DNA of 64,000 nucleotides from Thiorhodococcus drewsii AZ1. GTDB lineage: Bacteria; Pseudomonadota; Gammaproteobacteria; Chromatiales; Chromatiaceae. The stretch lies in contig NZ_AFWT01000007.1 in NCBI RefSeq assembly GCF_000224065.1, positions 1 through 64,000 on the forward strand. The letters are read 5' to 3'. Made by a program: the position numbers and the translations under genes. Below, piece by piece: positions 1-64,000 of the stretch. Under the pieces are notes generated by a model, which searched no databases, was not told where the DNA came from, and was given only the letters and a program-made list of their open reading frames with translations. The first letter of the stretch is position 1, and each line of letters begins with the position of its first letter.

Positions 1-236
1 GCTTGATGTGTTGGAAGCGTGCGGGGCGATAGCGGTGATTCCACCGAAGCGCAACCGCCTGGTCCAACGCGCTTACGACAAGGAATTGTATAAAGCGCGC
101 CATCTGATTGAAAACTTTTTCTCGAAGATCAAGCAGTTCAGAGCGATTGCCACCCGATATGACAAGTTGTCTCGCAACTTTCTCGCCGGTGTGCACTTAG
201 CCTCAGCATGCGTCCTGCTTAATTGATGACAGGCCC
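1..236 (+). mobile_element. 3' end of an IS5-like insertion sequence (left part outside the window)
   Basis: The first 226 bases encode the C-terminal part of a DDE transposase of the IS5 superfamily. They are followed at once by two stop codons and a terminal sequence ending in GATGACAGGCCC, then CTAG. The exact right end (235 or 236) and the target duplication cannot be fixed without the left end. The element sits directly against the truncated gene tail at 230-379, so it appears to have interrupted that gene. Family assignment rests on the transposase tail only. Confidence 0.75.
2..226 (+). CDS. IS5-family transposase, C-terminal fragment (5' partial)
   Basis: The reading frame is open from base 2 and runs off the left edge, so the apparent GTG start at 8 is not a real start. 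The visible 74 residues contain the typical end of IS5-type transposases: a PPKRNR stretch, then AYDKELYKARHLIENFFSKI, which carries the last catalytic Glu of the DDE triad within the Y-R-E signature region, then a helical tail ending ASACVLLN. The enzyme catalyses excision and insertion of its own element. Whether the full copy is intact cannot be judged from this window. Confidence 0.85.
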   Translation, partial: LDVLEACGAIAVIPPKRNRLVQRAYDKELYKARHLIENFFSKIKQFRAIATRYDKLSRNFLAGVHLASACVLLN

Positions 237-379
237 TAGGTCATGGAGTCGATGCGCTCCTGGTGCTGGCGGACGAGGTGGAGCAGGCCGTCGCGGGCTT
301 CGACACCGATGATCTTGAGCAGGTGCTGAGCGGATTCATCCGCATGATCGAGAGCTGGGGAGAGATTGCCGATGCCTGA
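230..379 (+). pseudogene. 3' remnant of a gene truncated by the IS element
   Basis: Directly after the IS end there is an open stretch of about 49 codons, ending with TGA at 377-379. That stop overlaps the start of the next gene. The residues include VDALLVLADEVEQAVAGF, then DTDDLEQVL and a short acidic tail. Helical endings of this kind are common at the C-terminus of hybrid histidine kinases and Hpt domains, and the next gene encodes a response regulator, so a lost sensor kinase is a reasonable guess. No start codon with a ribosome binding site remains, and the upstream part is absent from the window. Confidence 0.5.
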
Positions 380-1256
380 ACAGAGACGCATCCTCATCGT
401 TGACGACGATGCGCGGAACATTAAGGTTGCTGCCAATGCGCTGAACGACACGGGGGTGGTCATCGGATTCGCCAAATCCGGAGAGGAGGCGCTGAACCGA
501 TTGCGTGAGACGCCGTTCGATCTCATTTTGCTCGATGTCATGATGCCCCGGCTGGACGGTTTCCAGGTGTGCTCCAGGCTCAAGGAGGATCCGCGCACGG
601 CCGGGATCCCGGTGATCTTTCTGACGGCCAGGACGGATGAGGAAAGTATCGAGCGTGCCTATGAGGTCGGTGGGATCGACTATGTGTCCAAGCCCTTCAG
701 GACGCGGGAGCTGGCGGCGCGGGTTCGGGTCCAGCTGCGTCAGTTGGATCTGATCGAGCGTCTCGAATTTCTGGCGACACGCGACTCACTGACCGGTGTC
801 TTCAACCGTCGCCGATTTTTCGAGCTGGGCTCGGTCATGCTGGCCGAGTTCCGTGGCGAGCTGGTCGCCATGATGATCGACGTCGATCATTTCAAGCGCA
901 TCAACGATGCCTATGGTCATCAGGTGGGCGATGCCGTCCTGAGGCAGATCGCTTCGACCATCGAGACGACCTTGCCGCAAGGGGCGCTCTTCGGTCGGCT
1001 CGGCGGCGAGGAGTTCGCCCTGCTGGTTCGCGTGCGGGATGCCGAGGAGGCGATGGTCTATGCGGATCGGCTTCGCGAGTGTGTCGCCTCGATCGATCTG
1101 GCCCAGGTCGAGGGCAGCGGCTTGAGGTGCACCATCAGCATCGGCCTCAGCGTCGCGGAAGGAGACGTTTCGCTCGATGCCGTGCTCAATGAGGCCGACA
1201 GGATGCTCTATCGCGCCAAGGACGAAGGCCGCAATCGGGCCGTTCTGCGCGGCTGA
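372..1256 (+). CDS. Response regulator with GGDEF output domain (diguanylate cyclase)
   Basis: This 294-residue protein has an N-terminal receiver domain (about residues 5-120) with the acidic DDD pocket, phospho-acceptor Asp55 in LILLDVMMP and a conserved Lys in VSKPF. A GGDEF domain follows (about 130-290) with an intact GGEEF active site around residue 215. It should make cyclic di-GMP from two GTP in a phosphorylation-dependent way, like PleD or WspR. No canonical RxxD inhibitory site precedes GGEEF. ATG 372 is chosen over TTG 366 because a GGGGAGAG ribosome binding site lies at 357-364 and the upstream frame's TGA (377-379) overlaps the start. Its upstream partner appears to have been destroyed by the IS element. 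Confidence 0.9.
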   Translation: MPEQRRILIVDDDARNIKVAANALNDTGVVIGFAKSGEEALNRLRETPFDLILLDVMMPRLDGFQVCSRLKEDPRTAGIPVIFLTARTDEESIERAYEVGGIDYVSKPFRTRELAARVRVQLRQLDLIERLEFLATRDSLTGVFNRRRFFELGSVMLAEFRGELVAMMIDVDHFKRINDAYGHQVGDAVLRQIASTIETTLPQGALFGRLGGEEFALLVRVRDAEEAMVYADRLRECVASIDLAQVEGSGLRCTISIGLSVAEGDVSLDAVLNEADRMLYRAKDEGRNRAVLRG

Positions 1257-1409
1257 CACCCCGTTTGCCGGTCTCGCCGACCTGGGGGCGAGGCGGTGAT
1301 GGGCTTTCCGGGATCTACGTCGCTGGCGGATTTCCGAGTAAAATACTGAGCATTCGGCGGCGGGTCCGATGCGCTCGGCGTCCGTCCATCAACGACGCAG
1401 GAGGATTGT

Positions 1410-1964
1410 GTGGCCATTCGTATCAAGAGTCATTGGCAGGATGAGGCGCGCGAGCGCTCGCTTCCCGAGGTCGCCAGCGCGCTGGCCTACATCGCCTGGC
1501 GCGTCGCGCTCGACAAGGCGATCAATCTGCATTGCGAGCGCTTCGTCTATCGGGACGACGCTCAGCGGCTCGCCGTCATCCAGGAATATCTGGCCTTTCT
1601 CATCCAGGTCGCCGATCGGCTTTCGCACGGCATGATCGACGACGAGGGGCGGCGGATCCTGGTCACCGAGTTCGCCAAGAAGGTTTTTGCCCACGTTCAG
1701 GACAACAGTCAGGATCTGCTCGGTCCAGGCGACTATGGTTCGCCTTTCATCGCCTTGCTCAACGTACGTTCGGGTGAGTATGCCGATTTCAGCTTTGATG
1801 ATGAGGGTCCCAGCTACGCCATGCTTCGGCACCTGGGATTCGAGATCCAGACGCTGATGGGCGGCGGGCAGGAGAACCGCTGGGTCATCGATCAGGTGAT
1901 GGACAAGGACGGTTGGGAGGCCTACAAGGCTTTCGCCAAGGCCTATCGCGACCTGTTCGAGTGA
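1410..1964 (+). CDS. Conserved-looking protein of unknown function
   Basis: I do not recognise this 184-residue protein. It starts at GTG 1410, with a strong AGGAGG about five bases upstream (1400-1405). It is soluble, helical and acidic, with no signal peptide or membrane segment. The middle contains GMIDDEGRRILVTEFAKK, and the C-terminal half contains the aromatic, acidic stretch YADFSFDDEGPSYAMLRHLG. It ends in a charged helix. Codon use and GC content match neighbouring genes, so it looks real. It is probably monocistronic, with about 150 bases after the diguanylate cyclase gene and a candidate hairpin downstream. Confidence 0.75.
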   Translation: MAIRIKSHWQDEARERSLPEVASALAYIAWRVALDKAINLHCERFVYRDDAQRLAVIQEYLAFLIQVADRLSHGMIDDEGRRILVTEFAKKVFAHVQDNSQDLLGPGDYGSPFIALLNVRSGEYADFSFDDEGPSYAMLRHLGFEIQTLMGGGQENRWVIDQVMDKDGWEAYKAFAKAYRDLFE

Positions 1965-2355
1965 GACTGGGTGTCTGAGTCAGTGAAGGTCGCGCCCTGG
2001 CCTTCTGCCAGGGGCGTTTGGATGATCGCGAGGGACGCAGACGTCGTCAGGCGACGTGAAGAATTGGTCAAGTGGTCCTGCTCGTTGCTCGAAAGAGGCG
2101 TCAAATCTTGATCTGGAGGGGGTGAAATGGCGATGAATCGGTGTAAATAGCGCTTCTGGTCTTGCTTTTCGGCCGTTCGATCGCCATGATTCGATCACCG
2201 CCGCAAGTCTCGTATCGCGTCCCCCCCGCCCTAGAGACACCCCAGCGACGGAATCACTCACAATAAGAGGCGTTTGCCCTCATATCTGTTCCACTCGGCT
2301 TTCGAGAGGCGCCCTAAAGCGCAAGGATCTGCCGAGTCTTTGGAGAACGTCAAGT
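1965..2355. other. 391-base region without a convincing gene
   Basis: No reading frame here has coding character. It holds a candidate hairpin just after the upstream gene (1993-2016), then sequence of mixed composition. The last about 100 bases are less GC-rich and probably contain the promoter and leader of the HPF-like gene, whose ribosome binding site GGAG lies at about 2342-2345. I see no convincing -35/-10 pair. Confidence 0.5.
1993..2016 (+). terminator. Candidate intrinsic terminator hairpin
   Basis: CGCCCTGG (1993-2000) can pair with CCAGGGGCG (2008-2016), with one bulged base and a seven-base loop. Only a short T-run (TTT) follows. It is placed correctly for the end of the unknown gene at 1410-1964. 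The weak T-tract keeps confidence moderate. Confidence 0.4.
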
Positions 2356-2712
2356 ATGCCCATCAAGATAGGCGGCGACACGCTCGCGTTGGATGCCGAC
2401 ATTCGTCGGCAGATCGAGTCCGAGGCTAAGAAGTTCGCCGATCGATTTCCAGACGAACGGGTCGACGCTCACGTCACGATCAAGGAAGAATTCGATCCAC
2501 TACACGGACATCGGGTCCGCTGTGAATTGAGTGCAAAGCTCTGTTCCGGGCGTCAGGTGCTGGTCCGCGACGCACGCAAGAATGCCGCCGAGGCGATCGA
2601 AGAGGTGTTCGTATCGGCGCGACGTAGCATGCGTCGTTTGCGTCGTCAGCACTCTGTTGCCCTGTCCTCCGTGCCTCCCAAGGTGACGCAACTGGCACAG
2701 GCCGGTCACTGA
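2356..2712 (+). CDS. Short HPF/RaiA-like ribosome-associated protein
   Basis: This 118-residue basic protein resembles the single-domain hibernation-promoting-factor/RaiA fold. It has an N-terminal strand, a helix with IRRQIESEAKKFADRFPD, a strand with DAHVTIKEEFD, and a second Arg/Lys-rich helix spanning DARKNAAEAIEEVF and VSARRSMRRLRRQ. Such proteins bind in the 30S tRNA/mRNA channel and stabilise idle ribosomes. The similarity is by pattern, not alignment; it could also be a distant relative with another RNA-binding role. It starts at ATG 2356 after GGAGAACGTC. No rpoN or PTS genes, frequent neighbours of hpf, are adjacent. Confidence 0.5.
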   Translation: MPIKIGGDTLALDADIRRQIESEAKKFADRFPDERVDAHVTIKEEFDPLHGHRVRCELSAKLCSGRQVLVRDARKNAAEAIEEVFVSARRSMRRLRRQHSVALSSVPPKVTQLAQAGH

Positions 2713-2839
2713 TCGAGGTTGGGACGTCTCGTCTTTCTGGACGATGTTCAGGTTTTGCCTTGACCAGGGTCGGTCGGCACCAATCTAGTGGTTCATCCGA
2801 TCTTTCGATTCAAATTCATTCATCGATGAGGAGTGTTCC

Positions 2840-3757
2840 ATGAAGGTTGCAGTCATTGGCGGCACCGGATTCGTCGGTTTTCACGTCACGCGCCAATTGC
2901 TGGCCGAGGGTCACATCCCAAGGCTGCTGGTGCGTCCCGGAAGCGAGACCAAGGTCGAGAATCCCTCGGCCTGCGAGATCATTCAGGGTGATGTCGAGGA
3001 TGCCTCGACGCTGGAAAAATGCCTCACCGGCGCCGATGCAGTGATCTATCTCATCGGGATCCTGCGCGAGTTCCCCTCGCGCGGCATCACCTTCGAGGCG
3101 CTGCAGTATCAGGGGGTGGTGAATACCATCGCGGCCGCGAAGGCCGTGGGGGTCGAGCGCTTCCTCTTGATGACCGCCAACGGCATCCGCGCCGACGGTA
3201 CGCCCTATCAGCGCACCAAATATCAGGCCGAGGCGGCCTTAAAGGGCTCGGGTCTGCGCTGGACCATCTTTCGTCCCTCCGTGATCTTCGGCGATCCCCA
3301 GGGGCGCATGGAGTTCTGCTCCCAGCTCAAGAAGGACATCATCGACAGCCCGTTGCCGGCACCGCTGTTCTACGCGGGGCTGTTACCGCTCAAGGCGGGC
3401 GAGTTCGAGCTGGCGCCGGTGTCGGTAACCGACGTCGCCAAGGCTTTCGTGCTGGCCTTGAGCGAACCGCGCACCGAGTCTCAGACCTACAGCCTGTGCG
3501 GCCCGCAGCGTCTGAGTTGGAAGGCGATTCTCGGCATCATCGCCGCCGCTTCGGGCAAGACCAAGGTGATGGTGCCGGCGCCAGCCATGGCCATCCAGGC
3601 TGCCGCCAGTCTGCTCGATCGCTATGCCTGGTTCCCCATCTCGCGCGATCAGCTGCAGATGCTGCTTGAGGGCAATGTCTGCTCGGAGAACGACAGCTTT
3701 GCCCGTCTCGGTTTGACGCCGACCCATTTCGGCGTGGATCAGCTCGGCTATCTCTGA
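2840..3757 (+). CDS. Atypical SDR / NDUFA9-like NAD(P)-binding oxidoreductase
   Basis: This 305-residue protein starts with a Rossmann dinucleotide-binding motif (VIGGTGFVGFHV, about residues 5-16) typical of extended/atypical short-chain dehydrogenases. A catalytic-type Tyr and Lys are present in PYQRTKYQAE (about 125-134), and a substrate-side motif RPSVIFGDP follows. The layout matches the complex I NDUFA9-like family found in many proteobacteria, whose members act as sugar-nucleotide or quinone-associated oxidoreductases. The exact substrate cannot be inferred. It starts at ATG 2840 with GAGGAG just upstream. It converges with the DUF455 gene, and a REP-like palindrome lies in the gap. 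Confidence 0.8.
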   Translation: MKVAVIGGTGFVGFHVTRQLLAEGHIPRLLVRPGSETKVENPSACEIIQGDVEDASTLEKCLTGADAVIYLIGILREFPSRGITFEALQYQGVVNTIAAAKAVGVERFLLMTANGIRADGTPYQRTKYQAEAALKGSGLRWTIFRPSVIFGDPQGRMEFCSQLKKDIIDSPLPAPLFYAGLLPLKAGEFELAPVSVTDVAKAFVLALSEPRTESQTYSLCGPQRLSWKAILGIIAAASGKTKVMVPAPAMAIQAAASLLDRYAWFPISRDQLQMLLEGNVCSENDSFARLGLTPTHFGVDQLGYL

Positions 3758-3793
3758 GCGATCGTCGGTCGAGAGGCCGCGGGCCGGAAGGCT

Positions 3794-3826
3794 TCCCGGA
3801 TCCGCTGCGCTGCATCCGGGCTACGG
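3794..3826. repeat. REP-like imperfect palindrome
   Basis: The sequence CCCGGAT...GCTGCGCTGC...ATCCGGG followed by CTACGG is a short palindromic element of the type scattered through many proteobacterial genomes in extragenic positions. It sits between two convergent genes, where such elements are often found, and could also act as a bidirectional terminator. I find no second copy in this window, so its repeat nature is inferred from its form. Confidence 0.5.
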
Positions 3827-3867
3827 GGTGCATGTGGCTCGGCTGGACACCCTGAATCCGCGAGAGC

Positions 3868-4689
3868 TCATGATCGCCGACAGAGCGCTTCGAGACGGTC
3901 GAGTTCCGAGTCGTCGAAGCCGGCTCTGAGCCGCTCCTCGCGGTTCAGGGGGCCTCGGATCTCGCCGGTCATGTAGTCGTCGAGCAGTTCGAAGTAATGG
4001 TGCGCGGGATCGCGTCCGCGCTCGATACAGAGCGTTTTGAACCAGTGCGATCCGGCGGCGACATGCCCGACCTCTTCGGCGAGGATGACGCCGAGTCTGC
4101 CTCCTGTTTCGGTGTCGTCGACGCCCTCGAAGCGCGCAATCATGCCTGGCGTCACGTCCAACCCTCGGGCCTCCAGCACACGCGGAACCAGCGCCATGCG
4201 GACCAGCGGGTCTGCGGCGGTGCGTCGTGCCATCTCCCAGAGCCCGTCGTGCGCGGGGAAGTCGCCGTAGTCGCGGCCCAGATCGTTCAGGCGCTCGCGC
4301 ATGAGCATGAAATGCCGCGCCTCTTCGGCGGCGATCCGCAGCCAATCGGTGTGAAACTCCAGCGGCATGTCGCGGAAGCGCTGCACCGCGTCCAGGGCCA
4401 GGTTGATGGCGTTGAATTCGATATGGGCCACGGCATGGATCATGGCCGCCCGGCCGTCGCGGCTGGTGAGCTTGCGCGCCACCAATTGGCGCGGTGCGAC
4501 CAATTCGAGTCTTTCCGGACGGCCCGGTTGGTCGCGGATGGGTCCGGCCAGAGCGGCATCGGCATTCAGGCGTCCCGCTTCCCAATCCTCAGCGGTCTGC
4601 AGGGTCGCGGCGACCTTGCGCTCCGGATCCGGCTCGGCCAGGCAGCGCGCCACGCTGTCGAATAGGTTGGTCGTCGATTGTTCCGTCAC
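3868..4689 (-). CDS. DUF455 family ferritin-like protein
   Basis: This 273-residue protein matches the DUF455 layout, a ferritin-like four-helix bundle. Helix motifs with metal-ligand-type Glu and His are visible: MIHAVAHIEFNAINLALD (about residues 83-100), WLRIAAEEARHFMLMRERL (about 116-134) and EEVGHVAAGSHWF (about 205-217). Together they give the repeated ExxH pattern of diiron carboxylate proteins. The reaction is unknown. The start codon overlaps the glycerate kinase stop by four bases, implying translational coupling. Diiron binding is inferred from the motif spacing. Confidence 0.85.
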   Translation of the reverse strand: MTEQSTTNLFDSVARCLAEPDPERKVAATLQTAEDWEAGRLNADAALAGPIRDQPGRPERLELVAPRQLVARKLTSRDGRAAMIHAVAHIEFNAINLALDAVQRFRDMPLEFHTDWLRIAAEEARHFMLMRERLNDLGRDYGDFPAHDGLWEMARRTAADPLVRMALVPRVLEARGLDVTPGMIARFEGVDDTETGGRLGVILAEEVGHVAAGSHWFKTLCIERGRDPAHHYFELLDDYMTGEIRGPLNREERLRAGFDDSELDRLEALCRRS

Positions 4690-5957
4690 AGCTTCAGTCC
4701 CAGGATTAGATCCATTACGTTGGTGTCGGTTGGTCCGGTACGGATGAGGTCGCCGCTGGCCTCCAGCAGTTGGCCCGAATTCGCCGCGATTAGGGCCGAT
4801 TCGGCATCGAACCCCTCCAGCGCTGCGCGTTCCAGCGTCCAGCCGTCGACCAGCGCGCCCGCGTCCTCGGTCGGTCCGTCGGTGCCATCGGTTCCGGCGC
4901 TGAGCAGCAGACAGTCGGGATGGCCGGCGAGCGCGATTGCCGCAGCCAGGGCTAGATGCTGGTTGCGTCCGCCGCGTCCAGGGGCGTCGGGAAGGGCGAC
5001 GGTCGTTTCTCCGCCCCAGATGTGCAGTCCCGGCTCGGAGTCGATCAGGATACGGGCGAAGGTGCGGCCCTGTTCGGCCGCATCGCCTTGGATCGGTGGT
5101 GGATGGAGCCGGACAGAGAGGCCGAGCTGTGACGCACGCTCTGCGGCCGCTTGCATGGCGGTAGCGATATCGGCGATCAGTTCGATCTCTGGTCCAGGGG
5201 CGGGCGATTGACCGCGTTCGGCGAGCCCCCGATGCACCTGGTCGTTTAGCCAGCCGGGCAAGGGAAGCTCCAGGACATGCGATTCAAGATCGGGTTCGGG
5301 AGACAGGAGTCCGGAGCCGATGACACCCGGGTCGTTGTCCGGCACGTCCGAGATGGCGAGTGCCCGTAACGGTCGATCGCCGATTCTTGAGAGCAGCCCC
5401 CCGCCCTTGATCCGCGAGATGCATTTGCGCACCCGGTTGATCTGTCCGATCGGCAGTCCGCTGGCGAGCAGCCAGGCATTGATCCGGCGCAGCTCGGGCA
5501 GATCGATGTCCTGGATTGGGGCCTCGACCAGGCTGGATGCGCCCCCCGAGATGAGAAAGAGCGGCGTTACCTGGCTCGGAATGTCGTCGAGTGCCGCGAT
5601 CAGTCGCGCGCCCGCATCCAGGCTGGCTCGGTCGGGGAGCGGATGTCCGCCGAAGAGGCATGCGATTCCCCGCGCGGCGAGTGCGGTCGGATCGGCATGA
5701 CCTGGCTTGGTGACGACCAGTCCGCCGAGACAGGCATCTCCACAGATCTCCGTCGCGCCAAGCGCCATGGACGCGGCGGCCTTGCCGATCGCACACAGCC
5801 AGATCGGACCTTCGATGGGGTGTCGTGCCAGGGCGCGCCGGGTGGCCTCGCGCCCGTCGACCGCCGCAATGGCCGCGGCGAGACAGTCCAGAATTCTGGC
5901 GCGCGCGGTCTGAGTGGGTGTGTCCAGAGCGGTGTGCATTGGGCGAGGATTGGGCAT
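4686..5957 (-). CDS. Type II glycerate kinase (MOFRL family)
   Basis: This 423-residue protein belongs to the GckA/TtuD glycerate 2-kinase family, which phosphorylates D-glycerate to 2-phosphoglycerate for entry to lower glycolysis. Diagnostic features are a Gly-rich GGASSLVEAP motif (about residue 125), the MOFRL-domain motif GRGGRNQHLALA, and the C-terminal GTDGTDGPTEDAGA. I chose ATG 5957, preceded by a GAGAG ribosome binding site, over an upstream frame extension lacking family similarity. ATG 5939 is a second possibility. In phototrophs, glycerate arises from photorespiration-like or tartronate routes, but no such gene is adjacent. Confidence 0.9.
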   Translation of the reverse strand: MPNPRPMHTALDTPTQTARARILDCLAAAIAAVDGREATRRALARHPIEGPIWLCAIGKAAASMALGATEICGDACLGGLVVTKPGHADPTALAARGIACLFGGHPLPDRASLDAGARLIAALDDIPSQVTPLFLISGGASSLVEAPIQDIDLPELRRINAWLLASGLPIGQINRVRKCISRIKGGGLLSRIGDRPLRALAISDVPDNDPGVIGSGLLSPEPDLESHVLELPLPGWLNDQVHRGLAERGQSPAPGPEIELIADIATAMQAAAERASQLGLSVRLHPPPIQGDAAEQGRTFARILIDSEPGLHIWGGETTVALPDAPGRGGRNQHLALAAAIALAGHPDCLLLSAGTDGTDGPTEDAGALVDGWTLERAALEGFDAESALIAANSGQLLEASGDLIRTGPTDTNVMDLILGLKL

Positions 5958-6124
5958 GGCTCTCGGTATATTGACTGATTTCAATGCACTATCCGCGAGG
6001 CACGCGCACAGTTGACTACATCTTGCGGGCGCGTTGCCCGGATCCCGATTCCGTCCTTCACTCTCGCTGTCGCCCCGGTCGCGATGGCTCTGCCAGGCGC
6101 CCACGGGCGACTCGAGACGCTCTC

Positions 6125-6382
6125 ATGATGAATCTCTGTCCCAAATGCAGTCACTCGCCGTGGCCGTTCGCCATGATTTTTGTGATCACCAGCGTGATCG
6201 GTTTTCTGACCTGGCTGGTGCTCGGACTGTCGCCGCTGGATCCGCTGGCACGGGTGGCAATCGCCGTGGCTGTCTTCCTGGTGGTGGGGGGAACCCTGCT
6301 GCACTATGTCGTCAGTTGTCTGCGCCGCCATTGTCGGCACAAGGATGATGCCACAGCGGGGCGTGGCGAGGCATTGGGCTGA
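6125..6382 (+). CDS. Small two-helix membrane protein with an N-terminal CxxC
   Basis: I do not recognise this 85-residue protein. It starts NLCPKCSHSPWP, a CPxC pair, followed by a hydrophobic segment (about residues 16-37) and a second one (about 45-66). It ends in a basic tail containing SCLRRHCRHK. Two adjacent ATG codons (6125 and 6128) could start it. Two hydrophobic spans plus flanking Cys pairs suggest a small inner-membrane protein that could bind metal or form disulphides. It is divergent from the glycerate kinase gene. Coding is supported by the coherent hydrophobic pattern only. Confidence 0.6.
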   Translation: MMNLCPKCSHSPWPFAMIFVITSVIGFLTWLVLGLSPLDPLARVAIAVAVFLVVGGTLLHYVVSCLRRHCRHKDDATAGRGEALG

Positions 6383-6490
6383 GTTTGGCGGACCGAGATG
6401 GTCTCGCTGGCTAGGAGGTGCGGTCGGTCGCCTACCGACGCCCTCCGTTGGCGTCGTCTCGGGCGGTCTTGACGCGGAGTCGCCCTTCGA

Positions 6491-7168
6491 TCAGGCGGTG
6501 CGGGTGACCCGGTCTCGCAAATAGACCGGCATGGCCTGATCGGCTGGAATCTGCTGGCCTGCAGCGTAGGCGGCTGCGGCGAGCGTGGCGATGTCGCGGG
6601 CCTCGCAGATGGCCTCTGGGTCCGTTTCGGTGACGCTCTCTCCCAGGCGCTCGATCAGTGCCGCGCGATAGGCAGACCAGCCGGGACCGACGCCGAACCA
6701 GCCTGCGCCCGGCGGAGCCGAGACGGTCTCTGGGGGGCAAACGCGCTCGTCGCAGCAGGGCTCCGCCAGTCCGTGCGGGTCGATCTCGAAGCACCCCCAG
6801 TAGACCTCGTCCATGCGGGCGTCGAGCGCGACGAGCAGGCGCTTCTCGCCCGTGCGCCGGTAGTGGCCCTGGGCCATCGCAGCGAGCGTCGAAACCGGAA
6901 CCACGGGAACCTCGGCGCCGAAGGCAGCGCCCTGGATGACGGAGGTGGCGATGCGTACGCCGGTGAAGGAGCCGGGCCCGCACCCGAAGGCCATGGCGTC
7001 CAGATCGGTGATGGCGAGTCCCGCCTGTTCGAGTAGATCCTGCATCATCGGCAGGATGAGTTCGCCGTGGCGCCGTGGTGCGTGCTCCAGTCGTTGCTCG
7101 ATGCAGGTGTCGATGAGCAGGGCGGCGGAGCAGGTTTCGCTGGAGGTATCGATCGCAAGCAGCTTCAT
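6491..7168 (-). CDS. tsaB: tRNA threonylcarbamoyladenosine biosynthesis protein TsaB
   Basis: This 225-residue ASKHA-fold protein partners TsaD and TsaE in forming t6A at position 37 of ANN-decoding tRNAs. It starts with LLAIDTSSETCSAALL (about residues 3-18) and has the family motif FGCGPGSFTGVRIA (about 61-74). Like other TsaB proteins it lacks the metal-binding His pair of TsaD. Its length is normal. It lies 21 bases downstream of the unknown gene at 7190-8119, on the same strand, so the two are probably co-transcribed. A second t6A gene, trmO, is at 29156-29872. Confidence 0.95.
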   Translation of the reverse strand: MKLLAIDTSSETCSAALLIDTCIEQRLEHAPRRHGELILPMMQDLLEQAGLAITDLDAMAFGCGPGSFTGVRIATSVIQGAAFGAEVPVVPVSTLAAMAQGHYRRTGEKRLLVALDARMDEVYWGCFEIDPHGLAEPCCDERVCPPETVSAPPGAGWFGVGPGWSAYRAALIERLGESVTETDPEAICEARDIATLAAAAYAAGQQIPADQAMPVYLRDRVTRTA

Positions 7169-7189
7169 ATAATGGCGAATGGGTAGTGA

Positions 7190-8119
7190 TCAGGCCAAAA
7201 AGGCGAGATCGAGCGGCTGAAAGCCGAAAGTGCCGATTCCATATCCTGCGTCCTCCAGCTCATGGATGAAGGGGTAGGGCGGTTGCAGAACCCAGCCGTG
7301 GAAGCTGGATTCGAGCGCGCCCTCCTGTTGGCGAGGCGGTCTGTCCTCCGATACCTCCACCAGGAACAGCCGGATGCGCCCGAGCATCCGCAGGGGATCC
7401 GTCAGCTGGGTCTGGACGGCCCAGCCTTCCAGTCCGTCGATGAAGTACTCGCTTCTCAGTGCCGACTCCTTGAGCTGTGCCGCCAGGCCGAACAGCAAGA
7501 GGCGCTTGTATTCCAGTTCATGGTCGAACCCCGTCCCGGAGGTCTTGTCTTCATCCCAGGGCGAGCGGGCGCGTCGCGTGGAGAGGTAATGGTGCAGCTC
7601 GTGCAGATCGCGCCAGGTTCCGGCGGGGACCGGGATATTCCAGAGTGCGCCATAACGGATCTGGCGCGAGGCGAAACGGAAGAGATTGCGGATCATCCAG
7701 TCGCGCTTGCGAACCTGGCGGGCGGTGAGCGATCCGTATTGCTGGTCGAGCTGGTGCAGCGTCTGGTCGAGGTTGAGACACATGAGTCGGTAGAGGCGCT
7801 GTTCGAGCGTGATGCCGTGCAGCGGCTTGTCTCCGTTGCCTTCATCCTCCTGATAGGGCTTTGGCAGCCCGGCGCAGGTCTTGAGGATGGGCACCTTGAG
7901 CGCCGAGAGCACCGAGATCCGCCGATTGGCGGTCAGGTCCGACTTGCGTAGGTTCTCCAGCGCCATCATCAACGCCGGTCCAGCCTGTCGTACCCCGGCG
8001 CCGCGCAGCCCGGATAGCCATTCGTTGAGCTTGTCCAGATTGCCGTCGAAACGCGGACGCGTGCATTCCCGAACCGCCAGCGGCGAGGGTAGGGAAGGGG
8101 CATTGAAGCTCGAGATCAT
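7190..8119 (-). CDS. Unknown helical cytoplasmic protein, co-directional with tsaB
   Basis: I cannot assign this 309-residue protein. ATG 8119 is used because AGGA lies eight bases upstream. The predicted protein has no signal peptide or membrane segment. Its central part (RQIRYGALWNIPVPAGTW, then RDLHELHHYL) resembles the N-terminal helical region found in some larger PilZ-domain proteins, but no PilZ RxxxR motif is present. It ends with GYGIGTFGFQPLDLAFLA. If the resemblance holds, it may be a signalling-related protein that lost, or never had, the PilZ part. The distance to tsaB (21 bases) suggests an operon. Confidence 0.65.
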   Translation of the reverse strand: MISSFNAPSLPSPLAVRECTRPRFDGNLDKLNEWLSGLRGAGVRQAGPALMMALENLRKSDLTANRRISVLSALKVPILKTCAGLPKPYQEDEGNGDKPLHGITLEQRLYRLMCLNLDQTLHQLDQQYGSLTARQVRKRDWMIRNLFRFASRQIRYGALWNIPVPAGTWRDLHELHHYLSTRRARSPWDEDKTSGTGFDHELEYKRLLLFGLAAQLKESALRSEYFIDGLEGWAVQTQLTDPLRMLGRIRLFLVEVSEDRPPRQQEGALESSFHGWVLQPPYPFIHELEDAGYGIGTFGFQPLDLAFLA

Positions 8120-8304
8120 CACGTATCCTTCATTCGACGCACACCGATAGGACACCCTCCATGGGATGTGGAGGGCGATGCCCGCCGACCGTTATCTACC
8201 AATTCCGATCCTTTGGGCTACATGCTAACGTCACGGGCGGAGCGGGGATGTCGAATGGTTCGCACTTCGGGACATCCAGCTCAGCCCTTGGGTCGGGGCG
8301 TCGG

Positions 8305-9294
8305 TCAGCCGAAGGATTTGAGGATGGCCTGGGTCTCGTCGGTCGAGATGCGCGGGCCGAGCGAGGTCACCAGCTTGGCCGAGGCGGCCGAGGCCAGATC
8401 GCCGGCGCGCTGGTGGCTCCAGCCCTGACTCAGTCCGTAGAGGAAGGCGCCCGCGAACATGTCGCCCGCGCCGACCGTATCGACGGCTTCGACCTTGACC
8501 GGATCGATCTCGATCAGCGCGCTGCCGTCCCAGACCAGGGCACCCTGTGGGCCTCGGGTGATGGCGAAGCTCTTGGCGATGGACTTGAGATAGCTCAGCG
8601 TCTGGTTCAGGTCTTCCGAGCCGGCCATGCCCATGGCTTCGAATTCGTTGGCGAAGAGCAGGTCCACCCCTGAGCCGATCATCTCCATCAGTCCCGGCTT
8701 GAAGAACTTGACCATGTTGGGGTCGGAGAGCGAGATGGACGTCTTGACGCCAGCCGCCTCGGCGATGCGCTTGGCCTCGATCGAGGCGTGGCGCGCCGTG
8801 TCCGAGGTGACCAGATAGCCCTCGGTGTAGAACCAGTCCGAGTCGGTCAGCGCCTCTTCGACCAGCTCGTTGGTGGACAGATTGCCGCTGACGCCGAGGT
8901 AGGTGCACATGGTGCGGTCGCTGTCCGGGGTGACGAGTACGACACAGCGTCCGGTGTGGCCCTGATCCTTTTCGGTATGCTGGTTGGTGTCGACGCCACC
9001 ATCGACCAGGTCCTTCATATAGAAGTAGCCCAGTTCGTCGTCGGCGACCTTGCAGGAGTAGTAGCTCGTGCCGCCGAACTGGCTGAAGGCAATGATGGAG
9101 TTGGCCGCCGATCCGCCGGATCCGCGCTGATGCTGCCGGTCTTTCAGATGATGCATGATGCCGGTCTGCTGTTGCTCGTCGACCAGGGTCATCACACCCT
9201 TGTCGATGCCGAGGATGCCAAGATCCTCATGCGCCACCTCGTATTCCATGTCGACCAGCGCGTTGCCGATCCCGTAGATCTGATATTTCGCCAT
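8305..9294 (-). CDS. PfkB-family adenosine kinase
   Basis: This 329-residue ribokinase-family enzyme has the N-terminal Gly motif RGSGGSAANSIIAFSQFGG (about residues 54-72). The C-terminal signature DTVGAGDMFAGAFLYGL (about 270-286) includes the catalytic Asp and anion hole. It closely resembles the bacterial adenosine kinase-like group, which phosphorylates adenosine (or a related nucleoside) to AMP with ATP, an activity that also clears adenosine from the S-adenosylhomocysteine cycle. ATG 9294 is supported by GGAG upstream; the upstream frame extension has no family features. The sugar or nucleoside specificity is inferred. Confidence 0.85.
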   Translation of the reverse strand: MAKYQIYGIGNALVDMEYEVAHEDLGILGIDKGVMTLVDEQQQTGIMHHLKDRQHQRGSGGSAANSIIAFSQFGGTSYYSCKVADDELGYFYMKDLVDGGVDTNQHTEKDQGHTGRCVVLVTPDSDRTMCTYLGVSGNLSTNELVEEALTDSDWFYTEGYLVTSDTARHASIEAKRIAEAAGVKTSISLSDPNMVKFFKPGLMEMIGSGVDLLFANEFEAMGMAGSEDLNQTLSYLKSIAKSFAITRGPQGALVWDGSALIEIDPVKVEAVDTVGAGDMFAGAFLYGLSQGWSHQRAGDLASAASAKLVTSLGPRISTDETQAILKSFG

Positions 9295-9551
9295 GCGGAC
9301 TCCATTGTTCGAGAGATCAAGATGGGCCATTGTACAGGTCTGGGTTTGCCTCAGTTGAATCGGTCGGCGATGTGCGGCGATTCTTGTCCTCATACCGTTC
9401 CTCGGAGGTCGTCGCTCGATCCTTGGGCACCTGGTCCGAGTGTGCGAGGATGTACGCTCTTCGATGATGTACACCCATGCATCCGCTGCGGGCGCGATGG
9501 AATCTGTTTCCGGGCCAGCCTGTTCAACCACCTCCGTACCGCTCGACGTCC

Positions 9552-10763
9552 ATGACCACACACATGACTCTCCAGCCCCGTTTTCGGGTGCTGGGCGCCA
9601 TCAGTTTTTCGCATTTGCTCAACGACACCATGCAGTCGCTGATGGTCGCCATCTACCCGCTCTTCAAATCCGGGCTGCATCTGAGCTTTGCTCAGATCGG
9701 TCTCATCACGCTCGCCTTTCAGTTCACCTCATCGCTGCTGCAGCCGCTGGTCGGGCTCTACACCGACCGCCGTCCTCAGCCCTTCTCGCTCGCCGCCGGC
9801 ATGGGCTGCACCTTCACCGGTCTGCTGGCGCTGTCCATCGCCGACAGTTTTCCCTTGGTGCTGATGGCCGCCGCCATGGTCGGCACCGGATCGGCCGTCT
9901 TCCATCCCGAGGCATCGCGGGTGGCCCGCATGGCCTCGGGCGGACGCTATGGGTTGGCCCAGTCCATCTTTCAGGTCGGCGGCAACGCCGGCGCGGCGAT
10001 CGGACCCTTGCTCGCGGCCTTGGTCGTCCTGCCGCACGGCCAAGGCAGCCTCGCCTTCATGTCACTGCTCGCGCTGGTTGCCATGCTGGTGCTGATCGGC
10101 GTTGGTCTCTGGTATCGCCATCAGCAACGCCAGCCGCGACCGGCGCCCAAGTCGACCCATAACCCTCTGCCCAAGGGCAAGGTACGGACCACGCTCGGGG
10201 TGCTGCTGGCGCTCATGTTCTCCAAGTTCTTCTACTCGGCCAGTCTGAGCAGCTTCCTCATCTTTTATTTGATGGAGCATTACGGTATCGGCGTGCGCGA
10301 TGCCCAATTCCATCTCTTCCTCTATCTCTTCGCCATTGCCGCAGGCACCCTGTTGGGCGGACCCATCGGAGATCGCATCGGCCGACGTCAGGTCATCTGG
10401 GCATCCATCCTCGGCGTTGCGCCCTTCACCCTGATGCTGCCCTATGTGGGACTGGGAACCTCGGCGGTCCTGGTGATGATCATCGGCTTCATGCTCGCCT
10501 CGGCCTTTCCGGCGATGGTGGTCTACGCACAGGAACTCATTCCTGGCCGCATCGGTGCCATCTCGGGGCTCTTCTTCGGGCTTGCCTTCGGCCTGGCCGG
10601 CGTTGGGGCCAGTGTTCTGGGCCTAGTCGCCGACCACTGGGGCATCGAGACCGTCTACCGCATCTGCGCCTTCCTGCCCCTGATCGGACTCATTGCGGTC
10701 TTCCTGCCGGATCTGCGCTTGAACCGAGAGCCGAGGGGTGTGGCCGAGCCGGCGCGGGCTTGA
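9552..10763 (+). CDS. MFS exporter, fosmidomycin-resistance (Fsr) type
   Basis: This 403-residue membrane protein has about 12 hydrophobic segments in two halves joined by a basic loop (RHQQRQPRPAPKSTHNPLPK, about residues 195-214). The start of the first helix, FSHLLNDTMQSLMVAIYP, and the loop motif GLYTDRRPQP are typical of Fsr-type major facilitator exporters. Such pumps export fosmidomycin and other small compounds using the proton gradient. ATG 9552 places the start just ahead of the first helix. It is divergent from the adenosine kinase gene with a 257-base gap. The physiological substrate here is unknown. Confidence 0.85.
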   Translation: MTTHMTLQPRFRVLGAISFSHLLNDTMQSLMVAIYPLFKSGLHLSFAQIGLITLAFQFTSSLLQPLVGLYTDRRPQPFSLAAGMGCTFTGLLALSIADSFPLVLMAAAMVGTGSAVFHPEASRVARMASGGRYGLAQSIFQVGGNAGAAIGPLLAALVVLPHGQGSLAFMSLLALVAMLVLIGVGLWYRHQQRQPRPAPKSTHNPLPKGKVRTTLGVLLALMFSKFFYSASLSSFLIFYLMEHYGIGVRDAQFHLFLYLFAIAAGTLLGGPIGDRIGRRQVIWASILGVAPFTLMLPYVGLGTSAVLVMIIGFMLASAFPAMVVYAQELIPGRIGAISGLFFGLAFGLAGVGASVLGLVADHWGIETVYRICAFLPLIGLIAVFLPDLRLNREPRGVAEPARA

Positions 10764-11037
10764 GACGCGGACCTTCGTCTTGACCTAACGCGACTCAGAG
10801 CCGCGCTCCGATGAGGCTTGCAATCTGCGCATGATGCGTGGTTTGGGTCGCTTGATGGGTGCGATCGATAGCGGCGAAGGTGGATCGAAACGGTGATCAA
10901 AGCCGGCGCCGGAATCGATCGTCAGTCAATTGGGGGTCGGACGGCCGTCCTTGACCGCCTTGAGCGAGATCGGTCAAGAGATTTCCCGACCTTTGCGGCA
11001 TTCTATCCCTTTCATCCAATCCGGACCGGGTAACGCC

Positions 11038-12294
11038 ATGACCCATGCCATCGACCCCAAGGACTTTCCGAGTCAGACCGACAGGGACTTCTCCACCCGC
11101 GCCATTCATGCCGCCTACGATGCGCTGGCCAATCAGGGCGCACTGAATCCACCGGTGTTCTGGTCTTCGACCTTCGCCTTCGAGTCCGCCGCCCAGGGCG
11201 CCGCGCGCTTCGCCGGGATCGAGCCGGGCATGATCTACACCCGGGTTACCAACCCGACGGTGCAGACCCTGGAAGAGCGTCTGGCCGAGCTGGAGGGCGC
11301 GGAGGCCGGCCTGGCCTTCGGCTCCGGCATGGGCGCCATGACCTCGCTGATCTGGACCCTGCTGCGACCGGGCGACGAGCTGCTGGTCGACCTCACGCTC
11401 TACGGCTGCACTCACTCGCTTGTGAACCATCTGCTGCCGCAGTTCGGCATCGTGACGCGCTCGGCCGACTTCACCCGACCGGAAGCGCTGTCGGAACATC
11501 TCAGCGAGCGGACGCGTCTGGTCCTCTTCGAGACGCCGGCCAACCCCAACATGCGTCTAGTGGACATTGCGGCCGTCTCCGCGCAGGTCCGCGCACACTG
11601 CCCGGCGCTGGTTGCGGTCGACAGCACCTACTGCTCGCCCTATCTGCAGCAACCATTGGCGTTGGGCGCCGACGTCGTCATCCATTCGCTGACCAAATAC
11701 ATCAACGGTCATGGCGACGTGATTGCCGGCGCGCTGCTGGGTCGGGCCGAGCTGATGCAGCAGATTCGCATGCAGGGTCTGAAGGAACTGACCGGTGCCT
11801 GTCTGTCGCCCATGGATGCCTATCTGGTCCTGCGTGGCTTGAAGACCCTGCCGCTGCGCATGGACCGCCATTGCCAGAGCGCCCAACTGATCGCCGAGCG
11901 TCTGGCCCAGCATCCGGCCGTGGCCCAGGTGCATTACCCAGGTCTGGAGTCGCACCCGCAGTTCGAGCTGGCCCAGCGCCAGATGCGCTTGCCCGGCGGC
12001 ATGATCGCCTTCGAGCTCGCCGGTGGTGTCAAAGAGGGCGCGCGTTTTATGGACGCGCTGCAGCTCTTCACCTGCGCGGTCAGTCTGGGCGATGCCGAGA
12101 GCCTCGCCCAGCACCCGGCCAGCATGACCCACAGCACCTATGCGCCCGAGGAGCGGGCCAAGCACCTCATCACCGAAGGGCTGGTGAGGCTCTCGATCGG
12201 GCTCGAAGATGCCGAGGATCTCTGGCGCGATCTGGATCAGGCGCTGGAGGTGGCGATCCAGTCGCCAGGGTCCGGGCTACCCTTCTTGTTCTGA
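11038..12294 (+). CDS. Methionine gamma-lyase-type PLP enzyme
   Basis: This 418-residue Cys/Met-metabolism PLP enzyme carries Asp195 in VAVDSTY and the Schiff-base Lys220 in HSLTKYINGHGDVIAG. Its DLTLYGCTHSL motif (Tyr122 and Cys124) matches the Tyr/Cys pair that distinguishes methionine gamma-lyases from cystathionine gamma-synthases and lyases. The expected reaction splits methionine into methanethiol, 2-oxobutanoate and ammonia. Homocysteine or O-acetylhomoserine as substrate cannot be excluded. ATG 11038 is the family-consistent start. The following helicase gene begins 44 bases downstream, so co-transcription is possible but the functional link is unclear. Confidence 0.85.
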   Translation: MTHAIDPKDFPSQTDRDFSTRAIHAAYDALANQGALNPPVFWSSTFAFESAAQGAARFAGIEPGMIYTRVTNPTVQTLEERLAELEGAEAGLAFGSGMGAMTSLIWTLLRPGDELLVDLTLYGCTHSLVNHLLPQFGIVTRSADFTRPEALSEHLSERTRLVLFETPANPNMRLVDIAAVSAQVRAHCPALVAVDSTYCSPYLQQPLALGADVVIHSLTKYINGHGDVIAGALLGRAELMQQIRMQGLKELTGACLSPMDAYLVLRGLKTLPLRMDRHCQSAQLIAERLAQHPAVAQVHYPGLESHPQFELAQRQMRLPGGMIAFELAGGVKEGARFMDALQLFTCAVSLGDAESLAQHPASMTHSTYAPEERAKHLITEGLVRLSIGLEDAEDLWRDLDQALEVAIQSPGSGLPFLF

Positions 12295-12338
12295 TTCAGG
12301 GACGGCCGAGCGAGCCTGACCTGGGTCTGAACTAGCCA

Positions 12339-14831
12339 TTGCCTGTCGAACCTGTCGCGTCCAATCTGTTCCAATCCGACTTGGATCATTTGGACGCGGA
12401 CCCTCTTCACGTGACGCCCCCGACATCGAACGACGCCTCCACAGCCAGCCGTCATTCCAGCTCGACGGCCCTGCCGGTCGAACGCCTCAAGTCTCGGCTG
12501 CTTGCCAAGTACGCCGCCCGCATCAGCGCCCGTCAGGTCCAGCCGGCCACGCAGGCGGTCTGGCGCGAGCTGCCGCCCGATCTGACGCCCGCGCTCGACT
12601 CTGCCTTGCGGGCGCGCGGGCTGGAGCGGCTCTATAGCCATCAGCGCGCGGCCTGGGATCTGGCGCGCGCCGGCCGGCATCTGGTGGTGGCGACCCCGAC
12701 CGCCTCGGGCAAGACCCTCTGCTACAACATGCCGGTCCTGCAATCGGTGCTGACCGAGGGGCGCAAGGCGCTCTATCTCTTCCCGACCAAGGCCCTGGCC
12801 CAGGATCAGGTGGCGGAGCTGATGGAGCTCGGCCGGGCCCTGACCGAGTCGGGCGGGGAGGGCATCCGGGCCTTCACCTTCGACGGCGACACGCCGGGCG
12901 ACGCGCGCAAGGCGGTGCGCACCCGGGGCGACATCGTGGTCAGCAACCCGGATATGCTGCATCAGGCGATCCTGCCGCATCACACCAAATGGGCCCAGTT
13001 CTTCGAGGGGCTGGCCTATGTGGTGGTCGACGAGCTGCACAGCTATCGCGGCGTCTTCGGCTCGCACGTGGCCAACGTCTTCCGCCGTCTGCGGCGCATC
13101 TGCCGCTTCTACGGGGTCGAGCCGGCCTTCATCTTCGCCTCGGCGACCATCGCCAATCCGGCCGAGCTGGCCGAGCGTCTGTGCGGCGCGCCGGTCGAGG
13201 CGATCCTGGAGAGCGGTGCGCCCCAGGGCGAGCGTCATCTGCTGCTGTGGAATCCGCCGGTCATCAATCCGGATCTGGGCATCCGCGCCTCGGCGCGCTC
13301 GCAATCGACGCGCATCGCCCGCATGGCGGCCAAGCTCGGGCTCAAGGCGATCGTCTTCGCCCGCTCGCGTCTCATGGTCGAGGTCATCACCAAGTATCTG
13401 AAGGACGTCTTCGACCAGGATCCGCGCAATCCGCCGCGTGTATTGGCCTATCGCGGCGGCTATCTGCCGAGCGAGCGCCGCCGGGGCGAACAGGCGATGC
13501 GCGCCGGTACGGTGGATCTGGTGGTGGCGACCTCGGCGCTGGAGCTGGGGGTGGACATTGGCGCCCTGGACGTCGCCATCCTCAACGGCTATCCGGGCAC
13601 GGTGGCCGCTACGATGCAGCGGCTCGGGCGTGCCGGTCGGCGGTTGAGGCCCTCGCTTGGGGTTCTGGTGGCAAGCAGCGATCCACTCGACCAGTATCTG
13701 ATGCGTAACCCTGAATTCCTGTTCGGCGCCTCGCCCGAGCATGCCCGCATCCATCCGGATCAGCTGCTGATCCTGCTCGATCATGTGCGCTGCGCGGCCT
13801 TCGAGTTGCCCTTCGGCGACGGCGAGACCTTCGGTGCCGAGGATCTGGGCGAGATGCTGTCCTATCTGCGCGACGAGGGTGTGCTTCAGCGCCAGGGCGC
13901 ACGCTGGTACTGGGTGGCCGATAGCTATCCGGCCAACGCCGTCTCGTTGCGCTCGGTGGCCGAGGGCAATTTCGTGGTCGTCGATACGACCGACGGTGCC
14001 CAGACCATCATCGCCGAGGTGGATTACGGCAGCGCGCCCGGTACGCTCTACGAAGGGGCCATCTACATGGTCCAGTCGCAACCCTATCAGGTCGAAAAAC
14101 TCGATTGGGTCGGGCGCAAGGCCTTCGTCACGCGTACTCGGGCGGACTATTACACCGACGCCATCGATTACACCCGGCTCAAGATCTTGGATCGTTTCGA
14201 GGGGCGGCTGCAGGGCCGGGGCGCCGTGGCTAACGGCGAGGTGCATCTGGTGCATCGCTATCCGGGCTACAAGAAGATTCGCTATTACAGCCACGACAAC
14301 GTCGGCTATGGCAACATCGCGCTCCCGGATCAGGAGATGCATACCACCTCGGTCTGGTGGCAGGCGGAACCGGCGGCGCTGGAGGCGGTCTTGCCCGATC
14401 GTCAGAAGGCGATCGAGGGCTTTCTCGGCGCGGCCTATGCGCTGCATCATGTCGCGGCCCTGCGGGTGATGGCCGAGCTGCAGGATCTGGGGCGGGCGGT
14501 CGGCGACGGTCAGGGTACCTGGTTCGCGGTGGTGGGAAACGATGGGCGCGGTCAGATGCGCGGCCCGGACAATGAACCCTTGGAGATCGACGGGACGAGG
14601 CGTTTCGAGCCCACGCTCTTCCTGTACGACAACTATCCGGGCGGCGTCGGGCTCTCCGCGCCGCTGTACGACGATGCCCAGCGGCTGCTGGGCGATGCCC
14701 GCGATTTGGTGGCGGGCTGTGCCTGCCGAGGCGGTTGTCCGGCCTGTGTCGGACCCATCCTGGCGGGCGACGAAGATCTTGCATGGACGCCACGCCAGAC
14801 GGCGCTGGCGGTTCTGGAGTTATTGAAATGA
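12339..14831 (+). CDS. YprA/MrfA/Hrq1-type DExH helicase with DUF1998
   Basis: This 830-residue superfamily 2 helicase shows motif I TPTASGKT (about residues 119-126), motif II VVDELHSYRG (about 229-238), motif III SATIANP, motif V ATSALELGVDIGALD and motif VI QRLGRAGRR. The C-terminal DUF1998 region contains the four-Cys cluster CACRGGCPAC (about 793-802), the metal-binding feature of this family. Bacillus MrfA (YprA) is a DNA helicase acting with nuclease MrfB in repair of mitomycin lesions; Hrq1 is the fungal relative. A YprB/MrfB-like nuclease lies one gene downstream. The start is uncertain: TTG 12339 is the longest, GTG 12411 is possible. Confidence 0.9.
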   Translation: MPVEPVASNLFQSDLDHLDADPLHVTPPTSNDASTASRHSSSTALPVERLKSRLLAKYAARISARQVQPATQAVWRELPPDLTPALDSALRARGLERLYSHQRAAWDLARAGRHLVVATPTASGKTLCYNMPVLQSVLTEGRKALYLFPTKALAQDQVAELMELGRALTESGGEGIRAFTFDGDTPGDARKAVRTRGDIVVSNPDMLHQAILPHHTKWAQFFEGLAYVVVDELHSYRGVFGSHVANVFRRLRRICRFYGVEPAFIFASATIANPAELAERLCGAPVEAILESGAPQGERHLLLWNPPVINPDLGIRASARSQSTRIARMAAKLGLKAIVFARSRLMVEVITKYLKDVFDQDPRNPPRVLAYRGGYLPSERRRGEQAMRAGTVDLVVATSALELGVDIGALDVAILNGYPGTVAATMQRLGRAGRRLRPSLGVLVASSDPLDQYLMRNPEFLFGASPEHARIHPDQLLILLDHVRCAAFELPFGDGETFGAEDLGEMLSYLRDEGVLQRQGARWYWVADSYPANAVSLRSVAEGNFVVVDTTDGAQTIIAEVDYGSAPGTLYEGAIYMVQSQPYQVEKLDWVGRKAFVTRTRADYYTDAIDYTRLKILDRFEGRLQGRGAVANGEVHLVHRYPGYKKIRYYSHDNVGYGNIALPDQEMHTTSVWWQAEPAALEAVLPDRQKAIEGFLGAAYALHHVAALRVMAELQDLGRAVGDGQGTWFAVVGNDGRGQMRGPDNEPLEIDGTRRFEPTLFLYDNYPGGVGLSAPLYDDAQRLLGDARDLVAGCACRGGCPACVGPILAGDEDLAWTPRQTALAVLELLK

Positions 14832-15262
14832 AGTCATCTGTCATCGCCCTTCTGGCGATCGGTCTCATCGGGTCTGGTGTCTCTGGAGGTCTGCTCGCCA
14901 CCCAATACGGTCCCGTGCTCAAGGGGGACGAGGGGATCTGGTGGACGCCCGATTCGAGTCCGCTGTCGCTCGACGAGACGGCGAGCGCCTTTCGTCTCTA
15001 TATCGACAATACCTCTCTGCAGGCGCACATGCAGAACGGTTCGCTTACCGGGCTGGGCCGCGAGGGGCTGGCCTTCCATGTCGAGCCCAAAGACGTCGCG
15101 GTTCTGGTCAACAACTGGCCGTCGGTTCGGGCTGCCTTCCTGCAATCCGCGCTCTATTCGGCCTTCGCGCTCGGTGCCTCGTTGAGCTGTCTGCTGATCG
15201 GTATCGTCGCCGCATTTCGAGGCGCTGGCCAGGCTCGGAGTCAAGCGCGCAGGCTGCGCTGA
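14828..15262 (+). CDS. Small membrane protein between helicase and exonuclease genes
   Basis: I do not recognise this 144-residue protein. It has an N-terminal hydrophobic segment (about residues 4-25), a soluble middle of about 80 residues with GIWWTPDSSPLSLDETASAF, and a second hydrophobic segment (about 107-129) before a basic tail. The predicted topology is two membrane spans with the middle part in the periplasm. Its ATG overlaps the helicase TGA (ATGA, 14828-14831), so the two are translationally coupled. The exonuclease gene begins nine bases after its stop. Membrane anchoring in a DNA-repair operon is unexpected. Confidence 0.75.
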   Translation: MKSSVIALLAIGLIGSGVSGGLLATQYGPVLKGDEGIWWTPDSSPLSLDETASAFRLYIDNTSLQAHMQNGSLTGLGREGLAFHVEPKDVAVLVNNWPSVRAAFLQSALYSAFALGASLSCLLIGIVAAFRGAGQARSQARRLR

Positions 15263-15270
15263 GATCGTCC

Positions 15271-16617
15271 ATGGCCGATCGATCGCTTGCCGGACGCCTG
15301 GGGCGTTTACGAGGACCGACCAAGGATGCGAGCGCGTGCGTCGATGGCAGTCCTACGGCGTCGGGGGATGTCGATCCGGCCCCGCTGGTCCGGGCAGGGA
15401 CGGTCGCTCAGGACTCGTTCGCCGACCGGGTGCAACGGCTTATGGGCGGTTCGTCCGCTCGGTCGCCGGGCGCGCCAGACGAGTCGTCGCTGGCCGAATC
15501 GATCGGTGCGGAGCGGATCGCTCCAGGGGTGTTGAGACTGGAACGGCTTCTGGATGGTCGGACCCGGCACGGCTGTGCGCCGCTGTCGTGTTTTGTCCTC
15601 GACGCAGATCCCGGCCTTCAGCGACCGCTGGTCGAGATGTGCAGTCGTCCAGCGTGCGAGGATGACGAGGGTCTGCGGTGGCCGGCGGTTTTTCTCGATA
15701 CCGAGACCAGCGGTCTCGCTGGCGGGACGGGAACCTGGGCCTTTATGACCGGGGTGCTGCGCCAGGATGGCGATGGCTGGCGGCTGCGTCAGTATCTGCT
15801 TGCCCGACTCGATGCCGAGCCGGTCTATCTGGAGGCGGTGCGCGATGAGCTGGCCGATGCCGGAACGCTGGTGACCTACAACGGTCGAGCCTTCGATGGT
15901 CCCTTGCTGACCACCCGTTTCAGACTCGCCGGTTTTCCTGATCCATTGCACGATCTGCATCATCTGGATCTACTGGGTCCGACACGGCGGGCGTTCGGTC
16001 GGGTCTGGCCGAACTGCCGGCTGACGACGGCCGAGACCCGTCTGCTTCGCTTTGTGCGCGAGGGCGATCTGCCAGGCTCCGAGGCTCCAGCCGCCTGGCT
16101 CGGATGGCTGAGGCGGGGCGAGATTGCGCCCTTGTCCGGGGTGCTGCGTCACAACCGCTGGGATTTGCTGTCGCTGGCCGGTCTCCTGCCGGCCCTGGCG
16201 CGCAGCTTTGACGATCCGACGGCCTTTGGGGCCGATCCGCACGCGGTGGCGACTTTCCATCGATCGAAGGGGCGTGAGGCGCTGGCACTGCGTCTGCTCG
16301 AATCCGAGCGAGGTCGTTTGGGTCCAGAGGCGCTGCTGGATCTGGCGCGGCTCTATCGGCGCCGGGGCGACTGGGACTCGGCCCTCCGGCTCTGGGAGTC
16401 GCTTTCGGCCACTGGAGATCAGCAGGCGCGTCTCGCGCTGGCCAAGTACCATGAGCACCGGACGCGGGATCTGACGCTAGCCTTGGAGCTGGCGCTCGGA
16501 CTTCCGCCTGGGGCGGATCGCGAGCGTCGCTGCGACCGTTTACGGGGCAAACTGACAGAAGTGGGTGAGGATGCGGGCCGTGACATCGAAGGGGATCGGC
16601 GGTTGGCGCCGGATTGA
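15271..16617 (+). CDS. YprB/MrfB-like DEDDh exonuclease
   Basis: This 448-residue protein has an RNase H-like DnaQ-type core. Exo I is FLDTETSGLAGG (Asp and Glu near residues 143-145), Exo II is YNGRAFDGPLL (Asp near 209) and Exo III is LRHNRWDLLSL (His near 293, Asp near 297), so the catalytic set looks complete. The C-terminal helical part (about 320-440) resembles TPR-like repeats, as in YprB. In Bacillus, MrfB works with the MrfA helicase. Here the helicase gene is two genes upstream on the same strand. The reading frame overlaps the next gene by 47 bases. Confidence 0.85.
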   Translation: MADRSLAGRLGRLRGPTKDASACVDGSPTASGDVDPAPLVRAGTVAQDSFADRVQRLMGGSSARSPGAPDESSLAESIGAERIAPGVLRLERLLDGRTRHGCAPLSCFVLDADPGLQRPLVEMCSRPACEDDEGLRWPAVFLDTETSGLAGGTGTWAFMTGVLRQDGDGWRLRQYLLARLDAEPVYLEAVRDELADAGTLVTYNGRAFDGPLLTTRFRLAGFPDPLHDLHHLDLLGPTRRAFGRVWPNCRLTTAETRLLRFVREGDLPGSEAPAAWLGWLRRGEIAPLSGVLRHNRWDLLSLAGLLPALARSFDDPTAFGADPHAVATFHRSKGREALALRLLESERGRLGPEALLDLARLYRRRGDWDSALRLWESLSATGDQQARLALAKYHEHRTRDLTLALELALGLPPGADRERRCDRLRGKLTEVGEDAGRDIEGDRRLAPD

Positions 16618-17788
16618 GTGGGCGAGTCTGGTCGGATGTCTGGCCATGGCGTTGGCGGGATGCTCCGGCTCTCCGGTGGTGCCGGAGCGCCAGGGCGGAG
16701 GCGCGCCGGTCGTCGAGTCCAATTCGCGTTCGCCGTCCAGGCCGCAGGCGCCGCCCCGCACGCCCGAGGAGCATCATGCACGGGTCCTGGATCTGGCCGA
16801 GCGTCTCCTGCCGCCCGATCTGCGCGACCGTTCCGGCTGGGCGCGCGACATCGCCACCAGCATGACGGCACTTTCGATTCCGGCCTTGCCGCGCAAGGTT
16901 TGCGCCGTCGCCGCCGTCATCGAGCAAGAGTCGGGTTGGCGCGCCGATCCGGTGGTGCCAGATCTGGGTGGAATCGCCCGCCGCGAGATGGAGCGCAAGC
17001 TGGGACGGTATCTGATTCCGGGCGCCGTGCTGGATCTGGCGCTGCGCAAGACCTCGTCCAATGGTCAGACCTATGCCGAACGGATCGCCCATCTGCGCAC
17101 CGAGCGCGAGCTGTCCGAGCTCTACGATGAGATGATCTCGGAGGTTCCTCAGGGGCAGCGTCTGTTCGGCGACATGAATCCGGTGCACACCGGCGGTCCC
17201 ATGCAGGTCAGCGTCGCCTTCGCCGAGCAGACGATGCGCGAGCGTCGCTATCCCTGGCGCAACGCCGGGAGCGCGCGCGAGGAGGTTTTCAGCCGTCGTG
17301 GCGGGGTCTATTTCGGCACCGCGATGCTGCTCGACTATCCGGTCAGCTACAACCGCATGCTCTATCGTTTCGCCGACTTCAACGCCGGGCGTTATGCCAG
17401 TCGCAACGCCGCCTTCCAGCGTCTGGTGGCCCGCCTGACCGGAATCGATCTGGCCCCGGATGGCGATCTGCTGCGCTACCAGGACGGCGAGCCGTCCGGA
17501 ACCAGTCAGACCGAGCGCGCCGTGCGGGCGATCGAGGGGCTGGGCATGGACGAGACGGCGGTCCGGCGCGATCTATTGCAGGAGAAGTCCTTCGCCTTCG
17601 AACGGACCAGGCTCTATCGGCGCGTACGTGAGCTGGCCGAACGTCGCGGTCTGCCGACCCCGGCGGCCTCGGTCCCGGACATCGCGCTGGAGAGTCCCAA
17701 GATCACCCGCAAGCTCACCACCCGCTGGTTCGCCGAGCGGGTGGAGGGTCGCTATCGGCGGTGTCTGGCACGCAATCACGAGGACTGA
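16571..17788 (+). CDS. DUF1615 family lipoprotein
   Basis: This 405-residue protein has a signal peptide with a lipobox (LAMALAGC, Cys near residue 28), so it should be lipid-anchored. The mature part matches the DUF1615 family: a Gln/Glu-rich stretch AVIEQESGWRADPVVPDLGG (about 114-133) and GGPMQVSVAFAEQ (about 207-219) resemble lysozyme-like lytic transglycosylase motifs. Cell-wall hydrolysis or binding is therefore a plausible but unproven role. ATG 16571 lies inside the 3' end of the exonuclease gene. The gene converges with cydC, with only four bases between stops. Confidence 0.85.
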   Translation: MRAVTSKGIGGWRRIEWASLVGCLAMALAGCSGSPVVPERQGGGAPVVESNSRSPSRPQAPPRTPEEHHARVLDLAERLLPPDLRDRSGWARDIATSMTALSIPALPRKVCAVAAVIEQESGWRADPVVPDLGGIARREMERKLGRYLIPGAVLDLALRKTSSNGQTYAERIAHLRTERELSELYDEMISEVPQGQRLFGDMNPVHTGGPMQVSVAFAEQTMRERRYPWRNAGSAREEVFSRRGGVYFGTAMLLDYPVSYNRMLYRFADFNAGRYASRNAAFQRLVARLTGIDLAPDGDLLRYQDGEPSGTSQTERAVRAIEGLGMDETAVRRDLLQEKSFAFERTRLYRRVRELAERRGLPTPAASVPDIALESPKITRKLTTRWFAERVEGRYRRCLARNHED

Positions 17789-17792
17789 GGAC

Positions 17793-19559
17793 TCAGGAAG
17801 AGTGGCTGGCGGCTGGAGTCTGGAGGCCGGTCGCCCTCTCCGCTGCCGTGACCAGCAGCTCGGCGGCCATCGCCTTGGGTACGACCGAGACGTCGCCGCG
17901 TGCCAGTTCGCGCCCCTGATCGAGCACCAGGACCTGATCGACCCAGTCGAGCCCGGCTGGGCGGTGGGTGATGAGCAGGACGGTGCGCCCGGTCATGAGG
18001 CGGTCGAGTGCCCGCATCAGGTCGCGCTCGGTCGCGGCGTCCAGGCCCTCGGTCGGTTCGTCGAGCAGCAGGATGGGGGCGTCCTTCAGCAGTGCGCGGG
18101 CGACGGCGATGCGCCGTCCCTGTCCTCCGGACAGCCGGACCCCGGTCTCTCCCACCCAGGTGTCGTAGCCCTCGGGCAGCTCGGCGATGAAGTCGTGGAT
18201 CTGGGCGACGCGGCAGGCCTGCTCGATGGCGGCCTGCGGTGCCTGCGGATTGGCGATCAGCAGGTTCTCGCGGATGGTCGAATCGAACAGATAGGTGTGT
18301 TGGCTGACCACGGCGATATGACGGCGCAGGTCGTCGCCGCTGAAGTCGGCGATGTCGTGTCCGCCGATGCGGATGGTCCCGCTGTCCGGCGCCCAGAACC
18401 GCAGCAGCAGGTTGAAGAGCGTGCTCTTGCCCGATCCGGTTGCCCCGACGATGGCCGCACGGCTGCCCTGGGGGATCCGCAGTTGGATGTCCGAGACCGC
18501 CGGACGTCCGGCGTCGGGATAGCTGAAGCCGATTCTCTCGAAGGCGATGTCGAAGCGTTCGGGGCGGGGCGATGGACCGGCCGGGTCCGAGACCGCCGGC
18601 TGGGTGTCGACGATGTCGAAGAGTCTCCGGGCTGCGGCGAGCGAGCGTCCCAGGAGCTGGAAGGCCTGGGGCAGGGGGGCGACGGCCTCGAAGCTGGCGA
18701 GTGTGAACAGGGCCAGCATGGCCAGCTCGGGACCGCCGAGCTGGCCGGAGCGCACCATGGGGATGGCGAGCCAGAGCAACGCCCAGAGACTCAGGCTGGT
18801 GCAGATGCCGACCGCCGCCTGGGTCAGTCCGTGGTCGCTGGCGAGCCGGGCCTGGTCGGCGATCAGTCGGTGGCTGAGTTCGTCGATGCGCTGCGCCTGG
18901 CGTTCGGTCGCCCCGTAGACCGTGAGTTCGGCCATCCCCTGGACACCGTCGATCACGGAGGTTCTCAGTGTGCTCTCGTCGTCGGCGATGCGCTGTCCCG
19001 GTGCCTGGCCGCGCGATCGCGACCAGATGGGTAACGCGACCCCGGCGAGCAGGAAAAAGAAGAGTCCGGACGCCGCGAGGAGTGGGGCGTGCAGATAGAG
19101 AAAGAGCGTGAATAGCGTGACGCTGATGAGGGCGACGACGACGGGAACCAGCACGCGGACATAGAGGTTGTCCAGTGCGTCGATATCGGAGCGGATGCGG
19201 CTGAGCAGGTCGCCGCTGTGATATTGCTGGAGCCGGGCCGGGGCGAGCGGTTCCAGATGCTGATAGAACCAGACGCGCAGGCTGGCGATGAGCCGGAAGG
19301 TGGCCTCGTGGTTGATGAGGCGTTCCCCGTAGCGTCCGGCGGTGCGGATCATGGCGCTGCCACGGATCATGGCGGCCGGGGTGAAATAGTTCATGGCCAC
19401 GCCGGCAATGCCTGCGGCGGCCATGGCGGTGAGGAACCAGCCAGCGGCGGCCATGAGTGTGACGTTGGCGATGAGTGTCAGGCTGGCGGCGAGCGTGCCG
19501 AAGATCATCCAGCTTCGATAGGGGCGGAAGAGTCGCCACAGACGCAGTAGCTCGTTCAT
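17793..19559 (-). CDS. cydC: Thiol reductant ABC exporter subunit CydC
   Basis: This 588-residue fused membrane-ATPase protein has six hydrophobic segments (residues 1-300) and a nucleotide-binding domain. The domain has Walker A VGATGSGKST (about 372-381), signature LSGGQGRR and Walker B ILLLDEPTEGLDA. With CydD it forms the exporter of cysteine and glutathione to the periplasm, needed for cytochrome bd and c-type assembly. Its start overlaps the cydD stop by four bases (ATGA), implying 1:1 translation. cydA and cydB are not in the neighbourhood. Confidence 0.92.
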   Translation of the reverse strand: MNELLRLWRLFRPYRSWMIFGTLAASLTLIANVTLMAAAGWFLTAMAAAGIAGVAMNYFTPAAMIRGSAMIRTAGRYGERLINHEATFRLIASLRVWFYQHLEPLAPARLQQYHSGDLLSRIRSDIDALDNLYVRVLVPVVVALISVTLFTLFLYLHAPLLAASGLFFFLLAGVALPIWSRSRGQAPGQRIADDESTLRTSVIDGVQGMAELTVYGATERQAQRIDELSHRLIADQARLASDHGLTQAAVGICTSLSLWALLWLAIPMVRSGQLGGPELAMLALFTLASFEAVAPLPQAFQLLGRSLAAARRLFDIVDTQPAVSDPAGPSPRPERFDIAFERIGFSYPDAGRPAVSDIQLRIPQGSRAAIVGATGSGKSTLFNLLLRFWAPDSGTIRIGGHDIADFSGDDLRRHIAVVSQHTYLFDSTIRENLLIANPQAPQAAIEQACRVAQIHDFIAELPEGYDTWVGETGVRLSGGQGRRIAVARALLKDAPILLLDEPTEGLDAATERDLMRALDRLMTGRTVLLITHRPAGLDWVDQVLVLDQGRELARGDVSVVPKAMAAELLVTAAERATGLQTPAASHSS

Positions 19560-21355
19560 GCCGGGTCGTCCTCCGGGTTCGTGTCGGTGACGTCCGATCC
19601 CGATTCGCCGTAGGCGGCGATCATGCGGGCGTAGATGCCGCCGGCTGCGGCCAGCGCGTCGTGGGTCCCCTGTTCGGCGACACAGCCCTGGTCGAGGACC
19701 AGGATGCGGTCGGCGCCGCGCACGGTCGCCAGGCGGTGAGCGACGACCAGAAGCGTGCGGTCGCGTGCCAGTTCGTCGATGCCCTCTTGGACCAGGCGCT
19801 CGCTCTCGGGGTCGAGATTGGCGGTCGCCTCGTCGAGGACGACGAAGGGTGCGTCGCGCAGGAAGGCGCGAGCCAGTGCGATGCGTTGGATTTGACCGCC
19901 GGAGAGTCCGGCGCCGCGCTCGCCGACCAGGCTGTCGTAGCCGGCCGGCATGGACTCGATGAAGCCCTGGGCACGCGCCCGGCGGGCTGCCTCGCGGACC
20001 GACTCCAGATCGGCGTCGGGTACGCCGAGTCGGATGTTGTCGGCGATGCTGCCCTGGAACAACCTTGGCTGTTGCGGTACCCAGGCCAGGTGACGGCGCC
20101 AGTCGTCCAGGTCGATGCGGAAGAGATCCTGCTCGCCGACCAGAATTCGGCCCGCGCCTGGGGTCAGGAAGCCGAGCAATAGGTTGATGACCGTCGTCTT
20201 GCCCGCGCCGCTGGTGCCGACCAGTGCGATGCGCTCGCCTGGGGGGATGTCGAAGCTCATGCCCTTGAGCGCGTCTCGGCCTTCCTCGTAGCTGAAATGG
20301 ACCGCTTCAAAGCGCACCCCGAGCGGGCGTGTCACGGCGAGCGGTTCGGTGCCGGGTTCGAGCTGGGCCGGTTGGGTTTCGAGCACGCCGATGAGCTGCT
20401 CGGCGGCGGCGGCCGCTGCCATGCGGGCGTGGTACTGGGTGCCCAAATTGCGCAGGGGCGCGTAGAACTCGGGTGCCAGCATGAGCACGAAGAGCCCCTG
20501 GATATAGCTGATGTCGGGCACCGGGAGCCAATGCGGAACGGGAATGGCCATGTCGTAGAGTCGGAAACCGATGAAGACGGCGACGATGGCGATGCCGACG
20601 GTGGCGAAGAACTCCAGCACCGCCGACGAGAGGAAGGCGACTCGCAGTACCTGCATGGTGCTCATGCGGTAATCATCGGAGACGCGGGCGACGATGTCGA
20701 CCTCGCGCCGGCTGGCCCCGAACAGTTTGAGCGTGGTGATGCCCTGGATGACGTCGAGGAAATGCGCGCTCATGCGCGCGAGCTGTTTCCATTGACGCTG
20801 GTTACGCGCCTCGGCGCCCGATCCGATCAGGATCATGAAGAGCGGGATCATGGGCGCGGTGACCAGTAGCACCAGGCTCGACAGCCAATCGACCGGGATC
20901 ACCACTGCGAGAATGGCGAGCGGCAGAATCATGGTGAGCGTCATGGCCGGCAGGAAGCGGGCGTAATAGCCCTCCAGGTCGTCGATGCCCTTGGTCAGGG
21001 TCTCGACCAGCGCGCCGCTGCGATGATCGGCAAGATAGCCAGGGCCGAGGTGCTGTAGGTGACGGTAGACCTGGTTGCGCAGCGTGGTGCGCACCCCGGC
21101 GGCGGCCTCGAAGGCCGAGCGTTCGGCAAGCCATAGGATCAGGGCGCGAATGGCGAAGAGGGCGAGCAGCCCCCACAGCCAGGGGGCGACAGTGTCCAGC
21201 CCGGAACCCTCGAAGATAACGTCGTCGAGGATGACCGCTAGGCACCAGGCCTGAACGATCGCGAGCAGTCCATTCGTCGTATTGAGCCAGATGGCCAGGC
21301 CGAGCGATTTGCCGGCCAGCGGTCGTTGGGATTTGAGCCAGGCATTGACAGACAT
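19556..21355 (-). CDS. cydD: Thiol reductant ABC exporter subunit CydD
   Basis: This 599-residue half-transporter has an N-terminal membrane domain (about residues 20-310) and a C-terminal ATPase. The ATPase has Walker A VGTSGAGKTT, signature LSGGQIQR and Walker B FVVLDEATANLD. It pairs with CydC downstream. The chosen start is ATG 21355, which has GGAACGG upstream and begins MSVNAWLKSQRPLAGK as expected; the longer frame to 21442 adds a region without family similarity. The gene is 129 bases from the VpsR-like regulator gene on the same strand, so co-transcription with it is possible. Confidence 0.92.
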   Translation of the reverse strand: MSVNAWLKSQRPLAGKSLGLAIWLNTTNGLLAIVQAWCLAVILDDVIFEGSGLDTVAPWLWGLLALFAIRALILWLAERSAFEAAAGVRTTLRNQVYRHLQHLGPGYLADHRSGALVETLTKGIDDLEGYYARFLPAMTLTMILPLAILAVVIPVDWLSSLVLLVTAPMIPLFMILIGSGAEARNQRQWKQLARMSAHFLDVIQGITTLKLFGASRREVDIVARVSDDYRMSTMQVLRVAFLSSAVLEFFATVGIAIVAVFIGFRLYDMAIPVPHWLPVPDISYIQGLFVLMLAPEFYAPLRNLGTQYHARMAAAAAAEQLIGVLETQPAQLEPGTEPLAVTRPLGVRFEAVHFSYEEGRDALKGMSFDIPPGERIALVGTSGAGKTTVINLLLGFLTPGAGRILVGEQDLFRIDLDDWRRHLAWVPQQPRLFQGSIADNIRLGVPDADLESVREAARRARAQGFIESMPAGYDSLVGERGAGLSGGQIQRIALARAFLRDAPFVVLDEATANLDPESERLVQEGIDELARDRTLLVVAHRLATVRGADRILVLDQGCVAEQGTHDALAAAGGIYARMIAAYGESGSDVTDTNPEDDPA

Positions 21356-21484
21356 GTGACGCCGTTCCAGGAAGGACTCTATCGATCTTGGGACGACGAG
21401 GATACGGAACCTGGACCCGTGTCGGCAATGTGGATTCTCCATCGCCTGCTTTGGTCCGCAGGCGCATCGCCTCCCGATCTCGGG

Positions 21485-22894
21485 TCAGTTCGAGGCGTTG
21501 CGAGCGACGCCGTGCTTCGCCATGAGTCGATAGAGCGTCATGCGCGAGACACCAAGTTCCTGCGCGGTTCTGGTGACATTGCGGGCATTGCGAGCCAGGG
21601 CGAATTCCAGATTGTGCTTCTCCGATTGTTCGCGCGCGTTCTTCAGTGTTCCCATCGCATGAGGCTGAACGCTGGGGGCGGTGGGGTGTTCCTGAGGCAC
21701 AGGTGTCGGTGGCGCAGCGGCGAGAGGTGTCTCCAGATGGATCTTCATATGCTCCGGGCGGATCAGGGTTCCGTCGCAGCTCAGCGCCGCCTGGAAGATG
21801 ACGCTGCGGAGTTCTCGGACGTTGCCGGGCCAGTGATAGAGGCGTAGCGCCGCAATGGCCTCGTTGCTGAATTTCAGATTGCGTATACCCGCCTCGGTGG
21901 CGACCTGTTCGAGGAAGTGGCCGGCCAGTAGCTGAATGTCGTCTTCGCGTTGGCTGAGGTTCGGGGTTTGGATGGTCAGAAATGCCAGACGGTAATAGAG
22001 GTCGGCTCGGAATGCCTTGTCTTGGATTGCCTGCTCCAGATCGACATTGGTCGAGGCGATGACCCGAACATCGACACGCACGCCGCGCGTGGCGCCGATC
22101 GGTGTGACGATCTTGTCTTCGAGAAAGCGCAGCAGGGTTGCCTGAGACTCGAGCGGCATATCGCCGATCTCGTCGAGGAATAGGGTTCCGCCGGACGCGC
22201 TCTGGATGTAACCGGTTTTGCGGTTATTGGCGCTGGTGAAGGAGCCTTTCTCGTGTCCGAAGAGTTCCGATTGCAGTAATGAAGGCGGAATGGCCGCGCA
22301 GTTGATTGCGACATAAGGGGCCTTGGATCGGGACGAATGGTCGTGTATGGCACGTGCGGCCAGTTCCTTGCCGGTTCCGGTCGGTCCGGTGATGAGCACC
22401 GGAACATCGGATTCCGCAGCGCGTTGCAGCATGCGATACAGGGCGAGCATAACCTCGCTCTCTCCGATCAGTCCGAAGCGATTCGGAGCCGTTAATGGCT
22501 CCATTGTGATCAAGTCCTGTTCGATTTGTGCCATCCCGAAGGCGTGTCCTAGGACCGTTGAGATGCGGTCTCCTTCAAGCGGAAATACGTGAAAGTCGTA
22601 CAGCCGCTCGGCGATGAAGTGTTTCATTCCGTGCCTTGCGATCTGTTGTTCCGCAAACGCAGCAACCCACTTGATCTCCGGTAGGCAGGTGACTAGCTCC
22701 CTAATGCCTGCCTCCTCTTTTGTGTTCTGCTTTTCGGGAAAGATGGCTAGGGCGACGAGAAACTGTTGCTCTTCGGCGAGCCGTCGGGCGGCCCCCGGAT
22801 CCGTGGCCACGTGGACGTCCCACTGCTTGGCCTTCAGGGTTTCGGCGATTTCGTTGTTCAGCGGGGCCTGGGAAACGACAAGAAGCTTACGCAT
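21485..22894 (-). CDS. VpsR-like AAA+ Fis-type transcriptional regulator
   Basis: This 469-residue regulator has an N-terminal receiver-like domain of the VpsR type (about residues 1-125; WVAAF, DFHVFPLEGD and GHAFGMAQIE). An AAA+ domain follows with Walker A GPTGTGKE (170-177) and Walker B GGTLFLDEIGDM, then a Fis-type HTH (NVTRTAQELGVSRMTLYRLM). The loop that normally reads GAFTGA and contacts sigma-54 reads GSFTSA here (217-222), so classical sigma-54 activation may be lost. VpsR itself controls biofilm genes and binds cyclic di-GMP. The target genes here are unknown. Confidence 0.85.
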   Translation of the reverse strand: MRKLLVVSQAPLNNEIAETLKAKQWDVHVATDPGAARRLAEEQQFLVALAIFPEKQNTKEEAGIRELVTCLPEIKWVAAFAEQQIARHGMKHFIAERLYDFHVFPLEGDRISTVLGHAFGMAQIEQDLITMEPLTAPNRFGLIGESEVMLALYRMLQRAAESDVPVLITGPTGTGKELAARAIHDHSSRSKAPYVAINCAAIPPSLLQSELFGHEKGSFTSANNRKTGYIQSASGGTLFLDEIGDMPLESQATLLRFLEDKIVTPIGATRGVRVDVRVIASTNVDLEQAIQDKAFRADLYYRLAFLTIQTPNLSQREDDIQLLAGHFLEQVATEAGIRNLKFSNEAIAALRLYHWPGNVRELRSVIFQAALSCDGTLIRPEHMKIHLETPLAAAPPTPVPQEHPTAPSVQPHAMGTLKNAREQSEKHNLEFALARNARNVTRTAQELGVSRMTLYRLMAKHGVARNASN

Positions 22895-23493
22895 GGCGTC
22901 GGATCTCTTTAAGGGGTTCTGTACGCGTTCGGTGTCGGCTATGCGAACGGTCCGATGCTTCCCTAATGTGTCGGAGCCGAGTATGGGCGCGTCGTTGATT
23001 TACTGGGGGTTAGCATATCAACTCTGGGACATCCGATGTCACCCCTGTGTGACGATTTTCTGGGCTACGTTTGCTGAACTGTGAACCGGTCAACACAAAT
23101 CGAGTACTGAGTATCGGATAGGAGACGTTATTTTTTGTGGTTTTATGTGTTGTTTGGGTGTTTTTTTGCGTTTGGCTTCTGTGTTTTTTGTTTTTTTAAT
23201 TTAGTGGTTTGCCGTTGTTTTCGTGTGGTTGTTTGTTGGCCGGTTTGCTGGTTGGTCGATCTGGGTCGGTTTGGCTTGTGACGTTTTCCGCAGGGTGAGG
23301 GGCGGATTTGGTGCGTGAATGACGCGTCACATCCGGTTTACGCCATTTTTCGTGCACGGTCGACGGGAGTTTGGGCGCCCTGTCACGCGAGACTGAATTC
23401 CTTCTTCCATTTTTCCTCGGATTCTGTATATTTGGCGGTTTACCTGCGGGGCCACCCGCAACGCCTAATCTCAGTTCTGAGCCAGGACAGCAC
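22895..23493. other. 599-base divergent intergenic region with a T/G-rich strand
   Basis: No gene is supported here. It separates the minus-strand regulator from rpsP. Near the regulator it contains an inverted repeat GTCAC-N6-GTGAC (23038-23053). Then 23131-23220 is strongly asymmetric on the + strand (58 T, 23 G, 5 C, 4 A by direct count). Nearer rpsP are a perfect 10-base palindrome TGACGCGTCA (23320-23329) and a possible -10 element TATATT (23427-23432). Both promoters probably lie within it. Confidence 0.6.
23427..23432 (+). promoter_or_regulatory. Possible -10 element for the rpsP operon
   Basis: TATATT lies about 62 bases upstream of the rpsP start, a reasonable distance for a ribosomal protein operon leader. 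No good -35 sequence lies 16-18 bases further upstream, so this is a weak call. Confidence 0.25.
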
Positions 23494-23751
23494 ATGGTCA
23501 CGATTCGCTTGTCTCGAGGTGGTTCCAAGAAGAACCCCTTCTATAAAATCGTCGTTGCGGATATCCGCTCCAAGCGCGACGGTCGTTATATCGAACGCCT
23601 CGGATTCTACAATCCGACTGCCAAGGGTGGGGAGGTGTCGTTGCGTCTCGATCGCGAGCGTGCCGATCACTGGATTCGCCAGGGCGCACAGCCGACCGAT
23701 CGCGCCAAGCAGTTGCTGAAGCAGGCCGCCCGCGAGGCCGTTGCAGCCTGA
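23494..23751 (+). CDS. rpsP: 30S ribosomal protein S16
   Basis: This 85-residue basic protein begins [20 protein letters not shown] and contains [14 protein letters not shown], both diagnostic for S16. S16 binds 16S rRNA early in 30S assembly. ATG 23494 has AGGACAG upstream; the longer frame from 23371 lacks S16 similarity. It is the first gene of the conserved rpsP-rimM-trmD-rplS operon. A short C-terminal extension rich in Ala is normal in this class. Confidence 0.97.
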
Positions 23752-23774
23752 TTCATGCGGCCGGGGCTGCGGCG

Positions 23775-24281
23775 ATGAAGGAGTACAACCCTTCTCGGGT
23801 GGTTCTCGGTAAGATCGTTGGCGTTTACGGCGTCAAGGGTTGGGTTCGGGTCTTCTCCGAAACGGCTCCTCGCGAGGGCATCCTTGGCTACTCGCCTTGG
23901 CTGATCGGCTCCGGGGGTTCCCCGTGTCGCGTGGCCGAAGGCAAAGTCCATCGCAAGGGACTGATTGTCAGGCTTGATGGCTGCGAGGATCGTGATGAAG
24001 CAGCCGTCCTGGTTGGTCAAGAGATCTCCGTTCCTCGTGATCGCTTACCTCCGCCGCACTCCGACGAGTTCTACTGGGTCGATCTCGAGGGGCTGGCGGT
24101 CTTCACCGTGAGCGGAGTCGATCTGGGCCGTGTCGATCATCTCTTCCCGACGGGCGCGAACGATGTGCTGGTCGTCAAGGGTGATCGTGAGCGACTGATC
24201 CCGTTCGTTTGGGATGAGGTCGTGAAGGATGTCGATTTCACCGCGCGCCGGATCGACGTGGACTGGGATCCTGATTTCTAG
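23775..24281 (+). CDS. rimM: 16S rRNA processing protein RimM
   Basis: This 168-residue protein has the RimM N-terminal barrel, beginning RVVLGKIVGVYGVKGWVRV, and a C-terminal PRC-barrel (about residues 95-165) with FYWVDLEGLAV and LIPFVWDEVVKDVD. RimM binds S19 and helps mature the 30S head domain. Its position 24 bases after rpsP and before trmD is the standard operon order. Its length is normal. Confidence 0.97.
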   Translation: MKEYNPSRVVLGKIVGVYGVKGWVRVFSETAPREGILGYSPWLIGSGGSPCRVAEGKVHRKGLIVRLDGCEDRDEAAVLVGQEISVPRDRLPPPHSDEFYWVDLEGLAVFTVSGVDLGRVDHLFPTGANDVLVVKGDRERLIPFVWDEVVKDVDFTARRIDVDWDPDF

Positions 24282-24377
24282 TTCTGGGTCTTGCTCGGTG
24301 CCGAATCGGCGCCTCGAATGATTTCCCCGATCGCAGGTCCGAACGAGTTTCCCTGTCGACGCCCGAGATTTCGTGCC

Positions 24378-25127
24378 ATGCGATTCGATGTCATCACGCT
24401 GTTTCCGGATCTGTTTCGGATCCTTTCGGATCAGGGTGTGACGGGGCGTGCCCTGACGCGTGGTATTGCCGATCTGCATCTCTGGAATCCACGGGATTTC
24501 ACCCGTGATGTGCATCGGACAGTGGACGATCGTCCTTACGGCGGTGGTCCCGGAATGCTGATGAAGGTCGAGCCGTTGCGTGATGCGATCGCGGCGGCGC
24601 GCGCCCAGGCGGGCGAGAGTCGGGTCGCCTATCTCTCGCCGCAGGGGCGTCCGCTCGATCAGGCGGCGATGATGGAGATGGCCGCTCGGCCGGGTTGGAT
24701 TCTGCTCGCTGGACGCTACGAAGGGGTCGACGAGCGTCTGATCGAGGCCCATGTCGATGAGGAATGGTCGATCGGCGACTATGTCCTCAGCGGTGGCGAG
24801 CTGCCCGCGATGGTGGTCATGGATGCCGTCATTCGGCTGTTGCCTGGCGCATTGGGGCATGCAGATTCTGCGCGACAGGACTCGCACATGGACGGGCTAC
24901 TGGATTGCCCACACTACACTCGCCCGGAGCGGATCGAGGAAGGCTCGGTTCCACCGGTGCTGATCGGCGGCGATCATGCTGCGATCGAACGCTGGCGGCT
25001 GCGGCAGGCGCTTGGACGAACCTGGTTGCGTCGCCCGGATCTGCTGGCGCGGCGCGGTCTGAGCGCGGCGGAGCAAGCCTTACTTGATGAATTTGTCCTG
25101 GCCCATCGCGAAGGTGGCGCCGGTTGA
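24378..25127 (+). CDS. trmD: tRNA (guanine-N1)-methyltransferase TrmD
   Basis: This 249-residue SPOUT methyltransferase makes m1G37 in tRNAs reading CNN and some GGG codons, preventing +1 frameshifts. The trefoil-knot motifs are intact: [11 protein letters not shown] (about residues 86-96), [12 protein letters not shown] (about 112-123) and [23 protein letters not shown] 24378 starts [13 protein letters not shown], the family norm. About 96 bases separate it from rimM, a little more than usual. Its stop lies 21 bases before rplS. Confidence 0.97.
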
Positions 25128-25147
25128 GAACAGGAGCCAAGGAAACC

Positions 25148-25492
25148 ATGAGCAATATCATTCAGCAGCTCGATCAAGAGCAAATGACCCGTGAGGTCCC
25201 CACTTTCGCGCCAGGCGATACCGTCGTCGTCCAGGTCAAGGTGACGGAAGGTACCCGTGAGCGTCTTCAGGCGTTCGAGGGCGTCGTCATCGCCATCCGC
25301 AATCGCGGTCTCAATTCCGCCTTCACCGTGCGCAAGATCTCCCACGGCGAAGGCGTGGAACGCGTCTTCCAGACCTACAGCCCGACGGTCGCCTCGATCC
25401 AGGTGAAGCGCAAGGGCGATGTGCGTCGCGCCAAGCTCTACTATCTGCGTGGCCTGACCGGCAAGGCAGCCCGTATCAAGGAAAAGATCTAA
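25148..25492 (+). CDS. rplS: 50S ribosomal protein L19
   Basis: This 114-residue protein begins [13 protein letters not shown] and contains [20 protein letters not shown] and the C-terminal [20 protein letters not shown], diagnostic for L19. L19 sits at the 30S-50S interface. Its ATG follows CAAGGAAACC. It ends the operon. The exonuclease gene begins within a few bases, so read-through is likely. Confidence 0.97.
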
Positions 25493-25497
25493 GTTCC

Positions 25498-26988
25498 TTG
25501 GCGGTCGTCGGCGTGGCGACCGCGATAGGCCAAACAGTCGTTCAAGACTTGGCTCAAAGCTTCTACTGGCACGATTACGAGACCTGGGGAGCCGATCCCC
25601 AGCGTGATCGTGCCTGTCAGTTTGCGGGTGTGCGTACCGATTTCGATCTGGTCGAGGTCGGTGAGCCGCTTGTCCTCTATTGCCGCCCTGCGGCCGATAT
25701 CCTGCCCCATCCTGACGCCTGTTTCGTCACCGGCATCACGCCACAGGACGCCGAGCGCGAAGGTCTGTGCGAGGCCGAGTTCGCTGCCGCCATCCATTCC
25801 GTGTTGAGCGAGCCCGGCACCTGTGGTGTCGGCTACAACAGCATGCGTTTCGATGACGAGGTCACGCGCAATCTCTTCTATCGCAATCTCTACGATCCCT
25901 ATGCCCGCGAATGGCAAAATGGGAATTCCCGCTGGGATCTAATCGATGTTCTGCGTCTCGCTCACGCACTGAGGCCCGACGGAATCGACTGGCCGCTTCA
26001 TGAGGATGGCTCCGTCTCCTTCAAGCTGGAGCAGTTGACCGAAGCGAACGGCATTCCCCATGTGGGTGCTCACGATGCATTGGCCGACGTCAGGGCAACC
26101 ATTGGCATGGCGCGTCTGCTGCGTCGGGTCCAACCCAAGCTGTTCGACTATGGACTGACGCTGCGCGACAAACGGCGCGTGCGCGAGATGTTGGGCAAGC
26201 GCCAGCCATTGCTGCACGCCTCGGCGCGCTATCCGGCTGCCTTGGGCTGTATTGCCCCCGTGTTTCCGTTGGCGTCCCGTCCGGGCAATGCCAATGGCGT
26301 CATTGCCTTCGATCTGCGGGCCGATCCACGACAGCTCCTGGATCTTTCCGAGGATGCGATTCGTCGGCGTCTCTTCACGCCTGTTGCCGAGTTGCCGGAA
26401 GGTGTCGACCGGGTTCCACTGAAGACCATTCATGTGAATCGATCCCCGATGCTGGCACCCATGAAGACGCTCAGTTCGGATGCGGCCGAGCGCTGGGGTA
26501 TCGATCCGCATCTGGTCGCCGAACGGTCCCGCTTCCTGGTCGAGCATGCGACCGAGATCCAGGCCAAGGTGGAGGCCGTTCATCGACCGCCCGAGGCATC
26601 CGATATGCGCGATCCGGATCTCATGATCTATTCGGGCGGCTTCCTCTCCGACAGGGATCGGCGCTCCCTGGATCGTCTGCGCGCGTTGACGCCGTCCGAA
26701 TTGGCCGAGGAGTCGCCCCGGTTCGAGGATGGTCGACTGCGCGAGATGCTGTTCCGCTATCGTGCCCGCAACTGGCCTGAAACCCTGAGTCCAGAGGAGA
26801 CCGAGGACTGGGATGCCTATCGTTTGGCGCGCCTGACCGATCCGGACGCTGGTGGCAGCATTCAGATCGATGGCTACGAGACTCGCCTGGCCGAGCTCTG
26901 GGAGTCCGAGGGAGGAGATTCCTCCAAAGAGCGCATTCTGGAGGATTTGGCGGACTGGGCCGAGCGCGTGCTCGACGCCGATCTTTGA
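25498..26988 (+). CDS. sbcB: Exodeoxyribonuclease I
   Basis: This protein of about 496 residues is the DEDD-type 3'-5' single-strand DNA exonuclease of mismatch repair and recombination. Catalytic motifs are visible: YWHDYETWGADPQRDR (Asp and Glu), GYNSMRFDDEV (Asp) and AHDALADVRAT (His and Asp). The C-terminal SH3-like and helical regions follow, with LFRYRARNWPETL near the end, as in Escherichia coli ExoI. The start is uncertain: TTG 25498 is longest, while GTG 25513 or TTG 25549 would begin just before the first strand. It lies five bases after rplS, an unusual partner that suggests read-through from the ribosomal operon. Confidence 0.92.
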   Translation: MAVVGVATAIGQTVVQDLAQSFYWHDYETWGADPQRDRACQFAGVRTDFDLVEVGEPLVLYCRPAADILPHPDACFVTGITPQDAEREGLCEAEFAAAIHSVLSEPGTCGVGYNSMRFDDEVTRNLFYRNLYDPYAREWQNGNSRWDLIDVLRLAHALRPDGIDWPLHEDGSVSFKLEQLTEANGIPHVGAHDALADVRATIGMARLLRRVQPKLFDYGLTLRDKRRVREMLGKRQPLLHASARYPAALGCIAPVFPLASRPGNANGVIAFDLRADPRQLLDLSEDAIRRRLFTPVAELPEGVDRVPLKTIHVNRSPMLAPMKTLSSDAAERWGIDPHLVAERSRFLVEHATEIQAKVEAVHRPPEASDMRDPDLMIYSGGFLSDRDRRSLDRLRALTPSELAEESPRFEDGRLREMLFRYRARNWPETLSPEETEDWDAYRLARLTDPDAGGSIQIDGYETRLAELWESEGGDSSKERILEDLADWAERVLDADL

Positions 26989-27040
26989 TCGCCGTTCCTG
27001 CGCTTCGCTCAGCCTGCAAAGGCTTGCGTGGCTCGCTCTA

Positions 27041-28006
27041 TCAGACGCAGGCGCGTACTTCGGTGACGGTGTGATCGAAACACATGCACCGATTGCGCCC
27101 CCGATCCTTGGCGGAATAGAGCGCCAGGTCGGCCTGGCTGACGAGAGTCTGGGGCGGCAGTTCCATGCTCGGCACGACGGCGGATATCCCGATGCTTACG
27201 GTCACATGTCGAGCGGTTCGCGAGGTTGGGTGCAGTAGCCTCAGTCCCTCGACTCTGAGTCTCAGGCGCTCGGCGACGGTGCTCGCGGCCTCCTGGTCGG
27301 CGCCCAGCAGCGTCAGAGCGAATTCCTCGCCGCCGTAGCGAGAGATGCAATCCCCTTCTTGGCGTAGTCCTTCCTGCAAGGCCGAGGCGACCATGATCAG
27401 AGCTTCGTCGCCCTTCTGATGTCCGAATCGATCGTTGAACGCCTTGAAGTCGTCGACGTCGATCATGAGCAGCGCTATATGGATCTGTCTCGACCGGGCC
27501 TCTCTGAACCGCTCCGAGAGGTCCTGATCGAATCGGCGACGATTGCCGACCCCGGTGAGCGAATCGCGGTAAGTGGTCGCGATCAGCTGCGAGGACTGGG
27601 CGCGCAGCCTGCGTTCCCGGCGCACGGTGGCCGTCATGTCTTGGATCTGGATCAGGCAGGCGTAAGGATCGCTGCAGGTCGGGGTGACATAAACGAGCTG
27701 CTGCATGCGCTGATCCAGCTCGCGGTCACCGGGTTTTTGGTAAAGCGGGAGTACCGACGGGTTGAGTCCCGGCGTGAGGACGGAGGAAAGCCGAAATCGC
27801 AGTGCCTGCTGAATGCAGTTCAGCAGTCTGGAGTGTTTCATCTCGACGAAGACGTCCTCTATGGGCCTTCCGGCGACATCCTCAGGCGCGATTCCGCTGT
27901 GGCGCGTCATCCAGGCATTCCAGGAGAGGAGGCAGCCTCGATCGTCGAGCAGAACGACGCCGGTTTGCAGCTGGTCCATCAGCTGGGCGTTTGCCGCGCG
28001 ATCCAT
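27041..28006 (-). CDS. PAS-GGDEF diguanylate cyclase
   Basis: This 321-residue protein has an N-terminal PAS domain (about residues 8-130; GVVLLDDRGCLLSWNAWM) and a C-terminal GGDEF domain (about 150-315) with DSLTGVGNRRRFDQDL and an intact YGGEEFALTLLG. It should synthesise cyclic di-GMP. The residues before GGEEF read RQEGD, not a canonical RxxD inhibitory site. No membrane segments are present, so the PAS domain would sense a cytoplasmic cue or a partner. The gene starts five bases after the CheC-like gene stop and ends the operon. Confidence 0.9.
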   Translation of the reverse strand: MDRAANAQLMDQLQTGVVLLDDRGCLLSWNAWMTRHSGIAPEDVAGRPIEDVFVEMKHSRLLNCIQQALRFRLSSVLTPGLNPSVLPLYQKPGDRELDQRMQQLVYVTPTCSDPYACLIQIQDMTATVRRERRLRAQSSQLIATTYRDSLTGVGNRRRFDQDLSERFREARSRQIHIALLMIDVDDFKAFNDRFGHQKGDEALIMVASALQEGLRQEGDCISRYGGEEFALTLLGADQEAASTVAERLRLRVEGLRLLHPTSRTARHVTVSIGISAVVPSMELPPQTLVSQADLALYSAKDRGRNRCMCFDHTVTEVRACV

Positions 28007-28010
28007 GCCG

Positions 28011-28652
28011 TTAGCGTATTCCGAGACGCGTCAGATAGCTGTCGACGCATGTCAGTAGTGCGTGCAGCGAACTGACGCTGAGCAGGAACAGCAGGTGGCC
28101 ATTGATGCGTTCCTGACGTATGGAGAGGTGAATCTGCAGGATGAGCAGCACCTCTTTCTGGTCGCCGCCGAACAGTGGCAGCGATTCGGTATCGCTGAAA
28201 TGGTGCTCGGGCAGGCTGCCCATAAACTCGACGCCGAACTCGTCGGCCAGCGCGCTCATGCAGGCATTGAGGATGATGTTGCCGATCTCGCACATCGCTT
28301 CCTGCTCGAACTCCGACAGTTCTTCCGGCGGCATGTTGGGGTCGAGCATGTGGCTGAGGATTGCCAGGGCGTTACGCTCCGGGAAGAGCAGTACGGCACG
28401 CGCCTCGAACGGGCCGGAAAAGTCCATGGCCACCATGCTGAGTTCCTTGAATTCGGAGTCCAGCAAGGCTTGGGTGATCTGGGAGGGATACGCGAAGCTG
28501 ATGCTCGGCGCCGACAATTCCACCTCGTCCTTGACGATCAGGCTCAGGCTGTTGGCCGCCCGTCCGACACCCAGGTTGAAGAGCTCGCCCAGTGCGTCCA
28601 GTTGCAGCTCGTCGAGTGTGGGTTCGTCGTGCCCGGATTCATCGAATGCCAT
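28011..28652 (-). CDS. CheC-like phosphatase with two active-site motifs
   Basis: This 213-residue protein matches the CheC/CheX/FliY phosphatase fold. The first half has DALGELFN (Asp19, Glu23, Asn26) followed after 22 residues by Pro49, fitting the D/S-x3-E-x2-N-x22-P motif. The second half has CEIGN with Glu and Asn near 119 and 122 and a Pro 22 residues later. Both potential active sites are therefore present. Such proteins dephosphorylate CheY-type receivers. ATG 28652 is used, six bases from the stop of the CheY-like gene. The usual CheD partner is not adjacent, and the downstream gene is a diguanylate cyclase. Confidence 0.85.
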   Translation of the reverse strand: MAFDESGHDEPTLDELQLDALGELFNLGVGRAANSLSLIVKDEVELSAPSISFAYPSQITQALLDSEFKELSMVAMDFSGPFEARAVLLFPERNALAILSHMLDPNMPPEELSEFEQEAMCEIGNIILNACMSALADEFGVEFMGSLPEHHFSDTESLPLFGGDQKEVLLILQIHLSIRQERINGHLLFLLSVSSLHALLTCVDSYLTRLGIR

Positions 28653-28658
28653 CAAGAC

Positions 28659-29033
28659 TCATTCCTCGAACAGTTCGACCATGCGGGCGATCGAATCCGG
28701 CGTGATCGGCTTGGCGGCGAACTTGACACCCGCGCTCTCGGCCGCTTGGCGAACCGCATCCTGGATGTTCGCCGTACAGAGGGCGATCTTGATCTCGGGG
28801 TTGTGTAGCCGAATGCGTCCGGCGGCCTCCAGTCCACTCATGCCTGGCATATTGACGTCCATGCTCACGTAGTGCGGCGCCTCGCGCTCGATCGCGGCGA
28901 GCGCGTCGGCGCTGTTGGCGGCTTCGGCGATGCGCCAGTCGGGGCGTAGGTTGGCGACGATCCGACTGATCATCATGCGGGACATCTTGCTGTCGTCGAC
29001 GATCAGCAGGAGTGGGGAATCCGTGGTTGTCAT
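28659..29033 (-). CDS. CheY-like single-domain response regulator
   Basis: This 124-residue receiver domain stands alone, with the acidic pair in LLIVDDSKMSR (residues 12-14), phospho-acceptor Asp59 in YVSMDVNMPG, and Lys near residue 107 in FAAKPITPD. It has no output domain, so it should act by binding a partner when phosphorylated. ATG 29033 was chosen because it begins directly before the first strand; the longer frame to 29093 has no family similarity. It is the first gene of a three-gene operon with a CheC-like phosphatase and a PAS-GGDEF cyclase. Confidence 0.9.
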   Translation of the reverse strand: MTTTDSPLLLIVDDSKMSRMMISRIVANLRPDWRIAEAANSADALAAIEREAPHYVSMDVNMPGMSGLEAAGRIRLHNPEIKIALCTANIQDAVRQAAESAGVKFAAKPITPDSIARMVELFEE

Positions 29034-29155
29034 GAGGTTCGATGTTGGTGGGGATGCGTTCGTGCGAATGTCTGCAGGGGGCGAGTCGATCATTCTACGC
29101 AGCGCTGTGGGGTTATGTCTTTAGGAGACCCCGGCCTTGATGCCCAGTTCCTGAT

Positions 29156-29872
29156 TCATGACAAGTCATTCGCCTGAACGATGGTGGTCACCGTCGCCTC
29201 GCCGTTCTCCAAGCGCCAGCGGATATCGAATTCATAGAGGCGCATGCCGAAGTTGCGCCGGTTCGGGTAGCGGTCCATGTAACCCGGTCGCGGGTCCTGC
29301 GACAGCACTTGCGCGATGAGTTCGCGCAGACGCAGCTCGCCCTTGGGATCGGCCTGAGCCAGGTCGTTCAGGGCCTGTTCTGAGAAGCGCACCGTCAGCG
29401 CGACCGTCTCCGGCGGGGTCGCGAATCCGTTGCTCGCCTGAGGTAAGGCGTCGGCATAGGGTACGTAGGGTTTGATGTCGAGCACCGGGGTGCCGTCGAG
29501 CAGATCGATTCCGCGCAGGCGCAGGCTCAGTCCCCGGCCCTCTTCGATCAGGCCCAGATGCTCGACCGCCGAGATCCCGATGGGGTTGGGGCGATAGGGC
29601 GCGCGACTGGCGAAGACGCCGACCGTTTCGCGTCCGCCGAGACGAGGAGGGCGGACGGTGGGTCTCCAGCCCGCTTCGGGGCAGTCGGCATGGAAGACAA
29701 AGATCACCCAGACGTGTGAAAAACCCTCGATGCCCTTGAATGCCTCCGGGCGTGCGAATGGTGGAAGAAGCTCCAGTCGTGCTTCGGCCGCCGTCACCAG
29801 TCCGGGCTGACGCGGGATGCCGAATTTGTCCCTGTAGGGCGAGCGGATGAAACCGATCGGATCGAACTTCAC
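29156..29872 (-). CDS. trmO: tRNA (t6A37) N6-methyltransferase TrmO
   Basis: This 238-residue protein of the TsaA/TrmO family methylates t6A37 of tRNA-Thr to m6t6A with S-adenosylmethionine. Family motifs are FDPIGFIRSPYRDKFGIPRQ (residues 3-22), FSHVWVIFVFH, RAPYRPNPIGISAV and DGTPVLDIKPYVPYAD. It has the usual C-terminal domain. The start is GTG 29872, overlapping the TetR stop as GTGA, which implies translational coupling. Coupling a tRNA-modification gene to an efflux regulator is unusual. Confidence 0.93.
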   Translation of the reverse strand: MKFDPIGFIRSPYRDKFGIPRQPGLVTAAEARLELLPPFARPEAFKGIEGFSHVWVIFVFHADCPEAGWRPTVRPPRLGGRETVGVFASRAPYRPNPIGISAVEHLGLIEEGRGLSLRLRGIDLLDGTPVLDIKPYVPYADALPQASNGFATPPETVALTVRFSEQALNDLAQADPKGELRLRELIAQVLSQDPRPGYMDRYPNRRNFGMRLYEFDIRWRLENGEATVTTIVQANDLS

Positions 29873-30540
29873 GATGCCTCGTTCTCCGGTGCGTGTGTGC
29901 TCAAGATGAGGTCGACGCTGGATTCGATCCGATGCCGTAGCGCCTTGCGCGCGGGTTTGGCGCATCCGCCGATCATGAGCCCTGTGGTTTGAAAGCCCTG
30001 CCACATTCCGAGGAGTTGCTCGGCGGCCAGCCGGCAATCGTGTTCCCGCAGATCGCCGCATCGGACCGCGTCCCCCAGCAGTGCGGCCAGCTTGTCGCAG
30101 GTGGCTTCGGCGCCCTCCTGATGGATGATCGGGCCTAACCAGGGGTGTTGCATGGCCTGCGAGGCCAGCATGCGCTGCAGGGTCAGGAATTCATCGCTGG
30201 TCAGGTAATCCATGAGACAGAGGCCGAACTCGATCAGGGTTTGGCGCAACTGGGTCGGGTCCGTCGCAAGCGCTTCGAGAACGGCGGTCATATGGTCGCG
30301 TTGGGCGAGAATGACCGCTCGGATCAATCCGGGGAGATCGTTGAAGTGGGCATAGACGGTGACCTTTGAGACCCCGGCGGTGCGCGCCACTCCCTCCATG
30401 GTGAGGCTTTTGAGTCCCCCGGCGTAGAAAAGCGCGCGCGCTGCGGCGAGCATCGCTTCGTGCTTGCCCTCGTCGGGCGGCCTGCCTCGGGTCGAACGGG
30501 GTGTTTGGTCGTCGATTTCTGCTGGGACTTGCTCGGGCAT
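29869..30540 (-). CDS. TetR-family regulator, probably of the divergent RND pump
   Basis: This 223-residue regulator has an N-terminal TetR HTH (about residues 25-75) with MEGVARTAGVSKVTVYAHF and a ligand-binding C-terminal domain of the AefR-like type. It is divergent from the RND efflux pair, a classic arrangement in which the regulator represses the pump promoter. An imperfect dyad overlaps that promoter (30685-30713). The first about 20 residues are a low-complexity extension. The stop overlaps trmO. Confidence 0.88.
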   Translation of the reverse strand: MPEQVPAEIDDQTPRSTRGRPPDEGKHEAMLAAARALFYAGGLKSLTMEGVARTAGVSKVTVYAHFNDLPGLIRAVILAQRDHMTAVLEALATDPTQLRQTLIEFGLCLMDYLTSDEFLTLQRMLASQAMQHPWLGPIIHQEGAEATCDKLAALLGDAVRCGDLREHDCRLAAEQLLGMWQGFQTTGLMIGGCAKPARKALRHRIESSVDLILSTHAPENEAS

Positions 30541-30684
30541 GTGGTGGCTCGGGCTCGATGTGGTGCCTCTCTCGTTGGGGAAGGGTACCAGGACGGAAGG
30601 TTTTGCTTCAGCTCCGATGCCTCGGTAGAGGCCATTCGTCCGTCGGGACGGGGTTTCTTCAGGGGCCGGTGGGCGGGTTCTCTA

Positions 30685-30713
30685 TTTACTAAACGAAAGC
30701 GTACAGTAATAAT
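30685..30713 (+). promoter_or_regulatory. Promoter and overlapping dyad for the RND efflux operon
   Basis: A -35 TTTACT (30685-30690) and a -10 AATAAT (30708-30713, five of six bases) are separated by 17 bases. The outer bases form a dyad, TTTACT against AGTAAT, that spans the promoter, as expected for a TetR repressor operator. Transcription would start near 30720, supporting GTG 30746 as the start of the adaptor gene. The operator role is inferred from position and symmetry. Confidence 0.5.
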
Positions 30714-30745
30714 GGAGCATGAGTCACAATCCTGAGGATGCGTGC

Positions 30746-31831
30746 GTGCGGCGATTCAAGATATCCCCGTCTCTATTGTTCGGTGGTTTGGTGCTTCTGA
30801 CAGGGTGTCAGCCGAGTGCCGAGCCCGTCTTGGACGAGGTGGCGCCATTGGTGGTGACGACGCGTATCCAGGCGTCCGACGCCAGTACCTGGAGTCTCAC
30901 GGGCACCTGGCAGGCGCGCCATGAGATCCCACTGTCCTTTCGGATCGGCGGCAAGGTCGCTGCGCGTCTGGTCGATGCCGGTGCGCGCGTCGAGATGGGC
31001 CAGGTGCTGTTCCGGCTCGATCCGCGCGACGTTTCCCAACAACGGATCGCCGCCGAGGCCCAGGTCGCCAGCGCGCGCGCCGAGACCCAGAATGCCGAGC
31101 GCGAGCGGGCGCGTCTCGCCGACATGCTCAAGCGCAAGCTGACCAGTCAGCAGGAGTACGATCGGGCGGCGACCTCGGCCCAGTCGGCACGGGAACAGCT
31201 GGTGGCGGCCGAGGCCGAGTTGGTTCAGGCGATCAATGCCACCGAATACGCCGTGTTGAAGGCGCCGGCCTCGGGCATCTTGCTCGATGTGACCGGGCAG
31301 CAGGGTCAGGTTGTAACCGCCGGTCAGTCATTGGCGACGCTCGCCGAGAAGGGGCCGCTGGAGGCCGAGGTCTATGTCCCCGAGGACCGCCGTGCCCAAC
31401 TGCCGACGCGGGCCGTGGCCGATCCGATCGGAGGCGAACCGCAGATTCCTGTGTCGCTGCGCGAGGTCGCCGGTGCCGTGGACCCGGCGACGCGCACCTG
31501 GCGCGCTCGGTTCACGATCGATCCGGCTGCGTCCGACGGAGTCCAGGGAGTTGCGCTCGGGACCACCTTGACCCTGCGCTTCAAGCGCCCGGCCGAGGGT
31601 CCGGGAGAGGGAGCGATCCGTTGGGTTCCGCTCGGTGCCGTCCTGGAGCGCGGCGATGGGCCGCTCGTCTGGCGTCTGGTCGAGGGTCATGTCGAGGCCG
31701 AAGCCGTCACCCTGCTCGGGATCGAGGGTGAACATGCCCGTATCCGCACCCGGCTTCCGGTCGGTACCCAGGTGGTCGCGCTGGGCGTGGACCGCCTTCA
31801 GCCCGGACAGACGGTCAGGGTGCGGCCATGA
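30746..31831 (+). CDS. RND efflux periplasmic adaptor lipoprotein
   Basis: This protein of about 361 residues is a membrane-fusion subunit (HlyD/AcrA type) linking an RND pump to an outer-membrane channel. It has a lipobox LVLLTGC (Cys near residue 21), a lipoyl half-motif PLSFRIGGKVAARLVDAGARVE, a coiled-coil hairpin rich in Ala, Glu and Arg (about 85-150), and the second lipoyl half LKAPASGILLDV. GTG 30746 is preferred because GAGG lies eight bases upstream and ATG 30719 would sit at the predicted transcription start. It overlaps the pump gene by four bases. Confidence 0.88.
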   Translation: MRRFKISPSLLFGGLVLLTGCQPSAEPVLDEVAPLVVTTRIQASDASTWSLTGTWQARHEIPLSFRIGGKVAARLVDAGARVEMGQVLFRLDPRDVSQQRIAAEAQVASARAETQNAERERARLADMLKRKLTSQQEYDRAATSAQSAREQLVAAEAELVQAINATEYAVLKAPASGILLDVTGQQGQVVTAGQSLATLAEKGPLEAEVYVPEDRRAQLPTRAVADPIGGEPQIPVSLREVAGAVDPATRTWRARFTIDPAASDGVQGVALGTTLTLRFKRPAEGPGEGAIRWVPLGAVLERGDGPLVWRLVEGHVEAEAVTLLGIEGEHARIRTRLPVGTQVVALGVDRLQPGQTVRVRP

Positions 31832-34800
31832 AGTCGCAGGGTGCTGGAACGCCACATCAGGGGGCGGGCTTCAATCTGTCCGCGCTCGCCGTGCGCGAGC
31901 GCTCGATCACGCTCTTTCTGATCCTGGTGACGGCCGTCGCCGGTCTGATTTCCTTCTTCGAACTCGGTCGGGCCGAGGATCCGGCATTCACCGTCAAGGT
32001 CCTGGTGGTCTCGGCGGTCTGGCCTGGCGCGAGCGCCGAGCAGATGCAGGATCTGGTCGCCGAGCCGCTGGAGAAACGCATCTCCGAGGTCGACTATTTC
32101 AATAAGGTCGAGACCACGGCCCGACCCGGACGGGTCGATCTCTTCGTCGAGTTTCGCGACTACACGCCGCCGTCCCAGGTGCCCGAGCTCTTCTATCAGG
32201 TTCGCAAGCGCATGCAGGACGAGGCGCCCAATCTGCCCTCGGGCGTGCAAGGTCCCTTCGTCAACGACGAGTTTTCCGACGTCTATTTCGCGCTCTACGC
32301 GCTGACCGCGCCGGATCTGCCGCAGCGTCTGTTGGTGCGCGAGGGCGAGCGCATTCGCGATCGGCTGGCGCGCATCCAGGGGGTGCAGAAGGTGCGCATC
32401 CTGGGCGAGCGTCCGCAGCGTCTCTTCGTCGAGTTCGATCAGGCGCGTCTGGCCACGCTTGGCCTGACGCCGGAGGGCGTCGCCGATGCGCTCGACGCCC
32501 AGAACCGTCTGTTGCCGACCGGTCTGGTCGAGACCTCGGGGCCTCGGGTCTATCTGCGTCTGGATCAGGAGCTGGACGATCCGGAGCGCATCGCGGCCGT
32601 TCCGCTGCGTGTTGGCGATCGGCTCGTGCGTCTGGGGGACGTTGCCACGATCGAGCGCGGCTACGCCGATCCGCCAGGCTATCTGATCCGTGCTGGCGGC
32701 GAGGACGCCATCCTGCTCGGCGTGGTCATGGAACGTGGTGAGAACGGTCTGGATCTGGGCGAACGTCTAGCTGAGTTCCAGACCCGGTTGCGCTCCGATC
32801 TGCCATTGGGGATCCAATTCAAGCAGTTGACCGACCAATCGGATGCCATCGCCCATGCCGTGGAGCTGTTCCAGCTCAAGTTCTTCGTGGCCGTCGCGGT
32901 GGTGATGCTGGTGAGCTTCGTCGCGCTTGGCTGGCGCGCCGGGGTCATCGTCGGGATCGCCATTCCGCTGACCTTGGGGCTGACCTTCCTGCTGATGCTG
33001 ATGCGCGGGGTCAATCTCGACCGCGTCTCGCTCGGCGCGCTCATCATCGCCCTGGGGCTCCTGGTGGACGACGCCATCATCTCGATCGAGATGATGCTGG
33101 TGAAGATGGAGGAGGGCTGGGATCGGCTCAGGTCCGCAGCCCATGCCTGGACGGTCACGGCCGCGCCTATGCTGAGCGGAACCCTGGTGACGGTCGTCGG
33201 CTTCGTTCCCATCGGTTTCGCCCGCTCCAGCGTCGGCGAGTACGCGGGCAATATCTTCTGGGTCCTGGCCTTCGCCCTGCTAGTGTCCTGGCTGGTGGCC
33301 GTGACCTTCACGCCCTATCTGGGCACACTGCTGCTGAAGCCGCCCAAGCTGAAATCCGAGAGCCATGAAGAGACGCTCTACGACTCGCGGCTCTATCGGC
33401 GTCTACGGGCGGTCATCCGCTGGTGCGTGCGGCACAAGCGGCTGGTGGTTGCGATGACCTTCGGTGCGCTGGCGCTGGCCATCGCCGGACTCGCCGGTCC
33501 GGTACAGAAGCAGTTCTTCCCAACCTCGGATCGGCCCGAGGTGCTGGTTGACATCACTCTGCCGGAGGGCAGCAGCATCCGCGCGAGCCAAGCGGTGGCC
33601 GAGCGCGTTGAGCAGCTGATCCAGTCGGCGCCGGGCGTGCGTTCGTACGCGACCTATGTCGGTGCCGGCGCTCCGCGCTTCTTCCTGGCGCTCAATCCGG
33701 AGCTGACCAATCCGGCCTTCGCTAAACTGATCCTGGTCGCCGAAGGGCCGGCCGCGCGCGACGCGCTCATCGAGCATCTGAACGCCCACATCGAGGCCGG
33801 CGAATTCCCCGAGGCCCGCGTGCGGGTCCACAAGCTGCTCTATGGCCCGCCCGTGATCTGGCCGGTGACCTTCCGCGTGCTGGGGCCTGATCCGTTGGTG
33901 CTGCGGCGTATCGCCGAGCAGGTGCGCGATGAGATCGCGCGCCATCCCAATACCCGCGATGCGCATCTCGAATGGGGCGAGCGGGTCCCGGTGCTGAAGC
34001 TCGAACTGGATCCCGAGCGGTTGCGTTCGATCGGTCTCACCCCGCGCGAGATCGCGGGGCAGCTCCAGTACGAGCTGTCTGGGATCACCGCGACCGAGAT
34101 CCGCGAGGATATCCGTCACGTCGATCTGGTCTTGCGCGGGCTGCCCGAGGGCAGCGGGCGCTCCGGTCGTTTGGCGGATCTGACCATCAAGACGCTCGAC
34201 GGTCGCCAGATTCCGCTGTCGCAGGCGGGGACGCTCAAGGTCGAGTTCGAGGATCCGGTCCTCAAGCGCTACAACCGCGAGCCCTTTATTGCCGTCAACG
34301 CCGAGGTGGTCGGTGCCCAGCCGCCGGACGTGACCGCAGCGATCATTCCACGGCTCGCTACCATCCGCGATGCCCTGCCGCTCGATTACCGGATCGACGT
34401 GGGCGGCTCCGTCGAGCAGTCCGGAAAGGCCGATGCCTCCATCAAGCGCGTTCAGCCCATCATGCTGGTGCTGATGCTTACGGTCATCATGTTCCAGATG
34501 CGCAGCTTCTCAGGGACCTTCATGGTGGTTGCCACGGCACCGCTCGGGGTGATCGGCGCGACCCTGGCCCTGCTTGTCGGCGGGCAGCAGTTCGGATTCG
34601 TCGCCTTGCTCGGTCTGATCGGGCTGGCCGGCATCCTGATGCGCAACACCCTCATCCTGGCCAAGCAGATCGAGGAGAACCGGGAGCAGGGCATGGAGGC
34701 GTCGGTGGCCGTGATCGAGGCGACCGTGCGGCGGGCGCGGCCGGTGGTGCTGACCGCCGCTGCCGCCGTCTTCGCCTTCATGCCCCTGACCACGGATACC

Positions 34801-34923
34801 TTCTGGGGACCGCTCGCCTATGTGCTGATCGGCGGCGTCATCGTCGGGACCGGCATCACGCTCCTGTTTCTGCCGGCGCTTTATGCGCTTTGGTTTCGGG
34901 TGCGGATGCCCGCGACGGTATGA
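31828..34923 (+). CDS. RND-family efflux permease
   Basis: This 1031-residue inner-membrane pump has 12 predicted membrane segments and two large periplasmic loops, as in AcrB/HAE1-type exporters. The proton-relay pair is present in helix 4 as GLLVDDAIISIEMM. The C-terminal helices contain MRNTLILAKQIEENREQGM. It should use the proton gradient to expel drugs, dyes or detergents through the adaptor and a TolC-type channel, which is not encoded here. ATG 31828 overlaps the adaptor stop. The 3' end overlaps the convergent EamA gene by 68 bases. Confidence 0.93.
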   Translation: MKSQGAGTPHQGAGFNLSALAVRERSITLFLILVTAVAGLISFFELGRAEDPAFTVKVLVVSAVWPGASAEQMQDLVAEPLEKRISEVDYFNKVETTARPGRVDLFVEFRDYTPPSQVPELFYQVRKRMQDEAPNLPSGVQGPFVNDEFSDVYFALYALTAPDLPQRLLVREGERIRDRLARIQGVQKVRILGERPQRLFVEFDQARLATLGLTPEGVADALDAQNRLLPTGLVETSGPRVYLRLDQELDDPERIAAVPLRVGDRLVRLGDVATIERGYADPPGYLIRAGGEDAILLGVVMERGENGLDLGERLAEFQTRLRSDLPLGIQFKQLTDQSDAIAHAVELFQLKFFVAVAVVMLVSFVALGWRAGVIVGIAIPLTLGLTFLLMLMRGVNLDRVSLGALIIALGLLVDDAIISIEMMLVKMEEGWDRLRSAAHAWTVTAAPMLSGTLVTVVGFVPIGFARSSVGEYAGNIFWVLAFALLVSWLVAVTFTPYLGTLLLKPPKLKSESHEETLYDSRLYRRLRAVIRWCVRHKRLVVAMTFGALALAIAGLAGPVQKQFFPTSDRPEVLVDITLPEGSSIRASQAVAERVEQLIQSAPGVRSYATYVGAGAPRFFLALNPELTNPAFAKLILVAEGPAARDALIEHLNAHIEAGEFPEARVRVHKLLYGPPVIWPVTFRVLGPDPLVLRRIAEQVRDEIARHPNTRDAHLEWGERVPVLKLELDPERLRSIGLTPREIAGQLQYELSGITATEIREDIRHVDLVLRGLPEGSGRSGRLADLTIKTLDGRQIPLSQAGTLKVEFEDPVLKRYNREPFIAVNAEVVGAQPPDVTAAIIPRLATIRDALPLDYRIDVGGSVEQSGKADASIKRVQPIMLVLMLTVIMFQMRSFSGTFMVVATAPLGVIGATLALLVGGQQFGFVALLGLIGLAGILMRNTLILAKQIEENREQGMEASVAVIEATVRRARPVVLTAAAAVFAFMPLTTDTFWGPLAYVLIGGVIVGTGITLLFLPALYALWFRVRMPATV

Positions 34924-35887
34924 GCCTGTATCTCAGTGCGCGTAGCCCGCGTGATGCCCCGGCCACCGAGCGCCGATCGAGTCGCAGCCCTGGGCACCAA
35001 TGGAGCAGCCCCATGGCGGCGACCACCAGGGCGAAGCCGAGCACCTGAATCGGCGCGATCTCCTCGCCCAGGATCCACCAGGCCGCGAGCAGGGTCACTG
35101 CCGGTCCACTCAGGGCGATGAGGCTGGCGCGTCCGGCCCCGGTGTGTCGGATACCCTCGAACAGCAGCAGGAAGGGCACCACCGTGGCCACCACGACCAT
35201 GACGGCGATCCAGCCGACGCCCTCGATCGGCAGAGTCCAGTCCTCGGGGCTCGCCCAGAAGAGCCCATAGAGCAGGAACACCAGAAAGGTGGTGCTGTTC
35301 ATCATGGCCGTGAGGCGTGGTCCGCCCACGCGCTTGGATAGATCCTGCCCCAGAACCAGGAAGAGTGCGTAGCTGGCTGCGGCGGTCGCGCCGCAGGCGA
35401 TGCCGATCCATGCGCTGCGATCCAGATGACCGCCGAATCCCTTGGGCGCGAACAGCAGTATCAAGCCGAGATAGGCGAGCGCGAAGACCAGCAATTCGCG
35501 CCGGGTCGGCGCGCGCCGCTCGCGCACGGCAGTGAGCGCCTGGACCACCAAGGGATAGGTGAAGAGCAGCATGCGCGAGAGTCCGGCGCCCAGATGGTCG
35601 ATCGCCATGAAGTCCGCGATCGTGGCGACCGTGAAGAGGGTGCCGATGAGCAGGGTGTCGCGCCAGTCTCGCCAGGAGGTGCTGTGTCCGTCCGGCAGCA
35701 GGCGCACCACCAGCCAATAGAGCGGCATGGCGAGCAGGATGCGCAGCATCAGCACCCCGGCGACCGTCATCCCGGTCGCGAACGCCAGCTTGGCGAAGAC
35801 GCCCTTGAAGGCGAAGCCGACATTGGCGAAAAACACCATGAGTGCAGGTGAGTGGAGTGCGGCTGTCGGTCGTCGGTCGTCGTGCAT
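34856..35887 (-). CDS. EamA/DMT-family transporter
   Basis: This 343-residue protein has about ten hydrophobic segments arranged as two EamA repeats, the drug/metabolite transporter layout. Segments include ALMVFFANVGFAFKGVFAKL near the N-terminus and APIQVLGFALVVAAMGLLHW near the end. A basic C-terminal tail of about 45 residues follows, and its coding sequence overlaps the RND permease gene. Start ATG 35887 has AGGACA upstream. The divergent LysR gene is the likely regulator. The substrate is unknown; family members export amino acids or metabolites. Confidence 0.85.
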   Translation of the reverse strand: MHDDRRPTAALHSPALMVFFANVGFAFKGVFAKLAFATGMTVAGVLMLRILLAMPLYWLVVRLLPDGHSTSWRDWRDTLLIGTLFTVATIADFMAIDHLGAGLSRMLLFTYPLVVQALTAVRERRAPTRRELLVFALAYLGLILLFAPKGFGGHLDRSAWIGIACGATAAASYALFLVLGQDLSKRVGGPRLTAMMNSTTFLVFLLYGLFWASPEDWTLPIEGVGWIAVMVVVATVVPFLLLFEGIRHTGAGRASLIALSGPAVTLLAAWWILGEEIAPIQVLGFALVVAAMGLLHWCPGLRLDRRSVAGASRGLRALRYRLIPSRASAPETKAHKAPAETGA

Positions 35888-35966
35888 GAAGATGTCCTGC
35901 CGGAAGTGCGAGACCTCTTTGTGCTACAGATATCGCCATGATTCAATTTGAAAGATCTGATGTCAG

Positions 35967-35985
35967 CTATGACGGATTTGCATAG
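35967..35985. promoter_or_regulatory. Candidate LysR-type T-N11-A inverted repeat
   Basis: CTATG (35967-35971) and CATAG (35981-35985) form a 5-base inverted repeat with nine bases between, giving the T-N11-A core typical of LysR binding sites. It lies directly before the LysR gene start in the divergent promoter region shared with the transporter. Such short repeats occur by chance, so this is tentative. Confidence 0.3.
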
Positions 35986-36876
35986 ATGGACAGCAAGCTC
36001 CTCAAATGCTTCCTGCATGTCCTGGACGCCGGTGGTCTCACCTCGGCGTCCGAGCGCCTGCATCTCACCCAGTCCGCGCTGAGCCGTCAGCTCAAGCAGC
36101 TCGAATCGGATCTGGGTGTCGCGCTCTTCCAGCGCACCGGGCGCGGTCTGATCCCGACCGAGACGGGCCGTCAGTTGGAGCGTCGTGCCCGGCCGCTGAT
36201 GGCCGAGCTGGAACGTCTGGCCGCCGACATCGCTTCAGATCGACAGGGCGTCACCGGCGCGTTGGCCCTGGCGGTTCCGCCGAGCGTGGGCGTTGCCGCA
36301 CCGGCCAATCTCATCCGTCGCTATCGCGATCTCTATCCCCAGGTGCGTCTGCGGGTCGTCTCGGCCCTGAGCGGCGCCATCCAGGACGGACTGCTGCGCG
36401 GACGGCTGGATCTGGGGCTCGTCCATCATCCACTGACCAGCGCCGGACTTCTGCACGAGACGCTGTGGCGCGAGCGTCTCTGGCTGGTCGCGGAGTCTGC
36501 GGCTGGGCTCGATCCCGAGACTCCGGTTCCGCTCGGTGAGGCGCTGGCCGGTCCCCTGGTGCTGACCGGATCGCGTCATGGTTTGCGGGTGCTGGTCGAG
36601 GGTCAGGCGGCCGGCCTGGGGCTGGCGCTGGACGTGACGGTCGAGGTTGACAGCCTGCGCATCATGCTGGAGACGGTCGCGCTCGGCCTTGGTCGGACCC
36701 TGCTGCCGTATCGAGCGATCGAGGCCGAGTTGGCCTCCGGCCGGCTGTGCGCGGCGCCCGTGATCTCGCCCGAGGTCGAGCGGGTGACCGTGCTCGCCTG
36801 GCCGGCGGATCGAGCACTCTCGCGAGCCGCCGAGGCCATGGCCGAACTCATCCGCGCCGAATTGCGCCATCCCTGA
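35986..36876 (+). CDS. LysR-family transcriptional regulator
   Basis: This 296-residue regulator has an N-terminal winged HTH with SASERLHLTQSALSRQLKQL (about residues 20-39), followed by a substrate-binding-like effector domain (about 92-290). The effector domain resembles that of NAC/CynR-like LysR proteins. It is divergent from the EamA transporter gene with 98 bases between starts, so activation or repression of that transporter is the likely job. Its length is normal. Confidence 0.9.
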   Translation: MDSKLLKCFLHVLDAGGLTSASERLHLTQSALSRQLKQLESDLGVALFQRTGRGLIPTETGRQLERRARPLMAELERLAADIASDRQGVTGALALAVPPSVGVAAPANLIRRYRDLYPQVRLRVVSALSGAIQDGLLRGRLDLGLVHHPLTSAGLLHETLWRERLWLVAESAAGLDPETPVPLGEALAGPLVLTGSRHGLRVLVEGQAAGLGLALDVTVEVDSLRIMLETVALGLGRTLLPYRAIEAELASGRLCAAPVISPEVERVTVLAWPADRALSRAAEAMAELIRAELRHP

Positions 36877-36996
36877 GCCGTTCGCGGAATGGTGCATGGA
36901 AACCTAGCCGCTCATTAAGGGAGTGGCCGGTCCGGTTGGTTTTCGCATTCGCTATCGTAAGATCTAAGCGGTTATCGACGATCGAGTGGATCTGCC

Positions 36997-39900
36997 ATGC
37001 ACGCCTTACAAGACGGTCTCTGGGACTGGGATCTGAGAACAAATCGCGTCTATTACTCTTCTGGCTGGAAGAGCATGCTGGGATACCGGGACGATGAACT
37101 GGAAGAGGGCTACGATACCTGGGTCCATCTGGTCGATCCGGACGCCAAGCCCAGGGTTGAGTCGCTCTTCCAAGACTGTCTGACCGGACGTCAGCCGAGC
37201 TTTTCCACCGGCTTTCGTATGCGTCACAAGGATGGTCACTGGGTCGACGTGCTTTCGCTCGGCATCTTGGTGCGCGATGCCGAGGGCGTTCCCGTGCGTT
37301 TCGCCGGAACTAACATGGACGTTAGCGAGCTGCGCCAGATGGAGCGGGATCTGTCCGAGACTCAGCGGATCGCCGAATTGGGGCATTGGCGTCTGGAGCT
37401 GGGCACCGAGCGTATGACCTGGTCGGAGGAGGTCTATCGGATCTTCGGAATCGATCCCCAGGAGGTCGAGGCGAGCACGGACCTCTTCGTCAGCATCGTC
37501 CATCCCGAAGACCGTGCGGTGGTTCGCAAGGCGTTCCTGGCGCACTTGGAGGAGCGGCTTCCATATCGGATGGAGCATCGGCTGCTGCTGCCGGACGGCA
37601 GCGTCAAGCACGTACTGGAACGCTGCGATACCCAGTACGACGAATCGGGCGCCCCCCTGAGATCGCTGGGAACCGTCGAGGACATCAGCCGGCAGAAGGC
37701 TCTGGAATTCGAACTGGTCGAGCGGGAATCCTGGGTCCGGCGCATCATCGACGCCGTGCCCGATGCCATCATGGTCGTGGATTCGGATGGCTGCATCGAG
37801 CAGGCGAACCGCGGCGCGGAGCGAATCTTCGGCTATGAGAGCCGCGAGTTGCTGGGGGCGTCCGTCGAGACGCTCATGCCCGCTCGCTTTCGCACCGGCC
37901 ATGCGATTCTGCGCCAGCGGTTCGAGTCCGAGCGATCGCTGCGCAGAATGGGAAAGGGCCGGGAACTCTTCGCCCTGGATGGCGGGGGGCGCGAATTCCC
38001 GGTGGAGGTCGGTCTGGCGCCGCTGCCCGGCAGCGACGAGGGGCATCTGGTGGTGTCGGTCGCCGACATCAGCGAACGCAAGGCCGCCGAACGGGTGCTG
38101 CGCGAAAGCAAGGAGCGGCTGAGGCTGATGACCAGCGGCGTCCGCGACTACGCCATCTTCATGCTGGACCCGGACGGCAGGGTGGCCTCCTGGAACGCGG
38201 GCGCGCAGCGGATGAAGGGGTATGAGGCCCAGGAGATCATAGGGCGGTCCATCGCATGCTTTCATCCGCCCGAGGAGGCGGCGTCGGGCCGGCCGTCAGC
38301 GCTGCTCGTGGAGGCGGCCTCAGAGGGGCGCGTCGAGACCCAGGGGTGGCTGATGCGCAAGGATGGCAGCCGTTTCTTCGCCGACGTGCTGATTACGGCC
38401 ATGCGGGACGAGCGCGGAACCCTGATCGGATTCTCCAAGATCACCCGCGACATCACAGAGCGCAAGGCGGCCGATGAGCGTCTGCGCAACGAGCGGGAAC
38501 AGCAGGAAACGCTGCGCGCGCTGTTGGAGATCAGCGTCTCCGGGGCCGCGCTGGAGGAGACGCTGGAGCAGTGTCTGAGCCGACTGCTGGATGTGTCTTG
38601 GCTCAGATCAAGACCCAGCGGCGGTGTTTTCCTGATGGATGAGCCCCAGCGTGGATTGCTGTTGGTCGTGTCTTGCGACCTTGATCCGGGAATTGCGGAT
38701 CTGTGCGTCAATCGCGTCTGGGTTCCGCGCGGATGCGGTCGGGATTCTCCGGACAGGAAGGCGGCCCATTCCAACGAGCCGAACGAGGCGCGGGCACTCA
38801 GCGCGCCGTGCATGCTGGACCGGGATCACTACGGTCTGCCACTCATTTCTAAAGGCGAACTGCTGGGCGCGCTGGTCTTGCATCTGGATGAGGATGTCCA
38901 GCAAGACGCGCTGAAGGCGCAGTTCCTGGCCTCGACCGCCGACATTCTGGCTGGCTACATCAGTCGGGAGAGTGCCGAGCGAGAGGTTGCGCAGCAACAT
39001 GGGCGTCTGGAGATTCTGGTCGCCGAGCGGACCGCCGATCTGGACAAGGCTCTCTTGGAGGCCGAGCGGCTGGCCAAGGTGAAGGATACCTTCCTGGCCA
39101 CCATGAGCCATGAGATTCGCACGCCGATGAACGCCTTGCTGGGCATGATGGAATTGGTGGCGATGCGCGGGCTCGAGGATGAGCAGGCGCGGATGCTCGA
39201 CCTGGCGCGGGATTCAGGGCAGGTGCTGCTACGTCTCATCGATGACATCCTCGATTATTCGAAGATCGAGGCCGGAAAGTTGACCGTCTCTCCTGAGCCG
39301 GCCTCCATCTCGGAGGTCGTGCAGCTGACGGCGAGTTTCTTCGAGCGATTGGCAAGCAGCAAGGGGTTGAGGCTCAGTTGCTGGGTGTCTGAAGAGATCA
39401 GCCCAGTGGTGAGCGTGGATCGGTTGCGCTTGCGACAGATCCTGAACAATTTCCTGTCCAACGCAATCAAGTTTACCGAGCAGGGCGAGGTCGAACTCGG
39501 GGCCGAGTTGCTGGAGCATCTTCCGGGCCTGGACCGCGTCTGCTTCAGCGTTTCCGACACCGGGATCGGGATCGCGCCAGAGGCGCAGGCGCGTCTGTTT
39601 CAACCCTTCAGTCAGGCGGACGCCGAGACGACTCGCCGTTTCGGTGGTTCTGGACTGGGCCTCGCCATCTGTCGCCGCTTGGCCGAGATCATGGGGGGGA
39701 GTATCGAGTTGAGTAGCGCGCCCGGGCAGGGCACAACCATGAGGTTGTTGTTGGATTTGCCCCTGGTGGACGACGCCTCGTTGCCCGAGCCGCATCTCGG
39801 GCAAGTGGGCGCCATGCATACTCGAGAGTCGAAAGTGCCGCCGACGGTGACTCAGGCCCAGGTGGCCGGCACTCTGATTCTGCTGGTGGACGATCATCCC

Positions 39901-40629
39901 TCCAACCGCGATGTCCTGACCCAGCAGCTGGAGCTGTTGGGCTATGCGTCGGAACAGGTGGTGAGCAGCACCGAGGCGCTGGAACGGTGGAAAAGTCGAA
40001 ACTATGGTCTGCTGATCACCGATTGTCACATGCCGGATATGGACGGCTATCAGCTCACCCGCGAGATCCGTCGTCTGGAGACCGAGACAGGCCGGCGGCG
40101 GATGCCGGTGTTGGGCTGGACCGCGAACGCTATGCGCAATGCGATCGACGAATGCCAGGCGGCGGGTATGGACGATCTGCTGGTCAAACCGGCCGATCTC
40201 GGCAGTCTGGCCGCCAAGCTGGAGCAGTTGCTGCCGCTATCGGGGGCGACCGGTGTCGCTCCCGATAGCGGCCAGCGGCAGGAACGTCCGGCGGATCTCG
40301 ACGAGGTGCTGGATCCCGCCGTGCTGCGCGAGCTGAGCGGCGGTGATTCGGACATGGAGCGGAGGCTCCTCGCGCGCTTCGACGCTACCAACCGAACGGA
40401 CGCAGAGGCGATCGAGCGCGCCTTCGCCGATCGGGACATGAAGGCGATCGCCAGCCTCGCGCATCGGATCAAGGGGGCATCCTCGATGATCGGTGCGCGC
40501 GCCCTGTCTTGCTCCTGCGAGGCGCTGGAGCTGGCGGGGCGGGACGCGGATTGGGGTCGGATCGAGGCGATACAGGGGTGCTATTTCAAGGCCTACCGGC
40601 GCTTGAGGTCGATACTCGACGGTCTATAG
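36997..40629 (+). CDS. Multi-PAS hybrid histidine kinase with receiver and Hpt domains
   Basis: This 1210-residue cytoplasmic phosphorelay protein has about four PAS domains (residues 1-490; GLWDWDLRTNRVYYSSGW, then IARIGY-like PAC motifs) and a GAF-like region (500-650). A histidine-kinase core follows with H-box MSHEIRTPMNALLGMMEL and N-, G1- and G2-boxes NFLSNAIKFTEQG, DTGIGIAPEAQARLF and GSGLGLAICRRLAEIMGG. Then come a receiver (about 960-1075; Asp in LLITDCHMPDMDG) and a C-terminal Hpt with His in LAHRIKGASSMIGARAL. No membrane segments are visible. An in-frame stop lies at 36958-36960, so ATG 36997 is the earliest start. The 3' end overlaps the convergent EAL gene by 44 bases. Confidence 0.92.
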   Translation: MHALQDGLWDWDLRTNRVYYSSGWKSMLGYRDDELEEGYDTWVHLVDPDAKPRVESLFQDCLTGRQPSFSTGFRMRHKDGHWVDVLSLGILVRDAEGVPVRFAGTNMDVSELRQMERDLSETQRIAELGHWRLELGTERMTWSEEVYRIFGIDPQEVEASTDLFVSIVHPEDRAVVRKAFLAHLEERLPYRMEHRLLLPDGSVKHVLERCDTQYDESGAPLRSLGTVEDISRQKALEFELVERESWVRRIIDAVPDAIMVVDSDGCIEQANRGAERIFGYESRELLGASVETLMPARFRTGHAILRQRFESERSLRRMGKGRELFALDGGGREFPVEVGLAPLPGSDEGHLVVSVADISERKAAERVLRESKERLRLMTSGVRDYAIFMLDPDGRVASWNAGAQRMKGYEAQEIIGRSIACFHPPEEAASGRPSALLVEAASEGRVETQGWLMRKDGSRFFADVLITAMRDERGTLIGFSKITRDITERKAADERLRNEREQQETLRALLEISVSGAALEETLEQCLSRLLDVSWLRSRPSGGVFLMDEPQRGLLLVVSCDLDPGIADLCVNRVWVPRGCGRDSPDRKAAHSNEPNEARALSAPCMLDRDHYGLPLISKGELLGALVLHLDEDVQQDALKAQFLASTADILAGYISRESAEREVAQQHGRLEILVAERTADLDKALLEAERLAKVKDTFLATMSHEIRTPMNALLGMMELVAMRGLEDEQARMLDLARDSGQVLLRLIDDILDYSKIEAGKLTVSPEPASISEVVQLTASFFERLASSKGLRLSCWVSEEISPVVSVDRLRLRQILNNFLSNAIKFTEQGEVELGAELLEHLPGLDRVCFSVSDTGIGIAPEAQARLFQPFSQADAETTRRFGGSGLGLAICRRLAEIMGGSIELSSAPGQGTTMRLLLDLPLVDDASLPEPHLGQVGAMHTRESKVPPTVTQAQVAGTLILLVDDHPSNRDVLTQQLELLGYASEQVVSSTEALERWKSRNYGLLITDCHMPDMDGYQLTREIRRLETETGRRRMPVLGWTANAMRNAIDECQAAGMDDLLVKPADLGSLAAKLEQLLPLSGATGVAPDSGQRQERPADLDEVLDPAVLRELSGGDSDMERRLLARFDATNRTDAEAIERAFADRDMKAIASLAHRIKGASSMIGARALSCSCEALELAGRDADWGRIEAIQGCYFKAYRRLRSILDGL

Positions 40630-42610
40630 GTGGGCGGTGGTCTTGGGCGGTGGCGACTTCGTTCGGTGTTTGGTCCAGAAGCGCCTCCGGTCGGATCACC
40701 TTGATGCGGGTCGCGGAGAGACTCTCGCGCAGATCCTGCAGACGATTGATGATGCTCGTTGTCAGCCGCGAGCCCTGAGTCAGGATCATCAGATTTTGGC
40801 GGTTGAACAGTGGTTCCGCGAGGATCATGCCTGCGCGCAGGAATGTCAGGGAAATGTGCTCTACAACGATGGGTGCGCCGCCCGCATCGTCCCAAGTTTC
40901 CTCTGATGTGGAGGTCAAGTCGGAGACGAGGCGATCGTTCGAGAGGGCGGCGGTGCTCAGTTCCCGGTAATGGCTGGGCGGCTGGGGCTGGTAATCCTCC
41001 GACATGGCGTTCTGGATGGCGTCCAGAAGGGTGCTGCTTCGGGCTGGTTTGGCCAGGAAGCCGTTGATGTCCAGTACGATGGACTTGAGGACGATGTCTT
41101 GGTCGCGATGGGCGGACAGCAGGATGATGCGTGTCGCGGGATCTGCCTGTGTTTGCTGGGTTCGTATGAGTTTGACCAGATCCAATCCGCTGTGGCGGTC
41201 CAGTTTGACGTCGCTGATGACCAGATCGACTGGGTTTTCCGCCAGGATCTTCAATGCGCCGTCCAGGTTGGTCGCGGTATGCACCAGGCCTAATTCCAAC
41301 TGGGCCAACAGTTCGCCATAGGCCTCGAGCTGGAAGTTCTCGTCCTCCACCAAGAGGATGTCTAACTTCTGTCGCTCCGAATTGTGGCGTTGGGTCGTCG
41401 ACCTGAGGGCCGAGATACGCCATTGGCCCAGCCAATCGGCGATGGCTTCGTGTGGCATGGGCTTGGCGATCAGGTACCCTTGCGCGAGATCGCAGCCCAA
41501 CTGGCTAAGCATCTCCCAGTGTTCGACGGTCTCGACGCCTTCCGCCGTAACCTTCAGCCCCAATCTGCGGGCCAGATCCATGGTCGACTCGATGACGATG
41601 CGCGTGGTTTCGTGGTGGAGCGCATCCTGGACGAAGGACTGGTCGATCTTGAGTTCGGTGAACGGCACGCGGGTCAGTTGCTGCAACGACGAATAGCCGG
41701 TTCCGTAATCGTCCAGCGATAAGCCGAAGCCGAGGAGGCGCAGCCGCGCTAGATTTTCGATGCAGGGGCCGACGGAACTCATGGCCGCCGACTCGGTGAT
41801 TTCGAGCAGGATCGACGAGGGCGCGAGGTCACAGTGAGTCGCCGCCTCGTGGAGTCGCTCGGCCAGTCCGGCATGTCCCAGATTGCTCAACGAGAGATTG
41901 ACCGAGACGGAAAGAGGCAACCCCCGATCCCGCCAGCTTTGGCAGACGGCAGCCGATTTGGTCAGCATCACGAAGGTCATGGCGTCCATCAGGCCGGCCG
42001 ATTCGACGTCGTCCAGAAAGGCGCCTGGCGCTAAGAGACCCCGCGACGGGCTGGCCCAGCGCACGAGCGCCTCCATACCGACGACCTTGCCGCTGTCGAC
42101 CTCTACCTTCGGTTGGAAATAGGGGATGAATTCGCCCAGCTTCAGGGCTGCAACGATCTCGCTTTCCGGAATGGGATCGCGTTTGCTGTGTGCTTTGCGC
42201 GTGACCGCGCCGACCTCGCGGTTGGCGATGAGCGTCTTCATGCGGCTTCTGGATGGAGGATATGGCATGGTGCCGAGAATCTTGGCGCCGTATGCCTTAC
42301 CCATGGCCGCCACCGAGTCCAGCAGGGCATTGCCCAACGCGCTGACCAGGATGACCGAGGTGTTTGAGTCGCTATTGGCGAGGTTGCGCAGGAAGGCCAT
42401 TCCATCCATGTCCGGCATATTGATGTCGCACAGGATGATGTCAATCGGTGTGTCGGTGGTATCCAGCAGATCGAGCGCGACACGCCCGTTTTCCGCCTTC
42501 ATTATTTTGGTGGCGCCGAAGTTGCCGAGCAGGAGTTCCAGCGCGTCGCGTTGGAACTCCTCGTCCTCCACGATTAGGAAGCGAAGCGCATCGAGGGGCT
42601 TGTCATTCAT
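40586..42610 (-). CDS. Receiver-EAL-receiver cyclic-di-GMP phosphodiesterase
   Basis: This 674-residue protein has an N-terminal receiver (about residues 8-125; Asp in IILCDINMPDMDG), an EAL domain (about 150-395), a second receiver (about 410-530; VISDVKLDRHSGLDLV) and a C-terminal extension. The EAL catalytic residues appear intact: GMEALVRW, Asn in VNLSLSNL, EITESAA, LDDYGTGYSSLQQL, ELKIDQSF and AEGVET. It should hydrolyse cyclic di-GMP under control of two phosphorylation sites. It is tail-to-tail with the hybrid kinase gene, so the two may form a signalling pair. Confidence 0.9.
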   Translation of the reverse strand: MNDKPLDALRFLIVEDEEFQRDALELLLGNFGATKIMKAENGRVALDLLDTTDTPIDIILCDINMPDMDGMAFLRNLANSDSNTSVILVSALGNALLDSVAAMGKAYGAKILGTMPYPPSRSRMKTLIANREVGAVTRKAHSKRDPIPESEIVAALKLGEFIPYFQPKVEVDSGKVVGMEALVRWASPSRGLLAPGAFLDDVESAGLMDAMTFVMLTKSAAVCQSWRDRGLPLSVSVNLSLSNLGHAGLAERLHEAATHCDLAPSSILLEITESAAMSSVGPCIENLARLRLLGFGLSLDDYGTGYSSLQQLTRVPFTELKIDQSFVQDALHHETTRIVIESTMDLARRLGLKVTAEGVETVEHWEMLSQLGCDLAQGYLIAKPMPHEAIADWLGQWRISALRSTTQRHNSERQKLDILLVEDENFQLEAYGELLAQLELGLVHTATNLDGALKILAENPVDLVISDVKLDRHSGLDLVKLIRTQQTQADPATRIILLSAHRDQDIVLKSIVLDINGFLAKPARSSTLLDAIQNAMSEDYQPQPPSHYRELSTAALSNDRLVSDLTSTSEETWDDAGGAPIVVEHISLTFLRAGMILAEPLFNRQNLMILTQGSRLTTSIINRLQDLRESLSATRIKVIRPEALLDQTPNEVATAQDHRPPIDRRVSTSSAGRP

Positions 42611-43295
42611 TGCGAGTCACTCCTTGCTGTGTGTCCAGTCTCAGCTGGCATTTGTGTTCGCCTTTTGAGCCAAGTCGGGTCTGGGTCAGGCGATTGTTTC
42701 AATTTAGTTTTATTGTTCCCTAAATCGTGCGTAAACAACGAGAATCGCTTCTCATTTCTGCTGTTTGATCTGTTGTGCCGATTCCAGCGCTGTCTGCGAT
42801 GCCCTCCTCAACGGTGCTTGCCTTAGTGGTTTGCCAGGAATTCGCCGATCATGGTCCTCGCGAGCGCCATCCGTGAGTCTGGGTTGACCCGCGTCAAGCT
42901 GTTCGGGAGCAACCGACTTGAGGTTCGCTGTGTTTACGTAATGTGAATGCGGGGACCTTCGCTTCATCCGCGAATGGGGATGTCTAAATGCGTGTTGACG
43001 GAACCTTGCGAGTCGCGATCAGACTGCCGCAATGCGTTAATCACTAATATCTATATGGTTTAGCGCGGCTTAGAATGATGAGGCGTTTCTGAAATTGGTG
43101 GATACTGGGTGTTGCGTCATCGAGGGTGCGCGCAAGAACGATTGACAGCGCGTTACGCGTTGTTGCATAACGTGGACGGTGTTTGAGCAACAGAATTAGA
43201 CAGTAACGCAACAGCCTGGGCTTGGTTCGGCGTTCGACATTCTGACTCGGCGTGCCAACTCTCTCCAATGACATCGGATATTTGACCGACTCTCG
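42611..43295. other. 685-base region without a convincing gene
   Basis: Short reading frames here have no coding character. The region is less GC-rich than its surroundings, with a T-rich patch near 42690-42780. It contains a small hairpin GAGAA-TCGC-TTCTC (42740-42753) and a possible promoter with a perfect -35 TTGACA (43142-43147), described separately. It may include the promoter of the EAL gene and decayed sequence; I see no recognisable element. Confidence 0.5.
43142..43171 (+). promoter_or_regulatory. Possible promoter for the small gene at 43296
   Basis: TTGACA (43142-43147) matches the -35 consensus perfectly, and CATAAC (43166-43171) is a four-of-six -10 with an 18-base spacer. The predicted start near 43178 gives a leader of about 118 bases to ATG 43296. 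It is unsupported by other evidence. Confidence 0.35.
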
Positions 43296-43619
43296 ATGCA
43301 GATCGCCGGTTCCTTCACAACCCTGTCACCTGTTCGGCCCGAACCCTCGCGAGACCGGTCCGCCAATGAGGCGCCAGCACCGGCAGTCGAGGCGAGGGGG
43401 GCTGAGGCATTTGCGGTTGAGCCAGACATTGAGGTCGAGGCGTCTCCTCGGGTTGAGGAGGTCGCCGAGGCCCGGTCGCCACGCCCTTACCCGTTGCCGG
43501 TTCGGATGTCGGTCGATGGGCGCTATGCCAATCAGGCGGTAGCGGCCTACGAGGACGTGCTCCAGTTGCAGCGGCGCGACGATCTGCGCGCGATCATGGG
43601 TGTCGATCTCTACGCTTGA
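43296..43619 (+). CDS. Small protein with a Pro/Glu-rich N-terminus, unknown function
   Basis: I do not recognise this 107-residue protein. The first about 65 residues are low-complexity (Pro, Ala, Glu, Arg). The last about 40 residues form a distinct, probably helical block with MSVDGRYANQAVAAYEDVLQ and ending DDLRAIMGVDLYA. That end looks like a conserved module, the low-complexity part like a linker. It starts at ATG 43296. No signal peptide or membrane segment is apparent. It lies divergent from the EAL gene and convergent with the J-domain gene. Confidence 0.55.
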   Translation: MQIAGSFTTLSPVRPEPSRDRSANEAPAPAVEARGAEAFAVEPDIEVEASPRVEEVAEARSPRPYPLPVRMSVDGRYANQAVAAYEDVLQLQRRDDLRAIMGVDLYA

Positions 43620-43713
43620 TCCCGTTTCGTCCATTCACCGGCGCTTGCGATGTTTCGCTGGCACAGCTGTGCTGTCGCGGGACTTCTGTTGTTCCTCTAC
43701 TGGGGGATTCCTC

Positions 43714-45423
43714 TCAGTAGCGCACGCGCAGGATGAGCAGCTCGGCTCCACGCTGCTCGAAGAGGATTTGGATGGCGCCTTTGCGTCGCTCTAGCTTGGA
43801 GTCCGAATTCAGAAAGATGACCTCGAATGTGGCGATCGCGGCGCAGCGTTTGCCGTCGGCGGTCGGCTTGACACGGAGCTGGTCGAAGTCGATGCGGCGC
43901 GCGCGCGTGGTGGCGAACCATTGCCGATAGGTCTGGCGGATCGCGAACCAGGTGCCGAGATCGTTCTCTTTGGCCAGCGGGCTGTAGAGGGCCATGAAGT
44001 CGTCCAGCGAGCCCGACTGATAGTTGTGCTGGAACGCCTGCATCCGTGCTGGGACCTGGCTGCAGATAGCGGCCGTTTGGGCGCGGCCCCTGGTGCTGGA
44101 GGTGATTGCCGGGGCGGCGCCCAGACGCAGCGGTAGCTGAGGCGACTGGGGTGGTGTCGGCGGTGTCGGGGCCGGGGTCGAGGGAATTTGGAGCTCAGGC
44201 TGGAGCGGGGGAGCCGGCTCTGGAGCAAGCCCCGGTTGGATTGACGGCTGCTCAATGATCGGGGCCAGATTTGGGGGCTCCTGGCCGATCGAAGGCATCG
44301 GCGGCACCAGCGGTTCCCAGGTCGTTTCTGGTTCGAGTCCGTTCGGCTCGGTTGGGGGCGATGCGGGCTCGGACGCCTTCGGCGTATCCGTGGATTCCGG
44401 GGACGGCTCGGCCGGTGCCGTCTCTTGTTGGGGCTCTGTCTCGGTGAGCGAAGGCGAGGCGGCGGGCGCTGTGCTCGTCTGGTTCGATGATGCGTCGGTC
44501 GCGTTCGTCTCTTCGGGGGGGGCAGTCGTTTCCTGGGCAGGCGCTGGCTCCGGGGTAGGCGGTACCTCGGGTGTCGCCTGTGCGATCTGGAGCGGCGCTT
44601 CCGGTTCGGTCGGCGTGTCGCTTGTCCGGGTTGGCTTTGGCGGCGCGGGTGGGATCGCGTCCGTTTCCTCGGGCGCGGGGTGTGAGTCCGGTTCGGCTTG
44701 GGCGAGCGGTCGGGGTTCGGGGGCGACGGTCTCCTTGGGTGGCGTCTTGTGCACCTCGCCGAGCGGGTGGTGGATGATCTTCGGTCGCGGCTTGGGCGTC
44801 TCGTGGAATAGCGGCGCGAGTGCCAGGATCAGAGCCGTCGCCAGGATAGCGCCGGCCCAGCGACGAGCCTTGGGGCGGGCGATGAGTTCGCGCCAGGGTT
44901 GGGGGCGCGTCCAGGACTGAATCCATGCGAGGGCATGCGTGATCCTGTCCCCGGGTGTCGATGGTCCGGGTGGCGTTTCCTCGGACTGGGTCGAGGACGT
45001 CGTGGCGCCCTTGTCGCTCGCTTCGGCGCGGCGGAAGGCGTCGAAGGCCCGGTTGATCTGTTCGGTGTGCTGGGTGGCCCAGGCCGTTTTGTCCGGGTGC
45101 CGGTCTGGATGATAGACCTGGATCAGCCTCCGATAGCGCTGTTTCGCTAGGTTCTGATCGGCGTCCTGGGGGAGTCCCAGCGTGGCCGCCGAGGGTTGTT
45201 GGTCGGTCGGGAAGAGCGCTTGGTCGAGCAATTGATAGGCACGGGTCGCGGCCCGGCCTCGATCCAGCCGACTCGCCTCGATCGCTTTGTCGAGATCGCT
45301 TGCGCGAGAGTTGTCCGGGTTGGCGAGCCAAAGCAGGAGCGCGTCCAGATGTGTTTCGATCGCGCGCGAGGGGCGGCCGCTTTCGAGCGATTTGGCGATC
45401 TGTCGTGTCCAATGCGCGGTCAT
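43714..45423 (-). CDS. Membrane-anchored J-domain protein with Pro/Glu-rich linker and NTF2-like tail
   Basis: This 569-residue protein has an unusual layout. A J-domain (about residues 78-132) carries the HPD motif at 105-107. One membrane segment (about 189-206, AGAILATALILALAPLF) follows. A very long Pro/Glu/Thr-rich stretch (about 207-445) comes next, and then a C-terminal SnoaL/NTF2-like domain (about 460-569) with DFMALYSPL and a mixed beta pattern. The predicted topology puts the J-domain in the cytoplasm, where it could activate DnaK, and the NTF2-like domain in the periplasm, separated by the extended linker. A PilZ gene is divergent. Function is unknown. Confidence 0.8.
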   Translation of the reverse strand: MTAHWTRQIAKSLESGRPSRAIETHLDALLLWLANPDNSRASDLDKAIEASRLDRGRAATRAYQLLDQALFPTDQQPSAATLGLPQDADQNLAKQRYRRLIQVYHPDRHPDKTAWATQHTEQINRAFDAFRRAEASDKGATTSSTQSEETPPGPSTPGDRITHALAWIQSWTRPQPWRELIARPKARRWAGAILATALILALAPLFHETPKPRPKIIHHPLGEVHKTPPKETVAPEPRPLAQAEPDSHPAPEETDAIPPAPPKPTRTSDTPTEPEAPLQIAQATPEVPPTPEPAPAQETTAPPEETNATDASSNQTSTAPAASPSLTETEPQQETAPAEPSPESTDTPKASEPASPPTEPNGLEPETTWEPLVPPMPSIGQEPPNLAPIIEQPSIQPGLAPEPAPPLQPELQIPSTPAPTPPTPPQSPQLPLRLGAAPAITSSTRGRAQTAAICSQVPARMQAFQHNYQSGSLDDFMALYSPLAKENDLGTWFAIRQTYRQWFATTRARRIDFDQLRVKPTADGKRCAAIATFEVIFLNSDSKLERRKGAIQILFEQRGAELLILRVRY

Positions 45424-45605
45424 GGTCTGGCGCAGGTCCGAGAATCTGGGTGGAATGATCTCCCATCATGAATGACCCAGGGCGTCAGGGCGAGTTCGAG
45501 GTTTGCCATGGGGGTTGCTTCGCCAATGCGTGAAAACGGCGGGGAAGACAGCTCCGATCTCTGGGCTATTCTTCTGTCCAGTGCACTTTTCGTCGCCGGA
45601 GGCCT

Positions 45606-46025
45606 ATGACTAACGCAGAACGTCAGTTTCTTCGTCATCCGTCGGACGTCCCCATCAGCTATTCGCTGCGCGAGTTGGTCGTCGACAGGAGCGACTATCT
45701 TCGCAATATCGGCGAGGGCGGTCTTTGCTTCAGGTCGCGGATTGCGATTGCGCCTGGCACTGGGATCCATATCGAGATTCCGATCGCCAAGCCCGTCTTC
45801 GAGGCCGAGGGGGTTGTGGTCTGGTGTCGGGACGTGGAGGGCGCCCACGAGGTGGGTGTGCGATTCGATAGCGTCGATGTCGAATACGGTCTCCGCATGG
45901 TCGAGCAGGTCTGTCAGATCGAGCACTATCGGCGGAAGATGCTGGTTCGGGAAGGTCGGGTTCTCACGGGCGAGGAGGCGGCGATGGAGTGGATCCAGAA
46001 ATACGCCTCGCATTTTCCGCGTTGA
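45606..46025 (+). CDS. PilZ-domain protein
   Basis: This 139-residue protein has a PilZ domain (about residues 5-100), with the RxxxR motif as RQFLR (6-10) and the second motif as NIGEGGL (34-40). The latter has Gly where the consensus Ser of (D/N)xSxxG lies, a tolerated variation. It should bind cyclic di-GMP. The C-terminal about 35 residues form a helix with EHYRRKMLVREGR. It starts at ATG 45606 and converges with pgm. Its targets are unknown. Confidence 0.88.
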   Translation: MTNAERQFLRHPSDVPISYSLRELVVDRSDYLRNIGEGGLCFRSRIAIAPGTGIHIEIPIAKPVFEAEGVVVWCRDVEGAHEVGVRFDSVDVEYGLRMVEQVCQIEHYRRKMLVREGRVLTGEEAAMEWIQKYASHFPR

Positions 46026-46124
46026 GTCGCATGGGGTTGGGTTGGGCTGGCGAATGGAATCGACGGAATTTTGGGAATCCCGCCGATTCCGAGTCATTCA
46101 AGAATCGGCTTGGATCATGTCGAT

Positions 46125-48008
<1,884 letters not shown>

Positions 48009-48035
48009 CTAAACCATCAGGGTAAAGATAGAAAG

Positions 48036-50799
<2,764 letters not shown>

Positions 50800-50912
50800 T
50801 ATCCATCGACAGGTTTGCCATCGCATCGCAAGCCCGTGTCGGTCCTGGAAATACAGCGGGGAGCAGCCATGTTTGGTACCATCCCCGCACAAAATTAGAC
50901 AGAGGAGTCGGC

Positions 50913-51284
50913 ATGGCCGTCGTTGAGCTCGATACCAATACTTTCGAACAAACCATTCAGAACAACGATTTCGTGGTCGTTGACTATTGGGCACCTTGGT
51001 GTGGTCCCTGCCGGTCTTTTGCTCCCGTCTACGAAAAGGTCTCCAACGACTTCGACGATATCGTTTTCGCCAAGCTGAACACGGAAGAGCATCAAGAGAT
51101 CGCGGCGCACTTCCAGATTCGCTCCATTCCAACGCTGATGATCTTTCGCGAACAGATCATCATCTTCTCTCAGGCAGGTGCCCTGCCGGAGGGAGGCTTC
51201 CGTGAGCTGCTGTCCAAGGCGAAGGAATTGGATATGGCCGATGTGAAGCGCCAGATTGCGGAGCAGGCGTCGGATAACGCCTAG
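50913..51284 (+). CDS. Thioredoxin-family protein
   Basis: This 123-residue protein has the active site WAPWCGPC (Cys30 and Cys33) and the cis-Pro loop SIPTLM, giving a normal thioredoxin fold of about 105 residues. A C-terminal helical extension of about 20 residues (KELDMADVKRQIAEQ) exceeds the Trx1 length. It has no signal peptide, so it should reduce cytoplasmic disulphides. AGAGGAG precedes ATG 50913. A GC-rich stem-loop lies just downstream. Confidence 0.92.
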   Translation: MAVVELDTNTFEQTIQNNDFVVVDYWAPWCGPCRSFAPVYEKVSNDFDDIVFAKLNTEEHQEIAAHFQIRSIPTLMIFREQIIIFSQAGALPEGGFRELLSKAKELDMADVKRQIAEQASDNA

Positions 51285-51293
51285 CGTGTCGGG

Positions 51294-51324
51294 TCGGCCG
51301 CCTCCACGGGCTCGGTGCGGCCGA
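51294..51324 (+). terminator. Candidate stem-loop after the thioredoxin gene
   Basis: TCGGCCGC (51294-51301) pairs perfectly with GCGGCCGA (51317-51324) across a 15-base loop, starting ten bases after the stop codon. There is no T-tract, so termination is uncertain. Confidence 0.35.
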
Positions 51325-51532
51325 TCCTTCGCGTTCCCGGCCCGTTCGCGTTGATCGATTCCAGAACCCTCTTGTCGGGATCGAGGCTGGATTCAAAAAT
51401 CCTGCCTGGTCACAGCGGGGCCTGCTGTCTTCGCAGCAATGCAGTCCGTCGATCCTGTCCAGCTGGATACCGATGGTTTGGTATCCGTTCGAGCGATCTT
51501 GCTCCCTCATCGTGGTAACCCGGCTAGTCTTC

Positions 51533-52048
51533 ATGCAGCGTTCCAACCCTTCGCGTTACGTCTCCGAGCTCTGTTCGGGGCGCCTCAATGTCGGGGCCTT
51601 GATGGCGCTGTGCGAGGAGAATTACGGACGGTTGTCGCGTCTGGCCCCAAGTCTGCATCAGGCCCAGGGGAGTCTGGTCTCGCGTCAGAGCGGCACTATG
51701 GATCTCTATCTCCATGTGCTTGCGCAGTCTCGCTATACCAGCGAGGTTCGTCTGACCTATCTGTTCGACAGCCATGAGGCGGAACGGATGTGTGCCGATC
51801 CCGACGCCCATCTGCGTGTCTATCACGATGCGCGTCAGGTGGAGATTCTCGATCTGCGCCAGGGGGTTTTGCCGCTGCGGACCCATTACGCGCATCCTGC
51901 TCTCGCCGACAAGTGGCAAGCGAACCTGTTTCTCTCCAAGTGGCTGATATTTTGTTTGAGGGCCGGCCATCGGCTTCACTCTGATCCTTCCTGCCCGCAG
52001 TCGCTCGGCTCGGATATCCGCAATTCGGGCTGTCTGGTCCGCTCCTGA
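51533..52048 (+). CDS. DUF1249 family protein
   Basis: This protein of about 171 residues matches the DUF1249 (YqiB-like) family: LCEENYGRLSRLAP near the N-terminus, and DLYLHVLAQSRYTSEVRLTYLF in the middle as a beta-rich stretch. A conserved YHDARQVEIL and a helical WQANLFLSKWLIFCL follow. The family function is unknown; the E. coli member sits near the parE/cpdA region. ATG 51533 was chosen from family length; the frame extends upstream. It is probably monocistronic. Confidence 0.8.
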   Translation: MQRSNPSRYVSELCSGRLNVGALMALCEENYGRLSRLAPSLHQAQGSLVSRQSGTMDLYLHVLAQSRYTSEVRLTYLFDSHEAERMCADPDAHLRVYHDARQVEILDLRQGVLPLRTHYAHPALADKWQANLFLSKWLIFCLRAGHRLHSDPSCPQSLGSDIRNSGCLVRS

Positions 52049-52167
52049 TGGTTCTCTGAATCGACGTCCTCGTGCCTTTGGCACAGGAGTCGGTCGTTGG
52101 CGTTCGCTCGGTTGGACGTGCTTCGGATAATTTTCCCTATTGCCGACCATTGAAATGGGGTATTTGT

Positions 52168-52182
52168 TGACTAATTTAGTCA
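52168..52182. promoter_or_regulatory. Perfect palindrome resembling a type 1 IscR operator
   Basis: TGACTAATTTAGTCA is a perfect 15-base palindrome around a central T. It fits the core of the type 1 IscR binding site (recalled as YYGACT-RWWWY-AGTC), and the preceding T makes TTGACT, a plausible -35. It lies 68 bases before iscR. This position and match suggest autoregulation by holo-IscR. No strong -10 is visible at 17 bases downstream. Confidence 0.6.
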
Positions 52183-52250
52183 TTGGGCGTCAGGCGCTAA
52201 GGCATGCCGACTCGCCCGTGTCCCGTCAATCGGCTAAAGGCATCCGAACT

Positions 52251-52706
52251 ATGAGACTATCGACCAAAGGCAGATATGCCGTGACAGCCATGCTTGACCT
52301 TGCGCTGCATGCTGGCAAGGGGCCTGTAACCCTCGCGGATATCTCGTCGAGCCAGGGGATTTCGCTGTCCTATCTCGAGCAATTGTTCGCCGCGCTGCGC
52401 GCCAAGAGTCTGGTGCGTGGGGTCAGGGGGCCAGGCGGAGGCTATTATCTCGGCAAGTCGGCAGAGGACATCTCGATCGCGAACATCATCTGCGCGGTTG
52501 ATGAATGGGTTGAGTTTACGCGCTGCGGCGGGCGTGAAAACTGTCGCGACGGCCAGCGCTGTCTGACCCATCATCTCTGGGATCAGCTCAGCGACGAGAT
52601 CTTCCGTTTTCTCAGCAATATCACCCTGCAGGATCTAGTCGAGCGCGGCAGCGTTGATGTGCCGGTACCCGAGGTCGGTCAGGTCTCCAAGCGGCGCGCG
52701 GCCTGA
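52251..52706 (+). CDS. iscR: IscR-type Rrf2 iron-sulfur regulator, solitary
   Basis: This 151-residue Rrf2 regulator has an HTH with [17 protein letters not shown] and [21 protein letters not shown]. The [2Fe-2S] ligands align with E. coli IscR: Cys92, Cys98, Cys104 and His107 ([20 protein letters not shown]). The start is ATG 52251. The expected iscS, iscU and iscA genes do not follow; the next gene is prmB. The protein probably senses Fe-S status and represses its own gene, given the palindrome upstream. Where its isc genes lie cannot be seen here. Confidence 0.9.
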
Positions 52707-52926
52707 TTTCTAGCACTCCGTTTCGGTGATGAGGGCCGTCAGGTCTCTCCGTTCAGGTCCTCGTTGAGAACGTTGTCTCGTCGGCATGTGCTTCGCTGGT
52801 GGTCCGATGCCAAGCCCGTGCTGAAACGCCGTCGTTGCGGTGTTATGCTTAGGCGCTTAATTTCGGGTGTCCGGCTCGTAGTCTTTGTCCGGATCCCAAT
52901 GGCACCAACCTAAGAATTGACGCGCT

Positions 52927-53850
52927 ATGGCAGAACAGCCGGACGGCTTGATAACGATCCAGGATTTCGTGCGTTGGGGGGCCAGTCGCTTCAATGCGGC
53001 TCAGCTCTTTTTCGGGCACGGAACCGACAACGCCATCGATGAGGCGGCCCATCTGGTGCTCAGTGGGCTCAACCTCGATCCTGGTCTGCCGGCGGGCTTC
53101 CGCGATTGTCGGCTCACCCCGGCCGAGCGCGTCTTGGTTTCCGAGCTGATCGAGCGTCGCCTGGTCGAGCGGGTGCCCGGTGCCTACTTGACCGGGAGGG
53201 CCTGGTTCGCGGGCATGGAGTTCTCTGTCAATCGGCATGTCTTGGTGCCGCGTTCGCCGATCGCCGAATTGGTGGAGGCGGGGTTCGATCCCTGGATCGA
53301 CGCCGAGCGTATCGGACGGGTGCTCGACCTCTGTACCGGCAGCGGCTGTATCGGCATTGCCTCTGCCGCCTATCTTCCCGACGCGGATGTCGATCTGGTC
53401 GATATCTCCCCCGATGCGCTGGAGATGGCTCGACTCAATGTCGAGCGTCACGGTCTGGCCGATCGCGTCCGGGTTCTGGAGTCCGATCTGTTCGATGTCC
53501 TGGCGGGCAATCGTTATGACGTGATCGTCTCCAATCCGCCCTATGTGTCCCAGGCGGAATACGACTCCCTTCCGGCCGAGTATCTCAATGAGCCCGGGCT
53601 CGGGCTCTTGGGGGGCGATGACGGTCTCGATTTGGTCATCCGCATCCTGGAAGGTGCCGCCCACTTCCTGACCGAGGAAGGTATCCTGATCGTCGAGGTG
53701 GGAAATTCCGCTCAATATCTGGACAGCCGTCTGCCTGGAATCCCCTTTACCTGGCTCGAATTCGAGCGAGGCGGGGAGGGCGTATTCCTGCTGACTCGCG
53801 AGCAACTGATCGAGCACCGAGCACAGTTCGAGGAGGCGCTCGCGCGATGA
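52927..53850 (+). CDS. prmB: Ribosomal protein L3 glutamine methyltransferase PrmB
   Basis: This 307-residue SAM-dependent methyltransferase has the SAM motif VLDLCTGSGCIGIASA (about residues 136-151) and the catalytic SNPPYVS (about 202-208), with the substrate Gln-binding pocket. The stretch VLVPRSPIAELVEAGF separates it from PrmC. PrmB methylates Gln150 of ribosomal protein L3. ATG 52927 starts the protein, and its TGA overlaps the ATG of the decayed frame that follows. Confidence 0.9.
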   Translation: MAEQPDGLITIQDFVRWGASRFNAAQLFFGHGTDNAIDEAAHLVLSGLNLDPGLPAGFRDCRLTPAERVLVSELIERRLVERVPGAYLTGRAWFAGMEFSVNRHVLVPRSPIAELVEAGFDPWIDAERIGRVLDLCTGSGCIGIASAAYLPDADVDLVDISPDALEMARLNVERHGLADRVRVLESDLFDVLAGNRYDVIVSNPPYVSQAEYDSLPAEYLNEPGLGLLGGDDGLDLVIRILEGAAHFLTEEGILIVEVGNSAQYLDSRLPGIPFTWLEFERGGEGVFLLTREQLIEHRAQFEEALAR

Positions 53851-54176
53851 CGCTTCGGTGTGTGCGCGGTGTTGAACAGTATGTCGATTAGGTGCCTCAG
53901 GCGGTCTTCGGAGTCGAGAGTCTGCGCGACTGCCTGGAGTGCAACGATGTCGAAGATGTGGCCCGGTTCCCAGCCTGACTCGATCCGCTCGAGGCAGGTG
54001 TCAAGGCCATTCGCTCGGCCATGCGGGACGAAACCTACGTTTTCGGTCGGGAGGATCTGCCGTTCATGGACCTGGCCGGCAAGTACGCGGAAGAGATTCC
54101 ATTCCATTCCCTGTCCAAACAGATCAATGAGGCCCATCGTCATGGGCTCGATGTGGACGGGGATGATGCCTGAACA
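53847..54176 (+). pseudogene. Decayed reading frame with two in-frame stops
   Basis: ATG 53847 overlaps the prmB stop. Read in one frame, the sequence gives about 110 codons of coding-like GC-rich DNA with an in-frame TAG at 53889-53891 and TGA at 53976-53978, ending with a final TGA near 54174. The last part, from about 53979, reads KAIRSAMRDETYVFGREDLP, then FMDLAGKYAEEIPFHSLSKQ and a short tail, looking like the end of a real protein. No recognisable domain was identified. A small gene starting at ATG 54021 remains possible. Confidence 0.45.
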
Positions 54177-54237
54177 GGCTTTTCGAAAGGTGCCGTTTGG
54201 GGGCCAGACGCGCGCCCTGCGGCTGGAGGATTGAACG

Positions 54238-55623
54238 GTGGAGCAAGGCGTTTCCTTTGATCTTGATTTGATTCGTCGGTATGACCAAAGCGGTCCGCGC
54301 TATACCTCATACCCGACCGCGGTGGAGTTCGACGAGGCCTTCGATGAGACGGCCTATAAGGCGACCTGTGCGCGTAGCAACGAGAGCGGTCGGCCGCTGT
54401 CGCTCTATTTCCATATCCCTTTCTGCGACACGGTCTGCTTTTACTGCGCCTGCAACAAGATCGCGACCAAGGACCGCTCCCTGGCGCAGCCCTATCTGGA
54501 TCGCGTCTATAAAGAGCTGGAGATGCAGGCGGCGCTGTTCGACTCGTCGCGTCAGGTCGAGCAGTTGCACTGGGGCGGCGGCACGCCGACCTTCCTCAGC
54601 AACGCGCAGATGACCGAGCTGATGGATGTGACGCGCCGTCACTTCAAGCTGGCTGGCGACGACGTTGGCGAGTATTCGATCGAGATCGATCCGCGCGAGG
54701 CGGATGCGGAGACCGTCAAGGTGCTGCGTCAGATCGGTTTCAATCGCATGAGTCTGGGTGTGCAGGACTTCGATCCTCGGGTGCAGGAGGCGGTGAACCG
54801 CGTCCAGACCGAGGCGCAGACCATGGAGGTGCTGAACGCGGCGCTTGACGAGGGCTTCCGCTCGGTCAGTATCGATCTCATCTACGGTTTGCCGTTCCAG
54901 TCGGTCGACAGTTTCCTCAAGACCCTCGATCGCGTGATCGAGGTCAATCCTCAGCGCATGTCGATCTTCAACTACGCGCACCTGCCTGAGCGTTTCAAGC
55001 CGCAGCGCCGTATCAACGATGCGGATCTGCCTGCACCGCAGGTGAAGCTCGACATCCTGCAGGCGACCATTCAGCGTCTCACCGATGCGGGTTATGTCTA
55101 TATCGGTATGGACCACTTCGCTCGTCCCGACGACGAGCTGACTCTGGCTCAACAGGCAGGGACCCTGTATCGCAACTTCCAGGGTTACTCCACTCATGCC
55201 GATTGCGATCTCATTGGGATCGGTGTGACCTCGATCGGCATGATCGACAATACCTACGGTCAGAACCGTCGTGGCCTGGACGAGTATTACGCGGATATCG
55301 ACGCGGGGCGTCTTCCTGTTTTCCGTGGTATCGCGTTGAACCAGGACGACCTCATCCGTCGCGACGTCATCACCCGGCTGATCTGTCATTTCCAGCTGGA
55401 CATGCGTTCGATCGAGGCCAAGTGGGGGATCGACTTCGCGAGCTATTTCGCCGATGGTCTTGAGACGCTCAAGGGGATGACGGAAGACGGTCTGGTCGCT
55501 GTCGATTCGGAGCAGATTCGGATTCTGGCGCCTGGTCGTCTGTTGGTCCGCAATATCTGCATGGCCTTCGATGCCTATCTCGCGGCCAAGACCGGCCCGA
55601 TCGGCTTCTCGAAGGTCATCTGA
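54238..55623 (+). CDS. hemN: Oxygen-independent coproporphyrinogen III oxidase
   Basis: This 461-residue radical SAM enzyme converts coproporphyrinogen III to protoporphyrinogen IX without oxygen, as needed for haem and bacteriochlorophyll under anoxia. The 4Fe-4S ligands are Cys63, Cys67 and Cys70 (PFCDTVCFYC), with a further Cys72 in ACNK. The SAM-binding motif LHWGGGTPTFL is present, and the length is normal for HemN. It starts at GTG 54238 with GGAGG upstream. The neighbouring decayed frame shares its strand. Confidence 0.95.
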   Translation: MEQGVSFDLDLIRRYDQSGPRYTSYPTAVEFDEAFDETAYKATCARSNESGRPLSLYFHIPFCDTVCFYCACNKIATKDRSLAQPYLDRVYKELEMQAALFDSSRQVEQLHWGGGTPTFLSNAQMTELMDVTRRHFKLAGDDVGEYSIEIDPREADAETVKVLRQIGFNRMSLGVQDFDPRVQEAVNRVQTEAQTMEVLNAALDEGFRSVSIDLIYGLPFQSVDSFLKTLDRVIEVNPQRMSIFNYAHLPERFKPQRRINDADLPAPQVKLDILQATIQRLTDAGYVYIGMDHFARPDDELTLAQQAGTLYRNFQGYSTHADCDLIGIGVTSIGMIDNTYGQNRRGLDEYYADIDAGRLPVFRGIALNQDDLIRRDVITRLICHFQLDMRSIEAKWGIDFASYFADGLETLKGMTEDGLVAVDSEQIRILAPGRLLVRNICMAFDAYLAAKTGPIGFSKVI

Positions 55624-55634
55624 TTCCTTCGCGC

Positions 55635-57221
55635 GTGGCTCCCGCCATCGCTTCCATCGACATCCCCGCGCGGTTCCGCGAAACGGCGGCGCGGCGCGGG
55701 GATGCCTGCTGCGTCTTTGTTGACGATAAGTCCTGGAGTTTTGACGAACTGGATCGGGCGAGCGATGCCGTCGCGGCCGCGCTCGCCGATGCAGGTATCG
55801 CCCTAGGGGACCGGGTTGCGCTGCTCTGTGGCAACTGTCCCGAATTTCTGGTCGCCTATCTCGGCATTCTCAAGTCGGGCGCCACCGTCGTACCGATCAA
55901 TACCCTGCTCAACTACCAGGAGATGGCCTATATCCTCGCCGACAGCGAGGCGCGTGGCCTCTTCTATCAGGATGCCTTCGAGACGGTTGCTGACGCAGCG
56001 CTTCAAGAGGTGTCCGCCGTCGCGATGCGCGTGTGCATTGGCGAGGGTTCCGCTCAAGGCGAAGTTCGTTTGGGCGACCTGTTAGCGTCTTCCGGTGTCG
56101 CTCCTGCGGTCGAGCTGGATCCGCAGGATGCGGTCGCGGTCATCCTCTATACCTCTGGGACCACGGGGCACCCGAAGGGGGCGATGCTGACCCATGCGAA
56201 TCTGCTCGCCAACGCGCGCGGTGTGGCGCAGGCATTGGCATTGGGCGATGAAGACCGGCTGCTGGTCGTGTTGCCCATGTTCCACGCCTTTGCGGCAACG
56301 GTCGGGATTCTGGCTTCTTTGCTCGAAGGTTGCGGGGTGATCCCGGTGGGGCGTTTCGACCCGCGTCTCGTTTCCACTGCGATTGCGACACATGGCGCGA
56401 CCATCTTTCTCGGTGTGCCCAGCATGTACGGCGTGCTGCTTCGGCTCGACGAGACATGGGTTGCGCGCTGGAAGGGCATTCGTCTGTGCGTCAGCGGAGG
56501 GGCGGCCATGCCCGTGGCTCTGATGTCGGCCTTCGAGCAGCGTTTCGCTGTCCCTGTTCACGAGGGCGATGGACCGACCGAATGCGGCCCCGTGACCTGT
56601 GTCAATCCGCTCGGTGGCGATCGCCGTCCTGCGTCGATCGGGGTGCCGATTCCGAGCGTGGAGATGCGCATTTTGGACGCCGCCGGTCGACCGCTTCCGG
56701 ATGGCGAAACAGGCGAGGTTTGCGTGCGCGGGCCGAGTGTCATGAAGGGCTATTTCAAGCAGCCCGAGGCGACGCGCCAGAGCTTCTTCGGCGATTGGTT
56801 CCGGACTGGGGATTTAGGCTATCGGGACGCGGATGGATATTTCTATCTGGTCGACCGACTCAAGGATCTGATCATCACCAATGGAATGAACGTCTATCCG
56901 CGCGTCATCGAGGAGGTGCTCTATCGTCACCCCGACGTCGTGGAGGCTGCTGTGGTGGGCGATCCGGACCCACGGCATGGCGAGGTGCCCGTCGCGCATA
57001 TCGCGTTGCGCGCCGACGCCACGATCGAGTTGGCGGATCTGCGGGCCTGGTGTCGTCAGCATCTGGGTCAGCACGAGCTCCCGCGCCGCATCTTGCTCCG
57101 GGAATCCCTGCCGAAAAATGCGGCTGGCAAGATCCTCAAGCGCGAGTTGCGTGTGACTGGCGAGCATGAACGCGGCGTGAGGCCGTCATCGGTCGCCTCG
57201 GACGGGGACCTCGCCGAGTGA
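55635..57221 (+). CDS. AMP-forming acyl-CoA ligase
   Basis: This 528-residue ANL-superfamily enzyme activates a carboxylic acid as its acyl-AMP and transfers it to CoA. The P-loop-like motif is YTSGTTGHPKGAMLTH (about residues 171-186), and FRTGDLGYRDADGYFYLVDR and GMNVYPRVIEE are in the hinge region. The catalytic Lys lies near the end in PKNAAGKILKREL. Residues at the typical YGxTE motif read EGDGPTECGP. It is preceded by hemN with 11 bases between. The substrate, probably a long- or medium-chain fatty acid, is inferred from the family. Confidence 0.88.
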   Translation: MAPAIASIDIPARFRETAARRGDACCVFVDDKSWSFDELDRASDAVAAALADAGIALGDRVALLCGNCPEFLVAYLGILKSGATVVPINTLLNYQEMAYILADSEARGLFYQDAFETVADAALQEVSAVAMRVCIGEGSAQGEVRLGDLLASSGVAPAVELDPQDAVAVILYTSGTTGHPKGAMLTHANLLANARGVAQALALGDEDRLLVVLPMFHAFAATVGILASLLEGCGVIPVGRFDPRLVSTAIATHGATIFLGVPSMYGVLLRLDETWVARWKGIRLCVSGGAAMPVALMSAFEQRFAVPVHEGDGPTECGPVTCVNPLGGDRRPASIGVPIPSVEMRILDAAGRPLPDGETGEVCVRGPSVMKGYFKQPEATRQSFFGDWFRTGDLGYRDADGYFYLVDRLKDLIITNGMNVYPRVIEEVLYRHPDVVEAAVVGDPDPRHGEVPVAHIALRADATIELADLRAWCRQHLGQHELPRRILLRESLPKNAAGKILKRELRVTGEHERGVRPSSVASDGDLAE

Positions 57222-57255
57222 GTGCTGGAGGGCGGGATGCGTCGATTGATGGCGC

Positions 57256-57285
57256 TTGGATCCTCGGGTTGCGTCAAGCTATACT
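57256..57285 (+). promoter_or_regulatory. Promoter upstream of tig
   Basis: A -35 TTGGAT (57256-57261) and a -10 TATACT (57280-57285) are separated by 18 bases, and both are good matches. Transcription would begin near 57292, giving a leader of about 90 bases to tig. The element matches sigma-70 consensus. Confidence 0.5.
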
Positions 57286-57380
57286 GAACGGCTTTTGAAG
57301 ATATGGGCGGAATGCCTGTGTCAAGATTCACGTAACGGGCGGTCCGAACCAAAACTGGCGGTACCGACGGGAGACAGTCA

Positions 57381-58679
57381 ATGCAAGTTTCGGTGGAAGC
57401 GGGCGAAGGGCTCGAGCGGCGCATGAAGATCGATCTGCCTTTCGAGCAGATCGAGGGTGAGGTCGAAAAGCGTTTGCAGCAGTTTGCGCGTACCGCCAGA
57501 TTGCCCGGCTTCCGTCCGGGCAAGGTTCCCATGAAGGTGTTGCGGAAGCGTTTCGCCGACCAGATCCAGCAAGAGGTGTTTGGCGAGCTGGTGCAGTCCA
57601 GCTTCATGGATGCCTTGAAGCAGGAGGACTTGCGTCCAGTCGGCATGCCGTCCATCGAGCCCGATATTGATCTTGAGGGTCAGAACTTCGGTTTCACCGC
57701 GATCTTCGAGGTCATGCCCGAATTTGAGCTTGCCTCGCTCGACGGAAAGACCGTCAAGCGACCGGTCAGCGAGCTGACCGATGCGGATCTGGACGCTATG
57801 ATCGAGCGTTTGCGCGAGCAGCGCAAAACCTGGGTAGCGGTGGATCGCGCCTGCCAGAGCGGCGACCAGTTGACCATCTCCTTCTCCGGTAACGTTGATG
57901 GCGAGCCCTTCGAGGGCGGGTCCAGCTCCGACTTCAAGATCGAGCTCGGTACCAGTCGTATGATTCCCGGTTTCGAGGACGGTTTGGTCGGTGCCTCTGC
58001 AGGCGAGCAGCGCACGCTTGATCTGACCTTCCCCGATCCCTATCAGGCCGAGCACCTGGCTGGTAAGCCTGTGCGCTTCGAGGTGACCGTCGATGAGGTC
58101 GCCGAATCTCGGCTGCCTGAGGTTGATGCGGAATTCGTCGCGATGTTTGGGGTCGAAGACGGCGACATCGAACGCTTCAGGTCCGACGTCCGCGCCAATA
58201 TGGAACGGGAGTTGAAGCAGCGTCTCACCGCCCGCACTAAAGAAGGTGTGATGGATCTGCTTTTCGATGCGAACAGCATCGATGTGCCGAAGGCGCTGAT
58301 CGAGTCCGAAGTGAAGGCGATGGCCGACCAGATGCGTCAGGCATTGGGTGGCGCTGGCAATATGGAGCTGCCCCCTCAGCTGTTCGAGGCCGGTGCCCAC
58401 CGCCGAGTCGCGCTGGGCCTGATTCTTGGTAAGCTCGTCAATGATCGGGGGCTGACTGCGGACCCGGATCGTGTGCGCGAGGCGGTCGAGCAGGCGGCAT
58501 CCACCTACGAGCAACCACAGGCGGTGGTCGATTACTACTATGGCAATAAGGAGCTGCTGAGTTCGTTCGAGAGTCTTGCGCTTGAGGGTCAGGTCGTCGA
58601 CCTGGTACTCGAAGAAGTGACCGTCGAGGACGAACCGCTGTCGTTCGAGGAACTGACCAATCCGTCGTCCGACGCCTAA
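57381..58679 (+). CDS. tig: Trigger factor chaperone
   Basis: This 432-residue ribosome-bound chaperone has the N-terminal ribosome-binding domain with the signature GFRPGKVPMKVLRKRF (about residues 43-58) and a central FKBP-type peptidyl-prolyl isomerase domain (about 150-245; DQLTISFSGNVDG). A helical C-terminal domain follows. It sits at tig-clpP-clpX-lon-hupB, a conserved gammaproteobacterial order. ATG 57381 follows GGGAGAC. Confidence 0.96.
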   Translation: MQVSVEAGEGLERRMKIDLPFEQIEGEVEKRLQQFARTARLPGFRPGKVPMKVLRKRFADQIQQEVFGELVQSSFMDALKQEDLRPVGMPSIEPDIDLEGQNFGFTAIFEVMPEFELASLDGKTVKRPVSELTDADLDAMIERLREQRKTWVAVDRACQSGDQLTISFSGNVDGEPFEGGSSSDFKIELGTSRMIPGFEDGLVGASAGEQRTLDLTFPDPYQAEHLAGKPVRFEVTVDEVAESRLPEVDAEFVAMFGVEDGDIERFRSDVRANMERELKQRLTARTKEGVMDLLFDANSIDVPKALIESEVKAMADQMRQALGGAGNMELPPQLFEAGAHRRVALGLILGKLVNDRGLTADPDRVREAVEQAASTYEQPQAVVDYYYGNKELLSSFESLALEGQVVDLVLEEVTVEDEPLSFEELTNPSSDA

Positions 58680-58760
58680 TAGGCGCGGCTCTGGTCCAAA
58701 GGTCGCTCCGGAGATCGTCTCTTCGGAGCGAAGTATCCAGATACAGGTGAAGTCCAATCC

Positions 58761-59402
58761 ATGAGCAATCCTCTGAGTCGTACTGACTGGCAGCCCCAAG
58801 GGCTTGGCCTAGTCCCTATCGTCGTCGAGCAGACCGCCCGTGGCGAGCGCTCGTTCGACATCTATTCCCGGTTGCTCAAAGAGCGTGTGATCTTTCTCGT
58901 CGGTCCGGTCGAGGATCACATGGCGAACCTGGTGGTTGCCCAGTTGTTGTTTCTCGAATCCGAGAATCCCGACAAGGACATCCATCTCTATATCAACTCG
59001 CCGGGTGGTTCGGTGACGGCTGGCCTGGCAATCTACGACACCATGCGTTTCATCCGTCCCGATGTGAGCACCATGTGTATCGGTCAGGCGGCGAGCATGG
59101 GCGCGCTGCTGCTCGCAGGCGGCGCGGCCGGTAAGCGTTTCTGTCTGCCGCATTCGCGGATGATGATCCATCAGCCCTTGGGTGGTTTTCAGGGGCAGGC
59201 GTCGGATATCGATATCCACGCGCGCGAAATCCTCTACATCCGTGAGCGTCTCAATCAAATTCTGGCCGATCATACTGGGCAGCCGATCGAGAAGATCGCC
59301 GAGGACACCGAGCGCGACCGCTTCATGGGTGGAGACGCGGCCCAAGAGTATGGGTTGATCGATAAGGTCATCAACGAGCGCGGCCCGGCGGCAAAAAGCT
59401 GA
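58761..59402 (+). CDS. clpP: ATP-dependent Clp protease proteolytic subunit
   Basis: This 213-residue serine protease forms the tetradecameric barrel that ClpX or ClpA feeds. The catalytic Ser112 is in [11 protein letters not shown] and His137 in [11 protein letters not shown]; the Asp lies further on. The N-terminal propeptide region (about residues 1-14) is as expected. It follows tig by about 80 bases and precedes clpX, separated by a hairpin. Confidence 0.97.
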
Positions 59403-59416
59403 ATCTCGCACGACGT

Positions 59417-59442
59417 GTCGTCGGGTGCCAGCGCCCGACGAC
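59417..59442 (+). terminator. Hairpin between clpP and clpX
   Basis: GTCGTCGGG (59417-59425) pairs with CCCGACGAC (59434-59442) across an eight-base loop, 14 bases after the clpP stop. No T-tract follows. It may be a Rho-independent-like stop or an RNA-processing site. It lies before the clpX promoter, allowing independent control. Confidence 0.4.
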
Positions 59443-59497
59443 GCACACCTCAAAGTGATTCGCGTCCAGATTTGTGACACCCGGCAAACCCTGTGTT

Positions 59498-59533
59498 TAA
59501 CCGTCTTGCCATATATGCCTAAACGGTTATGAT
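59498..59533 (+). promoter_or_regulatory. clpX promoter with a flanking inverted repeat
   Basis: A -35 TTGCCA (59506-59511) and a -10 TATGAT (59528-59533) have a 16-base spacer. They are bracketed by a perfect seven-base inverted repeat, TAACCGT (59498-59504) and ACGGTTA (59523-59529), with an 18-base centre. The left half lies just before the -35 and the right half overlaps the -10. Such placement would suit a repressor. The protein that binds it is unknown. Confidence 0.45.
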
Positions 59534-59599
59534 TGAGGTTGCCTCAGTCGGGACTGCTGGATGTGCGTCCCTCATAGCCCCCCCGGAGATCTACCCCCG

Positions 59600-60874
59600 A
59601 TGAGCGGAAACAACCACGGCAAGAGCGACGAAGGTAAGCTGCTCTATTGTTCCTTCTGTGGTAAGAGTCAGCACGAAGTCCGCAAACTCATCGCCGGCCC
59701 TTCCGTGTTCATCTGCGACGAGTGCGTCGAACTCTGCAACGATATCATCCGTGAGGAAATGCAGGAAAGTGTCGGTGAAACGACCAATCACCTGCCCAAG
59801 CCGCGTGAGATCAATGCGCGCCTGGACGAGTTCGTTATCGGTCAGGAGAAGGCGAAAAAGGTCCTGTCCGTCGCTGTCTACAATCATTACAAGCGTCTTG
59901 AGGTGGCCGAGGCCAAGGAAGACATCGAGATCGCCAAGAGCAATATCCTCCTGATCGGGCCGACCGGTTCCGGTAAGACGCTTTTGGCTGAGACGCTGGC
60001 ACGATTGCTGAATGTGCCCTTCACCATCGCCGATGCCACGACTCTCACTGAGGCTGGCTATGTGGGCGAGGATGTCGAGAACATCATTCAGAAACTGCTG
60101 CAGAAGTGCGACTACGACGTCGATAAGGCGCAGACCGGCATCGTCTACATCGATGAGATCGACAAGATCTCGCGCAAATCGGACAATCCGTCGATTACCC
60201 GCGATGTTTCGGGCGAGGGCGTTCAGCAGGCGCTGCTGAAGCTCATAGAAGGGACGGTTGCCTCCGTTCCTCCGCAGGGCGGGCGTAAGCATCCACAGCA
60301 GGAGTTCCTGCAGGTCGATACGTCCAACATCCTCTTCATCGTGGGTGGCGCCTTCGCGGGGCTGGATAAGGTGATTCAGAACCGCTCGCGCAAGACGGGG
60401 ATCGGTTTCTCGGCCGAGGTCCACAGCGTGAGCGATGGACGTCAGATCGGCGAGCTGTTGAGTGCGGTCGAGCCGGAGGATCTCATCCGGTACGGTTTGA
60501 TTCCCGAGTTCGTCGGCCGCTTGCCGGTCATGGCGACCTTGGAGGAACTCGACGAAGCCGCGCTGATGCTCATCCTGACCGAGCCGAAGCACGCCATGGT
60601 CAAGCAGTACGCGCGCTTGTTCGAAATGGAAGGTGTGACGCTCGAGATCCGCGAAGACGCTCTGCGTGAAATCTCCCGCAAGGCGATGGAACGCAAGACG
60701 GGTGCTCGTGGCCTTCGCACCATCATGGAGCAGATCCTTCTCGACACCATGTACGATCTGCCCTCAATGGAACATGTGAGCAAGGTGGTGATCGATGCCT
60801 CCGTCATCGCCGGTGAAAACAAACCCTTCCTGATTTATGACGGGGTCGAGAAACAAGCCGCTGCTGCGGATTGA
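59600..60874 (+). CDS. clpX: ATP-dependent Clp protease unfoldase ClpX
   Basis: This 424-residue AAA+ unfoldase has the N-terminal zinc-binding domain with CSFC and CDEC pairs (about residues 16-40), Walker A GPTGSGKT and Walker B YIDEIDKI. Pore loops include GYVGEDVE and GGRKHPQ, and the IGF loop (GIGFSAEV) docks on ClpP. ATG 59600 is used; the frame extends upstream to 59561 without family similarity. It partners ClpP. Confidence 0.97.
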
Positions 60875-60952
60875 TCTTCGCACGTTCGGACCTTGGCATG
60901 CAGTCCTGGTGAGGTCGTCTGGATAGATCCAGGTTGGGCGGTTCGGGTCATC

Positions 60953-60980
60953 GTTGAACTCGATGACCTTCGCCCCGACC
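60953..60980 (+). promoter_or_regulatory. Candidate sigma-32-type promoter for lon
   Basis: GTTGAAC (60953-60959) and CCCCGACC (60973-60980), 13 bases apart, resemble the heat-shock promoter pattern CTTGAAA then CCCCATnT. Both matches are partial. The predicted start lies about 100 bases before lon, a heat-shock gene in enterics. Confidence 0.3.
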
Positions 60981-61089
60981 CTGTCATTATTCCCACCACA
61001 CCGACATCTACGGTGGCGATTCGGCGAGTAGGCCGGTGGATACTCGCGTCGCCAGTGCGTGGACTGTTGCTTTGACGAGATACGTTTTC

Positions 61090-63549
61090 ATGTCGCAACA
61101 CGATACTGTTTCCACGGCTGATACCTCCAACCTCCAGGAAGTGCCGGTGCTCCCGCTTCGGGATGTCGTCGTGTATCCACACATGGTGATCCCGCTCTTC
61201 GTCGGGCGTGATAAGTCCATTCACGCCCTCGACAGCGCGATGTCGAGCGACAAGCAGATCCTGCTTATCGCGCAGAAGAGCGCCGAAGTCGACGATCCGG
61301 CGGTTAAGGATCTCCATCAGATCGGCACCCTGGCGAATATTCTTCAATTGCTGAAACTGCCCGATGGAACCGTCAAGGTTCTGGTCGAGGGCAATCAGCG
61401 CGCGCATATCGAGCGATTCCTCACGACGGAAGAGGCGTTTTCGGCCTTGATCGAGCCGCTCCCGGAAACGCTGGATGTCGATGAGCGTGAGCAGGAAGTT
61501 CTGATGCGCTCGGCGATGGCGCTGTTCGATCAGTATGTGAAGCTCAATAAGAAGGTTCCGCCTGAGGTGCTGTCGTCTCTGGCCAGCATCGATGACCCGG
61601 GGCGTCTCGCCGACACCATGGCCGCGCACATGTCGCTCAAGATCGACGAGAAGCAGCATGTGCTGGAGATGGTCGATGTTCAGGCGCGTCTCGAGCATCT
61701 GATGGGGCTGATGGAGTCCGAGAACGACATCCTGCAAATGGAGAAGCGCATTCGTGGGCGCGTCAAGCGTCAGATGGAGAAGAACCAGCGCGAGTACTAT
61801 CTCAACGAGCAGATGAAGGCCATCCAAAAGGAATTGGGTGAACTCGAGGATGCGCCGAATGAGATCGAGGATCTCGCCAACCGGATCGAGGCCGCCGGCA
61901 TGCCGCGCGAGGCCAAGGACAAGGCCCAGGGTGAGCTGAACAAGCTCAAGCTGATGTCGCCTATGTCGGCCGAGGCCACGGTGGTGCGCAACTACATCGA
62001 TACCCTGGTCAACGTTCCCTGGAAGAAGCGCACCCGCATCCGCAACGACATCAAGGTCGCCGAGTCGGTTCTGGACAAGGATCACTATGGTCTGGAGCGC
62101 GTGAAGGAGCGCATCCTCGAATATCTCGCCGTGCAGCAGCGGGTGCGCAAGCTCAAGGGGCCCATTCTTTGTCTGGTCGGACCTCCGGGTGTCGGTAAGA
62201 CTTCGCTCGGCCAGTCGATTGCGCGTGCGACCAATCGCAAGTTCGTGCGCATGTCGCTCGGTGGCGTGCGCGACGAGGCCGAGATTCGAGGGCATCGCCG
62301 CACCTATATCGGTGCGCTTCCGGGCAAGATCATCCAGAACCTGTCCAAGGCTGGCTCGCGCAACGCCTTCTTCCTGCTCGACGAGATCGACAAGATGGCG
62401 ATGGACTTCCGCGGCGATCCGGCGTCGGCCCTCCTGGAGGTGCTGGATCCCGAGCAGAACCACACCTTCGCGGATCACTATCTGGAGGTCGACTTCGACC
62501 TCTCAGAGGTGATGTTCGTCGGCACGGCCAACACGCTCAACATCCCGCCTGCGCTGCTGGACCGCATGGAGGTGATTCGTCTCTCCGGCTATACCGAGGA
62601 TGAGAAGGTCGCCATCGCCGAGCGCTACCTGGTGCCCAAGCAGGTCAAGAACAACGGCCTCAAGTCGGGCGAACTGGTGATCCGCGAGGCGGCGTTGCGT
62701 GACATCATCCGGCACTACACGCGTGAGGCGGGTGTGCGCAATCTGGAGCGCGAGATCTCCAAGGTCTGCCGTAAGGTCGTCAAGGAGGTGTTGCTCAAGA
62801 AGCGCGATACGCCGACGGTCGTGACCTCCAAATCGTTGGAGAAATATCTCGGTGTCCAGCGCTACCGCTACGGACGCGCCGACGAACATGATCAGATCGG
62901 ACAGGTTACGGGTTTGGCGTGGACCGAGGTTGGCGGCGAATTGTTGCGTATCGAATCGGCGCTCGTCCCGGGCAAGGGCAAGTTTACCTACACGGGGCAG
63001 CTTGGCGATGTTATGCAAGAGTCGATTCAGGCGGCCATGACCGTAGTGCGCGCTCGCGCCGATGCCCTCGGCGTTCCGCTCGACTTTCATAACAAGTTCG
63101 ATGTGCATATTCACGTGCCGGAAGGGGCGACCCCAAAGGATGGTCCGAGCGCGGGTGTTGCCATGTGCACTGCGTTGGTGTCCGCTCTGACCAAAATTCC
63201 TGTACGGTCGACCGTTGCCATGACGGGCGAGATCACCCTGCGCGGCGAGGTGTTGCCGATCGGTGGGCTCAAGGAAAAGTTGCTCGCAGCGCATCGTGGC
63301 GGTATCGAGACCGTCATCATTCCGATGGAGAACGAGCGCGATCTGACCGAGATCCCGAAGAACATCAAGCAGCATCTCAAGATCCACCCGGTGCGTTGGA
63401 TCGATGAGGTGCTGGATCTCGCGCTGGTCGGTCGTCCGGAGCCCAAGGAGGCCGTTATGGATGGCGGTGAGCCCAGGACGGACGACAAGGAGGCACATGA
63501 TTCCGGGACGGATGCCGCGCGCGATCAGAATGCGCGTTTGCATCACTAG
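61090..63549 (+). CDS. lon: ATP-dependent Lon protease
   Basis: This 819-residue protease has the N-terminal LON substrate-recognition domain (about residues 18-210), the AAA+ domain with Walker [13 protein letters not shown] and Walker [11 protein letters not shown], and the C-terminal protease domain. The catalytic Ser is in [15 protein letters not shown] (about 687) and the Lys in [10 protein letters not shown] (about 730). It degrades damaged proteins and regulators. ATG 61090 is the family-consistent start. It has a short acidic C-terminal tail. Confidence 0.97.
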
Positions 63550-63894
63550 GGCATCGTTCGAGCCCTCTTCGATCCGCAGTTCCTCGGGCGTTTTTCGGGG
63601 GCTGCGGATCTCTGTTCGTTCTTTCCGAGGTTTTCAGCGGAAATTGTGTTGCGTTGAGCGATTGGCAGGGCGTTCCTTGGGGGCATAGTGCTCTTTCTGG
63701 TCGTCCGGCTCGCTTTACATGATCAAATGCGGGTTGCCCTTCCGATGTCTCCGTCATAGCATGCATCGACTACTGAAGGGGTTCGTGGCAGGGTGGTGTG
63801 GTCGCCTCTCAGGTTGCGAGACGGTGGTCCAGCCGAAAGCGACACCGCAGTTCAATTAGCGAATAAAGAAAGCTGTTATCAACAGGGGAAACAG
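63550..63894. other. 345-base gap between lon and hupB
   Basis: No coding frame is supported. It contains a hairpin at 63571-63610 after lon. The last about 50 bases before hupB are A-rich (GAATAAAGAAAGC) and include the ribosome binding site AGGGG. I see no convincing promoter. Confidence 0.5.
63571..63610 (+). terminator. Candidate terminator after lon
   Basis: GATCCGCAG (63571-63579) and CTGCGGATC (63602-63610) pair perfectly over nine bases with a 22-base loop that itself contains short GC pairing. A T-rich tail (TCTGTTCGTTCTTT) follows. This is the best terminator candidate in the window. Confidence 0.55.
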
Positions 63895-64000
63895 ATGAAC
63901 AAGTCGGAACTCATCGAAAAGATGGCTGATGCCGCAGATATCTCCAAGTCCGCTGCAGCACGTGCGCTGGATACTTTTACAGATGAGGTTGCAATCGCGC
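63895..64000 (+). CDS. hupB: DNA-binding protein HU (3' partial)
   Basis: The visible 35 codons begin MNKSELIEKMADAADISKSA, the standard start of HU subunits. AGGGGAAACAG precedes ATG 63895. HU is a small histone-like dimer that bends DNA. Its place after lon is the conserved clpP-clpX-lon-hupB order, hence HU-beta. The C-terminal arm lies outside the window. Confidence 0.9.
   Translation, partial: MNKSELIEKMADAADISKSAAARALDTFTDEVAIA

Follow-up and report, generated by a model that had tools for sequence, protein, structure and literature searches.

A predicted membrane J-protein family tied by gene context to exopolysaccharide loci, with HPD-less and AAA+-headed relatives

A close described counterpart of the protein studied here is DjlA of Escherichia coli, a membrane-anchored J-protein which acts with DnaK on inner-membrane partners and raises capsule synthesis via Rcs (PMC11709261). 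This activity needs the J-domain, membrane location, DnaK and GrpE, and the H233Q form of DjlA is inactive. Its likeness to our protein lies in one span, predicted here, and a J-domain that would be cytoplasmic here too; DjlA itself is tied to capsule synthesis and uses DnaK and GrpE (PMC11709261). On the side of polysaccharide export, the tyrosine autokinase and co-polymerase Wzc has been proposed by its authors (PMC8285477) to cycle between an octamer and phosphorylated monomers. J-domains, NTF2-like domains, the XrtA/PEP-CTERM AAA+ ATPase model TIGR03015 and Wzc loci are already known. A search of the PMC literature, a scope with subscription papers and preprints mostly outside it, returned no description of the domain combination reported below, and the Wzi paper PMC3791409 notes just a DnaJ-like helical bundle in Wzi. 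Described here is a membrane J-protein family which gene context ties to exopolysaccharide (EPS) loci, and which has relatives that lack HPD or bear an AAA+ head.

The gene lies in a window of 64,000 nucleotides, the whole stretch of Thiorhodococcus drewsii AZ1 DNA that was analysed, and forms an open frame of 569 codons with no internal stop (Table 1). From N to C terminus, the computed parts of its product are a helical domain, a J-domain, one predicted membrane span, a Pro-rich linker and an NTF2-like domain. The sequence-only reading of this DNA had proposed the succession of J-domain, span and NTF2-like domain, which is borne out by Pfam, hydrophobicity, structure prediction and VIA-align. 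Neither of the two outcomes that it had named against itself, a hydrophobic segment outside the membrane and an unrelated C-terminal fold, appears in the predictions, where the segment is a model helix and the C-terminal region has an NTF2-like fold. The order of parts sets the protein apart from DjlA, in which a short periplasmic N-terminus is followed by the span, a TerB-like domain and, last, the J-domain, whereas in the window protein the J-domain (75-140) precedes the span (189-207), and linker and NTF2-like domain follow. Against the NCBIfam DjlA model (NF006948) the window protein scores 18.8 bits, below the cut-off of 162, and TerB-like is not among the three families that Pfam lists for it at E up to 1. 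With DnaJ (5nro_B) it has the J fold and the HPD motif in common, but the zinc and C-terminal substrate domains of DnaJ are without a Pfam match in it.

Table 1. Coordinates of the J-protein gene, its parts and the divergent neighbour, in window positions
Feature	Residues	Position	Strand	Basis
J-protein gene, whole	569 aa	43714..45423	-	ATG start, stop codon within coordinates; aligned orthologue starts agree
N-terminal helical domain	1-74	45202..45423	-	model helices 4-15, 20-24, 26-34, 39-50, 55-70; without Pfam name
J-domain	75-140	45004..45201	-	PF00226 match and structural match to 5nro_B
HPD motif	105-107	45103..45111	-	sequence
Single predicted transmembrane span	189-207	44803..44859	-	hydrophobicity and model
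Pro-rich low-complexity linker	208-451	44071..44802	-	composition
NTF2-like domain	452-569	43717..44070	-	structure prediction, Foldseek, VIA-align
Cys454	454	44062..44064	-	one of two cysteines in the protein; invariant in C-terminal alignment
Cys527	527	43843..43845	-	second cysteine; invariant in C-terminal alignment
PilZ-domain gene		45606..46025	+	PF07238 E 2.6e-11; divergently oriented, with 182 bases between it and the J gene start

Residues 81-130 match PF00226 (DnaJ) with E 2.9e-8 and 34.1 bits, above the gathering cut-off of 27.8, and the J part of the predicted model superposes on the J-domain of DnaJ in its complex with DnaK (5nro_B) with Z 5.2 and rmsd 2.0 over 61 residues. The HPD motif, already reported as intact, indeed lies undamaged between helices II and III. 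In the host, PF00226 proteins number seven, and a single DnaK passes the model cut-off. In the model of the first 210 residues, predicted with 18 aligned relatives (pLDDT 82.7), the J-domain is preceded by a conserved helical domain (residues 4-70, pLDDT block means 87-97) which had escaped the earlier reading. It is 69% identical to its counterpart in Imhoffiella purpurea, and L26, D27, W32 and P36 are invariant in 14 aligned members; locus L105, with stops in its translation of this region, was kept out of the N-terminal alignment. The VIA-align search covered the helical domain within the larger N-terminal model, and its rows (top Z 6.2) were J-domains or generic helical bundles, which support neither a kinship nor the novelty of this domain.

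The segment 189-207 is the sole hydrophobic segment of the protein (mean Kyte-Doolittle 1.83) and overlaps a model helix at 184-206, so that the single membrane span suggested before stands as a prediction. Net charge is +4 over the 15 residues on its N-terminal side and +2 on its other side. We infer that helical domain and J-domain are cytoplasmic, and that linker and NTF2-like domain are periplasmic. The linker had been described as a Pro/Glu tether of about 240 residues; its length of 244 residues and its richness in Pro (64) hold, and its composition goes beyond Pro and Glu (28), with 30 Thr and 30 Ala. Likewise, a very long tether is present in the window protein, but linker length across 43 full members varies from 23 to 398 residues, and therefore a long tether is not essential. 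As a defining trait, a tether long enough to span the periplasm was rejected on two members of the window and X branches with linkers of 23 and 35 residues.

Rates of change follow the same division of parts. The helical part, J and NTF2 are conserved and subject to purifying selection; fast change is seen in the linker and in residues 141-207. Compared with I. purpurea (G001), the J part has 71% identity (dN 0.25, dS 0.85), the NTF2 part 69% (dN 0.18, dS 0.55) and the linker 37% (dN 0.73, dS 1.52); for residues 141-207, comparison with the T. violacea gene gave dN 1.26 and dS 1.09. A phage origin was considered and rejected, the PHROGs matches being just two, both weak (E 0.0024 and 0.007) and both covering the J-domain.

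For the C-terminal 129 residues, modelled with 18 aligned relatives, the prediction is of high quality (pLDDT 92.9, pTM 0.84) and displays the NTF2 order of helices and strands. The model matched 423 PDB chains in Foldseek at E up to 0.001; its best VIA-align match was the NTF2-like protein 3soy (Z 17.0, rmsd 1.5, 119 residues), and NTF2 itself (1oun) gave Z 15.3. The SnoaL/NTF2-like assignment made from sequence is thereby sustained as a fold. The SnoaL Pfam families stay below their cut-offs in the window protein (SnoaL_3 17.4 versus 22, residues 459-545; SnoaL_2 13.9 versus 27), and one relative, L008, passes the SnoaL_2 cut-off with 28.2. Domains of the same fold occur in Csd6 (4xzz, Z 16.7) and Bd1075 (7o21, Z 15.0), which we take to be envelope enzymes; their sequence identity to the window protein is 12% and 7%, and Pfam and NCBIfam showed no enzyme domain in it. 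The protein has only two cysteines; both belong to the NTF2 domain, and neither varies over 19 aligned C-termini. Such a pair fits an oxidising compartment, and a candidate periplasmic disulfide Cys454-Cys527 would be the simple reading of the alignment. E-, N- and A-type members have no cysteines in the NTF2 domain.

Profile searches of 116 genomes of the host's family and 369 of its class both found the same order of parts elsewhere. Including the window protein, 48 members were extracted, and helical-J part, span, linker and NTF2 were all detected in 43 of these, which come from several families of the class. In the other five the NTF2 part was not detected: three are short (212, 233 and 280 aa), one is truncated where its contig ends, and in one the NTF2 match lies in a different frame. 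To date, the known occurrence of the family is in Gammaproteobacteria. When named genomes were scanned with 14 aligned members, 21 loci were recovered, each labelled as a Chromatiaceae genus (Thiocystis, Thiorhodococcus, Allochromatium, Imhoffiella, Thiobaca, Chromatium or Thiocapsa) or MAG. The tree was built from 43 of the 48 rows, leaving out the five members with no detected NTF2 part, and one of its rows has a masked stretch, read as X. The 16 window-type rows form one clade (support 99/99), and together with the four EPS-cluster X members, to which they are sister, they form another (support 100/100). Window-type loci number 21, with 16 placed by the tree and five (G032, L094, L099, L100 and L105) by similarity only; G032 is split over two contigs and stands outside the 48, and L099-L101 are partial.

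Gene context ties this family to EPS loci. Members were collected by sequence and their neighbourhoods read later, with the exception of L007, L008 and L018, which had already been seen beside wzc. The EPS genes tested were wza, wzc, cpsB, wzy, wcaJ and yjbH. Reference neighbours were identified by family models in three loci and the remaining loci by similarity to these: L058 has Wzc (Wzz, GNVR and AAA_31), Poly_export (E 1.8e-21), CpsB_CapC (E 1.6e-45) and Wzy_C (E 1e-13), L142 has YjbH (E 1.2e-136) and L148 has WcaJ above cut-off. Beyond the window branch, at least one tested EPS gene was present in the DNA covered at 29 of the 32 loci; wzc directly adjoins the J gene in 20 and lies in the same cluster in 2 more, and the order wzc-J-TPR recurs in 19. 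In E-type loci wzc adjoins the J gene without exception (13/13), the four X members are placed with cpsB and/or wza, wzc and wzy, and the eight N members are found with wza-wzc-TPR (3), cpsB (1), wcaJ (2) or yjbH (2). For the five members with no detected NTF2, wzc adjoins four, and the fifth has just the TPR-like gene. The two AAA+ fusions among the 48 are near none of the tested EPS genes. It is well supported that the usual home of the family is a Wzx/Wzy-type EPS locus of the form wza-wzc-J-TPR, often with cpsB and wzy.

The J gene is an optional part of such loci. Wzc matches in the host's family total 35, from 29 genomes; for 16 of them the cluster includes a J gene, and 10 inspected clusters have none (L152-L161, with L153 and L161 cut by a contig end). 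For the other 9 (31-35% identity), for which presence was judged from the genome search only, the best family match of the genome had E 5.8e-10 to 2.3e-8, a level that corresponds to ordinary J-domains. Three genomes (G113, G080 and G057) have two wzc clusters each, one with and one without the J gene (L075/L152, L086/L155 and L076/L159), and offer natural paired controls. After the J gene, or after wzc, EPS loci encode a conserved TPR-like protein with a length of about 410-480 aa (L058:8021-9472, with counterparts in L063, L064, L067, L068, L072-L077, L085-L089, L141, L145-L147 and L151); for the L058 copy, Pfam gave no match at 0.01, and the NCBIfam matches were all weak. Near wzc there are also separate NTF2-like ORFs without J-domain, at L146:11062-11625 (188 codons) and L158:4094-4894 (267 codons).

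It had been suggested that the J-domain might be linked to an envelope or cell-wall process. The gene context of the relatives, as read for the tested EPS genes, agrees with the envelope link, and the process it points to is exopolysaccharide synthesis and export, not the cell wall; what was noted on the side of a cell-wall role is the fold likeness of the NTF2 domain to Csd6 and Bd1075. Neighbourhood differs from interaction, and the EPS link rests on gene context.

In accordance with these observations, we propose a membrane-anchored co-chaperone that would bring DnaK to the envelope polysaccharide machinery. The protein would be a single-span inner-membrane protein with helical domain and J-domain inside and linker and NTF2-like domain in the periplasm. 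Its J-domain would recruit DnaK in the ATP form to the cytoplasmic membrane face, where it would trigger ATP hydrolysis on a client of polysaccharide assembly, and its NTF2-like domain may bind a periplasmic partner or a glycan and thereby place or gate the action of DnaK. In EPS loci the client would most likely be Wzc, a fitting candidate because of its proposed cycle between octamer and phosphorylated monomers. Taken as a whole, we regard this statement as evenly balanced between right and wrong. Its parts differ: the family and its EPS link are well supported, the step in which DnaK acts on EPS assembly is plausible, and the client is a guess.

The HPD motif bears on the DnaK step. HPD is kept in 38 of the 48 members, among them all 20 window and X rows and all 13 E rows, and is lost in 10, with QPD, QPE, CLD, WNE, YQD, YQE or TIG in its place; four further loci beyond the 48 also lack it. 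The replacement QPD matters since DjlA H233Q is inactive as a co-chaperone. Hence, part of the family should be unable to use DnaK in the usual way, and activation of DnaK can be expected of the HPD-bearing members at most, as judged from their motif. These losses are also what would be seen if the J-like domain were mainly a docking or dimerising module for a partner encoded in the EPS locus, DnaK being unneeded and the HPD of the window protein an ancestral relic or a minor feature. J folds without HPD are known from Tim16-type J-like proteins, and by description the likeness concerns the HPD-less members only, the window protein itself having HPD. In favour of such docking, helix III, span and NTF2 remain where HPD is lost, and 8 of the 10 HPD-less members stay beside EPS genes. 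However, retention of HPD throughout the window, X and E rows argues against it, and one change on the tree explains the loss, which may be the history of a single lineage rather than a general relaxation. We consider docking rather unlikely. As a separate observation, two HPD-less N members (L146, E 1.6e-20; L147, by eye) have a response-regulator receiver domain between the J-like part and the span.

Some relatives have an ATPase of their own. TIGR03015 was found above cut-off together with the same NTF2-like end in L144 (E 2.3e-106), L115 (2.2e-102) and L124 (4.4e-98), and below cut-off in L126, L132 and L118 (strong) and in L133 (weak); in L150 the evidence is a 65% match to the AAA+ part of L144. 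Five AAA+ loci examined have an HPD-less J-like domain (L144, L150, L166, L173 and L174), and six combine AAA+ and NTF2 with no profile-detected J-domain (L115, L118, L124, L126, L132 and L133). None of the 38 HPD-bearing members has an AAA+ match. The window protein differs in the same way, with an intact J-domain and neither an AAA+ domain in Pfam and NCBIfam scans nor a TIGR03015 match at the level of that model. In two loci (L166 and L173) the AAA+/J-like proteins carry two tandem NTF2-like domains and lie upstream of yjbH.

One reading of these relatives is that EPS loci use one frame of span, linker and periplasmic NTF2-like domain with exchangeable ATP-coupled heads, either a built-in AAA+ or a J-domain that borrows Hsp70. 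On this view the export machine of HPD-bearing loci would include DnaK as an active component, for example in disassembly of the Wzc octamer, much as auxilin and Hsc70 take clathrin apart. This fits with the fact that AAA+ and HPD were never found together. It is weakened by the single loss of HPD on the tree, by the 8 of 48 members that have neither AAA+ nor HPD, and by the presence of a tested EPS gene at only 2 of the 11 AAA+ loci examined (L166 and L173, yjbH only). We regard exchangeable heads as a speculative and improbable reading.

The branch of the window protein itself lives elsewhere. None of the 21 window-type loci is near a tested EPS gene (64 kb covered for the window, 7-18 kb for the others), and in the 64 kb of the window the J gene is without any of these genes, outside an EPS locus of the tested kinds; L083 has one distant AAA match, at 30%. 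Half of the 14 window-type genomes, including that of the window, have no Wzc match at 1e-20. In the seven with a match, identity is 28-35% for six and 57% for G023, whose match lies next to an additional J gene of EPS type. Poly_export genes are present in 11 of the 14 and absent from G027, G094 and G123. Because this branch stands outside the EPS locus, is often paired with PilZ and has half of its examined hosts without this Wzc, its client is probably another envelope-polysaccharide or c-di-GMP-controlled surface process.

The PilZ counts that follow cover window-type loci. A divergent PilZ gene lies 96-202 bases from the J gene in 11 of the 21 distinct loci, and the gene on its far side is pgm (seven loci), dsbD (two) or neither of these (two), which argues that the PilZ-J pair is kept while the surroundings change. 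In the window, the stretch just before the J gene (36997-42610) holds two ORFs whose domains were read by eye, a large one of PAS/histidine-kinase/receiver type (36997-40629, +) and one of REC-EAL-REC type (40586-42610, -); with the PilZ gene they look like a c-di-GMP signalling neighbourhood. Another reading is a DjlA-style stress sensor, in which the NTF2-like domain would sense the periplasmic state, and J-domain and DnaK would alter an inner-membrane signalling pair in a c-di-GMP/PilZ pathway instead of an export machine. The kept PilZ pairing speaks for this, as does DjlA, which weakens the contact of IgaA with RcsD while its H233Q form does not (PMC11709261). But PilZ also occurs apart from the J gene and is more widespread than the pairing: it is present in 37 of the 116 genomes of the family, and only 7 of 14 sampled window-type genomes have PilZ, 6 of them adjacent to the J gene. 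We think a stress sensor of this kind unlikely.

Other neighbours of the window type carry less meaning. Both pgm and htpG track the clade, and as partners they were rejected, since neither is beside the gene in Allochromatium (L092 and L094) or Thiobaca (L104), where PilZ is. The htpG (Hsp90) gene of the window (48036-49955) is three genes from the J gene and is near it in Imhoffiella, Thiorhodococcus and some Thiocystis loci only; its proximity is probably inherited gene order. J-domain proteins combine with many partners, and if this remark is put together with clade-bound neighbours, the protein might be a class C J-protein like any other, fused by chance, its context being inherited gene order and nothing else. 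That 43 members, drawn from several families of the class, share one order of parts speaks against this, and EPS neighbours that differ by lineage (wzc, cpsB, wcaJ, yjbH) are hard to fit to one inherited order, so we consider a chance fusion very improbable indeed.

Membrane J-proteins reveal where bacteria send DnaK. With a J family at home in Wzc-type loci, DnaK would become a candidate component of EPS assembly, and the family's HPD-bearing, HPD-less and AAA+-bearing relatives form a natural series for testing the use of Hsp70 power in EPS loci. Such a family would, in addition, hint at what the NTF2-like tails on XrtA-type ATPases do.
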